From assembly GCF_020520425.1 (NCBI RefSeq), contig NC_079492.1, positions 146,165,861 to 146,229,860 on the forward strand: a DNA stretch of 64,000 nucleotides, written 5' to 3'. The translations under genes and the position numbers were made by a program. Position 1 is the stretch's first letter. Each line of letters begins with the position of its first letter. Positions 1 through 64,000 of this stretch are shown one piece after another. The notes under the pieces were generated by a model. It ran no database searches, was not told the DNA's origin, and worked only from the letters and a program-made list of their open reading frames with translations. This DNA comes from Spinacia oleracea (taxonomy: Eukaryota; Streptophyta; Magnoliopsida; Caryophyllales; Amaranthaceae).

Positions 1-46
1 GTATCTCTTTTGAAAAAGAATATGTCAATCGATAACTGACAGCTAC

Positions 47-3000
47 CTTGAGTTGTTGCAATTTGAGGACTTGGTGCATTTTGAAACGAGTTACATTCTT
101 CTTGATGGTATTTTCATCAGTTATAAAGCTTGAAGATGGAAGAAATCCACACTTGGGCTGCCCATGGGAGACAAAGGAAGTAACAATAAGACCAACTGAA
201 TCGAAGTTATACTTATATGGGTCTATTAATTGAGAATGGTTTCTAATTTATGCCGTTAAAAAAAAAGAGAATTATGTCATATAATAACGAGACCACCTTA
301 ATCTCCACGGATATGCATGGTGCTCCTTCAGATATGCCTGCAAGAAGACCAAACAGCACGATTAAGAAGTTATCTTGAAGTAAGCAATGATTCATCCTTT
401 TCTTCAAAATATTTGTTGAGCACATGGTTTTCTACTTCTCTTTACAGAAAGTAAGTATTAAGCATTTGCAAAGACAAAGGTCAGTTAATGTTTCCGAACT
501 AGAAGAAGAAAAAGGATTTATTATATCTAAACCCTAGCAGGTTATAACACACTATCTATTTTCAATTACTGATACTGTATCTAAATCTTTCCAAATGTTT
601 TAACGAAGATTTAAGTTACTTGGGTGAATCGTGTTCTGAATTTCTGATACTCTGTAACATATAAAGTCGTCTTTTCTTCTCTGGAAGTGAAAGAACAATT
701 GATCATGTAGTTTAACCTTGGGGGAATACTGAATGATCTGACATTAGCATCACAGAATCAGCATAACAATCAACTTTGGCAGCATTAACTCTCCAACCAG
801 GACGCTGGGAGAGAGTATTTCTTTCAACTGACTCCAGAAATCCCCTTGACACAAGTATCCGCACCTGCAAGTTTGATAGAAGCCAATAATGTCCAAAGAG
901 TGATACTAGTTGACCAAAGGTGATGCACAGGTGTATATTGCACTTTTTCTCAAGATATCCACAAAACTAAATCCCAAAATATTTGTCATGCTTGAGTAGG
1001 AATTAAGGTGATGGTGGACCAAAAGCATAAATTATGACAAAGGGAAACTACATAATCACACCCTCTACAACTAATTTGAATACTCCCTCTTGTTTTACAC
1101 TTGTTTCTAGGAATGTTAGTGGGTGCAAGAAAAAGGTGGATAAAGCAAGAGAGAGTGAGTAGAAAGGTGTAATTACTGTGGGGTACAGAGGCTAAGATGG
1201 TAAAAAGTGCTTGCCAAAAACAGAATAAAGTAGAAGTAGAATGAAAAGAAAAAAAAATGAAAGAAAAAAACAGAGGGAGTATATAACTATAAAGAAGACG
1301 GATTTGGGACATAAATTAACAAAAGGCCTCATGTTTTTAATACAAATAGGAAAATGATGGGGAAAATGAACCATAGACGGCCAGTCAATTTTAAGCACTC
1401 CTCTGCATAACCAGAAACCCCTAGCTAAATTGAGGTACTTTTAACAGTTTACAACAAACTTCAGCTCTGCCCCCCTACACAGTCACATAACAGACTACAT
1501 CCTTTCCTTCCTCGTCTAATTCTTCATATGCTTGAGAACAAGCGCAAGTCTAACTCTAAGATACTCACAGCGTCATAATGACTATACACATTACAAACCA
1601 CACAATCCAAGCATAAAACCAAACATATAATCTCAGTGACAACATTAGTTATGGCCTTTATTTAAGCAATTTCAACAACTTCAGTAGTAAGACACCGTTT
1701 GATCTGACAAACATAGCATAGACAAACTAAAACTACAATAATTGTCCGAGTAATCAACATACCAACATACCCCAGGATCGACAAACTCTGATCCTAACAG
1801 AGGGATCATCACACATTGCACATACATCTGCTCCGCAATCTCCCTGTTTGGGGATGTAACAATAGACCCAGCATCTTTCCATAAGATGCATTCATGCTTG
1901 GACAAAGCTGAGCGTTCGGTCTCTTCTATCGACCCATTCCTCACAACTTTCTGCACCCGTATTATTTTCCCACTCTGCGCAGTGTGGAAAGTGATCAGTA
2001 AATTGTGGCAACTTAAATAAAGTTCATCTAGCATGCAAAATCATAAGCATTAATGCCTTCCGGAAACAGCCATCTAAATCCTATGGACTAAACTACTCCG
2101 TACATAAGTAAACCCCAAATAAGATTACATCAGGGCATGTACTTTCCTGAACTCACGTAACTGTTATTATACTTACCCATCTAAAGCTTTGAGCATCAGC
2201 TCTTACAAACCAATAACCAACAGCAACTAAACTGCCTTCTCAAACTTCAGCTTATCTCATCTACACTTAAAGAAAAGTAGCAAGAACAAGCAGAAACAGG
2301 ACAGGCACAACCCCCAACTGATACAAATAAGCACTAAAAGGACAGCAACTTACAGCAATACATACTCTGTCACCTTATCACTGCTCGTACAAGGTACTTG
2401 AGACAAATCTTCTTTAATTAAATTCTTCCAAGGCAGTACTTCTTCAGTGAAATAACTTTTTTTTCTTCCCAAAATGGTCATCCTATAACACTCAAATATA
2501 AAGCCCGTATGGTTTCATAATCTAGTGTGAAAATAAAAGGCACAAATAAACAAGAAAAGGGCAGCTACCAGCCAATGAATATCTGGTTGAATACTCAGAA
2601 AGTCATAACAATATAGAAGTATGCATTAGAAAAATGGCAGTTGGAAACTTATAGTATACATATTCAGAAAATTGACCAATTTGCTAATTAATCCCCCCCC
2701 CCCCTAAAGATTGTGAATTGACCAATTTGTTTTTCATGTCATCGTACTGCAAAATGAATTTGTGATTCTAAATTGTGCTCCTCCCTGGAAAATAACCTTT
2801 TACCAAATGTGGACTATTAGAGATTTAAAGTAGGCTGGAAGGAGTAACTTATATTTATTCAATAAATAGAATTCTAATGTAAGCAGCACAAGTATTACCA
2901 TCTAGAAGAAAACATAAAAGAGAAATTGAGCTTAGATGAAGCTTCAAATTGAAGTAATTAACAAATAAAATAGCTTGAAATTATAAAATGATGGAAGAGT

Positions 3001-3173
3001 TTAAAGATTATATAAGTCACCTAGCATGCAATAATAAAAAGTGCAAATATCAAAAGATGGTAAAAACATACAAAGGCAGGAGAAGATCCAGTGTATGCAA
3101 GAACAAGATTAACTGCTCCTTCCCCTCTGTAACTCCAATCACTTGCATCCTTTTCCTCTAAAATGAAATCCAT
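47..3173 (-). CDS. IPK1: Inositol-pentakisphosphate 2-kinase, 5' half (partial, 5 exons)
   Basis: This enzyme phosphorylates inositol pentakisphosphate at position 2 to make phytate (InsP6). Exons on the minus strand are 3173-3072, 1974-1771, 864-717, 337-297 and 157-47; all junctions are GT-AG and in phase, and the next donor is at 46-45, so the rest of the gene lies beyond the left edge. The first 34 residues carry the family N-terminus MDFILEEKDASDW followed by YRGEGAVNLVLAY, the glycine-rich ATP-binding segment. Exon 2 gives GKIIRVQK, a run of polar residues and VQCVMIPLLG; exon 3 contains RPGWRVNAAKVD; exon 4 has GAPCISVEIK and exon 5 PKCGFLP, all characteristic of plant IPK1. The start follows a TGTAG acceptor, so the ATG sits at the head of the second exon after a leader intron. 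A motif-saturated transposon (4682-7374) lies directly upstream. Family assignment is secure; integrity of the missing half is unknown. Confidence 0.93.
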
Positions 3174-4673
3174 TCTACAAAAAGAAAAAGAAACAAAAGG
3201 CAAATTAACCACCAGAAATCAACACTCCAAACAAAAAACCAATTTCAAAGATCTATACTGGACTGCAGAAAAGTGTATCAAGAACTTCAGAAATTACGTA
3301 TGACTGAAGTCCTAATTAAACTAAAAATTGCAGAGAAAATTAGAGAGTGGGAGAAATCAGAAATAGTAATCTTGAGAATAAAAGATGGAGAGAGAACAGA
3401 CAATACTGTACTTCTTTATAGATAAAGTGCATGGTAACTGACAACAAAGATAAAAATGGCCGAGGAAAAAAAAAACCACAAGCAGCAAAGTGGCAATTAG
3501 CAAGCACCAGGTTCTGGAGTCATTGTTCAAGAATCACGATCTTGACATCATCTACTCTACAGTATATGAAAATTCAATAAGCAATAGAAAATCAAGAGTT
3601 TAGTGCTATCATTTTGGTTTTGAAGGAACAAATTCAAACCAAAGGTGGAGTAACGTTCGTATAGACGGATGATGGATAGTCGATGGATCCCAGTTATCGC
3701 AAGTAGAGAGGTCTCTTCCTTACCTCAATTATAAGATTTTCAAGAGTCACAAAAGTGAAGCTTAGGGACAAAAAACAACCAAATAAGCAACACTCTGCAG
3801 GAGAATATGACAAGAGAATACGAATATGCATGGTGGTTACCAAAGTGAGAAGTAACCAAATTTAATTGGAAATCAACTTAGTCCCAGTTAAGATAGTCTA
3901 CCATTGTTGCATTCAAATAAGGGGATACCTATCTAAAGACGGTACCTAACATTTAAACAACATGATCGAGAAACAGCTAGAACTAAATCGAAAAGGGGCA
4001 TAATGATTAATGAGTACCTGCATTGCAAAGCCTACTGCCACAACCAGCACCTCTAACCAAATCCAAAAACACACTTTCATTCAAACCATCCTGTGGCACA
4101 AAGACATCTCCCAATCTTCAGTGCTGTTCTTGGTGAGCCTTTTATGGTTAATAATTCATTATTGTGTCAGGCACCAATTCATGCATTCAGCATTTCGTCT
4201 ATAATTCAGAATACAATATTTACTTTTCACTTGTGCAAATTGAGCATTCAAAATTCACATTCAAATCAAATTTAACCCCAATTCTCATCAAATTTTCACC
4301 TGTTTTGGTTCCTTTTTCAAAATTTCAATCATAAATCCTAGTTTCCACCATTATTAAACTACTATACATCAATTAAACATGAATTCATTATAATCATACA
4401 TGATACAACACGCATAAAAAATCGATTGAAAAAGGACATGGTCGTACCTGATGAGAGTGCGAATTGCGACAATAATGAAATAGATGATAAATTGCGGAAA
4501 AAACAAATTTGTTCTCGTTATTTTCCGCAATATTTATGAGAATTGTTGTTTCTGGATTATCATGGAGACGAGAAACGAAGGAATTGGTGAATTTTAGGGT
4601 TGAGAACTGACGAGAGTGAGTGAGTGAGTGAGCGAGCGAGGGAAATGTCTAGAACGATTTCCCGAAATAGCCA
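3174..4673 (-). promoter_or_regulatory. IPK1 leader intron, 5' UTR exon and promoter-proximal DNA
   Basis: Reading the minus strand, a leader exon ends at 4448 with CATCAG followed by the donor GTACGA at 4447. The intron runs to the acceptor TGTAG ending at 3176, two bases before the IPK1 start codon. The leader exon probably begins between about 4560 and 4640, in or next to a GAGT-type microsatellite (4614-4640), but I see no clear TATA box and the start point is not fixed. The intron shows no coding segment or recognisable transposon. Transposon A begins at 4682, so only tens of bases of original promoter separate it from the likely transcription start. Confidence 0.55.
4614..4640. repeat. 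GAGT/GAGC microsatellite at the IPK1 5' end
   Basis: Imperfect tandem tetranucleotide, GAGT units passing into GAGC units, in the presumed 5' leader or core promoter of IPK1 (CT-rich on the gene strand). CT-rich leaders are common near plant transcription starts. No function is claimed. Confidence 0.75.
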
Positions 4674-4681
4674 GAAGGCCC

Positions 4682-7374
4682 CACCACGCGGATGGTGCAG
4701 GGGCCTGCACGTAGATCTACGTGCACCTGCACCAAAACGCAAAAAACAAAAAAAATACAAAAAGAACATAAGAAACTAAACAGAAAGAACATAATAGAGT
4801 AAACGAAAAGAACATTAACCAAAAGCTGAAAAGAACACTAATGTTAAAAAACTAAAGAAAATGTACAAAATTGAAAATAACATATTCTCTCTCCTGATAC
4901 ACTATAAAAAGAACAACTATTTTACAAAAAAAACATCATGTGAAAAATGCAACAGAAAAACAAAAAAAAAACATATTACCGATAATATTATAAAAAATTA
5001 AAAACAGTAAAAAAGTTAAAAAGTTAAAAAGAACACAAAATAATTAAAAAAAGAACACAAAATAATTAAAAAAAGAACAACAACTTTTTTAGAAAACACA
5101 AAGAATAAAATCAAAAGAAAAATAAAATAACAAAAACTCAAAAAAATTTAAGAAAAAGACAGCAAAAAAAAGAACAAGAGAACAAAACACATGAAAAAGA
5201 ACAACATGCATTTTCTTTTTCCTTATCAAACAAAAGAACAGAATGAAGGGGACGAAAAGAACAACAAATCTATGTTCTTTTATTAGTTGTATTTGTTCTT
5301 TTCAAACCACTTAGTGTTCTAATTAAAAAGACAAAAACAACGATATTTTGATGCACTTAAAACTAGATATATATTTTTATTTAAATGTATTTTTGTTCTT
5401 ATCCAACGCATCAGATCTATGTTCTTTTATTAAGTGTTATTTGTTCTATTCAAACGATTTCATGTTCTAATTAAAAAAAAGACGAAACGACGATTTTTTG
5501 ATGCACTTAAAACTAAATCTATATTTTTTTTTAAAGTATTTTTGTTCTTTTACCACGAATCAGACTATGTTCTTTTTTAAGTGTTATGTGTTCTTTTCAA
5601 ACCATTATATGTTCTTTTTTTAACAATCTATGTACGTTGATATAAAAGAACAAACTATGTTGATTTAAAAGAACAAACTATGTTGATGCCACAGTAAAAG
5701 TAAAGTTGTGAAAAGAACATTACAATTTTAAAAGAACATTAGAGGAAAGAAAAAGGAAACGTACCTTAAACACTTGATCAACATTTATCAGGAGCATCAA
5801 TATCTTTTAATAAATCTTTAAAAACTGATCTCAATCCTCGGAAAATATCACCCTCTGCAGATATTCTCTTGCTTCGAAAACTAGCCAAATTGAACTAGTG
5901 TTTTTCTTAATTGACTCATTTTTCAACCAAGGAGAAACATTCAGAAGGAATTTTAGAGAGAGAATAAGGAGAAAATATATTTTTTACTCTTTCACTCACC
6001 ATCTCACTCTTTCTCTCTCAAAAAATCTCTCTTATGTTGAGAGAATATAAATCCTCTCATCTTTCTCTCTCTAAAATGTATTTATAAAATGACTAATGGT
6101 TATGATTCATAAGTATAATTATTATATATATATATAGTTGCTGAAAAATAGAAAATGAAAAAAATAGAAAGTAGAATCAAAGAATAACTGAGAAGGAGAA
6201 AGGAAAAATTCTTAAAGAGTGCATAATGAGAACTATGCACGTGTTTTTATTTTGTTCTTTTAACAGAATATTATAAAAAGAACAAATGAAAAGACTAAAA
6301 GAACAAATAGAGAGACTAAAAGAACAAGTCAAGTACCTTGTCCAACAATAATATATGATTCGGAATCATTATTTTCATCATTTTCATCATTCTGTTATGA
6401 ATTATCAAGCACATTATTCATAATATCTGAAAAATAATAGGTTAACATGTATAAAACCAAGAAAAAGAACGTAACCAAAAGAACAAAGGATAAATAAAAA
6501 GTAAGAAGAAAAATAACACAATAAAATAAAAAGAACAAGTTATGAAACGCAAATGAAATTGAAAATAATAAAAAAGAAGAACACAATAGAATGAAAGAAC
6601 AAATTATGAAACGCAAATGGTCTACTTTTCTACTATAATGAAACTGTTCTTTTAATACGAGCATAAAGAAATTGTTCTTTTGATACGAGCATATGTTCTT
6701 TTAATACGTAAAACTGTTCTTTTCTGGAAAAAAGTCGTATTTATATAATCCAAATCTTCAAAATCAGCGATTTCAACGAAATCAGCGTGTTGTTCCATAA
6801 TTTGATTCATTAAAATCATCAAAACCATCAAAACTCGATTATTACAAAAACAAAATCATCAAAACAATGAAATTAATCAAACACACGATTATTACAAAAT
6901 CAAAATCATCAAAACTTAGAATTTATTATTTCAAAATTGAAAAATTACCTCCCAAAATCTGATTATCAGCTGCAGAATTCAGATTTGAAGAAGAAGAATC
7001 GATTTAATTTGATGTTGAAGCAGAAAAATCATCGAAATTTTGGGAATTTTCACCACTTTATCTCTCTAAGAACCATTTTAGAAAACCTAGTTCATACTTT
7101 CTCTCTCCTCTTCACAATTTGAGTTCAAAACATAAAATCTAGCAGAATATATATCGCAAGAAAAAAGCAAATCGAATAAAAAACGCGAAATACAGAGCTG
7201 AAAAGAACAGAGCCTTTAATGTTCTTTTGTTCAAGGGTATTGTTCTTTTGTTCAAGGAAAATGTTCTTTTGTTCCCGGGATTTAATGAAACACGCGCGTT
7301 TTATGTGTTTTTATGTCGTTTTGTTTCCGGTGCACCTAGAGCATGGTGCACACGCCTGCACCATCAAATTTGCG
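4682..7374. mobile_element. Element A: motif-saturated terminal-inverted-repeat transposon, probably Mutator-like
   Basis: The element is bounded by the 8-bp direct repeat GAAGGCCC at 4674-4681 and 7375-7382. Its ends share the inverted sequence GATGGTGCAGG (4691-4701 and, inverted, 7354-7364), and each end is itself palindromic. Between them lies very AT-rich DNA with roughly 40 copies of AAAAGAACA or its complement TGTTCTTTT, switching orientation in blocks (forward about 4740-5260, reverse 5273-5620, mixed after). A few islands look exon-like on the minus strand, with donor-like AAG/GTAC steps near 5763 and 6335 and a leader-like stretch near 6940-7130, but I found no transposase. An 8-9-bp target duplication fits Mutator-like elements. 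The ends are imperfect, so superfamily is inference; the motif saturation is directly visible. Confidence 0.7.
4694..4733. repeat. Terminal hairpin of element A (left end)
   Basis: GGTGCAGG at 4694-4701 pairs with CCTGCACC at 4726-4733, and between them lies a perfect 20-bp palindrome at 4706-4725 centred on AGATCT. The right end (7329-7364) carries a related but shorter palindrome around GGTGCACC and GCATGGTGCA. These are the most GC-rich bases of the element and mark its termini. Confidence 0.8.
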
Positions 7375-7382
7375 GAAGGCCC

Positions 7383-8598
7383 AACACAATAATTAATTCC
7401 CAATTTTATTAGATTGAAAACTTTCTCCGGTAGACGGTAGTATCTTTCACGTTGAAGCGGATACGAGTGTTTTTAAGAATTTTAATTCAGCATAAAACGG
7501 TCAACATCTAGCGGTTTAATAAAAAGAACCGCTAACTCTATTAGTGGTTTAACATAAGAATCACTTCTAGTATTAGCGGTTCTTTATATGTATTTTGATG
7601 TGACTAATTGTGTAGGAATAACTAGGAAAGAGGATATAGTACGTTAATTGTTTATAAATAAAGGAAAACCGCTATCATCGCTAGTGGTTCTATAGTTAAA
7701 ACATCAACTAACGGTATCGGTTTTGTGCTAAAAAAATAATTACTTATATTATATTTCTTACCCGAACTTATGTGTACGATACTACATGAAATAGTTTGTA
7801 AACAAAATGTAAATTTTGGGAATTGTTTTAAATGCCTATGGTAATGAAACTTTATCTCAAACTTCGTTAATTTATATTTCCAACCAATACGACTCAATTT
7901 CACGAATTGCTCCCCAAATGATAATAGATTGTAATGAGAATTTAAGAAGAAAAAAAAAAGATTATTTGAGAGAACTAGCATTATCATGAGAAGGGATATT
8001 GATTTTCCTTGTAAATTTACATTCAATTTAATCTCATTCACATCATTTATAACCGGCTACCAAACAAGCACGTGTCATAAACTAGTTTATAGACAAAACC
8101 CTAAAATCATTTATTTTTCACAATTATAAAATGTTACTCGCAATGTTATCAAAATCGCGATTCTTCTTTAAATTGGAAGGGCTTGTCACAATTGCATCGT
8201 AAAACCGAGTCGTAAAGTTGTAAGATTCTACGAATTTGCGGAGGTGAGATTTTATGATAAAATTTGTAAAAAAAAAAATACCCATTTTTCAACAGGTAAC
8301 ACTTAAAATTTAATTGTTTAAATCAAAGCATTATATACTCACGTATATGTTTTTAGAAGAAAGAACATTTATGGTGTATCAAGTTATTTTTGTTGTATTA
8401 GATAGTTGTATTTTAATATCGTAAAATTCTATTTTAGATAAGGGGTTCATTAGAACGTAAGAATAGTTTTTGATGCAAACAAAAGGAATATGAAAGTATA
8501 ACTAGTGCAACATAAATAATTTAATTACTCATAATAAAATGTAAGCACGAATACATAACACAATTTACTTTAAAGTAAAACAAGGAACCTAGGCATGC
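7383..8598. other. Intergenic DNA between element A and DFR, with a palindromic AGCGGTT cluster
   Basis: No coding segment is supported here. Between about 7485 and 7735 the heptamer AGCGGTT and variants (AGTGGTT, ACCGCTA) recur at least eight times in both orientations, for example paired copies near 7508 and 7535 and a reversed set near 7668-7700. This could be the remains of another short inverted-repeat element; I could not fix its ends. The rest, including the DFR 3' flank, is featureless AT-rich sequence. Confidence 0.5.
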
Positions 8599-11500
8599 TT
8601 AATCAATAATGGTATTAGGATTCTCATTATTTTCATTTTCGCCATAGGAAGGAGGGAGAAGTCCCTTTGTTCTGCAAGTATCAACAGCTCCTTTGTACAT
8701 GTCCTTTAATTCGTACTTGAACTTGAAATTTAATCCCATCAACTTTTCTGAAGAAAAATGTACATGTTCCATATCCTCTTCGAAGTCCTTGAATCTGTCC
8801 AATTGTTAAATAAGTTCAAAATTTAAGAAATTCAACTAATGATTACTCCCTCCGTCCCTTAATACTCGCACCGTTTTGACTGAACACGCTTGTCAATGCA
8901 CAACTTTGACCGCCAATGTCTTTAGCTACATATTATAAAAACTTATAAAAATATTAATATTTTGAAAATATATATTAAGATGAAGCTAACAATATATTAT
9001 ATACTAACATTTGTTTTCATATACTAGAAATAATATAAAGTCAAAGTGAATTATGTAAATAGTGAAAAAAGTCAAAACGGTGCGAGTATTAAGGGACATA
9101 GGGAGTAATGTTTATGGCATACTTTTGATGAAAGACCCTAGAATGAATCTTTCACATCCTCACTACTCATTAAAATTCACAACTCATACTAATAAGCCAG
9201 TCTCTTAAAAGTAAAAATGAGAAGTGAAAAGCTTATGTAAAGATGGTCATGGGCGGGGCCTACGGAGGCCCAACCCGACCCCGCATGAAAAAGCTCGATT
9301 AAGCACGGGCACAAAAAAACACGGTACGATACGAGCATGGAGTACCACTAGACAAAGTACGTGATACATAATATTTGCCTAACTGTTAAATCTCATAGAG
9401 CACGCAGTACGTTATAGTATTAAAGAGAGACGCTACTTACTTAGTGGGAATATTGTATTCGGGATATTCCTCCCTCAACATTTTGCCAATATCATAGATA
9501 GTAGCATCACAAGCTGAAGCAATGTAACGGCCCTTGGCATTAGGGTGCTCATACAAGTATATATGAGCCATGCAAAGGTCATCTAAATGTACAAATTGAC
9601 CTTGCTTGATTATTGAATAGTGAGCTTCATTTCCTGAAAATTAATTAAAACACAAATAATTAATTAATGACATAAACTACTCCACATGATTAATTACTTG
9701 TTGATTTAATACTTTAAACCAACAATTAACTTACTAGTAATTGGAGATAACGCAGTTATGAGACTGGGGGGCATTGTTGGAGTGATAAAAGGTCCAACCA
9801 CCAAAGGTGGAATGATACTTATAAAATCAAGATTGTTTTCAGCAGCAAATTTCCAAGCAGCTTTCTCCGCTAGTGTTTTCGATACAAAGTACATCTGAGA
9901 TCATACAATGAAATCGTATACGGAGTAATAAGGAAACAAATTAATTCTCGAAAAGTTAGAAGCAATACTAAAAGGTAAGGAGTATGTAGTACGTAGTAAG
10001 GTAGGAGTGTAGTACTAAAGTGTGTTAAAAAAAAAAGAGATAGTAGTGCTAAAGATGGTTGTGGCCGGCCGGCCCGTCTCGGCACGGGCACGCAATCGTG
10101 GATCAGGCGCGGGTCGCTTTTTTCATGACACGAGGATCGACACAACAAATCAAGTTAAATTTAGTAAGACCTGATCAAATGACGGGCCGGGCCGGGCCGT
10201 GGCATAAAAAATCAACCCGTTATGTCAGGTTGGGTCGGGCCAAAAATTTGTGCCCAAACCCGCTATTCCGAGCCTAAAATACCAGGCTTTCGGGCCAATT
10301 TCGGGCCGGGCCAAATTTATAACTAAAAATTGTAGTTTTATGTTTCCCCAATCCTGCCGAAAAAATTAAAAAATTCGGGCCAGGTCCGAGAACCGGAGAA
10401 AATTCTACCCAAACTTGCAAAATTTCGGGTCGGGTCGGGCCTGGCTCATCTTGATCAAGTCTAAATTTAGTGAAATTAGGCTTAGACACGAATGTCCATC
10501 CCGAGTGCAAGTGGACATGTGCCGCATTTTGAAACTTTTGATCCGGCCTGTATGTGGGCTTGGGTAGACTGGGCCTGTGGGATCAACCTGAAGCCCGGCC
10601 CAACCTACATCCATCTATACGTAATATTGTACTACTCCGTATGTACGAAGTACTATTTATTCTGTAAAATAATTACAGGGTTAATTAATTACCCATCCAG
10701 TCATCTTTTTGGAGCTGCAAAACTCCATGTCGCTCCAACAAGTTTCATCATACACAGGTTTTTGGATTTCTTCAACATTGACAGTTCCTGCTGATGATGT
10801 GAAAACCAGTCTTCGAATTTTGGCCTTGGCGCATGATCTCATTATGTCTAACATGCCATTTATGGTAGGCTTAATCACCTCATTCTGTAACCAAAATAAC
10901 ATTAGGAACTAAATTTAATGTTCAATAACACCTTTAAAAATGAAAATCAGATACTCCTGTGGTTTAATTTAATTTAGGGGTAGGGGGGCGCTAATTAATG
11001 GTATTTTAAATATTTACCCTTTTTAAATTTCAATCTTTTTTATTTACCACCTTATAATATAATTTCATATTTATCATCTTAATTTTATGAAAACTTTTGT
11101 ACGCACCACCTTTTAACGGATTCCATCAAATTTCATCTACGTGTATCACACTTAACCAATTTTTTAAATTTTCCTCCCCTTTCATTAAAGAAGGTCCACA
11201 TGGACGGAAATTTGTGAATACAAAACATTTAATAAAGATTAGAGGAGTAAATTAATATGAAATTATAAGGTGTTAAACACAAAAACATAAAATTTAAAGT
11301 CGATAAATATCAACTAACCTCAGGATCGTTGGAATCAAAGTCCATGGGGGTGGCAACATGAAAGACGCCGGCGCAACCACTGATAGCTTCGTCGAAGCTT
11401 CCTTGTTCATTAAGGTCTGCTTTCCATAGTGTCAAGTGAGTGTTTGCATTTGGCAAATCCAACAAATGCTGCACTTTTTTCACGTTACCTACAAAATAAT

Positions 11501-11705
11501 TTTCATACAACAATAATATTAGTACGTCAATGTATAACGAACCTAGGAAATTATTTGAACGTAGTAATTAGTAGATAACAAATAGACCAGGGTCTCGAAC
11601 GGTGGCTCGGACGATGTAGCCATGCTCGAGGAGCCTCTTGACAAGCCATGAGCCTATAAACCCGGCGGCACCCGTAACACAAACAATCTCTCCTTGCACA
11701 ACCAT
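8599..11705 (-). CDS. DFR: Dihydroflavonol 4-reductase, complete, 6 exons, 342 aa
   Basis: This cytosolic NADPH-dependent reductase turns dihydroflavonols into leucoanthocyanidins, the step before anthocyanins and proanthocyanidins. Exons on the minus strand: 11705-11588, 11488-11319, 10884-10693, 9894-9735, 9633-9441 and 8794-8599. They join in phase to 342 codons plus TAA, a normal family length with the usual six-exon layout. Residues 10-18 are the Rossmann motif VTGAAGFIG; the catalytic set is Ser126/Ser127 in FTSSAGT with Tyr162 and Lys166 in MYFVSK. Asn132 in TVNVEE sits at the position known to set B-ring preference (Asn type). Exon 5 keeps the family block [19 protein letters not shown], which argues for DFR over cinnamoyl-CoA reductase. 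Introns 3 and 5 hold transposon sequence, and a Stowaway lies about 250 bp upstream. If the plant is a betalain-making Caryophyllales, the product would serve proanthocyanidins rather than petal colour (inference). Confidence 0.95.
8846..9105. mobile_element. Stowaway MITE in DFR intron 5
   Basis: Inverted ends CTCCCTCCGTCCCTTAATAC and its near-complement are flanked by TA at 8844-8845 and 9106-9107. The ends extend into a longer inverted repeat (GCACCGTTTTGAC at the left, its complement at the right), so the element folds as one hairpin. No coding capacity. Confidence 0.9.
9241..9345. repeat. Fragment of GGGCC-rich dispersed repeat in DFR intron 5
   Basis: Begins AAAGATGGTCATGGGC and continues with GGCCCAACCCGACCCCG, the same start and word composition as the longer repeat at about 10050-10460. 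It looks like a truncated copy of that family. Confidence 0.5.
10050..10460. repeat. GC-rich GGCCCGG dispersed repeat in DFR intron 3
   Basis: About 410 bp dense in GGGCCGGGCC, TCGGGCC and GGCCCG words, far richer in GC than its surroundings. The left end AAGATGGTTGTGGCCGG and the right end GGCCTGGCTCATCTTGATC form a weak inverted repeat around AAGATG, suggesting a non-autonomous DNA transposon, perhaps hAT-like. Target duplication not resolved. Confidence 0.55.
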
Positions 11706-11758
11706 TATGATTATATAATTAGTTATTATATTGTGCATTTGTTACATATTACTTTGGT

Positions 11759-11766
11759 TTATATAC
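11759..11766 (-). promoter_or_regulatory. Candidate TATA box of DFR
   Basis: TATATAAA on the minus strand, 54-61 bases upstream of the DFR start codon, would place transcription start near 11730 and give a leader of roughly 25-30 bases. Position and sequence fit; no other support. Confidence 0.5.
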
Positions 11767-11952
11767 ATGTATACTACCCATATCATTTTACTGACATTAT
11801 TAGAGGGTATTTATTGCAGGGTTTAATGGTAGGTGAAGAAGGGAAGATAAGAAAGCCAGGTAGGTTGGGTTCTCGTGATTAAGTAGAATAGTAGATACAC
11901 TATGTAATTAGGTCAATTTTAAGATATACTTCGTATATATGTAGTAGTACTA

Positions 11953-12278
11953 CTCCCTCCGTCCCTTAATACATGCACCGCTTTCCTTTTCGGGCCGTCT
12001 CTTAATACTTGCACCGCTTCTATAAATGGAAATCTTTACCAATATTATATTATTTCTCACACTTACCTATTACCCCACCTACACCTCTATTCCCTACAAA
12101 AAATCATTTAAAAATCAACACCCCTCACTAACTACTCCCCATCCCTTACACATTACCCATTAACTATATTAAAAAAATATCCCAGTATCAATAAACACTC
12201 ATTAAATTAATAAATCAATTCAAATATCTTAAACTCCGCAACGGTTAAATCGGTGCGAGTATTAAGGGACGGAGGGAG
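11953..12278. mobile_element. Stowaway MITE in the DFR promoter
   Basis: CTCCCTCCGTCCCTTAATAC at the left and its complement (ending GGACGGAGGGAG) at the right, flanked by TA at 11951-11952 and 12279-12280. It lies about 250 bp upstream of the DFR start, so its inverted ends could affect DFR expression (inference). Confidence 0.9.
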
Positions 12279-12921
12279 TAACTATTAATTACAGTAGCTA
12301 GTACAAATGTACAATAAGTATTGATAGACCAAGCAATGTTTGGTGTCATGACCTAAAATTATGGGATCAAACTCCATTTCTCTTATAATTCCTCCTCTCG
12401 TATTCAATGAGTCTGGCCTGCAAAGCTGGTTGGAAATCGGGTAGGACAATCATGTATAATTTGGACACTTAGATAAACAAATTTCATGTTCGATCAATAA
12501 AATCATGATTTGTGATTACATGTACTTAATTTTGCTTATTGATGAGCATCTAAATCTAGACTAATTCACAAAACTAATTATTGACTAGAAAGGAGTACTT
12601 CAACAAAATGCTCTTTAACATGTTACATGTTGCATGTACATAATTATTGACTAGTAGAAGGTCATTATATATTCATCTCGTATACCAAAAGATACTTATA
12701 ACAAATAAAATAAGTTCATAAGGTCTAACACGAGCTCGAGCAAAGAAGAGAGTCTGATCATATATAAGCCTGATAGCAGGGTGATGCACGATTTTGATGA
12801 CAACGATTAGTCAATGATGACGGTACAACTTTTACAACAAACCAATAAGCTGATGGCTAATTAGCATATGAAAGAAGTAATTAATAATATAATTGGTCAC
12901 TTTCAATTTTCAATTCGCATG

Positions 12922-13012
<91 letters not shown>

Positions 13013-13292
13013 TCGATCCGTATAACATGGGAGAATGAATAGCTTAATTAGTCGCAATCTTAATGTATAAGACTTTAAGGGGATTAAGGAACTAATCAAC
13101 GTGGAAGAATTATCCATGTTGAGATAAATAATCTTAATTAATACTTAATTAATAAGGAGTAGTACTATACACGATGATAATCAAATTATTGAATTGTTTT
13201 GTTTATGAAATGTGAAATATTGGTTGTGGCCGGTGTATAATTCATGACTTTGACATTTCCCTCTCCAAAATCCACTAGACTAATATTTTCCC
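12279..13292. other. Intergenic DNA between DFR and ASR, with a long TA microsatellite
   Basis: Divergent promoter interval. The only clear structure is an (AT)n tract at about 12923-13011, interrupted by GTATGTATGTAT. No other gene or transposon end is visible. Confidence 0.7.
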
Positions 13293-13300
13293 TATAAATA
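13293..13300 (+). promoter_or_regulatory. TATA box of the ASR gene
   Basis: TATAAATA stands 117 bases upstream of the ASR start codon, in a CCCTATAAATAACC setting typical of plant promoters. Transcription would begin near 13325, giving a leader of about 90 bases. Confidence 0.7.
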
Positions 13301-13416
13301 ACCTTAAGGTTCCTAGAAGAAAATTAATCAACTAACAATATCTTACAAGTATATATATTTATTTGATCTCAAATACTACATATCAATTATTTCTTGAGTT
13401 TTTTTTGGAAGTAATA

Positions 13417-14671
13417 ATGTCTGATGGGGAGGAGAAGCACCACCACCACATCTTCCACCGCCACAAGGAGGACGAAGAGCCTAAGGACCCCGAACAGGAG
13501 TTGAAGCATCACAAGGTCCTTGGCCATATTAGCAAGGCTACCGTTGTTGCTGCTGGTGCTTATGCCTTGGTACGTACCTTTTAATTTTAGTTACGTACTC
13601 GTCTCTATGTTTTTACATTTTCTTTTTGGATCCTATGTTGTACTCTGTATCTATTGATTCTAGACCTGATTATTTTAAACTCGGCCTACCAATTAATATC
13701 TTGGCCTAGTGGAAAAAAATTTCACCTTCCAACTAAAAGGTTGGGGGTTTAATCTCCCTATGAGCAGTTTGAGGGAGCATTCCCTTTTATCATCCCCCAC
13801 TTTCGAAGTGTCTAGCCCTTTAATCCGGGTGGGTTGACCCGTGTGGAGTTCCGATTCGGTAGGACACTTCATCTTACCTTCAAAAAAAAAATATTAAACC
13901 CGGCCCGAAAAATAATGGGGTTGGACACAACTTTTAGGTCCAATTTGGGGACTGGCCCGACCTGACCCAATTTTAAATATATTTTTTGGGGCAACTCAAA
14001 ATTGGATTTTTAGTTATAAAATTGACCCGATTTGAAAATGACCCAAAAATGCCCGCCAAAATAGTGTATTCTGGTCAAAAAAACACTATAAAAAATAATC
14101 TCATTAATGAGGGACTATTTAGGACGGGCTCAAATCCCGTTTTATGTGAAAAGATCTACGACAAGGTATTAAATCCGTCATAACCTAGCCCAAAAAAAGT
14201 GATAAATCAAATGATCAACATGATATTTGCGACGGGTTAGTCAATTATGACGGTACCTTTCATGACGGGCTTACGACGGGATTACCTGTCGTAATTGTTC
14301 TTTTACAACAGGAAATCTGTCATTAACAATTCTTTTTCTTATAGTGAAAATTGACCCAAAATTTGGCCCGGCCCGGTCAACATGTTAGGCTGGTATTTTT
14401 GGCCGTGACCTGACCGGTCTTTTGATCGGGTCTAATTGGATAGATACGATTAATTATATTCGTTTTGGTCCAATAATTTAATTAATACTCAATATGTGTA
14501 CAGCATGAGAAGCACCAGGCGAAGAAGGACCCAGAGAATGCTCATCGCCACAAAACAGCAGAGGAAATCGCAGCAACGGTTGCAGTTGGAGCTACTGGGT
14601 TTGCACTCCATGAGCATCACAAGAAGAAGGAAGCTAAGGAAAGACTCAAAGAAGAGAGTAGCCATCATTAA
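13417..14671 (+). CDS. ASR protein (ABA/WDS domain), 2 exons, 106 aa
   Basis: ASR (abscisic acid, stress, ripening) proteins are small hydrophilic zinc- and DNA-binding or chaperone-like proteins induced by drought and ABA; they act in nucleus and cytosol. Exon 1 is 13417-13569 (51 codons), with donor GTACGT; exon 2 is 14504-14671 after a TGTACAG acceptor, ending TAA. Residues 8-16 form a His-rich zinc-binding start (HHHHIFHRH). The ABA/WDS domain follows, with [22 protein letters not shown] across the junction to [17 protein letters not shown], then [20 protein letters not shown] and a Lys/Glu-rich tail ending SSHH. Size and the single intron match the family. An upstream ATG at 13363 is in frame with this start, but the chosen start opens the family-like N-terminus and its context (ATAATGTC) is ordinary. 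The 934-bp intron carries a SINE-like element and a CACTA MITE. Confidence 0.95.
13701..13891 (+). mobile_element. tRNA-derived SINE-like element in the ASR intron
   Basis: TTGGCCTAGTGG resembles the tRNA A box and GGTTTAATCTCC about 40 bases later resembles a B box, the internal polymerase III promoter of tRNA-derived SINEs. The sequence then runs through a unique body to a poly(A) tail at about 13882-13891. Flanking target duplication is not clear, so this is probable rather than proven. Confidence 0.55.
14084..14346. mobile_element. CACTA-type MITE 1 (ASR intron)
   Basis: Starts CACTATAAAAAAT and ends TTTCTTATAGTG, with the 3-bp duplication AAA on both sides (14081-14083 and 14347-14349). 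The interior repeats GACGGG and ACGACGGG words in both orientations. It is the most diverged of three relatives in this window. Confidence 0.85.
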
Positions 14672-14906
14672 ATTAAATTCAAACCGTGTGTTTGATTTTA
14701 GTTCTAATAAAATACTCCATATTCCGTAATTTAATTTGTTTTGAAGACTTTATTTGTTATCTCACATTCTCACGTACATTTGTATTATGTTTTGAGTTGA
14801 TCAATATTCTTATCATTGTGTTTGTAACGAAAGAATTGAAATATTTATACAAGAAATTTACATTTATTGTATATATGCCTATTTAATATTTATGGCCGTT
14901 AATATA

Positions 14907-15174
14907 CACTACAAAAAATTGTACCGTTAACGACGGAAAACCCATCGTTAAAGGCCAATAATCGTTGATTAATGACGGGATTTCCTGTCGCGAACCCGTC
15001 ATAAAAGGGGGTCGTCGTTAATGAAAAATCCCGTCGTTAATCCGTCGTAAAAGAAATTTGCGACGGTTGTTCCCGTCTTTGTTTGGTTGTTATCGCCGTC
15101 ATAAAAGGCTTTTGCGACGTGATTTTTAACCTGTCGTAATTAGGTTGTCGTTAAAGATACAAATTCTTATAGTG
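14907..15174. mobile_element. CACTA-type MITE 2, downstream of ASR
   Basis: Starts CACTACAAAAAATTGTACC and ends ACAAATTCTTATAGTG, flanked by ATA at 14904-14906 and 15175-15177. The interior is made of GTCGTTAA and CGACGG repeats. It lies about 235 bp past the ASR stop codon. Confidence 0.9.
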
Positions 15175-15344
15175 ATATTTTGAGTTATTCCAATCCAAAT
15201 TTTGGTTAAAAATAAATAGGAACATGTTTCTTAACGAATTGGAGTTTGCTTAGTTTAAATCATGCTCAATTGCTGAAGAACTACACGAAATTTCTTATTT
15301 CAAAACCATTCATTAAGGTAAATCTACAAAACCTTACATACGAT

Positions 15345-15615
15345 GTATTAACATACGTCCTCATACAGAGTATATTAGTAAAAATAAATGGTCAAAGTGG
15401 AAATACTTAGTGTGTGATAAGTACGAGAAGCAATATGAAACTATATATGTTGAAATGATTCATTGAGATAAAACATCTTACTGTAAGTAATCTGAGACTA
15501 GGAGTACATACATCGTAGTAGCATATGTCCTCATACGGTGTACGTATATTAGTAAAAATAAATGGTCAAAGTGGAAGTAATCCATGTGTGATAAGTTACG
15601 AGAAGTAATCTGAGA
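15345..15615. repeat. Imperfect direct repeat, period about 173 bp
   Basis: A segment containing CATACGTCCTCATAC and AAAATAAATGGTCAAAG (about 15350-15440) recurs at about 15520-15615 with small changes. It is a local tandem duplication in intergenic DNA; no gene is involved. Confidence 0.65.
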
Positions 15616-15633
15616 CGGGTGAAATACTACTTA

Positions 15634-15961
15634 CTCCCTCCGTCCCGTAATACTTGACCTGTTTTCCTTATCGGGCCGTCCCTTAATACTTGACCTGTTT
15701 CTAAAAATGGAAATATTCTAACAATATTATATTATTTCTCACTCCACCCCTATTAACCCACCTACCCCCTACTCCATACAAAAAATAATTAAAAATTCAA
15801 CCCCTACTCTCCCCCAACCCCACCTCTTAACCCACCTCCCACTAACTACATTAAAATAATACCCCACTATCAACTACTACCTATTAAATTAAATAAGTCA
15901 ATTCAAGTCTCTTAAACTTTATGTCAGTCAAACCGGGTCGAGTATTCCTGGACGGAGGGAG
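15634..15961. mobile_element. Stowaway MITE
   Basis: Left end CTCCCTCCGTCCCGTAATAC, right end GGACGGAGGGAG, with TA at 15632-15633 and 15962-15963. Subterminal words (TCGGGCCGTC, TTACCCCACC-like interior) match the copy at 11953, so both belong to one subfamily. Confidence 0.9.
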
Positions 15962-16231
15962 TATCAGTTATGTAGACGAAATCTTGGACTATTGCATATA
16001 GGTTTTGGGCTATAGTATTAATGGGCCTTAAAGCATGTAGCAGACTAGCAGTAGTACGCTCTTTTAATAGTCCCCGGTGTAGGATATTCATCGTATGGGC
16101 TAAATATAGTATACCATAGGAAAAGAGATGTGATCCAATAAGTAATAAGTCGTACCAGTTACTCGTTACTTTGACATTTAAACGTTACCCGCTACTTCAA
16201 CAGTTATCTGCTAATCGCATGTAGTCATGTG

Positions 16232-16654
16232 TAGGGGTGAAAGTTTGGTAGGAAAAAACCGAAAATCGAACCGAACCGAATAAGAAATTCGGTTCGGTTT
16301 TTTTTTTCTATTCGGTTCGGTTTGGACTGAGATTTTAAAAAAAATTGGTTTTATGGTTTGGATTGGACTGAAATGTCTGAAACCGAATAAATCGAATTAA
16401 AACCAAATAAACCGAACTTGGCTAAAAAGTATAATAAAGACCTGAAAATTGGCTAAAAAGGGTATAATATAGGCCCAAATGAAAGGCCCATGAAAATTCG
16501 GTTTTATGGTTTGGATTGGACTGGAAATTAAAAATTCGATTTGGTTTGGTTTGGATTAAAAGATTATTTGGTTTGGATTTGGTTTCAAAAAATGAAAACT
16601 AAATTAGTTCGGTTTGGACCTTAATCCAAACCGAAAACCGAACTTTCACCCCTA
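16232..16654. mobile_element. hAT-type non-autonomous element with AACCGAACC-rich interior
   Basis: Ends TAGGGGTGAAAGTTTGGT and its inverted partner ACCGAACTTTCACCCCTA are flanked by the 8-bp direct repeats GTCATGTG (16224-16231) and GTCGTGTG (16655-16662), which differ at one base. An 8-bp duplication and TAGGGGTG ends are typical of hAT elements. The interior repeats TTCGGTTCGG, AAACCGAA and TTTGGTTTGGATT words. Confidence 0.85.
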
Positions 16655-17252
16655 GTCGTGTGTTTAATCGTAGGTTAAAGGGAGATAGCTTTGACTAAGT
16701 AATCCAGAATAAAAATTCTTACCTCATGCGTACTCTTCCTCCCAACATGATTCATGTGACCCCCTTTTTTTTAGTGAAAGAATGTAACAGTACGTAGTAA
16801 ACCTAAGATGCCAAGCTTGTCTTCCAAGTTCTACACTTTTAACAAAATTAATGTCTTTTTTCTTCCTTTTAATTAATTAATTAATTATTGATTAATTTAT
16901 CTTTTGGTAGATCCCACTTGTTTTCATCTTTTATCTAATTTCCCTTTTCATCAACTATTCACTACTCTATTTGACCTATCTTTCTAATGGAATTATTGAT
17001 TCTTGTTTTATTTTTTGTTGCTTTTTTCCTAGCATCTATTTTTTATTTGTGTCTCCCCCATAATGCTCAATTTCTGGACTTTAGGAAGAATCAAATTAAG
17101 CTATATGGTCCACAATTTTCACTTTTGGAATTTGTATTTCCCTTGTGACCCATTCGCGCAAAAACATTAAAAAAAAAAATTAACAACAATTTTGGACTGC
17201 CTAGATACGTTTCACGTACCAAGTGCGGAGTATTGGTTAAAATTTATGAGAA

Positions 17253-17677
17253 CAAAAGCTTTTGTATAAGACCGTCTAACGGTTAGACCACTTTTTTTGG
17301 TACTAAGTAAACTAGTGTAAAACATAACTATAAATAATAAAATCATACGGAGTAACTAATTGAATAACAAAATAGTTAAGGCATAAAGACAAATAGTTAA
17401 AATTATGACTCGAATAGTTATTATTTTCGAACAAACTTATTAATAACTAAAACTCGTAAAATCTTAACTAATTCATCTCATTGCTTAGCTAATCAGTTTC
17501 ATTGTTTAACTAATTGGTTCAATGCTTAACTAATTGGTTCGGTTGCATAACTAATTGGTCTCGTTGCTTAACTAATTGAATTTCAAACTTAACTATTTGG
17601 TTTCAGCGGTTAACTAATTAGTTAAAGTGCATGCATATAAGTGGTCTAACAGTTAGACTGTCTTTCCAAAAAGTTTG
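17253..17677. mobile_element. Element C: motif-saturated inverted-repeat MITE, TAACTAATTGGTT type
   Basis: Flanked by the 8-bp direct repeat TATGAGAA (17245-17252 and 17678-17685). The ends form an imperfect inverted repeat of about 38 bp that includes GTCTAACGGTTAGACCACTT (left) and its counterpart (right). The interior, about 17450-17630, is a tandem array of about 20-bp units built on TTAACTAATTGGTT plus a variable CGTTGC/CAATGC spacer. The same family occurs at 44017-44240. Confidence 0.8.
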
Positions 17678-17685
17678 TATGAGAA

Positions 17686-18706
17686 TTATCAAGTACATAG
17701 TACTAATTAAACAGAAATAACACCAAATTAAATTTAATACGGAGTAATATATGAGTAAAATAGCACGAAATTAAGTTAATTACGGAGTAATATATGAAGA
17801 ACAATAACACGAAATAAACAATCAACTTATATCACATAAAAAAAATTCGAAGTTATGGCCACCACAAAATTTTTTGGCACGTCAATTATGAGAGCAATTT
17901 TCTCACTTATTGTGCTAGCTCTAGCTACTAGCTACTCACAGAAAACGTGTCGAAATCATTAAGTGGTATGCCAAAATCAGTTTTATTCAGGTTTGAGATT
18001 CCTTTATTGTATCTTTTATGAAGAATTATTGCGTAAATATCCTAATCAAGTGCCTAATAACCAGCTCCAATAACTAAAAGCCAAGAAAGAATGGATAAAA
18101 ACCAATTGAGAATTCAATCAATACTAGTCTCAAACATCGGCATCAATGAATTGAAGTACTCTTAAAAGAAAAAAGAAAAGTGGTAGACAGTAGTAGTTGT
18201 AGTCTAATGAAGTACTTTATTCTTATTCCTTGTTTTTGTTTGTGTGCAATAAGATTGGAGTATGTTGCTGAAAATAGCTACGAATCGAATACCTAGCTAG
18301 GTCGGTTCTTGACAACGAAAACGTTTTCACTTTGATGGTTTTCATGGCAATATCTTTGTCCTTTGTCAATTATTGTACGGGGTAACCAACAATCACTCTC
18401 GTCATGTTTTCGGATACAGCTGCATTCTCTTCACTTGAAATAATTGATTGAAAAACTAAGCTAATGGTGTCTAATCCTACAAATGTACCACAATATATTG
18501 TTTGGACTCTTCAGTAGGACCACTCCTACGACGATATTTTTTTTAAATATCCTTTAAAAGAAATTATGAAATAACTCTTAACGTCAATCCGCAGATGGCA
18601 TGAGCTTTCTTAAGAATTAATCTCGGAACTCAAACCCCGACTTCTGAAAAGGTCCAGAAATCCCCGATAATCGTAGATATTTACCTACAATAATGCCATT
18701 GTGCAT

Positions 18707-18760
<54 letters not shown>

Positions 18761-20237
18761 CGATATATATCAAATAGTAACCTGACGTTCAGGTATTAAT
18801 TAAATATATTACACACTCACAGTCTCTCTACTTTCTCTCTCTAAAAGCAATTGACTTGAGTGCCGCATAAAGAATTTCTCGGGAACACCCGCCAAGATAG
18901 CTCTCTTTATCGTTTTACAGGAAACTAGTTGCCCAAGTGAAGTTAACCGGTCACCTAGTTAACTGTTGACGAACTCCCCGCTTTTCACTACTTGTAATTT
19001 CTTTGCAAAAACATCTTTCACTCGTTCTTTTATCCACCTTTTCTTTCATACACCTTCCCACTCTTTTATATTATCCATTCTACGTTATCCATATTTTCTT
19101 ACAAACATTCACCATGTTATTTTAAACTGAATTTACGTTATCCACCTTCGTATTACTTATGAAATCATGATGTCACAAACGTAGTAGCACTTTTCGACGT
19201 CTATAAACGCACAAAATTATAATAATACAAAAATTGGAAACAATACACATGGACAAGTAAAATAGAAAAAGTGTACGAATTAAGTGGGATATATGTTACG
19301 CATGAAAAGAGTGAAAAGAAATGGCAATCATGCATTTTTGCAAATTAAAAGGAAAAAGAGATAAAATGGCAATTGATTTCCAACTCAAAAGAAAGGAAAA
19401 CCCAATGCTATTCTGCCATATAATTTCCCCCTTATTCCTTATGTTTGCTCTTTTATAAACTCTTTCGGAGACCATTTTGTCTTTCTAGATGAATGCAAGG
19501 GTGTGAGGTGTGTGAAAAGCTTGGAAAAAAACACACATACCAATTAAGTACCACGTTATACATTACGTTTTTTCTTTTTTGGAAACTACCAATAAATCAA
19601 TATGGTATGAACTATGAAGTATGTCAAGAGACTTGGAAATGAGTATGTTGACGCGGTGAAATCAATTATAAGTTCATAACTATTCCGGTGTTCAAACAAT
19701 GTGTTTCAGACGAAGGCCCTATTTATTGTAGTGGAAGATCTTGTTTGCTTGAATGAGCGGTGTCTGAATTTACCTGCACAATGAGCAAAGTAACTGGCAT
19801 CGGGATGTTCCAAGAAAAGCCCCTCCGGTGTCTAAGTAAGAACGATGCTCGGATTCTAGAGAGGGAGTTCTCTAAAGAGTAGTCTTAAGGCAATAAATTG
19901 GACGTACCTTGATGTGTGAGCCTTGACGGCTTATTTATAGTATTTGTGTAGTAAATGCTCCAATAGGTCATTTATTACTTGATGGGCCTTGGGCCTTGTA
20001 TTTGGTTGAATAGCCTTTGAGGGGTAAAATGGCTTTATATGTTGTTGTTGTAGCCTTTTGGGCTTTTAGACTGTCGATCCAATTAAGAACCAATTGGGCA
20101 CCCAAACAATAACTATTCACGTGGTCAAATTTAGAAAGTTTTAGCATTTTAAAACTTTGTGAAAAAGAAATATATTCAGAGGAATTAAATGTGTATATTG
20201 TGGATTCGTTTCAGTGAATTTTTATTATAATATACAA
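17686..20237. other. Gene-free intergenic DNA with TA microsatellite and LTR-like remnant
   Basis: No coding region could be supported on either strand. A (TA)n tract lies at about 18711-18758. Around 19640-20130 is an LTR-like fragment listed separately. The rest is low-complexity AT-rich sequence with short leftovers of repeats. Confidence 0.6.
19640..20130 (-). repeat. Possible solo-LTR or LTR remnant
   Basis: The stretch is less AT-rich than its surroundings, and on the minus strand carries ACTATAAATAAGCCG, a TATA-like promoter step followed by CCGTCAAGGCTCACAC, as found in LTR U3-R regions. It also contains CCCCTCCGGTGTC. No second LTR, primer site or target duplication was found, so this is a weak call. 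Confidence 0.35.
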
Positions 20238-20739
20238 CTAGTCTGTACCCGTGTATTAGCACGGGATATTTATAAAATTAAAAAGCTAATAAAAATATTA
20301 TTAATTTTAGTTTCCTTCTTTATTCATATTATTAGTTAAATAGACTAAAGGTTTTGTTGAAGCAAGCTTTCCCAAACAACATGTGTGGGAGTCCCACATT
20401 GATAAAATATGAGAGAGTTAATCACATAATAAGGCCAAGGGGCTACTTCCCTTATTGCCATATGGTTTTAAGGTGGAACCTCCTTTGGATTTGTTAAGTG
20501 GACTCTCTCTCTTGATGACAGGTGCGGCCCAGACCCGTATTTAACAGGTTTAAATATTTTTCTTTTTTGTTAGTATTTTTTTTCCTCTTGTTGGTAATTT
20601 AATTTTATGCTTTAATAGTTTCCTATTTGATTAAGCTTAATTTGAGGAAATTAAGGGTGATGACGTGGAGTAGTTGTGGTTTGATAATTGGGGGTTTGAA
20701 GGCCTCTCATTTCTCACCACTCTACTTTAATAATATAGA
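20238..20739 (-). mobile_element. Short non-autonomous Helitron
   Basis: On the minus strand it begins TCTATATTATTAAAG at 20739 and ends CTAG at 20241-20238. Just before the CTAG is a hairpin, CCCGTG-loop-CACGGG (20265-20248), separated from the end by six bases. The outside bases are A on the 5' side and T on the 3' side, the A/T target used by Helitrons, with no target duplication. Start, hairpin, CTRR end and insertion site all agree. Confidence 0.8.
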
Positions 20740-22114
20740 TTTCTTATTTCATACGGAGTATTAGTCAAATATATATAGAGTATATGCATATTTATGGGAA
20801 AGTATAATAGACCGTGTAAAATTCAAATGAACGGTAAGAATTAATAATGTGACAATTAGACAATTACTAGTGTAGTAAAGTAGTACGTAGTAGTTACTAG
20901 TTACATACACGATCAACAAATCATGAACAAGCACTTTGGTTGTTTGATATTAGGTTACGAAAAGATAATTCTGAATTCAACGTAACTATTGCTTGACATA
21001 AGAAGCATATTTATATTCTCATGCGTTTTCCATCATGGGACATACCGGTTCCCCCCATTTTTTTTTTCTTTTTTAAAACCCCTTTCTCTCTCTCATGCAC
21101 TGGAAAAATGATACTAGTCTAAAGTGAGATACAGTTTTCTGTATTTTACTCACTAAGTAGTGTCCCAAAATTAGTATTAGGTGTGTCAAAAAAAATTTCA
21201 CTCATACATGGTTGTCATAATTAAGTTATGTAGTCTGTACATGCATCAAACAGAGGAATATGAAATTCCGATCATTCCATGCATTCTATTGACGGCAAAC
21301 AAGCAAGGTATTATGGGATGTAGGGATTACATAGTTAATTTTTTTTGATAGATTCATATTAAGATTAAAAAAAAAAAAAAAATTCCTCAAAAGACATATT
21401 GACTGAGATATAGCAATATAAGCGTGTGTCCTTAGGGCACGGCATAAGGGGCGGTCGCCTGGGCCCAGGTAAAAGGTTCACTATCATGTCAAGTATTACT
21501 AGCTAGTTAGCTAGATCGTTCACCCCATTTTCGAGCAATTTGTTTTCTTACTACATACTTATAACACTTTTAAATGTACAAGTCCTTAATATATCTTTAG
21601 GATCATTTCCCATTAGAATTTACTAGAATATATTACATACGTCGTACACTTTCTCATATTTTCTCCTTACATGTGAGAATAAAATAAAATAGGAATTTCC
21701 AATGTACATAAAAACAATACACCTAATAATTTTCAAGAATTTACTCAACTTAGTGCGCAAACCTTATAATTAAAAAAAAATTGACTGACGTAGTATGATG
21801 ATTACGGTCTATTGCGCGCCCTGATACTTTATAATTTTCCTAAATTAATGTTCGGGTGGTGTTATTTTTCTAATTCAGCAATTCTGGTTAGGTAATAGGA
21901 AGTGGTTAGTTAGTGGTGAGATCTTTGCTTTTGATTCTGTTTTTTTTTTTGTCTTTTTTTTTGGGTGAAGTCTTTTGATTTTGCTTATGTTAAATATATT
22001 TAGTGATTTATCTATAACAAAAATATTATTGATGGTGATCTTGCTTTTTGGAGTAATTGTTTTATTTATGATATATCGTGTATTTAAAGAAAATCAAAAT
22101 TTTAACAGTTTTAC
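20740..22114. other. Gene-free intergenic DNA left of element B
   Basis: No supported gene. Contains homopolymer T and A runs (21058, 21366, 21942) and general AT-rich sequence. A short reading frame near 21975-22181 crosses into element B and is not believed. Confidence 0.6.
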
Positions 22115-22196
22115 CAATACAAGCAATTCCACTTGCATGGACCCGGTCCACCATAAGATTACCATGGACCAGGGTAATTAGGCAATTTTAACAGTG

Positions 22197-22532
22197 AGTA
22201 AATTATAGAAACTGTAGTTCTGTAAAGTAACTATATCTCCAGAATAATAACTATGAACATAATAATGATAAGAGTAACTATTTTATCCAAAGAGTAACTA
22301 TATCATATAGAAAAGTAATTTTAACTGTAAAATAATTACTACTATATATTCATTCTTGCAGAAAAAAAAAGAGTAAATTATAGAAACTATAGGTTCTGTA
22401 AAGTAACTATATTTTCAGAATAGTAACTATGAAATAAATAATAATAATATAGTAATTTCGATGAGAACAATTATTCTATCCAAAGATTAACTATATTATA
22501 TAGAAAAATAACTTTAGCTGTAAAACAATTAC
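22197..22532. repeat. Tandem duplication inside element B (left arm)
   Basis: A block starting GAGTAAATTATAGAAACT, about 150-175 bp long, occurs at 22197-22345 and again at 22370-22532 with point changes and small indels. Both are made of AGTAACTAT-type words. Confidence 0.75.
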
Positions 22533-23607
22533 TATATTATAAAAATAAACAATATGATATAGATGGTTTAGAGGTCATATAGTATTTTTTTTATTATATA
22601 TCACATAATTACTGAAATATAAAAGAGTAACTATATCAAAAGTAACAGTAATTATAACTCTTGAACAATAATAAAGAAAACATTAACTACTTGGTTAGTT
22701 GTTTTAGCTACGACATTCTAATTCTTTGCATCTATAAATAAACCATGTTAAACTCAAATGTTTTTTGAACTAAAAAATACTAATCGACACGTTCACGTGG
22801 ACCCCGTCTCTTTTTTCCACCAACACATCATGTCCTTCCTCTACCACGTTCTTGGTTTCCATTGTTGTCAGGATTTTCTTCTTCTCCTCCTGCTTTTGTT
22901 TTCCTTGCAGAATTTATTCTTTGCACGATTTCAATTCTGGATGCATCATCTCTTGTATTTCCGAATCAATAATATTTAAACTAAGTTAATAATTTAACAT
23001 TTAAATATGAAAAACTAACATAGTAACTATGTAAAACGTGTAGTTTCTATTATGCATCATATAGTAAGTCTTACAATTAACGATGGTAAAATACTTGCAG
23101 AATTGCATATATAGTTATTGTTATTGTTATAGTCATATAGTTACTGTCAAAATAATATAGTCACTTTTATTAATAATAACACGGAGTACAAAGAAAGATC
23201 ATAAAATGAACATAATGATAAGATAATAACTATTAAAAATATATAGTTACTATTATACATGATATAGTAACTCTTAATATTAATGATAGTCATATACGAG
23301 CAAGGTTGTAGATATAGTTATTGTTATGATCATATAGTTGTTGTGATCATAACATAGTAACTCTTATTACTAATAACATGGAATACAACAAAGAACATGA
23401 AAAGAACATTATAACATACATAAAAAACTATACCAAACATATAGTTACTATAATACAAGATATAATACCTATAAATATTATTGATGGTCATTTAGTCACA
23501 GAGTTGCAGACATAGTTGATGTGATAATAATATAGTAACTCTATCCATAATACATTAACTATATCATTAAAAATATAGAATAACATAAAAACATGCACAT
23601 AACATAA

Positions 23608-23860
23608 TAAACTAACATAGTACCTATTTCAAAAATATAGTAACTATATAAAACGTACAATAACTATTAAAGAAAATAAACATATGGTAACAAGTCATGA
23701 TAAAATAAACATAATATCTATTTCAAACATATAGTAACTATATAAATAATATAGTAACTATTGAAGAAAATAAACATATGGTAACACATCATGATAAAAT
23801 AAACATAGTACCTATTTCAAACATATAGTAACTAATATAATAATATAGTAACTATTGTAC
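23608..23860. repeat. Triplicated unit inside element B next to the LINE
   Basis: A unit of about 85-90 bp containing ACCTATTTCAAACATATAG, AACTATTGAAGAAAATAAAC and TGGTAACA...TCATGATAAAATAAAC is repeated about three times up to the LINE insertion point. Confidence 0.7.
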
Positions 23861-23905
23861 ATAATAACTTTTTTACGTCATTAATCAACAATTATTGTTA
23901 GAGAG

Positions 23906-26174
23906 ATGTTAGAGAGAGAAGCTGGAGGTTTTCTCCCTCCAGCACAACACCAAACCGCCCTCACGGCACCACTACTCTTGACAGGGACCGAGCACTCCGA
24001 CCAGCAGCGCAACCAGGGGCGACCAAGAGCCAAGAGTCAACCTCCTCATCGGAACCAACATGCACCCACCAACACCACCACTTCCCGGAGCCCAACACAT
24101 CCATCCTTACCAACCACCCCCTACCAAATCATACCAAACAACGCTTCTGGACACTCAACCCACCCCATTCACCGCAACAGAACTTTCAAAGACATACTCA
24201 CATTAACAAAAACACCAACGACATCACCACTACCCCAAGGTACTCCCATAATCCCCATACCCAAAACACACTTCTCAAACCTACCGTTTGCCCTTAACCC
24301 ACCTCCACCATCTACCCTAGGGGCCGACCTATTCTTACCTCTCTCAAAGGAAAGGTATGAAGACATAACCTCACCATGGCTAGGTTCCATAATAGTAAAA
24401 GTCATAGGTAAGTCCTTTGAGAAGGATTACTTACGGAGGGAATTGCAAAAATTATGGAGAATTACGAAGAACATGGACCTCGTAGCATTGGGCAAGGGTT
24501 TTTATGCATTGCATGGGATTTCGCAGGAGATACGCTGCCATATTTTAGCCGATGGGCCATGGTTTGTCATGGGGGCACACTTGTGGGCACAAAATTGGGA
24601 ACCATCCTTCAGACCCTCAGAGGCAAAGATAGACACCGGACCGGTGTGGGTAACATTACCTGAGTTGCCACTGGAATTTTACGAAAAGTCAATGTTAGAG
24701 GACATTGGTCAACAATTGGGAACAGTTGTTAAGATTGATACACACACTTTGAAAGGGGAAGCAAGGAGATTTGCTAACATCTGTGTGCTTATTTCTAAGG
24801 AAAACACACCGGCAAGGGGCATTTGGCTAGGGAAATCTTACCAAAAAATTCAATACTCCAGTGGTGTGTGGTTCTGTAAACACTGCAATCAGTTTGGGCA
24901 TGCACATGACACGTGTCCGTTGGGAATTCCTCCGACCACAACCGCTCACAAAGTTAGTCAAACTAATGAAGATGGAAGGACCGGAGTTTGGAAAGTAATT
25001 AGCAAAAGAGGTAAGGAGATTAGGGCTAATCCAGAAAAGCAAGAAAATATGTTAAATAAAAAGTGGGCCCCAAAGGAAACAGTACAGCCGCCTCCTACAG
25101 GAAAAGAAACACATGGGGAAAGCAAAGAAATCTTAAGTACTGTGCACGAAGAGTTTGTACCTGGGGAACATATCTTTAACCCCTTCTCTATACTCGGGTC
25201 CCTTGAATCTAGCGATTCGGAAGATGAGGAACTCCCTTCCCCCACCCCAAAGAGGACACGTACCCCCCCCCCCTTTGCAGAAACAACACTCTACCACTGC
25301 CATCACCTTACCTACACACTCGAGTATCTCGTCATCCAAGGTTAAAACTCACACAACCCCCTTATCTCCCTCTTTAAACCAACCAAAAAACCTTTCACCT
25401 TCCCAAGAACCCCTTGGAAACATACATGATGGAAAACCACCACTCACCCATATCTTCCGTCGGAAGTGCATCCTCAACAACACTCTCATCCTCCCCACCG
25501 AGAGCCACACTCATGAATCCTGACGAGACTCTTCTCCTCAACAGGACAGCCCTACCCCTCAAACCAGAAATAAACCTCCTCAACACCTTCTACCTCCTCC
25601 CATATCTGACCTACCTTCAAGAATTATCCCTCATGGAAGTGAAGAAGTTGATCCTACACCCGAACTTAGCCCCACCAGAGATAGACAATCTCTTGATGTA
25701 TACGGGGGGGGACGAGGATTTCGAACTAGCCCATCTACCCCAATTATACGACGCCGATCACCTTCCGCCGGTAATGGAAGTATTCATGACTTGGTTACTC
25801 GAGAAAGAGGTCGTAGTCGAACAAGAGGAACTAAATCTACTTCACAACCTGGGCCCGTGGCTGGACCCGTACTCGCTGCTCCCGAAGTGGAGGAAATTTG
25901 CACAACTACGGCATGCACCGATCGAGGTGGTAGCAACATGCAACACAAATGCTCTGATGTCCATCGATATACTCCCCATGCTCAAACAGATCTCCTTTCA
26001 AGTGAATTGGGAAGGGGTAAAAGGAAGAAGAAACTTGCGAGTAACAAGGGTCAAGGCCATCCCTCGGAGGCAGACCTGGTTGTGCCCACTAACTCACGAA
26101 GAAATCGATCCGTGGGGGGGAGAGCAAACAGAAAAAGTCAGGGCGATGAAGCGCCTACCACAACTGCCGTTTAA
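23906..26174 (+). pseudogene. LINE ORF1: DUF4283 / zinc-knuckle nucleic-acid-binding protein, broken
   Basis: ORF1 proteins of plant L1 elements coat the RNA. The first frame (23906 to about 25260) gives a Pro/Thr-rich leader, a DUF4283 domain (roughly residues 150-310, with WLGSIIVKVIGKSF, LADGPWFVMG and WVTLPELPLEFY) and one CCHC knuckle, FCKHCNQFGHAHDTCP. At a run of C (25265-25273) the frame shifts by one, and the rest of ORF1 reads in the third frame through a Ser/Pro/Thr-rich region, one TGA at 25521-25523, and a basic tail (RERGRSRTRG, NRRNRSVGGRANRK written in part) to TAA at 26172-26174. The ORF2 start codon follows at 26176. A homopolymer slip plus one nonsense change explains everything; sequencing error in the C run is an alternative. 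Confidence 0.85.
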
Positions 26175-26175
26175 T

Positions 26176-29100
26176 ATGTCTATCATCTACTTGAATGCAA
26201 GGGGAATTGGGAGAAAATCTTTCAACCCAAATTTTCGTCACCTACTAGCCTTTCACAATCCCGATTTGGTCATCATCTCAGAAACCCAAGCGGGCCGGTC
26301 TAAAACAGCCCAAATCGTCGCCAACCTACCCTTTGACTCTTGGCATTTGGTCGAACCGGAGGGTGTTGCTGGTGGCATTCTCCTAATGTGGAAGTCTAGC
26401 CGCATCAACGTCCACATTGTTAGCGAGAATCGTCAAGGAGTGCATGGTCTCATCGAGGTAATACTTTCAAATATTTCTTTTGTTATGTCCGCAATCTATG
26501 CAAGCACTGATTTTAGTTTGAGGAAAAATTTGTGGTCTAATTTGGTCGACATTGCTGCTAATGTGAATTTGCCATGGATTGTTATTGGTGATTTTAACGA
26601 AATTTTGTGTAAGTCTGAGAAATGGGGTGGGAGACCTTTGAACAGGAAAAGAGCTACCTTATTTGCAGATACGATGAACACTTGTAACCTTACTGATCTG
26701 GGGTATAATGGGTCAAAGTTCACATGGACCAATAAAAGGAAGGAGGATCCCATACATGAAAGACTAGACCGGGGGTGGGGTAACTCTTTGTGGACGAATT
26801 TGTTTCCCAACTCATCCATTTGGCACTTACCACGAATTACCTCCGACCACTGTCCCATCCTTTTAAAACTTGACTCCACCCCTCCGTCTGGAGGCACCAA
26901 GCCTTTCCGTTTTGAACCAATGTGGATGACAAACCTAAACTATCACACTCTCATTAATCAGGTCTGGCCTTGTGGGGAGGGGGGGATTTTGGGAAAACTT
27001 AAAGCTATGAGCGATCATTTAGTGCAATGAAATAAAGAAATCTTTGGTAATGTGTATGCGAGGAAAAAGAGAGTTCTAGCTAGGTTAAAAGGGGCGCAAG
27101 AATGTCTAGATAATAACCCGATTTCGAAATTTCATCAAAACTTAGTGTCTAGCCTCCAGGACGAGTTTTTGTTAATTTTGGAACAAGAAGAGAGCCTTTG
27201 GTTAATGAAAAGTAGGGCAGATTGGGTGGTGAATGGAGAGCGTAACACAAGCTTTTTTCATAGATCAGTCCAGGTTAGAAGACAGAGAGGTAGGATTAGA
27301 TGTCTAAAAAATGATATGGGTGAAGAGATTAGCGACCCCAACGATTTGGTAGACCATATTAGGGAATTCTATGTTACTCTTTACTCTTCAAGCCAAGCGG
27401 ATTGTAGTATCATTAGCCCCCACTCACAGGGAAGTGTGGTTCTGGCGAACCCACCTTCAGACCAGGAGGTCAAACAAGCCCTTTTTGCTATGAAACCCCT
27501 TAAGGCCCCGGGTCCAGATGGGTTCCATCCCACTTTTTTCCAACATTCATGGGAAACATTAGGAGGGGACGTGTGTTCCGAAATTAGGAGTTGGTTCACC
27601 AAAGGTCATGTCCCACCAACACTTTGTCATGCCCTAATATGCTTAATCCCTAAACAAGATAACCCGGAAACGGTGAAACAATTACTACCAATAAGTCTAT
27701 GCAATACTATGTATAAGTTGGTCACCAAAATTCTTGTGAATAGGATGAAACCATACTTGTCTAGTTGGATTAGTGACACTCAAAACAGCTTTATTAAGGG
27801 GAGGGGGCCTGACATCAACCTTGTGGTGGCATCCGAAGTCCTACATAGCATGAATAAAATGAAAGGAGATGTGGGTTGGTTTGCACTCAAGGTGGACTTG
27901 GAAAAAGCCTATGACCGTCTAGAGTGGAGTTTTATTCGTAGTTGTCTTATTAATCTTGACTTGGATGATCATACGGTGACCCTAATCATGGATTGCATTT
28001 GTAGCGCATCCTCCTCGATCCTTGTCAATGGAGGTAAAACCCCTCCTTTCACCCATTCAAGAGGGCTAAGACAAGGCGACCCAATGTCACCATATATCTT
28101 TAATATTTGCCTAGACACGCTGTCCCAAATGATCTTTAAAGCTTGCGATAACAAACACTGGAAACCCTTTGTCGTAGGAAGGAAAAAAGTCCAAGTGTCA
28201 CACCTCCTCTTTGCGGATGATCTCTTGTTATTTGGGAGGGTTGATGATTCTACGGCGTGTACCCTAAGGGAGGTACTTGATGACTTTTGTGCAATGTCGG
28301 GGCAAAAGGTTAATGATGCCAAGAGTCGACTTATCTTTTCAAAAAACACTCATAGTGACCATAAAAAACAATTCCAAGACACCATCAATGTTCATGAAAG
28401 TAAGAGTCTAGGTATGTATCTAGGAATGCCCATCTCCCACAAAAAGCCAACTCGTAGCAATGTCCAATTTTTGGTAGAAAAGGTGAGGAAAAAGCTAGCT
28501 ACGTGGAAAGCCAGTTGCCTGACTAGAGCAGGGAGATTATGACTAATCAAGTCCACCTTAAACACCATTCCTAATTACTACATGCAAGCTAACTACTTCC
28601 CTAAAGCGACATTGGCAGACCTAGACAAAATCAGCAATGATTTCCTTTGGGGGGATAGGGAAAATAGCAAGAAAATACACCTCGTAGGAAAGGCTAACAC
28701 GTTCAAACCAAAAGACCAAGGGGGTTTGGGCATTAGAGCACATGATACTCTAAACATGATCTCCATGGCTAAGCTAGGTTGGAAGTTGTGTCACGGGAGG
28801 GATACGTTGGCCACTAAGTGCATCCAGTCAAAGTATGTTCATAAAAATCATGTCACTAAATTCTCTAATGGGTCTCCCTTGTGGAAAAGTGTAGGGAAGG
28901 GGTGGGGTTTTTTTGCCTCAAATTGTGTATGGGAGGTAGGGAGTGGGGAAAGCGTTGCCCTATGGTCTGACAAGTGGGTGGGGAGATCCTCTCTTAGAGC
29001 TTTAATACATGAGCCGCTAAACCAAGGGGAAGAGGAATGGAAGTTAGCCACTTGTATTAACTCCAATGGTTGGATCTTTGATCGCATCTCCTTTCATCTC

Positions 29101-30237
29101 CCTCAAACTATCCTTGATCGAATCTATAGCCTTCCAAGTCCAAATCAGTGTAGCCAGGATAAACCGTCATCCCTCTTTGTTGAGGCCAATCGTTTCTCCT
29201 TGGCCCATGCATATAACGTAGCCACCCACTCCAACAACCAAACATCTGTAGCCTGGTTGTGGAAGGCTCGTATTCCACCCAAGTACGCTGTGTTTATGTG
29301 GCTTGCTTGGTGGGATCGCCTACCCCACAAAAAACTCCTAGCTATAAGACAAGTCATACAAGACCCCTTTTGTTCTCACTGCCATGACCGGGTGGAAGAT
29401 ACCTTACACATACTTAGAGATTGTGTCCAGGCGAACCAAGTGTGGAATTACTTCCAGCTTCCTGTTGATTTCTGGTTGAAAGAACCGAAACAGTGGTTGC
29501 AGTCAAACTTCTTGTGGGGGGGTAGCTACAAGGGGATAGGGTGGGACCTCCTTTTTCCATATACCTGCTTTGAACTTTGGAAGCAAAGAAATAGACATGT
29601 GTTTGAGAACACTCCCTATGACCCCCCGAATATAACCATCACAAAAGCTAGCAACCTTGCCATGGAATACCTTAAGTTCCACCCCCATAGCGTGCACCCA
29701 CCAAAGGTATGGTCGAGTAATGGTGACATTTCCCCTCCTTTTAGGAACAATATCCATGTGAACGTAGACGCATCCTTTATTCACCATGATACCCCATCTA
29801 GTATTGCAGGTGTGTTTCGTGATTCTGCAGGTAATTGGGTGCTCGGCTTCTCGAAATTGGTTTACGCCGTCTCCCCCTCACATGCGGAGCTGCTAGGTAT
29901 TCGGGAGGCTTTGGAGGTGGCTAAGTCAAAATGGAATAGTATCACTATTATCACTGACTGCTTGCGTGCAGCCAAAGCGCTTAAGAACCAAGGACTACAA
30001 ACTAACTGCCTGTCGAACACCTATCTTATGTGCAGGGAGTTGCAGGAGGCGTTTACAACCGTTGAGTACATGTTCGTGCCAAGGAAAGACAACGTAGTAG
30101 CGGATAGTTTAGCTAAGCGGAGTAGGAAGGATAACCTTGTAGTGAATGTAACTAGGATGTTTCCCCACCCCCCTAGTTATTGTTTAGATGATTTGCTTTT
30201 GGATTGTAATAGGCTCTATGCCTCTAACTCAACTTAA
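26176..30237 (+). pseudogene. LINE ORF2: endonuclease, reverse transcriptase, zf-RVT, RNase H; two in-frame TGA codons
   Basis: ORF2 nicks target DNA and reverse-transcribes the element RNA. It starts MSIIYLNARGIGRK one base after the ORF1 stop codon. In order: an APE-like endonuclease (26176 to about 26880, with ISETQ, VIGDFNEI and SDHCPILL); reverse transcriptase (about 27450-28300, with LKAPGPDGFHP, KVDLEKAYDRLEW, GLRQGDPMSPYIF and the catalytic FADDLLLF); a zf-RVT segment (about 29250-29350, WKARIPPKYAVFMWLAWWDR); and RNase H (about 29755-30130, with NVDASF, HAELLGIREAL, ITDCLRAAKAL and DNVVADSLAKR). The frame is continuous except for TGA at 27028-27030, where the family normally has Trp before NKEIFGNV, and TGA at 28540-28542 in the AGRL-LIKSTL block. 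The catalytic residues are all present, so decay is slight. Confidence 0.93.
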
Positions 30238-30329
30238 GTAATGTTTGTGCTCCTCAGTTTACCAAAAAAAAAAAAAAAAACTATTGTACACATATAGTAA
30301 CCATTATAATCACACAACAACTAGCTTAA

Positions 30330-31740
30330 CATATAGTGATTATTATTATAATATAGTAACTATTGTACAAATATAGTAACCATTATAATCATATAGTCAC
30401 TATCTAAGAAGCAGACAAAAATATACTCGAAATAACATACTTCCTCCATTCTTTATTAAATGACACAATTTTTTTGTCACGTTTGCCAATGCAATATTTC
30501 AACCATTAATACCTTTTATTATCAATGGTTAAAAATTATAAAAGTTTGATATTATAAAACTATAGGATGAGACGATTATAACAAGACCCCACATGACTAT
30601 ATTTTTTGTTACGTATAAATCACAATTGATGGTAAAAGTATATTATATGAATAGTGCCAAAAGTACAATTGTGTCATTTAAAAAAGAATGGAGGAAGTAT
30701 TACATAATGTAATCGTATAGTAACTATTATTTATCAAAAAGTCACTATAAACTGTTCTTAACATAGTAACTATCTTAAACACATAGTTATTGTTTTAAAT
30801 TTATAATAACTTTCTAAAAAATATAGTAACTATTTTAAACACATAGTTACTGTTTTAAAGTTATAGTAACTTTTTAAAAAATATAGTTACTCTAAAAACT
30901 ACTACTAACATAAACACAATGAATATTCCAATGACTATTAAAAACATTATTTCGCAACATAAATTAAAGGTAACTATATCATTTATATACTAACTATATG
31001 AAACACTAACCCTAATTTCACCCAAACAACAAACACTATTTCTATCTCTTGTGCTTTGCTGCATCAATTCTTAAAGTTCACAGCCTTTGTCTCTTTTTTC
31101 CTAAATTTAAGGCATTATTTTTTCTTATACAAATGATATTGTAAAGTATTTTTGGAGATTCGTCACTAGATAGTGCAACTTTAGGACCTGGAATAACATG
31201 TGATTGATACTTCGTATTATTTTCTTTTACAAATATCAAATATATAGTAACTATATAAACCATATAGTAACTATATAAACCATATAGTAACTATATAAAA
31301 CATATAGTGACTATTATTAAAATATAGTAACTATTGAACACATATAGTAACCATTATAATCATATAGTCACTATCTAAGAAGCGGACAAATACATACTCT
31401 AAATAACATAGTACATAATGTAATCGTATAGTAACTATTATTTATCAGAAAGTCACTATAAACTGTTCATAACAGAATAACTATCTTAAACACATAGTTA
31501 CTGTTTTAAACTTATAATAACTTTCTAAAAAATATAGCGACTATTTTAAACACATAGTTACTGTTTTAAAGTTATAGTAACTTTTAAAAAAAAGTATAGT
31601 TACTCTAAAAACTACTACTAACATAAACACAACGAACATTCTAGTGACTATTAAAAACACTAATTTAAATTAAAGGTGACTATATCATTTATATACTAAC
31701 TATGTGAAACACTAACCCTAATTTCAACAAAACAACAAAC
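30330..31740. repeat. Segmental duplication inside element B (right arm)
   Basis: The block 30330-31030 and the block 31300-31740 are diverged copies: both contain CACTATCTAAGAAGC, AACTGTTC, ACATAGTTACTGTTTTAAA and end in AACACTAACCCTAATTTCA. The first copy holds a Stowaway MITE (30440-30697) that the second lacks, giving a natural related empty site near 31410. Confidence 0.85.
30440..30697. mobile_element. Stowaway MITE inside element B
   Basis: Ends CTTCCTCCATTCTTTATTAA and its complement, flanked by TA at 30438-30439 and 30698-30699. The paralogous position near 31410 lacks it and reads ACATAGTACATAATG, against ACATA-TTACATAATG around the insertion (one base differs). Confidence 0.92.
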
Positions 31741-32160
31741 ATTTCGAATCACTCAACAAAATAATAACTATTGTACACATATAGTAACCATTAAAATAAT
31801 ATAGTAACTATTGTACACATATAGTAACCATTAAAATTACATAGTACCTCTTTAAACCATATAGTTACTGTATTACTCATATAGTTACTATTTAAAATCG
31901 TGAAGTCACTGATCGAATTCGCGAAGTGAAAACGATACTTCGGTAAAACACAAACATTAATTTCTTCAAAACAACAAATATTTTCAATTTTAAATAAAAA
32001 TATTAAAATTCTTTAAAAAACAACAAACCGAGATGTGATCTCTAAAAATTCTTGTGAAGATTTGTAGGCGAGCGCAAATTCTTCGATTCGATTTCGACAA
32101 CGATGAACCTCCTTCTTGATCTACTACTTCCTCCAATTTTTCCTCATCAAATAGATCTAA
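31078..32160 (-). other. Exon-like islands in element B, possible captured or decayed gene
   Basis: Two short stretches differ from the motif-rich filler. About 31210-31078 (minus) reads QSHVIPGPKVALSSDESP and on to a Lys/Arg-rich end. About 32160-32040 (minus) reads DLFDEEKLEEVVDQEGG followed by Ser/Arg-rich sequence. A Glu/Lys-rich stretch on the minus strand near 22900-22760 may be a third. They may be remnants of the element's own gene or a captured host gene. I recognise no family and cannot join them. Confidence 0.3.
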
Positions 32161-32525
32161 TCATAAGAATTATAAGATAATTACGAAAAAAATCGAACAA
32201 AACCTAGAAATTTGGGCTAAATTTTGAAAAGCATAGAGAGAAAATGAAAGAGAATGAACAGAATGTAGATCTGAAATTTTGAAAAATAAAAAAGTTTCAA
32301 ACGTATATAAAGTGGGCTAGACACAAATCGCATTAAAACTCTTCAAAACACATAGTAACTCTTTAAAACACATAGTTACTGTAATACGCATATAGTTATT
32401 ATTTAAAATTACAAAATAACTGTCACGTGACAGTTACATATGTTACCCATAAAAATTACTCTGTTGCCCTGGTCCACGCTAAGTTAGCATGGACCAGGTT
32501 TATATTAGTGTAAATACAATACAAG

Positions 32526-33546
32526 TACTCTATATGTAACTTAGTGTATACTCTAAGTACATTAAAGATCACAAAAAAAACAATAGTAGACTTTCAAGGA
32601 CAAGTCGGCGTATGTAATAACACAATACAATATTGTTTATGTTTGTTAATTTAACCTCTTTGTTTCATTAACGCTTGCCTTTAGTGTGAAAAAATTAGAA
32701 ACGAAAATATTTTGAAAAGAATTATTACAGATTAATATTTTATCAAATTGCATTTATCAAAATTTGCTTGTATATATTTGATTCTCTAATCTGATAGTCA
32801 TACATTATTCTTTTTACAGTTTTGTAACTTCTTCTACACAACTTGACTTATACTCCGCGTAATTTTGAATTATGGTTGCTCCCTTATTTAGATTTATATA
32901 TTTGTTTTATGATACATGTCGATTGAGATCTTTCTCCTGAACATTATTAGGGTAAAACTTCTCTCTGCAATATAAGTGTCCATAGTAAGTAATAGAAGAA
33001 TTACAAAATTACCCTATCTTAAAAAATGGTTAGACCGTAGAGCAAAAGTCGAATTACTCCGCATACAAAAAAGTAACAAATCAAAGGCGAAAATAAAATA
33101 AAGGAAAATAGCTAAATTTACAACACTTTATTTCTCGCGTAGGATAAAACTTAATTAATTAATTCTACGTACATATATAATTATATTTAACAAATCTCTA
33201 ACTAATATACTCACAAAAAAAAAAAAAAACTAATAATTTCTGAAATGTGACTCAAAAAGAAAAGAAAAGTTAGTTAAATGAGGGATCCCTAGCACAATAC
33301 TTTGGCAGAGTATAATTGAGAAGCACGAAATTAACCATCATAGTTTATTCCCTTCACAAATACGCCACAACTGAATAAGTGAATGCTTAGCTTCTATCTC
33401 TCCCATATTTGACCACTTTTCCACTTCCCAGAATTTCTGTCTATAATTCGATCAAAAGCTATTAATCTGACCAAAGTTTATGCAGGGGATTGATGATCAA
33501 AAGTTAATAATATATATTATTAATTATTAGTCTAAGACAAATATAA
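32526..33546. other. Intergenic DNA between element B and the DREB gene
   Basis: No gene or transposon end identified. AT-rich, with a poly(A)-like run at about 33218-33230. The last 200 bp should include the DREB 3' UTR on the minus strand. Confidence 0.6.
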
Positions 33547-34290
33547 TTAGTAATTCCATAAAAAGGGATCTGCCGGCTGATGATCATTGACGTTTACCGG
33601 TGGCTCACCAGATTCCGGTAGCCGCCGCCAATGTAGCGAGTGCCCGAATTCAATGACATTCTCAAGGTCAAGGAAGAGATCGGGCAAGTTGAAGAATATG
33701 TTGTCGTCGAAAGTATGATCAAAACTAGACGATGAAGCCGATGATGACGTGTCATAGTTGGATGGTGATGACGTGGTTGTGGTTGTGGTTGCTAGGGAGT
33801 CGGCTTGGTTTAATGGCTCGGCTTGTGAGTTGGGAGAATCTAATGCTAATGCGGCTTTATTAGCCGCAACTTGAATATCTTTTGGAGAAGTGCTGGCCGG
33901 TTTGGGTAGTTGATGGGCTAACTCGGGGAAATTTAGGTATGCATTCGGGCCCTTGATGGCTAAAGCCGCCACATCATGGGCTCGAGCTGCCATCTCAGCT
34001 GTGGCGAATGTCCCTAGCCATATCCTAGATTTTTTCCTTGGTTCGCGGATTTCTGACACCCATTTACCCCAATTCCTCATCCTTACACCCCTATAAGTAG
34101 GGTGTTTTCCTTCAAAATTTCTTGTACACTTCTTTTTTTGATCATCATTATCGCAATTTTTCTCTTCACTCGGCCTTTTCGTATTAATTTTGATGGCGGT
34201 GGTGGTGGTGGTGGCGGAGGAGGAAGAAGAGGAGGAGGGAGAGGTGGTTTGGTGATCACAATATGAAGTGATAAAGGATGCTTCTTCCAT
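33547..34290 (-). CDS. DREB-subfamily AP2/ERF transcription factor, 247 aa, intronless
   Basis: A single AP2 domain at about residues 64-121 ([19 protein letters not shown], then [23 protein letters not shown] and YLNFPEL) binds DRE/CRT-type GCCGAC promoter sites in the nucleus. Val77 and Glu82, the two residues that separate DREB from ERF factors, are both present. [19 protein letters not shown] is typical of the DREB A-4 (TINY-like, ERF group III) branch. The N-terminus is low complexity (Ser run at 18-24, Thr run at 26-30) with Lys-rich stretches near 50-53 that could serve for import. The C-terminal half is acidic and Ser-rich, ending DPFLWNY, a plausible activation region. No intron, as usual for this family. 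The start is the first ATG after two in-frame-free TATA candidates. The exact orthologue is not assigned. Confidence 0.93.
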
Positions 34291-34403
34291 ATGGATTGCC
34301 TCAATATGAGGTTTATTAGATCTTAAAGGTCTATTTATATAGAATATAGAGAGTAAAAAAGACTAGAGAAAGGAGCTTCTCAAGGAATAGAGCATAGAGG
34401 GTA

Positions 34404-34411
34404 TATTTATA
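34404..34411 (-). promoter_or_regulatory. TATA box of the DREB gene
   Basis: TATAAATA on the minus strand, 114-121 bases before the start codon, gives a leader of about 85 bases. A second TATAAATAG at 34339-34331 is only 41 bases from the ATG and would leave almost no leader, so the distal site is preferred. Confidence 0.55.
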
Positions 34412-35799
34412 GGAAGAAGAGCCAAAAGACAAAAGTGGTATGTAGTGAGTAGTGAGTAGTATTGACACTCTAGACTCTCCCTTTTGCCCTTTTTCTAATG
34501 TGTTTATAAAGGGACCCACCTTCATTTTTATATTAATAAATATTTATGTATAAAAGTATTTGGCATTGACATCATTTTTAACAGGTTCCTTGTTAGTTGG
34601 TCTTTGTCCTTTGTCCTATATAAATATAATTAATGTAGATCTCATTAAGAAAGCATATTTATTTTCATATTATTATACAAATTTGCTAATCCTCGTGTGA
34701 CAAATTCTTCTAATTATTGGATATTTGTTTTACACATACTCCCACTTGGTTGTTAGTCTTGTTACCACTTACCAATAATCAATCTCATGTCTATGTTCAC
34801 AATTATTCTTATATACACTTAGTTGAAGATGTACAAACTAAATATATTTTCTCCTCATATTGTAGTTTTTACTAATTTCAAAATCTTAAAAAGATCGATA
34901 TCTTTTAAACAAACATTAACATGTATTTGAGTGCGCCTAACTCTCAATTTATCTGTATTCATATCTAGTCCATGTGATTATCCATAAATTAAAAAGAAAA
35001 TGGAAGAGATAAAAAATATGTGTAGTGGGGTCAAAAGAAGAAATTGATTAATTAAAATGATTTAGTTTAGATGACGTGGAGGCTGCCTGAGTCTAGATCG
35101 GCACTGTTAGTTGATCACAATCATTCAGTAATCGTCGTAATAGTTAGAAATGGAATACCTTGTTCTACAAGGCTATGTGTTGTCAAAAGAAAAAAACAAA
35201 TCATTATAAAATGTACACTTGTATGTGATTACAAAAGGAGATTTGATTAAAAGTAATTCTACCATATATATTGCTATGATTAATCGGCTTTCGCTATTAA
35301 ATTAATTAGCTTTATGTTTTGCCAATTTGGCTTTGTCAAAGTTAAAGTATTTATAAACATAATCATTTCTAAGACAACCCAATTAATTGAGCTCAAACAT
35401 ACACATAGGAGGAACTTACTTTCAACTAATGTGTCTATAATTAATCTTAGCACCTAACGTGTTTTTATAATTGAATCGATTTTTGTAATTAACGATGACG
35501 AGTATATATTTTGAATTCTTATGCATACATCTCATTTTTAATGTGACAAGAATATTCTCGGCTTACAAAGATAAAGTTTGGTCTAGAGTGAACAGGAGAT
35601 AGCGCACCTTCTTACCTTAAGATTACGAGTCCATTTTTTACTACTGGTAATTTGAGTGAGAGATTCCCTTACCCTTTTACATGCAAACACACCATCAAGG
35701 TATCTTATCTTTGGCTATGTTCAGCATAATCTAAAATCCTATATCAAGTACAAGACGATCGACGATCGATTGATCAATAGCATTATTAGCTACACACTA
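34412..35799. other. DREB upstream region, no further gene seen
   Basis: About 1.4 kb of AT-rich DNA. No repeat ends, RNA gene or supported coding region were found; the near part is presumably the DREB promoter. Confidence 0.6.
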
Positions 35800-36475
35800 C
35801 AAGTTGGGCGATACTCAATTTTGACGGATCATGCAAACGTTATCATTAGAAACAACAACGGTGTAAGTATATATTAATGCTGCCTACGTACTCTTATAAT
35901 CTAGGCATCACTCAAGCATTTATGGAAGAAGCTTTCGTACATAAAGGGTATCCAAGAAGCCAACAAACTCGATCAAGATAAAGAAGCTATACATTGAAAG
36001 CGACAACGTAAAATCACTACAAGAATTTGTATCTTTAACGACAACCTAATTACGACGGGTCAAAAATCTCGTCGTAAAAGCCTTTTGCGACAGGGCTAAT
36101 AACCAAACAATGACGGGAATAACTGTCGCAAATGTCTTTTATGACGGGTTTATGACGAACTTACGACGGGATTTCTATTAACGACGGCCCCCTTTTATGA
36201 CGGGTTCGCGACAGGAAATCCCGTCGTTAATCAACGATTATTGGCCTTTTGCGACGAAATTTCCTGTCGTTAATAGTACAATTTCTTGTAGTGAATGTTA
36301 GTCGTCAACTATATCGACGGAATCTGTTCTATATCGTGGAAACTGCACAACATTCTTAATAACATCAAAGCTCTTCTACAACATTTTGATTATGGGATAT
36401 CAATCATGTCTATCGCTAAGCTAATCATGCAACATATTGGATTGCTAACATTGCTCATTTAGTGTTTTACTTTGC
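35800..36475 (+). pseudogene. RNase H-like (RVT_3) fragment, split by a CACTA MITE
   Basis: Upstream of the MITE, translation near 35905-36010 reads ASLKHLWKKL and, later, EAIHIESDNVKSL, which resembles the segment of plant RVT_3 RNase H domains with the VESDS active-site Asp. Downstream, from 36300, YIDGICSISWKLHNILNNI followed by KALLQHFDYG resembles the following helix and the HFD-type segment that comes before the REAN motif. The MITE at 36015-36293 interrupts the two parts. There is no intact start, so this is a remnant of a retroelement or a small RNase H-domain gene. Similarity was judged by eye. Confidence 0.45.
36015..36293. mobile_element. CACTA-type MITE 3
   Basis: Starts CACTACAAGAATTTGTATC and ends ACAATTTCTTGTAGTG, flanked by AAT at 36012-36014 and 36294-36296. 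The interior is rich in ACGACGGG, GCGAC and GTCGTTAA words. It appears in the opposite orientation to copy 2, with which it shares long stretches. Confidence 0.9.
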
Positions 36476-36759
36476 AGTAGTATGTATATTGATTATTGTA
36501 ATAACTTGTCATTAATTAGTCTCGATTATAAACGATGATTATTTAGGTGTTTCCTCGTGAGGAACGCTTCCTACATTGTTTTACCCTATAAAAAAAGTTG
36601 GGCGGTACTAATGCACATGAAAAGAAGTTGGTAATGTACATCGCAGAATTCAAAACAATATGTGCGTTACTTATGGTAGCTTAGTTTATACCCTTTATAC
36701 AATACGAGACAACTTGAAAATTATAAACAACCGACTATGAGTTTACAATAAATCCAATA

Positions 36760-37085
36760 TTTCCTCCGTTTCTCTAAGTTTTTTACGTTTTTCTTTTTGG
36801 GTGTCTTAAAATGTTTTTTATATTTCATTTTATATTATCACTGCACATAAATATTTTAATATTCTATCAAAATTCATTTAGTCATTCTCTCACACTTCTC
36901 TATTGGGACATTATTATTTTTTTCTCATTTTTCCAATATCAGATTTTCGATAAGAGTGAAAACATTATAAATAAACGTATTTTTCCTGTTTAAATAAAAA
37001 AATAGAGGAATCTCAATGTACATTAATTAGTCGTTAATAAACTTACAAAAGAACAAACGTAAAGAACAAAAAGAAACGGAGTGAG
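36760..37085. mobile_element. Stowaway MITE (subfamily shared with 49688)
   Basis: Left end TTTCCTCCGTTTCTCTAAG, right end AAGAAACGGAGTGAG, with TA at 36758-36759 and 37086-37087. The interior words TTTTTCCAATATCAGATTTT and GTGAAAACATTATAAATAAA are shared with the copy at 49688-50035. Confidence 0.85.
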
Positions 37086-37491
37086 TAAGTAATAAGTATA
37101 GTATGTTAATTAGTCATTAGTAAGTCTTTTATTATTAAATCAACAAGATTATCATAATTAATTAATTAGTATAGCAATATTCTTATGTATTAGGTGTACT
37201 GTATACCGTGTACGTATTCGTCAAATTGTTGAATCGACATTGACTAACAATATCATCGAAAGACCAACTATAACTGCAAGATTGAGTTGTATAGTGTCAT
37301 ATACTACGTATATGAATATTTAATGTCTTGTTAACAAAGCTATCATAATTAGTTAGTCATGGCTACTTAATTAGCTACTATGACATATTGTATACCAATA
37401 TTTTTATGTATTAGGTGTATTTTTAAAACTCTTGAATGCATTGACAAATAGTACTTATTATTGAAAGACAAATTATAATTCTCCTAGATTT
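37086..37491. other. Short gene-free stretch left of the Copia element
   Basis: About 400 bp without a gene. ATTGAGTTGTATAGTGTCAT near 37282 recurs at about 42981 on the other side of the Copia insertion, so the element may sit between two diverged copies of a local repeat. Confidence 0.45.
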
Positions 37492-37496
37492 GGTAG

Positions 37497-37687
37497 TGAA
37501 GAGTTTGAGCAAAATATCAGAGAGAGAAGAAGAGAATTGTATTCAGAATATTGTGAATGAAAACAGAATTAATTACTTGAGAAGCAAGTAGACTAGGGAA
37601 TATATACAAAGACCCTAACCAACTAATAACATAAATCAGTTATAGAAAAATAGATAAAATAATAATATAAATTATATATTTCCTATA
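37497..37687 (-). repeat. Copia 3' LTR
   Basis: 191 bp, the downstream LTR relative to transcription. Compared with the 5' LTR it has one extra base near its 3' end and T in place of G at about 37632. Confidence 0.92.
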
Positions 37688-40600
37688 CTCCCCCCTCAAG
37701 CTGGACCTTGGATAAGAGACCAAGCTTGGCAGATAATGAGTGGTGTTGAGAAGAAGGGAGAGGTTTGGTAAGCAAATCTGCTAACTGCTGAGAACTAGGA
37801 ACATGAGAAGTGTTGATGAAGCCAGCTTCCACCTGTTCTCTGATGTAATGCATTTCTCGTTTGAGATGTTTAGTTTTGTCATGATAAACTGGATTATGTG
37901 CAAGATGTTCAGCTGATGTATTATCACAGTAAAGAGTAACAGGCAGCTGAATATGAACTTGAAGATCTTCCAATAAGCCTTGTATCCAAACCAGTTCACT
38001 AGCAGTTGCAGACATGCTTCTGTATTCTGCTTCAGCAGAAGATTTGCTCAAACTCTTTTGCTTTTTAGTTTTCCAAGATATCAGATTAGAACCAAGGAAA
38101 ACAGCATAGGCACTAAGTGATCTGCTGCTGTATTGACAAGAACTTCAGTCAGCATCACTGTAAGCTGAGATTTGCAAGTCAGAACTGGAAGAGTACCATA
38201 AGCCATTGTCCAAAGTTCCTTTGAGATATTTAAGAACATGAAGAGCAGCACGCAAGTGAGGTATTCTTGGAGAGTGTACAAACTGACTTAAATGTTGAGC
38301 ACAGTAAGACAAGTTTGGTCTTGTGATGCCCAAGTACAACAATCTTCCAACAAGCCTTCTGTAAACATCTAGTTCTTCTAGTAGATCACCAGCTTCAGTG
38401 GATAATTTCAATCCACAGGACAAAGGAGCAGGAGCAGTTTCACAGTCAAGCATACCAGCATCAGCAAGTATATCAGTGATATATTTTCTTTGAGAAAGAA
38501 AAATACCTTTGTCAGTTCTGTGAATTTCAATCCCCAAGAAATAGGCCAACTGACCTAGATCTTTGATTGTGAATGCCTTATCCAAAGCAGTCTTGACTTC
38601 TTGCATTTGAGTTAATGATGTTCCAGTCAACAGAATATCATCAACATAGACTAAGAGAACCAGAAATTCTCCATCTAGATTTCTTGTGAATAGAGAGTAA
38701 TCTTGTGTTGATTGCTGAAATTTCAACACTTTCAGAAACTTGCTAAGCTCCTTGTTCCATTGTCTGGAAACTTGTTTCAAGCCATAAAGAGACCTTTTAA
38801 GTCTGCAAACCTCACCTGGTTTTGCTTTGGTGTAACCAGCAGGTGGTTTCATGTACACCTGTTCATCCAGAAATCCATGCAAAAAAGCATTATTCACATC
38901 CAATTGACACAAATTCCAACCCTTAACAGCTGCTAAGGCAATAACAATTCTTACTGTAGCCAGTTTAGCAACAGGAGAGAAAGTTTGTGTGAAATCCTTG
39001 CCCTCAATTTGTTGATAACCAATAGCTACCAATCTGGCTTTGTACTTGTCTATGGAGTAATCTGGATTCAGTTTTGTTCTGTACACCCACTTGGAGCCTA
39101 TTGCCTTTTTGTCCTTAGGTAACAAGGTTAAATCCCAAGTATCATTGCTCTCAAGAGCAATTATTTCTTTCTCCATGGCTTGTATCCAATTAGTATCATC
39201 TTTAGCTTGATGATAGGTTTTGGGATCATTGGAAGAAAGACTTACAGAAAAGGCAAGAGAATCCCAAATATCATAACTGTCCAAAGCCAGATTTAATAAC
39301 CAACTATCATCATCAAAATTATCTGTTTCTGTAGGAATAGAAGAATCAACAGAAAAAGAAAGAGAATCACTAGTCTGTGGTTCTGGTTCATCTCTGTGTG
39401 GAACATAGCTTCCAACAAAATTTTTTAAGACAACAGGAGGTTTGATAGGTCTTGTAGATTTCCTTTGAACAGGAATGGCACTCTGATTAGGAACAAGAGG
39501 AAGGTGAGAATGAGTAGAGGAATCAGAAGTAATAGAAGTAGGCATAGATTGTGAAGAATTAGGAGAAGTGGTCTGTATGTAAGGAGTAGAAGAAGTAGGA
39601 GGAGAAAGATGATTAATGTCATTTGGTGAAGTTAGGGAAATATGGGGTGAAGAATTTAGAGTAGGAGTGGATATAGTGGAAGAAGAAGTGTTTAAGATTG
39701 GTGTTTGACAAGAATTAGTGCTTAGATCAATCATAGGAAGAGAAGTAATCATTGGAATATCAGATACAGATGCTAGTTTGTAAGGAAAAACAGTCTCAAA
39801 GAATATTACATCCCTTGAAACAAACACTTTGTGTGTGTCAAGATCATATAATTTAAAAGCTTTACATCCAGCAGGATACCCAATGAACAAACACCTTTTA
39901 GTTCTTGAGTCAAATTTGTCTCTCTGAATGTGAGAATTGTGAACAAAACACAGAGAGCCAAAAACTCTGAGATTTTCATAAGCAGGAGGAGTATTAAACA
40001 TGATCTCAAAAGGAGTTTTCCCATTTAAGACTTTGGAAGGGATTTTGTTGATCAAATGAGTAGCAGTGAGAACACACTCTCCCCAGAATTTCTTAGGGAG
40101 ACTTGCATGAAATCTTAGGGCTCTAGCAATTTCCAGCAAGCTTCTATGTTTTCTCTCAACTCTACCATTCTGTTGAGGAACATAAGGCACACTTCTTTCA
40201 TGTAAAATGCCCTTGCTGGAAAACATGTTTCTACAAGATTCTTTGATTATTTCAGTGCCATTATCAGTTCTAATTTTCTTCACTAGTTGATTAAACTGAG
40301 TTTGAACCATAAAGAGGAATTCAGAGATGATTTTCTGAACTTGCAACTTATTATAAATCAGATAAGTCCAAGTTATTCTGCTATGGTCATCAACTATAGT
40401 TAAGAAATAAGAAGCTCCATCTAAATTTCTGACTCTGTATGAACCCCAAAGATCAATGTGAATCAGATCAAAACATGCAGCAGCTCTACTGTGACTCACA
40501 GAAAAAGGAAATTTATGCTGTTTGGCACTATAACAGATATCACAGTTGTATTCATTGATTCATTTGCAACATTCAGCATTCACAAATTTCATTTTTGACA

Positions 40601-42347
40601 GAGAAGGGTGACCCAATCTAGCATGTAACAAATCCAGAGTATTTCTAGCATCATCCTTAGTCTTAGAAATACTAGTGGAAGTTTTATTTGGAAATCTCAT
40701 CATATGTACATCAACCATACTATCAACTGTATTGCAGCTAGGTAACTGAGAACTATTACCTTGACAGATATCAACTGGAGTTTTGACAAAATAGTAGAGT
40801 CCATTTGTCCTTTTTCCTGCACCAAGTATCTTGGAATTAGAGGGGTCCTGGAAAATGTATCCAGTTTTGGTAAATGTCACTAGGATTCCAGTATGTTCAA
40901 TCAATCTCCCAACAGACAGTAAATTATGCCTAAAACCTTTCACTAGTAGCACATTATGTAAGACCAAATCATCACTGAGGACATTATCACCAATTTTCTC
41001 AACTGTCATCTGAGTTCCATCAGGCAAACCAACTTTGATAGGCTGAATAAGAACTCTTATGTTGGTCAAAATATTTTCATCAAAGGTCATATGATCACAA
41101 GCAACAGAATCAACAATCCATAAATGATCATGACTTAATTCAGTTGTAGTGCAGTTAAAAGAATGAGAAATAGTACCTGCATAGTTAGCATAAGAGCAAC
41201 TTGCTGCAGGAGTATTTGCATTCTGAGATTGTTGTCCTTTCATCACCTTCATGACTTCTTGACAAATGGCATTAAGCATTGCACTGTTAACCAAACCATT
41301 GTCTGCAGCTGTATTATCAAGAGGATCATCACCAGCATCAGTTGCAGAATTTACATTAGCAGCAAATCTAGTGTTGCTTGAGTTACTTCCTTTAGAAGCC
41401 TTGATAGAATTGTACCAATCAGGATAACCAATTATCTTGAAACATTGTTCTGCAGTATGACCTTTCCCTTTGCAATGAGTACAAAACCTATTCAACTTTT
41501 CTTTCTTAATCTCTTTCCAATCTTTCTTTCCATGATTTCCATCATTCTTCTGGACCTGATTGCCTTTGTAAAACTGTGCAGCCATGGCACTGCTATTTAG
41601 AATGTTATGCTCAACAACAGCATTACTCACTTCCTTCTGTTTTTCAATCTGCTGAGTAATTGAAAACACTCTATTCAAATTAGGCATAGGATCCATAGCT
41701 AACACATTAGTGATGGTACTGTCAAAACCTCCATTCAAACCAAGCAAGAACTTCATCATTTTGTCCTCTTCTTCGAACTCAGCCACTTTCTTTAAAAATT
41801 GACAACTACATGTCAACATAACACCACAAGTACAAGTAGGAAAGGCTCTTAGAGTCTGCATCTCATCCCACAACTTCTTCAGTTTACTGTAATATGACAC
41901 TATAGTCATATTTTCTTGAGTCAAATTCTCTATTTCCTTCTTTAATTCATAAATCAATGGACCATTAGACTGTCCAAATCTTTCAGCCAATTCAAGCCAT
42001 AGGTCAGCAGCATTATCAATATAGCCAAAATCATCAGCTAAATCATGATTCATAGAGCTTAAAATCCAGCTTACTACCATAAAATCAGCTCGTTTCCACT
42101 TCAAGTAATCCTTATGATTAACAGTAGGTTTAAGCAATTCACCATTAATGAAACCTTCCTTATTCTTAGCTATTAGAGCTCTTTTAACATTCCTACTCCA
42201 TCGAACAAAATTCGCACCAGTAAAAGGAACAGCAACTAAACTAGAAGTAGGATTGTCTGAGTTTGCTATGAAATAAGGATCAAAATTATTGTTGTTACCT
42301 TCAGAATTTAATTGAGAACCTTCACTTTCAGTGTTTCCAATCGCCAT
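37683..42347 (-). pseudogene. Copia gag-pol polyprotein, one frame, two premature TGA codons
   Basis: Starts at MAIGNTESEG (42347) and stays in one frame to the 3' LTR. Gag has the family block FTGANFVRWSRNVKRAL and a zinc knuckle (CTHCKGKGHTAEQC). The protease motif reads WIVDSVACDHM, where the usual DSGA-type motif has Gly in place of Val, which may harm the active site. A GAG-pre-integrase block (LLHARLGHPSLSKMKF) comes before the first stop, TGA at 40559-40557. Then come integrase (HIDLWG, IRTDNGTE, GRVERKHR), reverse transcriptase (LVYVDDILLTG) and RNase H. The second stop, TGA at 38144-38142, falls after SDAD where the family has Trp. RNase H then continues (SKSSAEAEYRSM, YCDNTSAEHLAHNP) to the end near 37683. 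Otherwise undamaged. Confidence 0.93.
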
Positions 42348-42536
42348 TGCAGAAGATAGTTTTAATAAGAATCAATTTCTTCAGATTTTGTGCAAGAAAT
42401 TTCGCAACAATCGCAAGAAATTTCGCAGCAAAAAAAATTCCAGCAAGAACTTCAGTGATCAAACACTATTAATTCTGAGAAGATCGAAGAATAAATCTCA
42501 AATTGAGAAACCTCAATCTCTTTATCAGAGATTATT

Positions 42537-42548
42537 GCTCTGATACCA
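42537..42548 (-). promoter_or_regulatory. Primer-binding site of the Copia element
   Basis: TGGTATCAGAGC, complementary to the 3' end of initiator methionine tRNA, immediately after the 5' LTR. The same site occurs at 58932-58943 in the small LTR element. Confidence 0.93.
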
Positions 42549-42738
42549 TGAAGGTTTGAGCAAAATATCAGAGAGAGAAGAAGAGAATTGTATTCAGAAT
42601 ATTGTGAATGAAAACAGAATTAATTACTTGAGAAGCAAGTAGACTAGGGAATATATACAAAGACCCTAACCAACTAATAACAGAAATCAGTTATAGAAAA
42701 ATAGATAAAATAATAATATAAATTATATATTTCCTATA
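42549..42738 (-). repeat. Copia 5' LTR
   Basis: 190 bp. On the minus strand it begins TATAGGAAATATATAATT and ends AAACCTTCA, directly followed by the primer-binding site. Confidence 0.92.
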
Positions 42739-42743
42739 GGTAG

Positions 42744-44016
42744 AATAGAAAATATGTCTGCGAAAACCAATAAAGAACATAATTCAATCTACTTATACAG
42801 ATCAAACGAGATCTCATATTAAAATCAACTGTCAGTAATATACAAAGTATACAGTACTCCGCAGTAGGAGTAACTCCTCAAGCTAAAAAATTACGTTTGT
42901 TTTCTCCTCTTTTCTCCTGCACAGAACAACTCACATGTTGATAACACAAGTGGGTTTCAACAAACCGCAAATGCAACCAATATTGAGTTGTATAGTGTCA
43001 TAAACGGAATATTAGCTGGGATAATTAGTAAAGTAATACTTGTTGTACTTAATAATAACCACATGATATGACAAACGAAATTAATCATGCGTAATACAGT
43101 ATCCTTTTTAAGTGCTATCTTTCGTATGAATGACCCCATCCTCTACAGAATAATAAGACGAACACATTTTGGGGTCTAATCTAATAATGCATCATCAATA
43201 TATGTACGTGATTTTGTGGAGCCTTTCATGAGAAACACACTCTCTTGTCCTTGTTACTAATTTGTCCTTCATTAACACTAACAACTTATTATTTATCAAA
43301 CTGATTAGTGCTAATAATAATTGACCAGCCTCCTAACGTGTTTTTTTTTATCCCCATTTTGTTCCAAAACTAAGTCAGACGGTGGTGCGAAGAGGGCACC
43401 GCAACTAAAATTTTAGATACGCTCTGATACTATGTTAAATATGTGAAACTCTTTAAATTTTAGAGTATTATATTTATCATATTTAGAGCAATATGAGCAA
43501 TAGTATTATTGAGTATTAACTTAAGATCTCCCATTTAAGTGGAAAAGTATGACAAAAGTCTGAGTTAGAGTCTTGAAATTCCAAGACTCTACTTAAAACG
43601 TTAATCAGTACATACAATCTTAATTATTATTATTTATTCTTTTTTATTTTATTATTTTCATAAGTTTGAGGAGTCTTGAATGAGTACGAGGGGTGAAGTG
43701 GAAAATTTAAGAAAGTCTGAAAGGGTCTCAACAAGAATCTGAGTAATTGAAAATAAATAAAAATTAAGAAAAGTTAATGTGGAAGTCTTAGCTTATACTA
43801 GCGCTAATCTTGCTTATACTGTTACAACTTATCAGTATTAGATTATTAGTCCTAATTGTATAAGGAAACATAATGTAATTAGAATTATATTACGTACAAT
43901 TTTTATTTATCTGAAGAGAAATCTATTCTTTATCAATAACGTGTTTATATAATTTCACTGTTTAATCCGCCTTCAAAAAAGGAATTATACTATGCATTAA
44001 GATTCTTTTTTTACAA
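42744..44016. other. Gene-free DNA right of the Copia element
   Basis: No coding or RNA gene supported. General AT-rich sequence; no transposon ends resolved. Confidence 0.55.
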
Positions 44017-44240
44017 ACTTTTATATAAGACAATCTTACACAAAAGACCACATTGTGTCATATAAGTTAATCAATAAAATCAATTAGTTAAGCACTAGAG
44101 CTAATTAGTTAAGCATTGAAACCAATTAGTTAAACAATGAAACTAATTAGTAAAGCACTAGAACTAATTAGTTAAACAATGGAACCAATTAGTTAAGCAA
44201 TCAAAGTGGTCTTTCCGGTAAGACGGTCTTACACAAAAGT
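44017..44240. mobile_element. Element D: motif-saturated MITE, same family as element C
   Basis: Ends ACTTTTATATAAGAC at the left and GTCTTACACAAAAGT at the right are inverted copies, and the arms extend about 35 bp to AAGACCAC. The interior is a tandem run of about 20-bp units on AACCAATTAGTTAAGCA, the reverse complement of the unit in element C. Target duplication not resolved. Confidence 0.7.
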
Positions 44241-46032
44241 TACCCATTATTTTTACTCTATTTAAAAAGGAGAGTTTACTGCATCGGATACTGCTTTGAT
44301 TTACAAGATTTTTGCTATAGTAAAAAGAAGAGGTTCTGCATTAATGTGTGGATGATATTTTTAAGGTTGGAATAATGTAATCATTTTCTTTAGGAAACCT
44401 TAATCTTTATTGGGTTTCTAATGATTTCTTTTAGAAAAAGGAAGGTCAATAGAACTTAGCATTAAGATTGGTTACCATTTGTGATTGAAATAGCAATTTG
44501 TTGCACGATGGATTCATGCATGTTCGGAAGGTGAATATCGACGCGCCAAAACTTTTGATGAACGACTATACAACTTATTGATTGGTACGGGATAATTGAA
44601 CTTTAATTATATGTAATTATTTATTCAAAATATTAAAAAGTATGAAGTAGCTAAATTTATATTACGTATGTTTTTTCTTGTATATGATCATTCCATACGT
44701 ACGTAACTCTTATTTTTAATAGATCTTCATTATCATTAGTTTAATACCAATTGAAATTATATTATATTATAAAATTTAATAAAAAATTATTGACAATTTA
44801 AATGTTTTGATATAACCTTGCATGTATGCATCACTATACGTCTATATATACCACCTACCAAAATGAGAAGAACAAATAGGGGAAATATTCATTAAAATGA
44901 TAATGCATGTTTTCACGATGAATTCTTGTGAAAAAGTGACTAAAACCATTCACCCTAACTTTTGACAAAATACAAAATTTTTGTAGCACTTATTTCTAAT
45001 AAGAAAGGAACAATTCATTATTCATATATATTGAATAAATAATCTAATCACGTGATTTAGATTATTATTTCAATTACTTGGCATGAAAAACGTGCATTTT
45101 GCCCCCTAAAGAAAGAAAGAAAATGTCAATATGCATGGCTAAAATGCTACTCACAAATTGGCACGTTATGGCTAGATGTGTAGGAGCACATAGAAATTGG
45201 AAGCAATGGTGGATCTAAAAAATTATTCAGTGGGTTCAAAACAAAAATTACTCTGTATAAGTTAATGGTTAGAGTTTCCTCCTCACCATGAACGTCTTAG
45301 TCAAAGTGTCAAACTCGCCACCGTTTAGCACGGTGATATTACGTGTCTCAGTCGACTTTAGCCTAAGATCCTTGAAGGTAAGCTGCTAGATCGTATCGAG
45401 ATGGTGGATCCGCCAATTACGCTCGGTGTTGTAGCCGCTGCCACCTTAATTTGTTGTTGATGTTTTATGGCAGTAGCCAATAAACTCGATTATGAAGAAT
45501 TGGTTTGTTTCTCGTCTTTGTGTATTTGATTTAACCTAGTTTTTTTAGAACATATAGTAGATGCACACCCTCTCATATTTTCTCCTTAATTACTTGTAAA
45601 AAAAATATGCGATAGACCATCAACGGGCATAAAAGTATCATTGGGCGCAGGGTGCACCTAATTATTTTCATTTTTTCCTAGTTTGTTGTACACAATAATT
45701 TTTTTGTTGTAGTTTAGATTTAAACCAACACCCACCCCACCCCCCCACACACCCACCCAACAATGTATTACTCTGTGTTGGGCTTCGGGTTTATTTTCTT
45801 CGGGAAGATGGAGGTTCATCATGTATTGCTCGACTAATCGTTTATCCATGAAGTCTATTCACCAATCTACTTGGAACTGGGACTAGTTGTACGTATGAGG
45901 TTAGATCGTAGGTTTCATTTTACTCTTTCTTCTCCATGGGGTGTATTATTAGCTCAGAGTAATGGTAATTCATTCATAAGAAAGGATGGTTTCAGGTATT
46001 CCCTCAGGACTTTTTTTTTTTTAATTTATATA
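44241..46032. other. Gene-free intergenic DNA
   Basis: No gene supported. Near 45204-45420 there are two GGTGGATC words (45207 and 45404) around GTGGGTTCAAAAC, reminiscent of the GTGGCGGATCC class of hAT-like elements, but ends and duplication are not clear. A C-rich tract lies at about 45727-45760. Confidence 0.5.
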
Positions 46033-46284
46033 CTTCCTCGCTTCGGAAATATCGCACCATGATTGACTTTTACTCCTCTAACCATTACTTTGACTCTCAA
46101 TATCTCAAATCGTGTGCAAGTAAAAATTATAAAATATTAATATTTAGAAAATATATATCAATACGAATCTAATGTGACCCCACATGACTAAAATTTCCTT
46201 AAGTACGAATCACATAAAATTGCCTAAGTCGTGGTGTGAATAGTGTAAAAAACAAATGGTGCGATATTTCCAGAAGAAATGAAG
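46033..46284. mobile_element. Stowaway MITE, diverged
   Basis: Left end CTTCCTCGCTTCGGAAATAT, right end GATATTTCCAGAAGAAATGAAG, flanked by TA at 46031-46032 and 46285-46286. Subterminal CGCACCAT and ATGGTGCG words pair. Confidence 0.85.
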
Positions 46285-46363
46285 TATATATAAAAAAAAA
46301 AGTGACAAGTAATAGCAAAGTTTCAACTAATATGAAAACCATAAGCGTATATTTGCCTTTTAA

Positions 46364-46550
46364 GGCCACGTTCTGTTCACCTTATTTCCACTTATTTCAG
46401 GCAAAATAAATTCAGATAAGTTCAGAAAAAATAAGGTTTGACCAAGTACAATTTATAACTAAAATAAGTTTTGATAAGTTTTAATATGTTTAGATAAGTT
46501 CAGATAAGTTCAGAAAAAATAAGTAAAAATCAAATGAATAGAACGCAGCC
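46364..46550. mobile_element. Element E1: Tourist-like MITE rich in GATAAGTTCAGA
   Basis: Ends GGCCACGTTCTGTTCACC and, inverted, GGCTGCGTTCTATTCA, flanked by TAA on both sides (46361-46363 and 46551-46553), the 3-bp duplication typical of PIF/Harbinger (Tourist) elements. The interior repeats TAAGTTCAGA and AAAATAAG words. Relatives are at 47429-48217 and 58502-58697. Confidence 0.8.
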
Positions 46551-47172
46551 TAAGCTAGCCACAAACTACAAAGCACGGACACATCAATGGCATCGAACTA
46601 TGGTCTCATACCAGACAATGTCCGACATCCCTTTGTTAAATAACATATTTTTGAAACCCTTGGAGTTGGACACAACTAAAAATTGGTTGTATACTATTTT
46701 CATATTCTAATTTGTTGGAAGTTCTGATACCACTTTTGGAGTTTGTTAAATAAGTAGACAAATTTTCAAATTAAACCTTAAATTTCTGTCAACGTACACA
46801 AATAAAACTTCGTACATAGATATAATTCTTAGCAAATTTATTGACATTTTCTATCAAGTTTTATCTTATCGTGCATATATTTTCAGAAAAATTTAACAGT
46901 TTAAAATTGAATGAGTGGAAAATAGAGGAAAACAATTAAGAATGGAAGGCTGTTTAAGCAACACAATAGAATAAGCAACATCTAGCCTACAACTGTGTTT
47001 TCGAGCCCATTTAACCTACGCAATATATATATCGCCAACCCCTTTTCCGTATCCAGTCTTCACCTAAAAACAGAATTAACAGAGCATTCCTCTTTTTCTT
47101 TATTACAAGGAAGGCAGTAATTTTATTACTCTATTATTGCTGTTTGATTTTCACAAACAGCAAAAGATCAAT

Positions 47173-50100
47173 TTAGAGACGGGAAGTCCGGACCTGTCGC
47201 TTCAGCAAAGGTCGAACATACTCGTGATAACCATCAGGGACAGCTGTATCATTGAAAGGATCCTTCCATGCTTCCTCATACAGCTTTGGATACACGTTCC
47301 CGTCGTATCGTCCCAAGACTGAACCAAGGAAATGATCCGTGTAGTTGAATGCATCAACGAGAGCAATTGCGTTCGGACGCACCTAACAAGCAAAAAACGG
47401 ATGTCACAGTGAGCAGAGGTAGAAAACAGGGTGCGTTCTATTCTGTGGCGTATCCAGGATTTAAAAATAGGGTGTGCAGAATTATAATAAGTAGCAATTT
47501 TTAAAATTAAATAAAATATATATTTATAAATAGCAAAAAGTTGATTAAAGAAAACATGCATAGTACATTATTTAGAATTTAAATGCAAAATCCAACGAAT
47601 TTAGAAACCATGTTGTATAGATTTGAATTATGTAAAGGCAAGTGAAGAAAAAGTTTAACAAAAACGCTAATGGGAGGATTTGAACCCGTGTTCATGGGAG
47701 TATTTAGAAACCATGTTGTATAGATTTGAATTATGTAAAGGCAAGTGAAGAAAAAGTTTAACAAAAACGCTAATGGGAGGATTTGAACCCGTGTTCATGG
47801 GAGTATTTAGAAACCATGTTGTATAGATTTGAATTATGTAAAGGCAAGTGAAGAAAAAGTTTAACAAAAACGCTAATGGGAGGATTTGAACCCGTGTTCA
47901 TGGGAGTGGCAAGAGTCAAATTTCCATCTACCGAAACCACTTGAGGCACATGTCATTAGTGATTATCTTTGGCCGCTAACAATTACTAGTTGTGTTTACT
48001 GCCAGATTGATTTTTTGGATTTTTGAACTTATTTTAATTATAAATTGTACTTGATCAACCTTTATTTTTCCTGAACTTGTCAAAACTCAATTTTAAATAT
48101 AAATTGTACTTGGTCATTCCCTTATTTTTCCTAAACTTATCTTATCTGAACTCAACTGAACTTATCTGAATTAATTTTTCCTAAAATAAGTGGAAATAAG
48201 GTGAACAGAACAAAACCTAAAGAGAGAGTGATACAACGTGAATGAAACTTTTAAGTGACAAATACCTTAGAGAATAAGGATCTGAGGAGATCATTTGCAA
48301 GGGAAGCTTGCTTAGGTTTGATGCAGCCAGTGGACAGGAAATCACCAAGATGCTTCCCCATGATTGAAAGTGCGTAGATACCGCACAGTGCTTGCAACTG
48401 TTCTTTCACTCCTTCCCCGGGTATGTCTTCTTGCAACTTCTCGATGAACCTTACAGTGTAACAACAAAGTTAAAAGGATCAGAGAAGGCTTCACAAATCA
48501 CAAAGAAAACATCTTCAAACATATTTTCTTATATCTGATAATTACAAAGTTATAATTACGGAGTATATATCAATGCTAGTTATCTATTACTCTAATAGAG
48601 AAGGTTATTCTGGTTTCTCAGGCACAAGCATGTGCAATTACAGAAAAAAAAAGAGTCAATCATATAGATCTAACAGATGTTGATTACGGTTATGAAAGAA
48701 GAAAAGAATGAAGGTTGTTGCTTACTTCGAAACCACTATAAGCTGACAGTGAGCAGTAGATGCCCCGACAAGATCGGCAGAGAGTTCAAGAAAGCCTGAA
48801 AGAAACAATTACCAAAAATTAAAATGATAATTCATCAACTAAAGCTGATAAAAAAAGGCACTGAAAGGCTAGTATCCCTCAAAAGCCATCAATCCCCAAA
48901 GAAAAAAAAAATTAGCCACAGTCACGTCACATTCACAATTTTCCAAAATTCAAAAAGAAAAATGCCTAGTTTACTGAATTATTGATAAATTACCTTCTTC
49001 TGGGTTTGAAAATTCACTTAAATTTTTAGCACAAGCAACCGCCATTCTGACTGACCGTGCTTCAAAAGCCTCGAGTACAATGTCAGGGTTCAACCAATCT
49101 TCAGCTGCATGCGAACAAATCATATAAAAATATAGTCAATTATATTGACATGAACACATTAACTTTTCTTAGATGGTACTGTAAAAAAAAAATTCGGTTG
49201 TGGAGCAACATCAAACCTTTCTGGACACTGCACTGGGATTGCAACAGGTGTTCTGCCCTGCCCATATATGCCATTGTTCCAACAGGCTGTTTCCCAGATC
49301 CCAGTTGAGATACAGTCTTCATGAGAATTCGAGCAACCTAAAGGAAGAAAAATTGGCAAGATGCCAAATTTACATTTCAAACAGTCAGCGGCGTTTATAA
49401 CTTCACAAGCACCTATATTTCAAAACCAACACGAAATTCTTCACTCGTTTTCATTGGTCCAGACTAGAAGGGGACTAATAAGTTATGCCATACACATTTA
49501 TAAAAATGAGAAATATTTGTATAAGAATCCATGGCCTCTGGTCTGTAAACAAACTAGTTTACCACCCATCTAAGTCAAATTATATGTCATCTTTTCATAA
49601 CAAAATATAAGAAATGACAATTTAGTATATCATGGATTTATTCGGAATTGTTATTCATGCATTAACTCGGGCGTGCCTAAAATACTACTCCCTCCGTCTC
49701 TTTTTGTTCTTTATGCATTCCATTATGGCTATCCCATTTTGCTCTTTACATTTCCTTTTATGTTATCATATAAATGCCTTAATATTCTATCAAATTTATG
49801 TCCAAAGATTATTTTTAACCAATTAAATTCATTGGGGAATTAAATCTCTCATAATTTTCCATTGGGGAATTAAATCTTTCTCATTTTTCCGATGTCAGAT
49901 TTTTGATAAAAGTGAAAACATTATAAATAAAGGTATTTTGTCTTGTTTAAATAAAAAACTAGAGGAATCTCAACACACGTTAATTAGTCGTTAAAATCGT
50001 GTGCATAATACAGAACAAAAAGAGACGGAGGGAGTAGTCATTAATTAAATGAGAGACTTGGTATGATTGAAACATCAAAACATAACTGCTGCGACCACCA

Positions 50101-53100
50101 GTACCTCAGAGTCTGAACATCACATTACCCTTAATGCCTCAATAGAGGCTCGCCCCTCTTGCGAAATAAGGGGCTCCTTTTATGCAAATTAACCCATACG
50201 ACAAAAGAAAAGATGGTTCGATTAACTATTTCAGCCTCAGAAAACCAAAAAAGTCTTTTATTGAGTTAAAAAGTCATTTTAACAATTTCTAGGTATCCAT
50301 AAACTTCGTACTAATCTTATAATAAATCGTACTAAGAATGAAACAGGAACATATACTTCCTTAGGGGCCCATAATTTTACATGATACCTTTCCATCAGAT
50401 ATGTCTCAAATTATCTGACCAGATCCAAAAGGACTGAAGAGTGCAAACTAAGCTAAGTAGAATGTTTCAAAAATTTCCACCTTGAAAACGTGAACATAAA
50501 AATTGACATAATCACATAAATTTACGCAAGTTGCTAAAGGGTAGGTCATGTACTCATGTAACTTAAATATCCTATTACATCCTCCACTTTTCTGCAACCC
50601 CATAGATTCAGGATTCCAGGAGTAAAAATGTGGGAAACAGGGTAAATATAAGCATATATGCTAGAGAGAAAAATGATGATAGATAGAGTCATAGAGATCA
50701 TTACCTGCAAAAGCAAAACAACATTGTCCCCTTCATAAGTACATGCAGGAACATAGACAGCAAACAACTCAGGGAGCCCACTGCTACAGAGATAGCCATG
50801 CCCTCCACAAAGTTTTCGGCATTCTTCAATAGCATCCTGCATCAAAAACAAATGCACACGAAGAGAATTAACAAATCAAATTTAGTTAGAGACTGTCAAT
50901 GATATGCTACCAGTACCAGCTGAAGGTATTTTCTACAGGTTTTATAAACATAATTCCCACATGCAACAGTGACAAAAACATAGCACTTAAGTCAAGTTTT
51001 ATCAGTCCATTATTCACTGCAACACAAAAAGTGTATGCATTGATAAACCATGAATTCAATTTTAGAGTAAAAGCAAGTTTTGGGATCTAGGCAAACAAAT
51101 GCATTTGCAAAGTGTACCAAGAGTCAGGGTAGGTGTGACCCCACGTCTCACGCCCATCCAATAAGTATCGAACAAAGGCAAGCAGGATATGCAGCAACAA
51201 AGGCAGTAAAGTACACAACCATCTAAGTTGATAAACCATCTACCATTCAGTTTTAAATTGACAGATTATCACATACAGCAGTAACTGATGTTGTCAAGGA
51301 CTTCAATCCTGCAGTGCAAGCATGCGCCTCAGGCAGTGTAGAAAAATCATTGGCTTGCAATCTCTTGGTTACGTCAGTGTAGAGCCAACTCAACCAGTCC
51401 CCAACAATTCTGAAAGCATATGCTGAAGCCAGCAATGGAAAGAGCCTATTCTGCTGGGTTTTGTAATCTATAACCTACAAGGAACAAATCGTGCAAATGA
51501 GTTATTTGTAACAAGCAAAAGAATTAGAGATAAGAACATCTTTTGGGCTATCGACTAAAACTTTCCACAAAAGGCCACTCAATGAGACTTCGGAGTAATT
51601 CTAATTTCTAATTCACAAACTAAAACTTGACTAGCAATATGATATCACTTCTTACTGCTCAGTTACTTTGAGGAGTACATTTACAAGGAAACTTCAGTTC
51701 TATGCCACAACACCGAACACCAAATTAAGCAAAAGATACTCCGTAACAAAGGAACAAGTTCTTTGTAAGTAAATTAGTATTTTTTTATTTAAGCCAATAC
51801 AACAAAGCCTCATACAGAAAAAAATCAGCTATTGATTTTCCTGAACCTCAATACCTGAGTCTCACGTCCGTTTTCGGAACCAAACTGCCGGCGAACAGCA
51901 CTATATCTAGTGGCAATACAAACTGCTTTTGATAGAGCACGTGAAGCATCATATACAATTGTTTGCCGAACGTAAACCATGGTACCATAGATTAGCTGCC
52001 GAGGGATATTAGACTTCACAACATTTCCTTCCCTTGTCACCTGTAACACACTGGGACCATGCAAAGTGGATTCAGAATAGTTACTCCAGCATTAAATTTG
52101 CTCAGCTACTGTTAAGTGTTTAGATACCATAAAATCCTTCTAACAGAGTTATAACTTAGAAATATAAAAATACAGGTCAAAATCATTGAGATTTAATTTG
52201 GAAATGATACAGGTGACATACAGATGAATCATGCCAGTGTTAAAATGTGAGTTAATTAACTTTTTAAAAAAAAAAAAATCAACTCCTTCCATAGGAGAGC
52301 TAAACTAAAATAACAGTCCAGACTTTCTCTCTGCTCTTGTATTTCAGAATCTCAAATTCCCAATCAATCTCTTGTTCATTCATTACCATAATATTCACAA
52401 AAATCAATGTTTACCAAATTCCAATTCCCAAAGCCTCATAAACTTCTTCAAGCTTACATCTCATCTCACAGCTAAATATCTTACAGATTTACATCACTCT
52501 TTCTCAGGAAAGGTCAAAAGAAGTTTAAGACTGGATGTTATTATATTTTAATCCACGAATGGAATTTGAAAGTAACATTTCTAAAAATTTAACATGAACG
52601 TTAAGGTTTCAACAACAAAAACAATGTCGAAGCCTTAATCTAATATGGGTCAGCTACATGAGCTACGACTTATCTCTTATGATCGTTTACCATGATCCTC
52701 TCCCTCCATTCCTTTCAACCAAGTGTCATATTAGGTCTCTCTCAACTTCTTCTAAAATCCCGTGATCCCAACACTCTACTTTCCTCAACAACATATCTTT
52801 CAATATCCGTCTCACATGCCCAAACCAGAGAAATCATTTATCCCTTATTTCATCCTCAATATCTGAAACTCCAACTTCATTCCTAAAAATAATTTTCTCC
52901 TTTAAGGTGTTTTAACTCTACCATCTAAGCATACGCATTTCTGGTAGTCCCATCTTCCTAATATGATATTTCCTAAATGCCAAACATTCCATATAAACAC
53001 ACTTGTATAATAGTCGTCCATATAGATTTTCCTTTAACTTCAATAGAACACTACAACCACACAAATCCCAAGTTGCTCCAATTGAGCAACCCGGACTTGA

Positions 53101-55517
53101 TCATGTGGGTCACATCTTAGTCAATTTCTCCATCCCTCTGCAAAATCAAACCAAGGCAACTCCTTAACAACCAATGCTAAAGGTTTAAAACAGCATTCCG
53201 AGTACTCAATTTTGCTCCGACTTACTAAACCCTCGAGATTCTAGTTGTTGCCTCCATCAATCCGATTTAGCGTTAACCCTCATTCTAATTTCATCCCATT
53301 TCTATACTTTTAGCATTTTTAGGTAAAGTGTACGGTACCATAAAAAAAATTAACTAACATCGGAACGTATCATAAAGACTAGTAAAATGGGAATTCAACA
53401 ATAATATTAATCAAAAGAAATAAAAAAATATTAGCTAGTAGGACTAATATGACAATGTAACAAAAGCACAAGATGGAATATAGTTTAAAAAAAGTCAAGA
53501 ACAAACCGCATGAGCATTTGATCCCTAGGAATGCGCACATGGTCAAATCGCAGGACTCCGTTGTCCATTGTGTTATAAGCTGCATTTCCAAATTTCATCC
53601 CAATGTCACCGACAGTGATGCCAGGTAAAGCCAAGTGATCATCCAAACTTCGCAGTTGTACAATGAAACCTTGACGCACAAAAAACGCAAAGGTTAATAT
53701 CATCGACATATCATTGATATCAATAACATACTTGGCTTATAGACAAATTTAGACCTTGAATTGATGAAGTAACATTATTAAACAACAGAAAAGAGGCAAA
53801 GGGGAGCATAAACAATTGAATGCGTGTAAATTTACCGTGGACCCCATGTTCTTTCCCGTCTGTTATTAATCGAGCATAAACAATTGCATGCGTGGAAATT
53901 TTTCCCAAGCCACCAGGCCACCACTGCAATGTCATCAGAAATAACATCAAAAATCGACCAACCTAACTATTGGATTAACAGAACTCTGCAGTGGGTTTAA
54001 TTATACAAATTTGAGTAGGAAGCTTTCAAAAAAATGATAATTGTAAACAAGAAAAGCTGAGAAGAAATAATACAGAGATTATTTTTTATGCTTACTTTGC
54101 TAGATGTCAAAGTTGGACTATGTATAACAAATTCATCTGTTTCAGGATCAAACGTGGCAGTGGTTTCAAGCCCTTGGACATTAGACCCATGACCAAGTTC
54201 GGTTTGAGCATAACACCCGATAATTTGCATCCTATAAGCCAATGGAAGCCATTTGGCCTGCTGCTCCTCAGTGCCTTGTCCTTTAATAGCAGGAACAAAC
54301 ATTCCCTGGGAAATAAAATCATGCAGAAGATTATTGACAGCAGAATTCACACACAAAACAAGTCCAAATTGAAAGAGAAGGCACAGTTTGGATTTAAACG
54401 GACAACTAATGAAACCATACAAGAATATATTAAAAAAAGATGATTATCACCAAAAAGGCATAAACTTTACCCAATGAAGATCTGTATAAGCAGGTTGATC
54501 AACAAAGAACCTCAATTGACTTGCTTCCTCTTCTGCAATTTTAACAATGTGTTAACCTCATAACTTGCACAATACAATTATCACCTACCGGAAACAAAAT
54601 AGGGCGTATAGTATTGCAATTAGCAACCATATCAGGAAACATACCAGTCAATCGAAGTTCGATAATTCTCTTCCAAGCATGACTGGCTTTTCTTAGTGTG
54701 TTCTTAAACAACTCCTTCCTATCTAGCCTAACCCTATCATCCTTCTTAAATTCCTGCAACACCAAATAAGACAGAGGTCATCATCATAAACTATAATTGG
54801 TAACCATTAACCTCACTGAATCAATCAGCCAAAATACCTAAGCATCAGTTGTTGCAATTACGAGCATTATATCTTTGCTAAACATAATTTATATACGATC
54901 AGAGAATCAGAGCATACAGTGCAGTAATTCAAGGCAAAAGCGGCAATGAATTGCAACCATGACTAATTTCAAGCTTATACATGCAATTTAATCCATCAAC
55001 CAAAATACCAAAGCATCAGTTTTCGCATTTATGAGCATTAAACATCTAAACAATTTTAATATACGCATTCGATCAGAACAAACAGAGCAGTAATTCAGGG
55101 CGAAAGCGGCAATGTATTGCAACCATACTAATTTCAAGCTTATACATGCAATTTCTATTTCCAAAACCTATTTATCTAAAAAGATAATATTTCATCAATC
55201 AAATCACTCAAAATTGAATAAAAGGCAACAAAAGTGACTCAAATAGGTACAAATTTCACCAATTGATAAAATAAATCTTGATGTAAATCCAAATAAATAT
55301 AACCGACAATAAAGCTCAACAATTACAAAATCAAATTGAAGAGAGATAGAGAGAAAGAGAGACGAACAGGATCACTAGCAACAAGGCGAGCCATACGATC
55401 GGAAAGTTGAAGTTTATGTTGGCTACCAGCCCAAACGATCTTCATGGCATTAACATCAAATTGGGCCTTCTTCCTCTCATCAGCTAAGTAATCAACACCT
55501 CCTTCTAAATCCTCCAT
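47173..55517 (-). CDS. ACX1: Peroxisomal acyl-CoA oxidase, ACX1 type, complete, 14 exons, 667 aa
   Basis: Catalyses the first step of peroxisomal beta-oxidation (acyl-CoA plus O2 to trans-2-enoyl-CoA plus H2O2). ACX1-type enzymes take medium to long chains and also act in jasmonate synthesis. Exons (minus): 55517-55368, 54753-54645, 54532-54471, 54305-54096, 53923-53836, 53669-53507, 52050-51855, 51474-51277, 50836-50705, 49337-49217, 49104-48994, 48795-48726, 48449-48266, 47382-47173. All junctions are in phase and total 2004 nt with TAA. The N-terminus has [14 protein letters not shown]; residues 138-149 are the FAD-site block [12 protein letters not shown]; Glu427 in TYEGDN is the expected catalytic base; the protein ends SRL, a type 1 peroxisomal signal. 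The usual GYLWCSGLPE block reads [10 protein letters not shown] here. Introns hold a Stowaway, an RTE-LINE remnant and a nested repeat. A paralogue such as ACX5 is not excluded. Confidence 0.96.
47429..48217. mobile_element. Element E2 interrupted by a GTGGCG-type element (ACX1 intron 13)
   Basis: GGGTGCGTTCTATTC at 47429-47443 is the left end of the E family (compare 58502). Its continuation, TTTTTGGATTTTTGAACTTA, appears only at about 48012, and the copy ends GTGAACAGAACAAAACC at 48217. The 47444 to about 48008 insert begins TGTGGCGTATCCAGGATTT, the start of a common hAT-like class, and contains the triplicated 103-bp repeat. The insert's right end is not precisely fixed. Confidence 0.6.
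47601..47909. repeat. Three tandem copies of a 103-bp unit
   Basis: Units start TTAGAAACCATGTTG at 47601, 47704 and 47807 and appear identical or almost so. Each holds AGGATTTGAACCCGTG, whose complement GGGTTCAAATCC matches a polymerase III B box. All three lie in ACX1 intron 13. Confidence 0.92.
49688..50035. mobile_element. Stowaway MITE in ACX1 intron 9
   Basis: CTCCCTCCGTCTCTTTTTGT at the left and its complement at the right, with TA at 49686-49687 and 50036-50037. Same subfamily as 36760-37085. Confidence 0.92.
52620..53290 (-). pseudogene. RTE-type LINE reverse-transcriptase C-terminal remnant in ACX1 intron 6
   Basis: On the minus strand around 53000-52920 the translation reads [17 protein letters not shown] and then PEMRMLRW. 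This matches the RTE-clade block that normally runs GSECW followed by a Lys/His-rich stretch and MRMLRW. The downstream part would give the RLRWFGH-type end, here decayed by stops and frameshifts. CTACATGAGCTACGAC near 52655 is also characteristic of the 3' part of these elements in plant introns. Too broken to code. The intron is 1456 bp (52051-53506). Confidence 0.65.
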
Positions 55518-55731
55518 TGTTGATCGACCTTCAATTCAACAAATTTTAATAATAATTACAAGAACAATTGAACGAAACCCTAATTAAAATATCGTGTAGT
55601 GGGAATTCTGGGAAATTGAATGACGTTCACAGAGGAGGAAAGAGAAAAGGTGAGGGATTAAAAAGAGGTTGAAGAAGAGCAGGGGTTGGTGGCCGATGCG
55701 GTGGACCTTCTATTTAAGTGGCGATAGTGAT

Positions 55732-55883
55732 ATTGATAAGAGGGACACTAATTATCTGTTATTGGATTGGAGTTTGTACTCCGTTTAAATTACTTTTTGG
55801 GATATTTATTGATAAGAGGGACACTAATTATCTGTTATTGGATTGGAGTTTGTACTCCGTTTAAATTACTTTTTGGGATATTT
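55732..55883. repeat. Two tandem copies of a 76-bp unit upstream of ACX1
   Basis: The block beginning ATTGATAAGAGGGACAC occurs at 55732 and again at 55808 and looks identical over its length. It lies about 215-365 bp upstream of the ACX1 start codon, so it may be part of the promoter. Confidence 0.92.
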
Positions 55884-56215
55884 ATTGAAGGTCAAAACTT
55901 TTACACGTTTAAAATACTGTTCAAATGTTTTTGACGGAAGAAACAACGACTTTTTTGGACAATATTTTCAATTGTGAAACAAGTACGGAGTATCCAAATT
56001 GAAGGTATGTTTCATCCTCTTTTCAGATATACTAAGATTCAAAAAAGATAAGATTAGATAAGATTAAGAATTGATAAACTAACATAAATAAATTTAGGAC
56101 AAAAAAATAAGATAAAGTTTAAATGATATATTTATAACTTTTAATAACAGTCAATAATATAAGATAATATACGGCTGTTAATATGTTCAAATAGGATAAT
56201 GGTTATAAAATAATA

Positions 56216-56665
56216 CTCCCTCTGTTCCAAAATTATCTTCATGTTTTTCTAAACGAGCGTCCCAAAATTATCTTCTTGTTTCTAATTATAGATGTACTAA
56301 CATTTTACTTTATTTTTGTTTGGGACCACTAAAATTTAAAAAAAAACAAGGAAAACTAATTTAATAACACAAAAATCAGAAAAAGAGGAGGGGACCATTG
56401 GATGGAAAAAATGACCCCATATTACCCCTATTTGTGTTGAATCTGTGTGCTTTAAATCTGAACATTTTGATGGGTTGAGAATAAATATTATTGTATTCTT
56501 ATTGGTTAAACTATTTTGATTAGGATCCATGTACAAAAGAGGAGGGGACCATTTTACTTATTCCAACACAAATACAATCCAATCATTAGACTTATCCACT
56601 CCAAATATTTTTCTTAAAAATCGTGAAATTGGTCAAACAAGAAGATAATTATGGGACGGAGGGAG
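56216..56665. mobile_element. Stowaway MITE, large (450 bp)
   Basis: CTCCCTCTGTTCCAAAATTA at the left and its inverted counterpart ending GGACGGAGGGAG at the right, flanked by TA at 56214-56215 and 56666-56667. The subterminal word AAGATAATT recurs. Confidence 0.88.
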
Positions 56666-56719
56666 TAGTACAAGATAAGTCTAGACGGTAGATTGTGTGA
56701 TAAATGATAAATTATGTGA

Positions 56720-57060
56720 CTAAAATATATTTTTTACCACTTAATTTTATGAAGAGTTTTATATTCACCACCTCTTAACTTTATGAAGAGTTTTATATTC
56801 ACCACCTCTTAACATATTACATCCAACTTCCTGTTCATGTGAGTCTTACTCAATTAATTAACTTCTTTCATTGGAGACCAAGTGGAAGTCAATTAATTAA
56901 CTTCTTTCATTGGAGACCAAGTGGAAGATGAGGGAAATTAAAATTAAAAAAAAAAGTTGGTCAAATGGGTCCCACATGGACGAAAAGTTGGATTAAAAGA
57001 TGTTTCATAAAATTAAGATGGTAAATACGTAGTATGAAATTATATTTTTATAAGATAGTA
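56720..57060. repeat. Short local tandem duplications upstream of the 4-TM gene 3' end
   Basis: TATGAAGAGTTTTATATTCA occurs twice in a 34-bp-period pair near 56748-56810, and TTAACTTCTTTCATTGGAGA occurs twice near 56850-56925. Related AT-rich words (TTTACCACCTTATAAT) appear near 11040-11290, suggesting a decayed dispersed repeat. No gene here. Confidence 0.6.
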
Positions 57061-57241
57061 GATACAAAACCTGTTTATATCAATATTTAAGTAAAGATAT
57101 CGATGGCCAAATTTAGTATATAAATAGTGTAGAAAGTTAACATGATACATTTGTACATCTATTGTGAAATGGATGAAGTAAGCACTATCATCGTAGATGT
57201 TATTTGGCTCAAAAGTTGTAATACTCCTTAATCCTTATGGT

Positions 57242-57814
57242 TTATAATTCCCTCATATGTAAAGGAATGAGGTTCATGTGTTGAGATGAACTCCTTTGCA
57301 AACCATCCAAATAAAACCGTCCCCAACAAATTATCACAATAACCAAGCCAAATATAGCACACAAAGCGTAGAGCGCATAACGTTGTGACGAAGTAGAAAA
57401 GAGTAACGACCCAAATGACGCCAATGCCATCGATCCAAAGAGAGTCATCCATTTTTGACATAAATCGTCTAGAGAATATATATAATTAGTGGTCGATAAT
57501 GATAAAGGCAAGAATGATGCTTTGAAGAAAGTTGTTGCATAAGTCGCGCAGTACAACGCCAGTGAAACGATAGCTAGAAACATGGTGGTCGGATTGGTGT
57601 CGAAAGGTGAAAGTACATGATCTCCTTGATACTTTAGTTGAAGTAAGCTAACTATCAACGTGGCTATGAAGGTGAAGATAGAATTGTTGGTATCTTGTTG
57701 ATCGAGTTTCAACACGAGTTTGTTAGCATTGTGTTGCGATATGTAGTAGTTGTGTGTTATGAAAACGTATTGATAAGTTGAATGAGATGTTGTTGTTGTG
57801 TAATTCATTTGCAT
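57242..57814 (-). CDS. Unrecognised membrane protein, 190 aa, four predicted helices
   Basis: I do not recognise this family. The frame runs from ATG at 57814 to TAA at 57242 without an intron. Four hydrophobic stretches can be seen: residues about 45-60 (SIFTFIATLIVSLLQL), 76-97 (MFLAIVSLALYCATYATTFF), 121-141 (KWMTLFGSMALASFGSLL) and 146-167 (YALYALCAIFGLVIVIICWG). The first 44 residues are polar and Thr/Tyr-rich with no signal peptide. The tail GLQRSSSQHMNLIPLHMREL is short and mildly basic. Length, helix spacing and a start preceded by a TATATAAGG-like sequence in the flank suggest a real small plant gene. The pattern resembles several families of small uncharacterised plant four-helix proteins, but no function is assigned. 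A chance frame is possible, though unlikely at this length in AT-rich DNA. Confidence 0.65.
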   Translation of the reverse strand: MQMNYTTTTSHSTYQYVFITHNYYISQHNANKLVLKLDQQDTNNSIFTFIATLIVSLLQLKYQGDHVLSPFDTNPTTMFLAIVSLALYCATYATTFFKASFLPLSLSTTNYIYSLDDLCQKWMTLFGSMALASFGSLLFSTSSQRYALYALCAIFGLVIVIICWGRFYLDGLQRSSSQHMNLIPLHMREL

Positions 57815-58500
57815 TACGGATATATAAGGCTTAATTAGAGGAGTATTTGCTAATTAGGGAGAGTCTAAGTTAGCACATTGCGGAATTAGGTTTTTATAGA
57901 CTAGCTTAGGCAGTGTGAAGAAGCATAATCCATAATTGATGTCACTAATTAATTAATTAAATTATTATGCATTGCATGACTGTGTGTTTTTTGTCATGAC
58001 TCTTTGATTAGTCCAAAAGGCCAAAAATGGGATAGGTTGCCGTACATTCTTTTGATTTAAGAGGAAGAATAAATAAAATATTGGTGGTAGCAACTTTTAA
58101 GAGAATGGAGGAGAGAGGAGACCATAGTCTTTGCTCCTTTCAGATAGTAAAAAGAGAGAAAACTAAAGTATTGAACCTAAACATGATGGGATTGGGGTAA
58201 GGAGTTTGAACTTCTAACTTAAATTACTATACTTTTGGTTTGATTATGACTGCAATTAGATTGACTTGATAAGATCCCTTCAAAAAAAAAAAGATTTACT
58301 TGATAAGATACAAGTATCAAGTATATATATGGATTTAACCAATTAATAATGAAGTATGAATCATCTTAGCTGTCCCCACCCCCACCCCCACCCCCTACTC
58401 GTTTTCTCTTTAGAGTGATTCCTTTAAGTTGGAAAGAAAATAATTTGGCTATTAAGTGTAATTAGTTATATCCTGTGTGCACAATTCTTTAGTTTGATTT
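57815..58500. other. Upstream flank of the 4-TM gene
   Basis: No gene seen. A (CCCCCA)n-type minisatellite of about 22 bp lies at 58376-58397. The rest is AT-rich. Confidence 0.55.
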
Positions 58501-58501
58501 T

Positions 58502-58697
58502 GGGTGCGTTCTATTCACCTGATTTTCTTTTATTTTTCATGAACTTATCTAAACTTAACTGGACTAATCTGAATTTATCTGAACTTATTAGAACTTATCA
58601 AATTTTATTTTAGTTATAAATTATACTTGGTCAACCCTTATTTTTTCTGAACTTATTTTTCCTGAAATAAGTGGAAATAAGATGAACAGGACAAAAC
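58502..58697. mobile_element. Element E3: GAACTTATCT-rich MITE
   Basis: Left end GGGTGCGTTCTATTCACC, right end GATGAACAGGACAAAAC. The interior repeats GAACTTATC and CTTATCTAAAC-like words many times and contains TATACTTGGTCAACC, shared with E1 and E2. The LTR element at 58718 is inserted some 20 bp away. Confidence 0.7.
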
Positions 58698-58717
58698 TTT
58701 TATCTTTACTATGACGT

Positions 58718-58931
58718 TATTGGAGTATATAAATAGTATTGAACATTAGCTTGTAAATACTTAGTATAAATACAGTAGTTTGTACTACCTTACTTTTGAG
58801 TTACACAATTAATAAAATGTAGTTTCTGGTTTCCTCTCTCAAAAGCCACGAGCTCTCAAGCTCAACAATGGCGTCACTCTTATCTCCTTCCTTTATTCTT
58901 CTTCTTTCCTTCTTCACTCACACATTCAACA
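58718..58931 (+). repeat. 5' LTR of the small LTR element
   Basis: 214 bp, starts TATTGGAGTATATAAATAG, so the TATA-like TATATAAA is almost at its edge. Ends CACACATTCAACA. Confidence 0.93.
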
Positions 58932-58943
58932 TGGTATCAGAGC
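58932..58943 (+). promoter_or_regulatory. Primer-binding site of the small LTR element
   Basis: TGGTATCAGAGC, initiator Met-tRNA type, directly after the 5' LTR. Confidence 0.93.
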
Positions 58944-60134
58944 GGGAACGATCCCGGCTCTTCAATTCCGCATAAATTTTCGTTCAAATCATCTCATCAA
59001 TTTTTCCCCAATTTTTCTGCTTCGAATTTATTTTTGGGTCGAATTGAGTCAAAACTCGACGAATTAGGATGTAATTCGCCCTAAAATCTCATATTTTCGC
59101 TCACAAATCTTCTTTCCATAATTGAATCAAACGTTTTTTGATTCTTGAGTTTTCCCCCAATTTCTAGGGTTCATACCAAATCGCAGAATTGAGCGATTTT
59201 CCCCAATTCGATTTTGCTGGGTTTTCGATTGCTTTGGATTTATTGAAGTTTTTTTGTCGTCGTCTTCTTCGACGTCTTCTTCGACGTCTGCTTCTCCTAC
59301 TTCAAGAATCTGGGTACTCCTGAAATTAACCGCAAACATCTCATCACATATTCCTCGCCGACGATAACAAGAGGAAGATGGATAATCGTCGCCGCCATGG
59401 AAGAAACTCTTGGAGGATTGCGATTCTTGAATTCGCACGTTGTCTGGAGAGTTCTTGGTTTGATTTCTTGATCTTCTTGATTAATTCATTTGATTACAAT
59501 TCGCTGCTTGGTGATTGTTGGTGAATTTCTGGGTGATTTTGTTCATTAGGGAATATCTACAGTTGATTTTAAATTTGGCAATATATTTTGTCTTGCCTGT
59601 ATTCTGAGAATTACTTCGTCTATCGTCCACGAATCATGGCTCAATTTTAGCTAATTCCCAATCATCTGTTCAATTGAATTTTTGCTGTTGGTGGTTCTTG
59701 TGTGAGAATAGGAGTAAGTTTGGGTTGAGATTGTTTTCGATTTTTGATGGAGCTCATCTTCTTCGATGAATGCTTACAAGCAGTGGTATAGCTCTTTCTT
59801 CTGCAATACATTTGTGCCCCTGGTCTGCTGGTTTGTTCTGTGGTCATGTGATGATCTTATTTGGTGCTCAACTATTTCTCTGCACTATTGAATTGCAATA
59901 TAGACAATTCAAATGGAAATTGCATAAGAAGGCTGCACAAGTGTTGTTGTGTTTACACTTTGCATTGAAGAAATGTCTGATAATTGGGGATATTCACGAA
60001 AAACAGGAACAGTTTAAAGAATGGATGCAAAACCTTGGAATAGGAGATCATGCAGCAGTTTTGCAAGAGGATAGTATACAGTTTTGGGTTGAAGTTTTTT
60101 TTTCTTTTGAATGTTGGCACGATTCAACATTTCT

Positions 60135-60330
60135 TTCCAGCAACAGATCTGGAGTTCAGTACCTGTATAATCAGGTCAATTTTGTTCATTTTTCCCAGCA
60201 ACAGATCTGGAGAATCAGAACCTGTAAAATCAGGTCAATTTTTGAGACCCAAAGAGGTCAGTTTTGAGACCCAAAGATGTCAGTTTTGAGACCCAAAGAG
60301 GTCAGTTTTGTGACCCAAAGAGGTCAGATT
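60135..60330. repeat. Internal tandem repeats of the small LTR element
   Basis: CAGCAACAGATCTGGAG plus ACCTGTAAAATCAGGTCAAT occurs twice (about 60138 and 60198). Then GAGACCCAAAGAGGTCAGTT is repeated four times between about 60243 and 60327, with GATGTC or GTGACC variants. The units lie just upstream of the polypurine tract. Confidence 0.85.
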
Positions 60331-60555
60331 TCATTGATCCATTGTGATCATTCTTTTGATGAGACCCATTGAGGCTCATTTCTTCAAGACAATATTGGAC
60401 GTTGCAGTTTGATATGAGCAGTTGGTACAACAGCAACAGCAGTGGCCAACATCTATGCTTGTTCATGAGGAGTTCTTGGTGCAAAGTTAATGAAAGAGTC
60501 TGTTTTGAAGCTTTCAAACTGAAGATGTTTACACCATCTCCAGTTTGAGGGGGGG

Positions 60556-60769
60556 TATTGGAGTATATAAATAGTATTGAACATTAGCTTGTAAATACTT
60601 AGTATAAATACAGTAGTTTGTACTACCTTACTTTTGAGTTACACAATTAATAAAATGTAGTTTCTGGTTTCCTCTCTCAAAAGCCACGAGCTCTCAAGCT
60701 CAACAATGGCGTCACTCTTATCTCCTTCCTTTATTCTTCTTCTTTCCTTCTTCACTCACACATTCAACA
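60556..60769 (+). repeat. 3' LTR of the small LTR element
   Basis: 214 bp, no difference from the 5' LTR seen by eye. Confidence 0.93.
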
Positions 60770-60774
60770 GACGT

Positions 60775-61781
60775 CGTTGCAATCGTGTTAGAAGTTCAGA
60801 TCTGGATTCATATATTACGGCAGGAATAGAGGATGAGAGGGGATTGGAAGCTAAAATAGAGAGAAAGAGAGAGCCTAAGTCCAATAAATTAGTGTACACC
60901 CGATTTTTTGAAATGTTTGTGCACACGGTATAGTTTGTAATCTGTATGAGAGTTGGCGTCTTCGTCAACTCCTTTGTCTGGACTCAAACATGTATTGGGC
61001 CTTTATTTCAATTAATCAAACTTCGGTTATTATTTGACACAACATTAAAAATAGACCACTTAGCCCAATGCCGATTCGCTCCGCAAGCCTATGCCAGGGA
61101 AGTATGGAACTATCAAGTATCAACTATGGAACAAATGGAAGTGTTTCACTTCTTTGGATTCACAAGAGGACAAATCTCATTTTACTTGCACTATGTAAAG
61201 ATTAACTAGCTCTTGAGCCCGTTTAAAAAAACGATGGTTATATGGTGGTTGTTTAGCCGTTTTTTAAAGTTTTAATTTTAACGAGAACTTGTGATTGAAA
61301 GGGAAAATATACCCATGATTTAAATAGAGGTGGAATTTGAACAAATTAATTAACTGAGAGGATAGTGATTTTTTGTGTGCAAAGAGTGATCAGGAGGGAC
61401 GAAAAAATAACCGAACACACACAAGACCAATGATGCTTTTTCGAGCTTCCCTGTGGTTCAATTTGCGCCCTATAGCAGTGTTGTCCTGTGGATGTTGGAG
61501 AGAGTGATTCACAGGGGTATGCTAGTAATTTTGTATCATATAACAGGGACACGTTATACCATTGTTCTTATTGAAAGTAAAATGTATTTACAGAATTGCC
61601 ATATTATGTATTGTCTATGAGAATTACTTCCTCCTGCCCGAAGGAACTACTAAGTTGTAAGAAAAGATTTTCCAAAAAATTAAAAAATCAATCGAATTTC
61701 TCCAAAATGGAAAATAAATTTATTTCATTATCACAAACATTAATAATCTAAATTCAGCCAAACATCTTGCATAAAGTAATA
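60775..61781. other. Gene-free stretch right of the small LTR element
   Basis: Several reading frames of 60-90 codons are open here, for example near 60946-61209, but none shows a family motif or splice support. No transposon ends were found. Confidence 0.5.
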
Positions 61782-62043
61782 CTCTCTCTGTATTTATTTA
61801 AGAGATACACTTGCCTTTTCCGTCCGTATTTATTTAAGAGATACACTTGTCATTTTTAGTAACTTATCAACCCCACCATCTAATTAAATAATATATCTAC
61901 ACCCCACCCCCACCCCCCACTACCTAAAATGACATGGTCCCCACTTTTTTTTCTTATTAAAATATCTACTCAACCCTACTTGTTTTATTACTTTATTTCA
62001 TTCAATTCTTTTTCTTAATACTCGTGCCCGCTCAAGGAGGGAG
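61782..62043. mobile_element. Stowaway MITE, diverged
   Basis: Left end CTCTCTCTGTATTTATTTAA, right end CTCAAGGAGGGAG, flanked by TA at 61780-61781 and 62044-62045. The left terminal unit TTTAAGAGATACACTTG is tandemly duplicated (about 61796 and 61837). Confidence 0.8.
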
Positions 62044-62149
62044 TATAGTTCAAAAAAGAGAGTTCATAAGAGTTCAAGACAGTAGAAGTTGTACATGGTT
62101 AAAACTAAGCTGAAGTATCTAGAAACAAATCCATCACAGCATCACTTAA

Positions 62150-63440
62150 TCAGGTTAATTTAACATGAGCATCAAGAACAATATAAGGCATCTTTGATTG
62201 AGCATGTGCTTTCCTCATCCTTTTCGCAGACGCATCCAAATAATAATTCATATGCTTCTTAACCCTCAACAGTGGCGGTGCCAGAATTTTTTTGTTAAGG
62301 GTTCGAAATTAAAACATAAGTCATATTTTTTGTACAGAGCGTACATTAGCAGATTTTTTTGAATACAAATAACAGGTTGCATACGTACTATAGTATATAA
62401 GATAAATAATTAAAGAATTTATTTTTAAGAAAATGAATAAAAACAAAATCCAATTTTTTCTAGGGCGTTGGATAATTTTCAGAATTTCAAATACATTTTG
62501 TAATAAAAAAAATTATTTATTAAAAGTTCAAAACTATAGCTACTAAGAAAGAAAAGAAAGAAAAATCCAAAAAAGAAAGAAAAATGAAAAATCTTAGAAT
62601 TTCCCTTGCGAAGAGTCGAACCCGCGACCATAAGAGGAAAACAGTTCCCGCTCCAACCAGTGTTCCAGCCTCTATCTTATGTATATTTTGAGCGCTAAAT
62701 TCTATATAAACTTAGATTTGGTATGTTCAGAAACTCGCGAACTTCTTCTATGTTTTTGCCAGTACGGATTCAGTTGAACCCACTGAACCCGTACTGGCAC
62801 CGCCACTGACCCTCAACTCATCTTCATACTGTTTCATCTCCTTTTCCTGTCTTTTTCTACCAGGTAATTTTCCATGAAATTCATGCGAAAACACCCGAAA
62901 AGCTTGTTTTAAACTCATATCTTTTCCATACTTATCCTTCCTCTCAATACGTATCTCCTTCGATGATGATCCTCCTTCTTCTTCTTCAACAAAGCCAACA
63001 TTAAGCTTTCTCTTTTTCTTGTCCATGTTTCTACCACTCTGTTCAACTGTTTATTTCAATGTGCCTCGTTCTGTAAGCCATTTAAGTGCACCCACCAATC
63101 CAGTTCCAATAGGTGGTTCATAATGTAGTAATGATTCTTGAACCATGTCATCTTCATCTTTAATCTCAACCTGCTCATCTTTTCCAGAATCAACAAGCTT
63201 TACTGCATTCGGCTTTTGTACTTCTTCATCTGCCTTAAGATTTGAAACAAAGTCATGAATCTCAGTAAACGCAATTCTGTTATCTGAATCATCTGCTAGA
63301 GTTGAATCTTGGGTTTTATATGTCGGGTAACTTCTTACAAACTGTGCAACTTTCTCAGCACCTACTAGTGGTTTGAGTTTCTCATCCTGTATCGTAAATT
63401 TCTTAGAGGAAGAAGTACGGTAATCTGAGTGATTCTTCAT
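62150..63440 (-). pseudogene. SART-1 family (DOT2/MDF-like) 3' gene fragment, broken
   Basis: SART-1/DOT2 proteins are U4/U6.U5 tri-snRNP splicing factors of about 800 residues; only the C-terminal quarter is represented here. The minus strand from ATG 63440 gives FTEIHDFVSNLKADEEVQKP and GLVGALKWLTERGTLK, the DOT2 C-terminal core. Then TAA (63050-63048) interrupts where the family continues with Glu. The frame goes on to NMDKKKRKL, IRIERKDKYGKDMSLKQAFR, FSHEFHGKLPGRKRQEKEMK and QYEDELR. A hAT element (62270-62808) cuts the reading just after this. Beyond it, AKRMRKAHAQSKMPYIVLDA and a TGA at 62152-62150 finish the known C-terminus. No introns and no upstream part suggest a processed or truncated copy. 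Confidence 0.85.
62270..62808. mobile_element. hAT non-autonomous element inserted in the SART-1 pseudogene
   Basis: 539 bp with perfect 15-bp inverted ends CAGTGGCGGTGCCAG and an exact 8-bp target duplication ACCCTCAA (62262-62269 and 62809-62816), the hAT signature. Inside, a GGGTTCGAAAT / AGTCGAACCCGCGACC pair resembles tRNA B-box sequence, a feature of this common GTGGCGG class. Confidence 0.93.
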
Positions 63441-64000
63441 AGATTAATTTCCAGAACACCAAAGTAATCAATTTTATTTTGTTAATTCAGAACCAATTAT
63501 TTAAAAGACAAAAATACTGGAAACAGAGAAGGGAAAACCAGAGCAGCACCAAATTTTGGTAAAGGAATTAGCAAATATGATCAATATTTATAGGTCGTTA
63601 TTCGTTAATAGAAGTTTCTATAGAAAATATTATTACCTTGTGCAATTAGGAATAGGAGTATAACTCCCTACATCTCAATTTATGTGGGGCCATAACTTTT
63701 GACCTTTTGGTAGTAGCAGTAGGAAACTACGTAGTAGGAACTAGGAAGTGGGTTTATTTTATAAAAAGAACGGAAATTTCATGAAATGCCCTCGGGTTTT
63801 GCCATAATTCACCAAACGCCCATCAAGTTTCAATAATTCATAAAATACCCCTCACAATTCGTACAAATACCCAACATACCCTTATTAATAACGGGCCGTT
63901 AGTCCGCCGTTAGCCAAGTTTCCAATTCACCCAAATGCCCCTATTCTGAAACTTATTTCACCAAATGCCCCTATTAGGAAACTTATTTCACCAAATTCTC
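63441..64000. other. Right edge: start of a further repeat
   Basis: No gene. CTCCCTACATCTCAATTTAT at 63664 resembles the left end of a Stowaway-type element, but no right end is visible. From about 63780 the sequence repeats words such as AATGCCC, and from 63932 the 31-bp unit CAAATGCCCCTATT...TTCAC occurs twice, with a third start at 63992. The array continues past the window. Confidence 0.5.

Follow-up and report, generated by a model that had tools for sequence, protein, structure and literature searches.

A non-coding Mutator-like element of spinach filled with a phased near-palindromic motif: a putative target array of a VANC-like anti-silencing protein

Architecture of the element

The window analysed here, a 64-kb stretch of spinach (Spinacia oleracea) DNA, contains a transposable element flanked by a perfect 9-bp target duplication, CAATACAAG. 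As the sequence-only reading of this DNA had claimed, the duplication is found at both borders; it occurs nowhere else on either strand of the window, which sets the limits of the element exactly (Table 1). The ends carry an imperfect inverted repeat of 33/32 bp, CCYGGTCCA...TGGACCAGGG, palindromic in itself; its length and palindromic form had been read correctly, but the repeat begins 18 bp inward of the borders, and the 18 bp outside it show no inversion. On folding, the 67-nt right end beats all 200 shuffles (z -5.0), while the left end folds more weakly (z -2.2, 5 of 200 shuffles being equally good).

The 10.4 kb first assigned to the element include a nested LINE and a nested MITE, so that the real element is a non-coding transposon of about 3.7 kb. 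The LINE is flanked by its own target duplication, AACTATTGTACA (23850-23861 and 30279-30290), and across both nested-insertion junctions the sequence runs on uninterrupted in 19 of 19 other copies. The non-nested interior, earlier put at 3.9 kb, is corrected to 3.7 kb and was taken as 3,713 bp for motif counts. No match to Rfam was obtained at gathering thresholds.

Table 1. Features of the element and its surroundings, in window positions
Feature	Position	Strand	Remark
Left target-site duplication CAATACAAG	22115..22123	.
Whole non-autonomous MULE copy	22124..32516	+	including nested insertions
Left subterminal palindrome / inverted repeat	22142..22174	+
Left motif arrays	22205..23855	.	ATAGTWACTAT, mostly in 20-bp phase; interrupted by ~0.37 kb free of motifs
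Nested LINE	23862-30278	+	outside the element proper; ORFs judged LINE-type by eye, without family search
Middle motif array	30291..30403	.	LINE-to-MITE interval
Nested MITE	30440-30697	.	outside the element proper; TA duplication; presumably Stowaway-like, judged by its ends
Right motif arrays	30717..31891	.
Right subterminal motif triplet	32352..32402	.	20-bp spacing
Right subterminal palindrome / inverted repeat	32467..32498	-
Right target-site duplication CAATACAAG	32517..32525	.

A degenerate right-end pattern matches the genome at 201 places. Twenty copies were examined, and the 19 with both ends inside the extracted stretch all share the ends and carry 9-bp target duplications, as had been predicted (16 exact, one of them poly-A and uninformative, and three with one mismatch). 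The 9 bp of the window copy and of these 19 others fall within the 8-11 bp described for Mutator-like elements (MULEs) (PMC6446971). Compared with one another, the window copy and the 16 others whose length is simple (3,678-3,876 bp) show 97.6-99.9% likeness. Of five copies tested, four lack any open reading frame of 90 codons, and the fifth bears a large insert. The feature in the window is thus a member of a young multi-copy MULE family without coding sequence, about 3.7 kb in length and with a 9-bp duplication. Of the En/Spm, hAT and Mutator affinities first considered, only the last is needed; En/Spm, hAT and satellite origins were ruled out because of the duplications in 19 of 19 copies and the MULE transposase in a coding relative. 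Among copies, C>T and G>A, counted per C or G, are 5-6 times as frequent as A/T transitions, in CG, CHG and CHH contexts alike, an excess that may reflect past methylation of the copies, although it could have other causes.

A motif at a fixed spacing

One short word recurs dozens of times in the body of the element. The non-nested 3,713 bp hold 19 exact copies of ATAGTAACTAT/ATAGTTACTAT, against an expectation of 0.045; allowing one mismatch gives 56 sites (expected 0.77) and allowing two gives 81 (expected 8.5), the expectations being means of 200 first-order simulations. This enrichment, together with the confinement of all 19 exact window copies of ATAGTAACTAT to the element, bears out the suggestion that the word belongs to the element and not to AT-rich DNA in general. 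The motif had also been described as lying in both orientations; its density is confirmed, but as ATAGTWACTAT is a near-palindrome, orientation is mostly a matter of the centre base.

In the consensus of the non-coding family, 45 of 79 neighbour distances are exactly 20 bp. Genome-wide, exact ATAGTAACTAT is found 10,572 times compared with 702 for a control word, and its pairs number 1,148 at 20 bp against 65 at 11-19 bp and 76 at 21-29 bp (141 over these 18 spacings together); control pairs number 0.

Coding relatives

A larger relative with the same ends and a MURA-type transposase had been anticipated. Such a relative exists and encodes a MULE transposase, but of FAR1 type. One coding element was recovered end to end (C4:46002312-46013442; 11,131 bp; duplication matching at 8 of 9 positions), with a left end 93.9% identical to that of the non-coding family over 66 bp and a right end of the same type. 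Further, an intron of the coding relatives is 86-88% identical to part of the array DNA of the non-coding family. The coding element carries two convergent genes. Its transposase gene is read inward from the left end, and its second gene, composed of several exons, inward from the right end. The transposase gene holds a FAR1 domain (7.5e-15) and the MULE transposase domain PF10551 (4.6e-13). The second gene, on exons spliced in this analysis in a model built without transcripts, holds a Peptidase_C48 (Ulp1) domain (E 1.2e-6; 29.0 bits, above the curated cut-off of 20.7), along with matches to PMD (E 0.0013) and DUF1985 (E 0.023) that both lie below the Pfam cut-off. A PDB sequence search with its Ulp1-like part gave a best E of 0.16.

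Transposase matches at >=80% identity number 91, a few copies being counted twice as separate pieces. A second-gene match lies within 35 kb of 79 of them, and all 79 pairs are convergent; at random positions, a second-gene neighbour within 35 kb is found in 1.06% of cases. The motif arrays of the coding element avoid its exons: none of the 65 sites with at most one mismatch falls in assigned exons (25 expected by length), nor do more than 2 of the 133 with at most two (51 expected). The phase is weaker in the left half of this element, where 17 of 27 pair distances deviate by no more than 2 bp from a multiple of 20, compared with an expectation of 6.8.

Two other candidates were set aside: the coding MULE by the right end at C3:25.56 Mb is a different MULE adjoining an ordinary copy, and at C4:46.0 Mb the MULE that neighbours the second gene falls beyond the limits of the element. 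Similarly, genomic Pfam DUF1985 matches (148 of 149 used, one on a small contig being left out) form a different set from the second gene. None lies within 40 kb of the right or left ends listed (100 and 40) or within 20 kb of second-gene matches, and ATAGTAACTAT was not found at the eight loci inspected (L001-L008), even with one mismatch.

Motif change between second-gene families

A paralogous second-gene family carries a different motif, GTTAAAGTTAA (motif B, as against motif A above), spaced at 21 bp, with 247 such pairs genome-wide and none for the control. Among the matches listed, 14 of the 17 second-gene matches below 50% identity have a B array within 2.5 kb and the other three have none; no B array lies that near to any of the 4 matches at 50-64% or the 35 at >=65%. 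A arrays, which could be checked at only 10 second-gene matches, lie near 6 of the 8 listed at >=65% and near 0 of 1 and 0 of 1 in the lower classes. Two diverged second-gene families (54% and 41%) show no array in the 1.1 kb inspected.

Interpretation and comparison with known systems

We consider it likely, though well short of certain, that the element is a non-autonomous MULE whose body serves as the target array of a VANC-like anti-silencing protein; the motif copies are probably docking sites for the protein by which the coding relatives escape gene silencing. The related coding family with matching ends would mobilise the non-coding element in trans. The second-gene product would be a VANC-like DNA-binding anti-silencing factor, binding ATAGTWACTAT cooperatively at sites that are separated by roughly two turns of the helix and share the same helical face. 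Once bound, it may strip methylation from any element with a dense phased array, and the non-coding copy would have kept its ends and arrays because these suffice for un-silencing and movement.

The sequence-only reading knew of no named family of this description, but Arabidopsis VANDAL MULEs with VANC-bound motif arrays exist (PMC5735166). In the account given there, the sites bound by VANC21 are YAGTATTAY arrays, located in introns and in the intergenic and terminal non-coding regions of VANDAL21; DUF1985 is found in VANC proteins, and the motif of VANC6 is a different one. In the literature consulted, motif-guided anti-silencing is demonstrated for VANDAL elements of Arabidopsis. The spinach family resembles VANDAL21/VANC21 (Hosaka et al. 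2017, PMC5735166) in being a MULE with dense short-motif arrays mainly in non-coding DNA, in a motif that varies with the protein between paralogous families and in arrays that evolve by tandem duplication; to the DUF1985 of VANC proteins, the spinach second gene has a match below cut-off. As in VANDALs, whose terminal inverted repeats are absent or short and degenerate, a regular terminal inverted repeat is lacking, the 33/32-bp repeat being subterminal. However, the spinach transposase has an N-terminal FAR1 DNA-binding domain and is not of VANDAL type, no FAR1 domain being entered for the VANDAL group in the table of MULE groups consulted. Further, the motifs described for VANC21 are one-oriented (PMC5735166), whereas ATAGTWACTAT is near-palindromic and in 20-bp phase, and in spinach a non-coding 3.7-kb family has been amplified.

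Two further systems share parts of this anatomy. KAONASHI/KIU elements are non-TIR MULEs with Ulp1-carrying VANC genes placed opposite the transposase, and motif-directed anti-silencing is reported for the group (PMC13317346); an Ulp1 domain is likewise present in the spinach second gene, on the exons spliced here. They differ in their Arabidopsis host, mudrA-type transposase (PMC2528002) and motif. Jittery-like MULEs of grapevine and melon combine a Jittery-type transposase with a ULP gene, and the passages describing them mention neither motif arrays nor anti-silencing (PMC2528002). The Jittery group has FAR1 at the transposase N-terminus (PMC6446971), as does the spinach family next to its MULE domain. 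In an incomplete listing, the Jittery-like target duplication is given as 8 bp or not indicated, against 9 bp in spinach.

Literature searches, judged by titles and abstract starts, returned no work on plant transposons containing ATAGTAACTAT, and among the titles listed none on this family under spinach MULE/VANDAL, spinach or Caryophyllales anti-silencing/VANC, or Amaranthaceae MULE short motifs. The abstract of Sasaki et al. 2022 (EMBO J) reportedly deals with helical periodicity, Ulp1/DUF1985 gains and losses and non-autonomous VANDALs, and that study may already cover part of the present findings.

Alternative explanations

In En/Spm elements, subterminal motif repeats are bound by the transposase. 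By analogy, the arrays could be binding sites of the FAR1-type transposase that were first confined to the ends and later came to occupy the non-coding body. The transposase does contain a FAR1 DNA-binding domain, and non-coding copies that keep the sites are plentiful. However, the arrays occupy introns kilobases from the ends and other non-coding parts, not just subterminal DNA, and the conserved end palindrome, with its different sequence, looks the better candidate for a transposase site. The motif switch tracks the second gene; as the transposase may diverge alongside it and switch too, the switch alone does not tell which protein binds. The transposase-binding word proposed at the outset thus fits less well than VANC-like target arrays, and we regard it as unlikely, albeit the strongest of the competing accounts.

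Somewhat less probable still is a neutral minisatellite, in which slippage and duplication expand an AT-rich 20-bp unit in unselected non-coding parts, without any protein to read it. Tandem units of 20, 40, 60, 94 and 176 bp are found in the arrays, and spacers 40 bp apart agree at 5.0 of 9 positions (29 pairs), so duplication of larger units accounts for part of the 20-bp order, as the earlier suggestion of a slippage-prone unit would have it. Among 17 non-coding copies, moreover, variability is no lower in motif columns than in the rest (0.020 vs 0.018), so that nothing points to ongoing selection on the sites. Yet slippage leaves unexplained the fixed phase between poorly matching neighbours, the core and phase persisting while adjacent spacers are near chance (4.27 vs 3.80 of 9), and likewise the way in which the motif varies with the second gene. 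Relatives whose second genes are 84% and 78% identical to that of locus L045 retain both motif and phase, a different word with an almost equal period occurs in a paralogous family, and exons are without, or nearly without, sites.

That the arrays act instead through RNA or small RNA, for example as sources of 24-nt siRNA that silence the coding family in trans, is very improbable as a replacement for anti-silencing targets: the many non-coding copies, the fast C/G change as in methylated DNA and the reported targeting of VANDAL non-coding regions by RdDM (PMC10398659) speak for it, but siRNA production needs neither helical phase nor near-palindromic sites, and such action may well hold alongside VANC-like reading.

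Implications

In its broader form, the VANC-like interpretation would describe MULEs of FAR1 type that form a lineage separate from the VANDAL clade and have their own sequence-specific anti-silencing. The near-palindromic site would be read with a fixed period of two turns (20-21 bp), one genome would house two or more mutually exclusive motif/protein pairs, and a non-coding derivative, turned into an array over its whole body, would have spread by exploiting both anti-silencing and transposase; for this wider claim the balance appears even. If true, VANDAL-like anatomy in a FAR1-type MULE of a distant eudicot would mean that the strategy was gained repeatedly or passes from one MULE lineage to another. 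With its 20-bp phase and its two motif/protein families in one genome, spinach would offer a clean test of how the DNA is read, and the system may provide a sequence-specific tool for the removal of methylation.

The element and its copies

The 9-bp target duplication flanking the element, CAATACAAG, is exact on both sides, as the sequence-only reading had claimed, and unique within the window. The same reading described a 10.4-kb element; the span holds, but it includes a LINE and a Stowaway-like MITE that are later insertions, and the element is about 3.7 kb long once these are removed. At the junctions of both insertions, the joined flanks are uninterrupted sequence in all 19 other copies.

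Features of the window in and around the element
Feature	Window position	Strand	Remarks
Left target duplication	22115-22123		9 bp
Element	22124-32516		non-coding MULE copy
LINE	23862-30278		later insertion in the element; 12-bp target duplication
Stowaway-like MITE	30440-30697		later insertion in the element; TA target duplication
Right subterminal stretch	32030-32330		motif-free
Right target duplication	32517-32525		9 bp
ORF	33547-34290	-	reads by eye as a DREB-like AP2/ERF gene; 1.0 kb from the element's right end, 3' side towards the element
Two long ORFs	38145-42347	-	Ty1-copia type retrotransposon, read by eye

The whole-genome searches covered an 894-Mb assembly of 242 contigs, with the window and nearly all matches on six large contigs. 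Counts from these searches are lower bounds because they derive from the first places listed and from a limited set of scored candidates. With the left 295 bp as query, at least 40 full-length matches at 97-100% identity, window copy included, were obtained from 40 scored candidates of 625, and a degenerate right-end pattern occurs at 201 genomic places, subfamilies possibly among them, against none for the control. Twenty copies were fetched, one of which has no right end inside its stretch and was left out of the duplication count. As the earlier reading anticipated, the others share both the ends and a 9-bp duplication (19 of 19; 16 exact, including one poly-A, and three with one mismatch). 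Identity among the window copy and sixteen copies of simple length is 97.6-99.9%, and these copies differ by about 1% from their consensus. L039 is a copy of a diverged subfamily. Two longer copies, L036 (9,059 bp) and L027 (5,141 bp), carry other insertions. Open frames of 90 codons are absent from four of the five copies tested; the fifth bears a large insert. C-to-T and G-to-A changes, normalised to the number of C or G positions, occur at five to six times the rate of A/T transitions in all three methylation contexts.

A phased array of one word

The near-palindromic word ATAGTAACTAT (ATAGTWACTAT) or its complement occurs in the 3.7 kb at 19 exact sites and at 56 when one mismatch is allowed, whereas 200 simulated sequences of the same dinucleotide frequencies average 0.045 and 0.77. 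The supposed enrichment of the interior is thus borne out, and the word is special to the element rather than to ordinary neighbouring DNA, no exact copy being present elsewhere in the 64-kb window. Genome-wide, 10,572 exact sites compare with 702 for the pattern read backwards; among the 100 places listed, the sites are strongly clustered.

Neighbouring words in the family consensus are exactly 20 bp apart in 45 of 79 cases. Exact pairs across the genome number 1,148 at 20 bp, 65 at 11-19 bp pooled and 76 at 21-29 bp pooled, with the backwards control at zero in every spacing search. The 9-bp spacers of 20-bp neighbours resemble one another little more than random spacers do (4.27 versus 3.80 of nine positions; 45 pairs), those lying 40 bp apart show greater likeness (5.0 of nine; 29 pairs), and there are also larger repeats of 40, 60, 94 and 176 bp. 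Duplication therefore made part of the order, yet the phase persists between neighbours with differing spacers.

A coding relative with two convergent genes

Locus L045 was reached through motif clusters, and a piece of its protein used as query led to the loci L046 and L047 (150 of 237 candidates scored), which jointly hold a coding element of 11,131 bp with both ends. Over 66 bp at the left end it shares 93.9% identity with the non-coding family, the right ends of the two are of one type, and part of the non-coding family's arrays has counterparts at 86-88% identity in the introns of L045 and L046. The duplication matches at eight of nine positions, which is weak evidence by itself because it is AT-rich. 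The motif-free right subterminal stretch is absent among the top matches listed to L045-L047.

The larger relative with matching ends foreseen by the sequence-only reading therefore exists, but the predicted transposase gene, reading inward from the left end, is of the FAR1-type MULE kind and not MURA-type. A second predicted gene, with multiple exons, reads inward from the right end. One of its exons matches PMD (0.0013) and DUF1985 (0.023), both below the Pfam cut-off, and further exons, spliced by us, match the Ulp1 catalytic domain above the cut-off (1.2e-6). Stops interrupt the second gene of this copy; matches to the conserved parts of the two genes elsewhere in the genome include some that lie within open frames of 402 and 369 codons.

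The transposase search gave 118 matches (116 of 1,470 candidates scored), some being two pieces of one copy. At 80% identity or above there are 91, of which 79 have a second-gene match within 35 kb, convergent in every case; six of the remaining 27 have such a neighbour, again always convergent. Random positions have one in 1.06% of 20,000 draws.

Within the coding element, the exons that we assigned contain none of 65 motif sites, although 25 would be expected from their length; when two mismatches are allowed, they contain 2 of 133 sites, with 51 expected. The exons are less AT-rich (G+C of 36% versus 26%), which accounts for part of this shortage.

The motif changes along second-gene families

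In four paralogous second-gene families, roughly 1 kb on the upstream side of the conserved exon was read. The family at 78% identity carries 19 ATAGTWACTAT sites when one mismatch is allowed; the one at 44% lacks them and is packed with words resembling GTTAAAGTTAA, often 21 bp apart; in the families at 54% and 41% this stretch is free of arrays. Genome-wide, GTTAAAGTTAA forms 247 exact pairs at 21 bp, the sole spacing counted, against zero for the control.

Proximity counts refer to the stretches reached by the first 100 places listed per search. Where these lists reach, 14 of 17 second-gene matches below 50% identity have the second motif within 2.5 kb, as against none of the 4 matches at 50-64% and none of the 35 at 65% or above. 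The lists for the first motif reach 10 second-gene matches: it is near 6 of the 8 at 65% or above, and near neither the single match at 50-64% nor the single one under 50%. Conversely, 14 of 21 second-motif clusters have a second-gene match below 50% within 15 kb, and all four second-gene matches in the initial 17.3 Mb of contig 1 are at most 2 kb from a listed first-motif site.

Two side observations concern groups of loci. Among the second-gene matches below 50% identity (for example, L050), a second family comprises 14 matches of equal score with a 332-codon frame, and its introns hold arrays of words resembling GTTAAAGTTAA, often spaced by 21 bp; none of the eight matches checked has a transposase match within 30 kb (116 of 1,470 candidates scored). 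In seven of eight loci above the Pfam cut-off for DUF1985 (L001-L008), the commonest 8-mer has 6-9 copies per 3.3 kb versus a maximum of 4-5 in 200 shuffles; these frequent 8-mers are possibly other motif systems.

A candidate anti-silencing system

In Arabidopsis, VANC21 is reported to bind arrays of the motif YAGTATTAY that occupy introns, intergenic DNA and terminal non-coding parts of VANDAL21; methylation is lost under the action of VANC, and motif density matters; VANC6 has another motif than VANC21, and VANC proteins carry DUF1985 (Hosaka et al., PMC5735166). Ulp1-bearing VANCs act likewise according to a review (PMC13317346). The spinach elements have the same anatomy as these systems, here on a FAR1-type MULE.

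The same data would fit binding of the arrays by the transposase itself. We rate this reading lower because the arrays are located in introns far from the ends, and the ends bear a palindrome of different sequence. By analogy with VANC, we infer instead that the arrays are recognised by the product of the second gene, which un-silences their carriers. This putative binder would sit on words about two helical turns apart and would un-silence every array-bearing element, and the non-coding family of the window would be a rider that kept the ends and the arrays.
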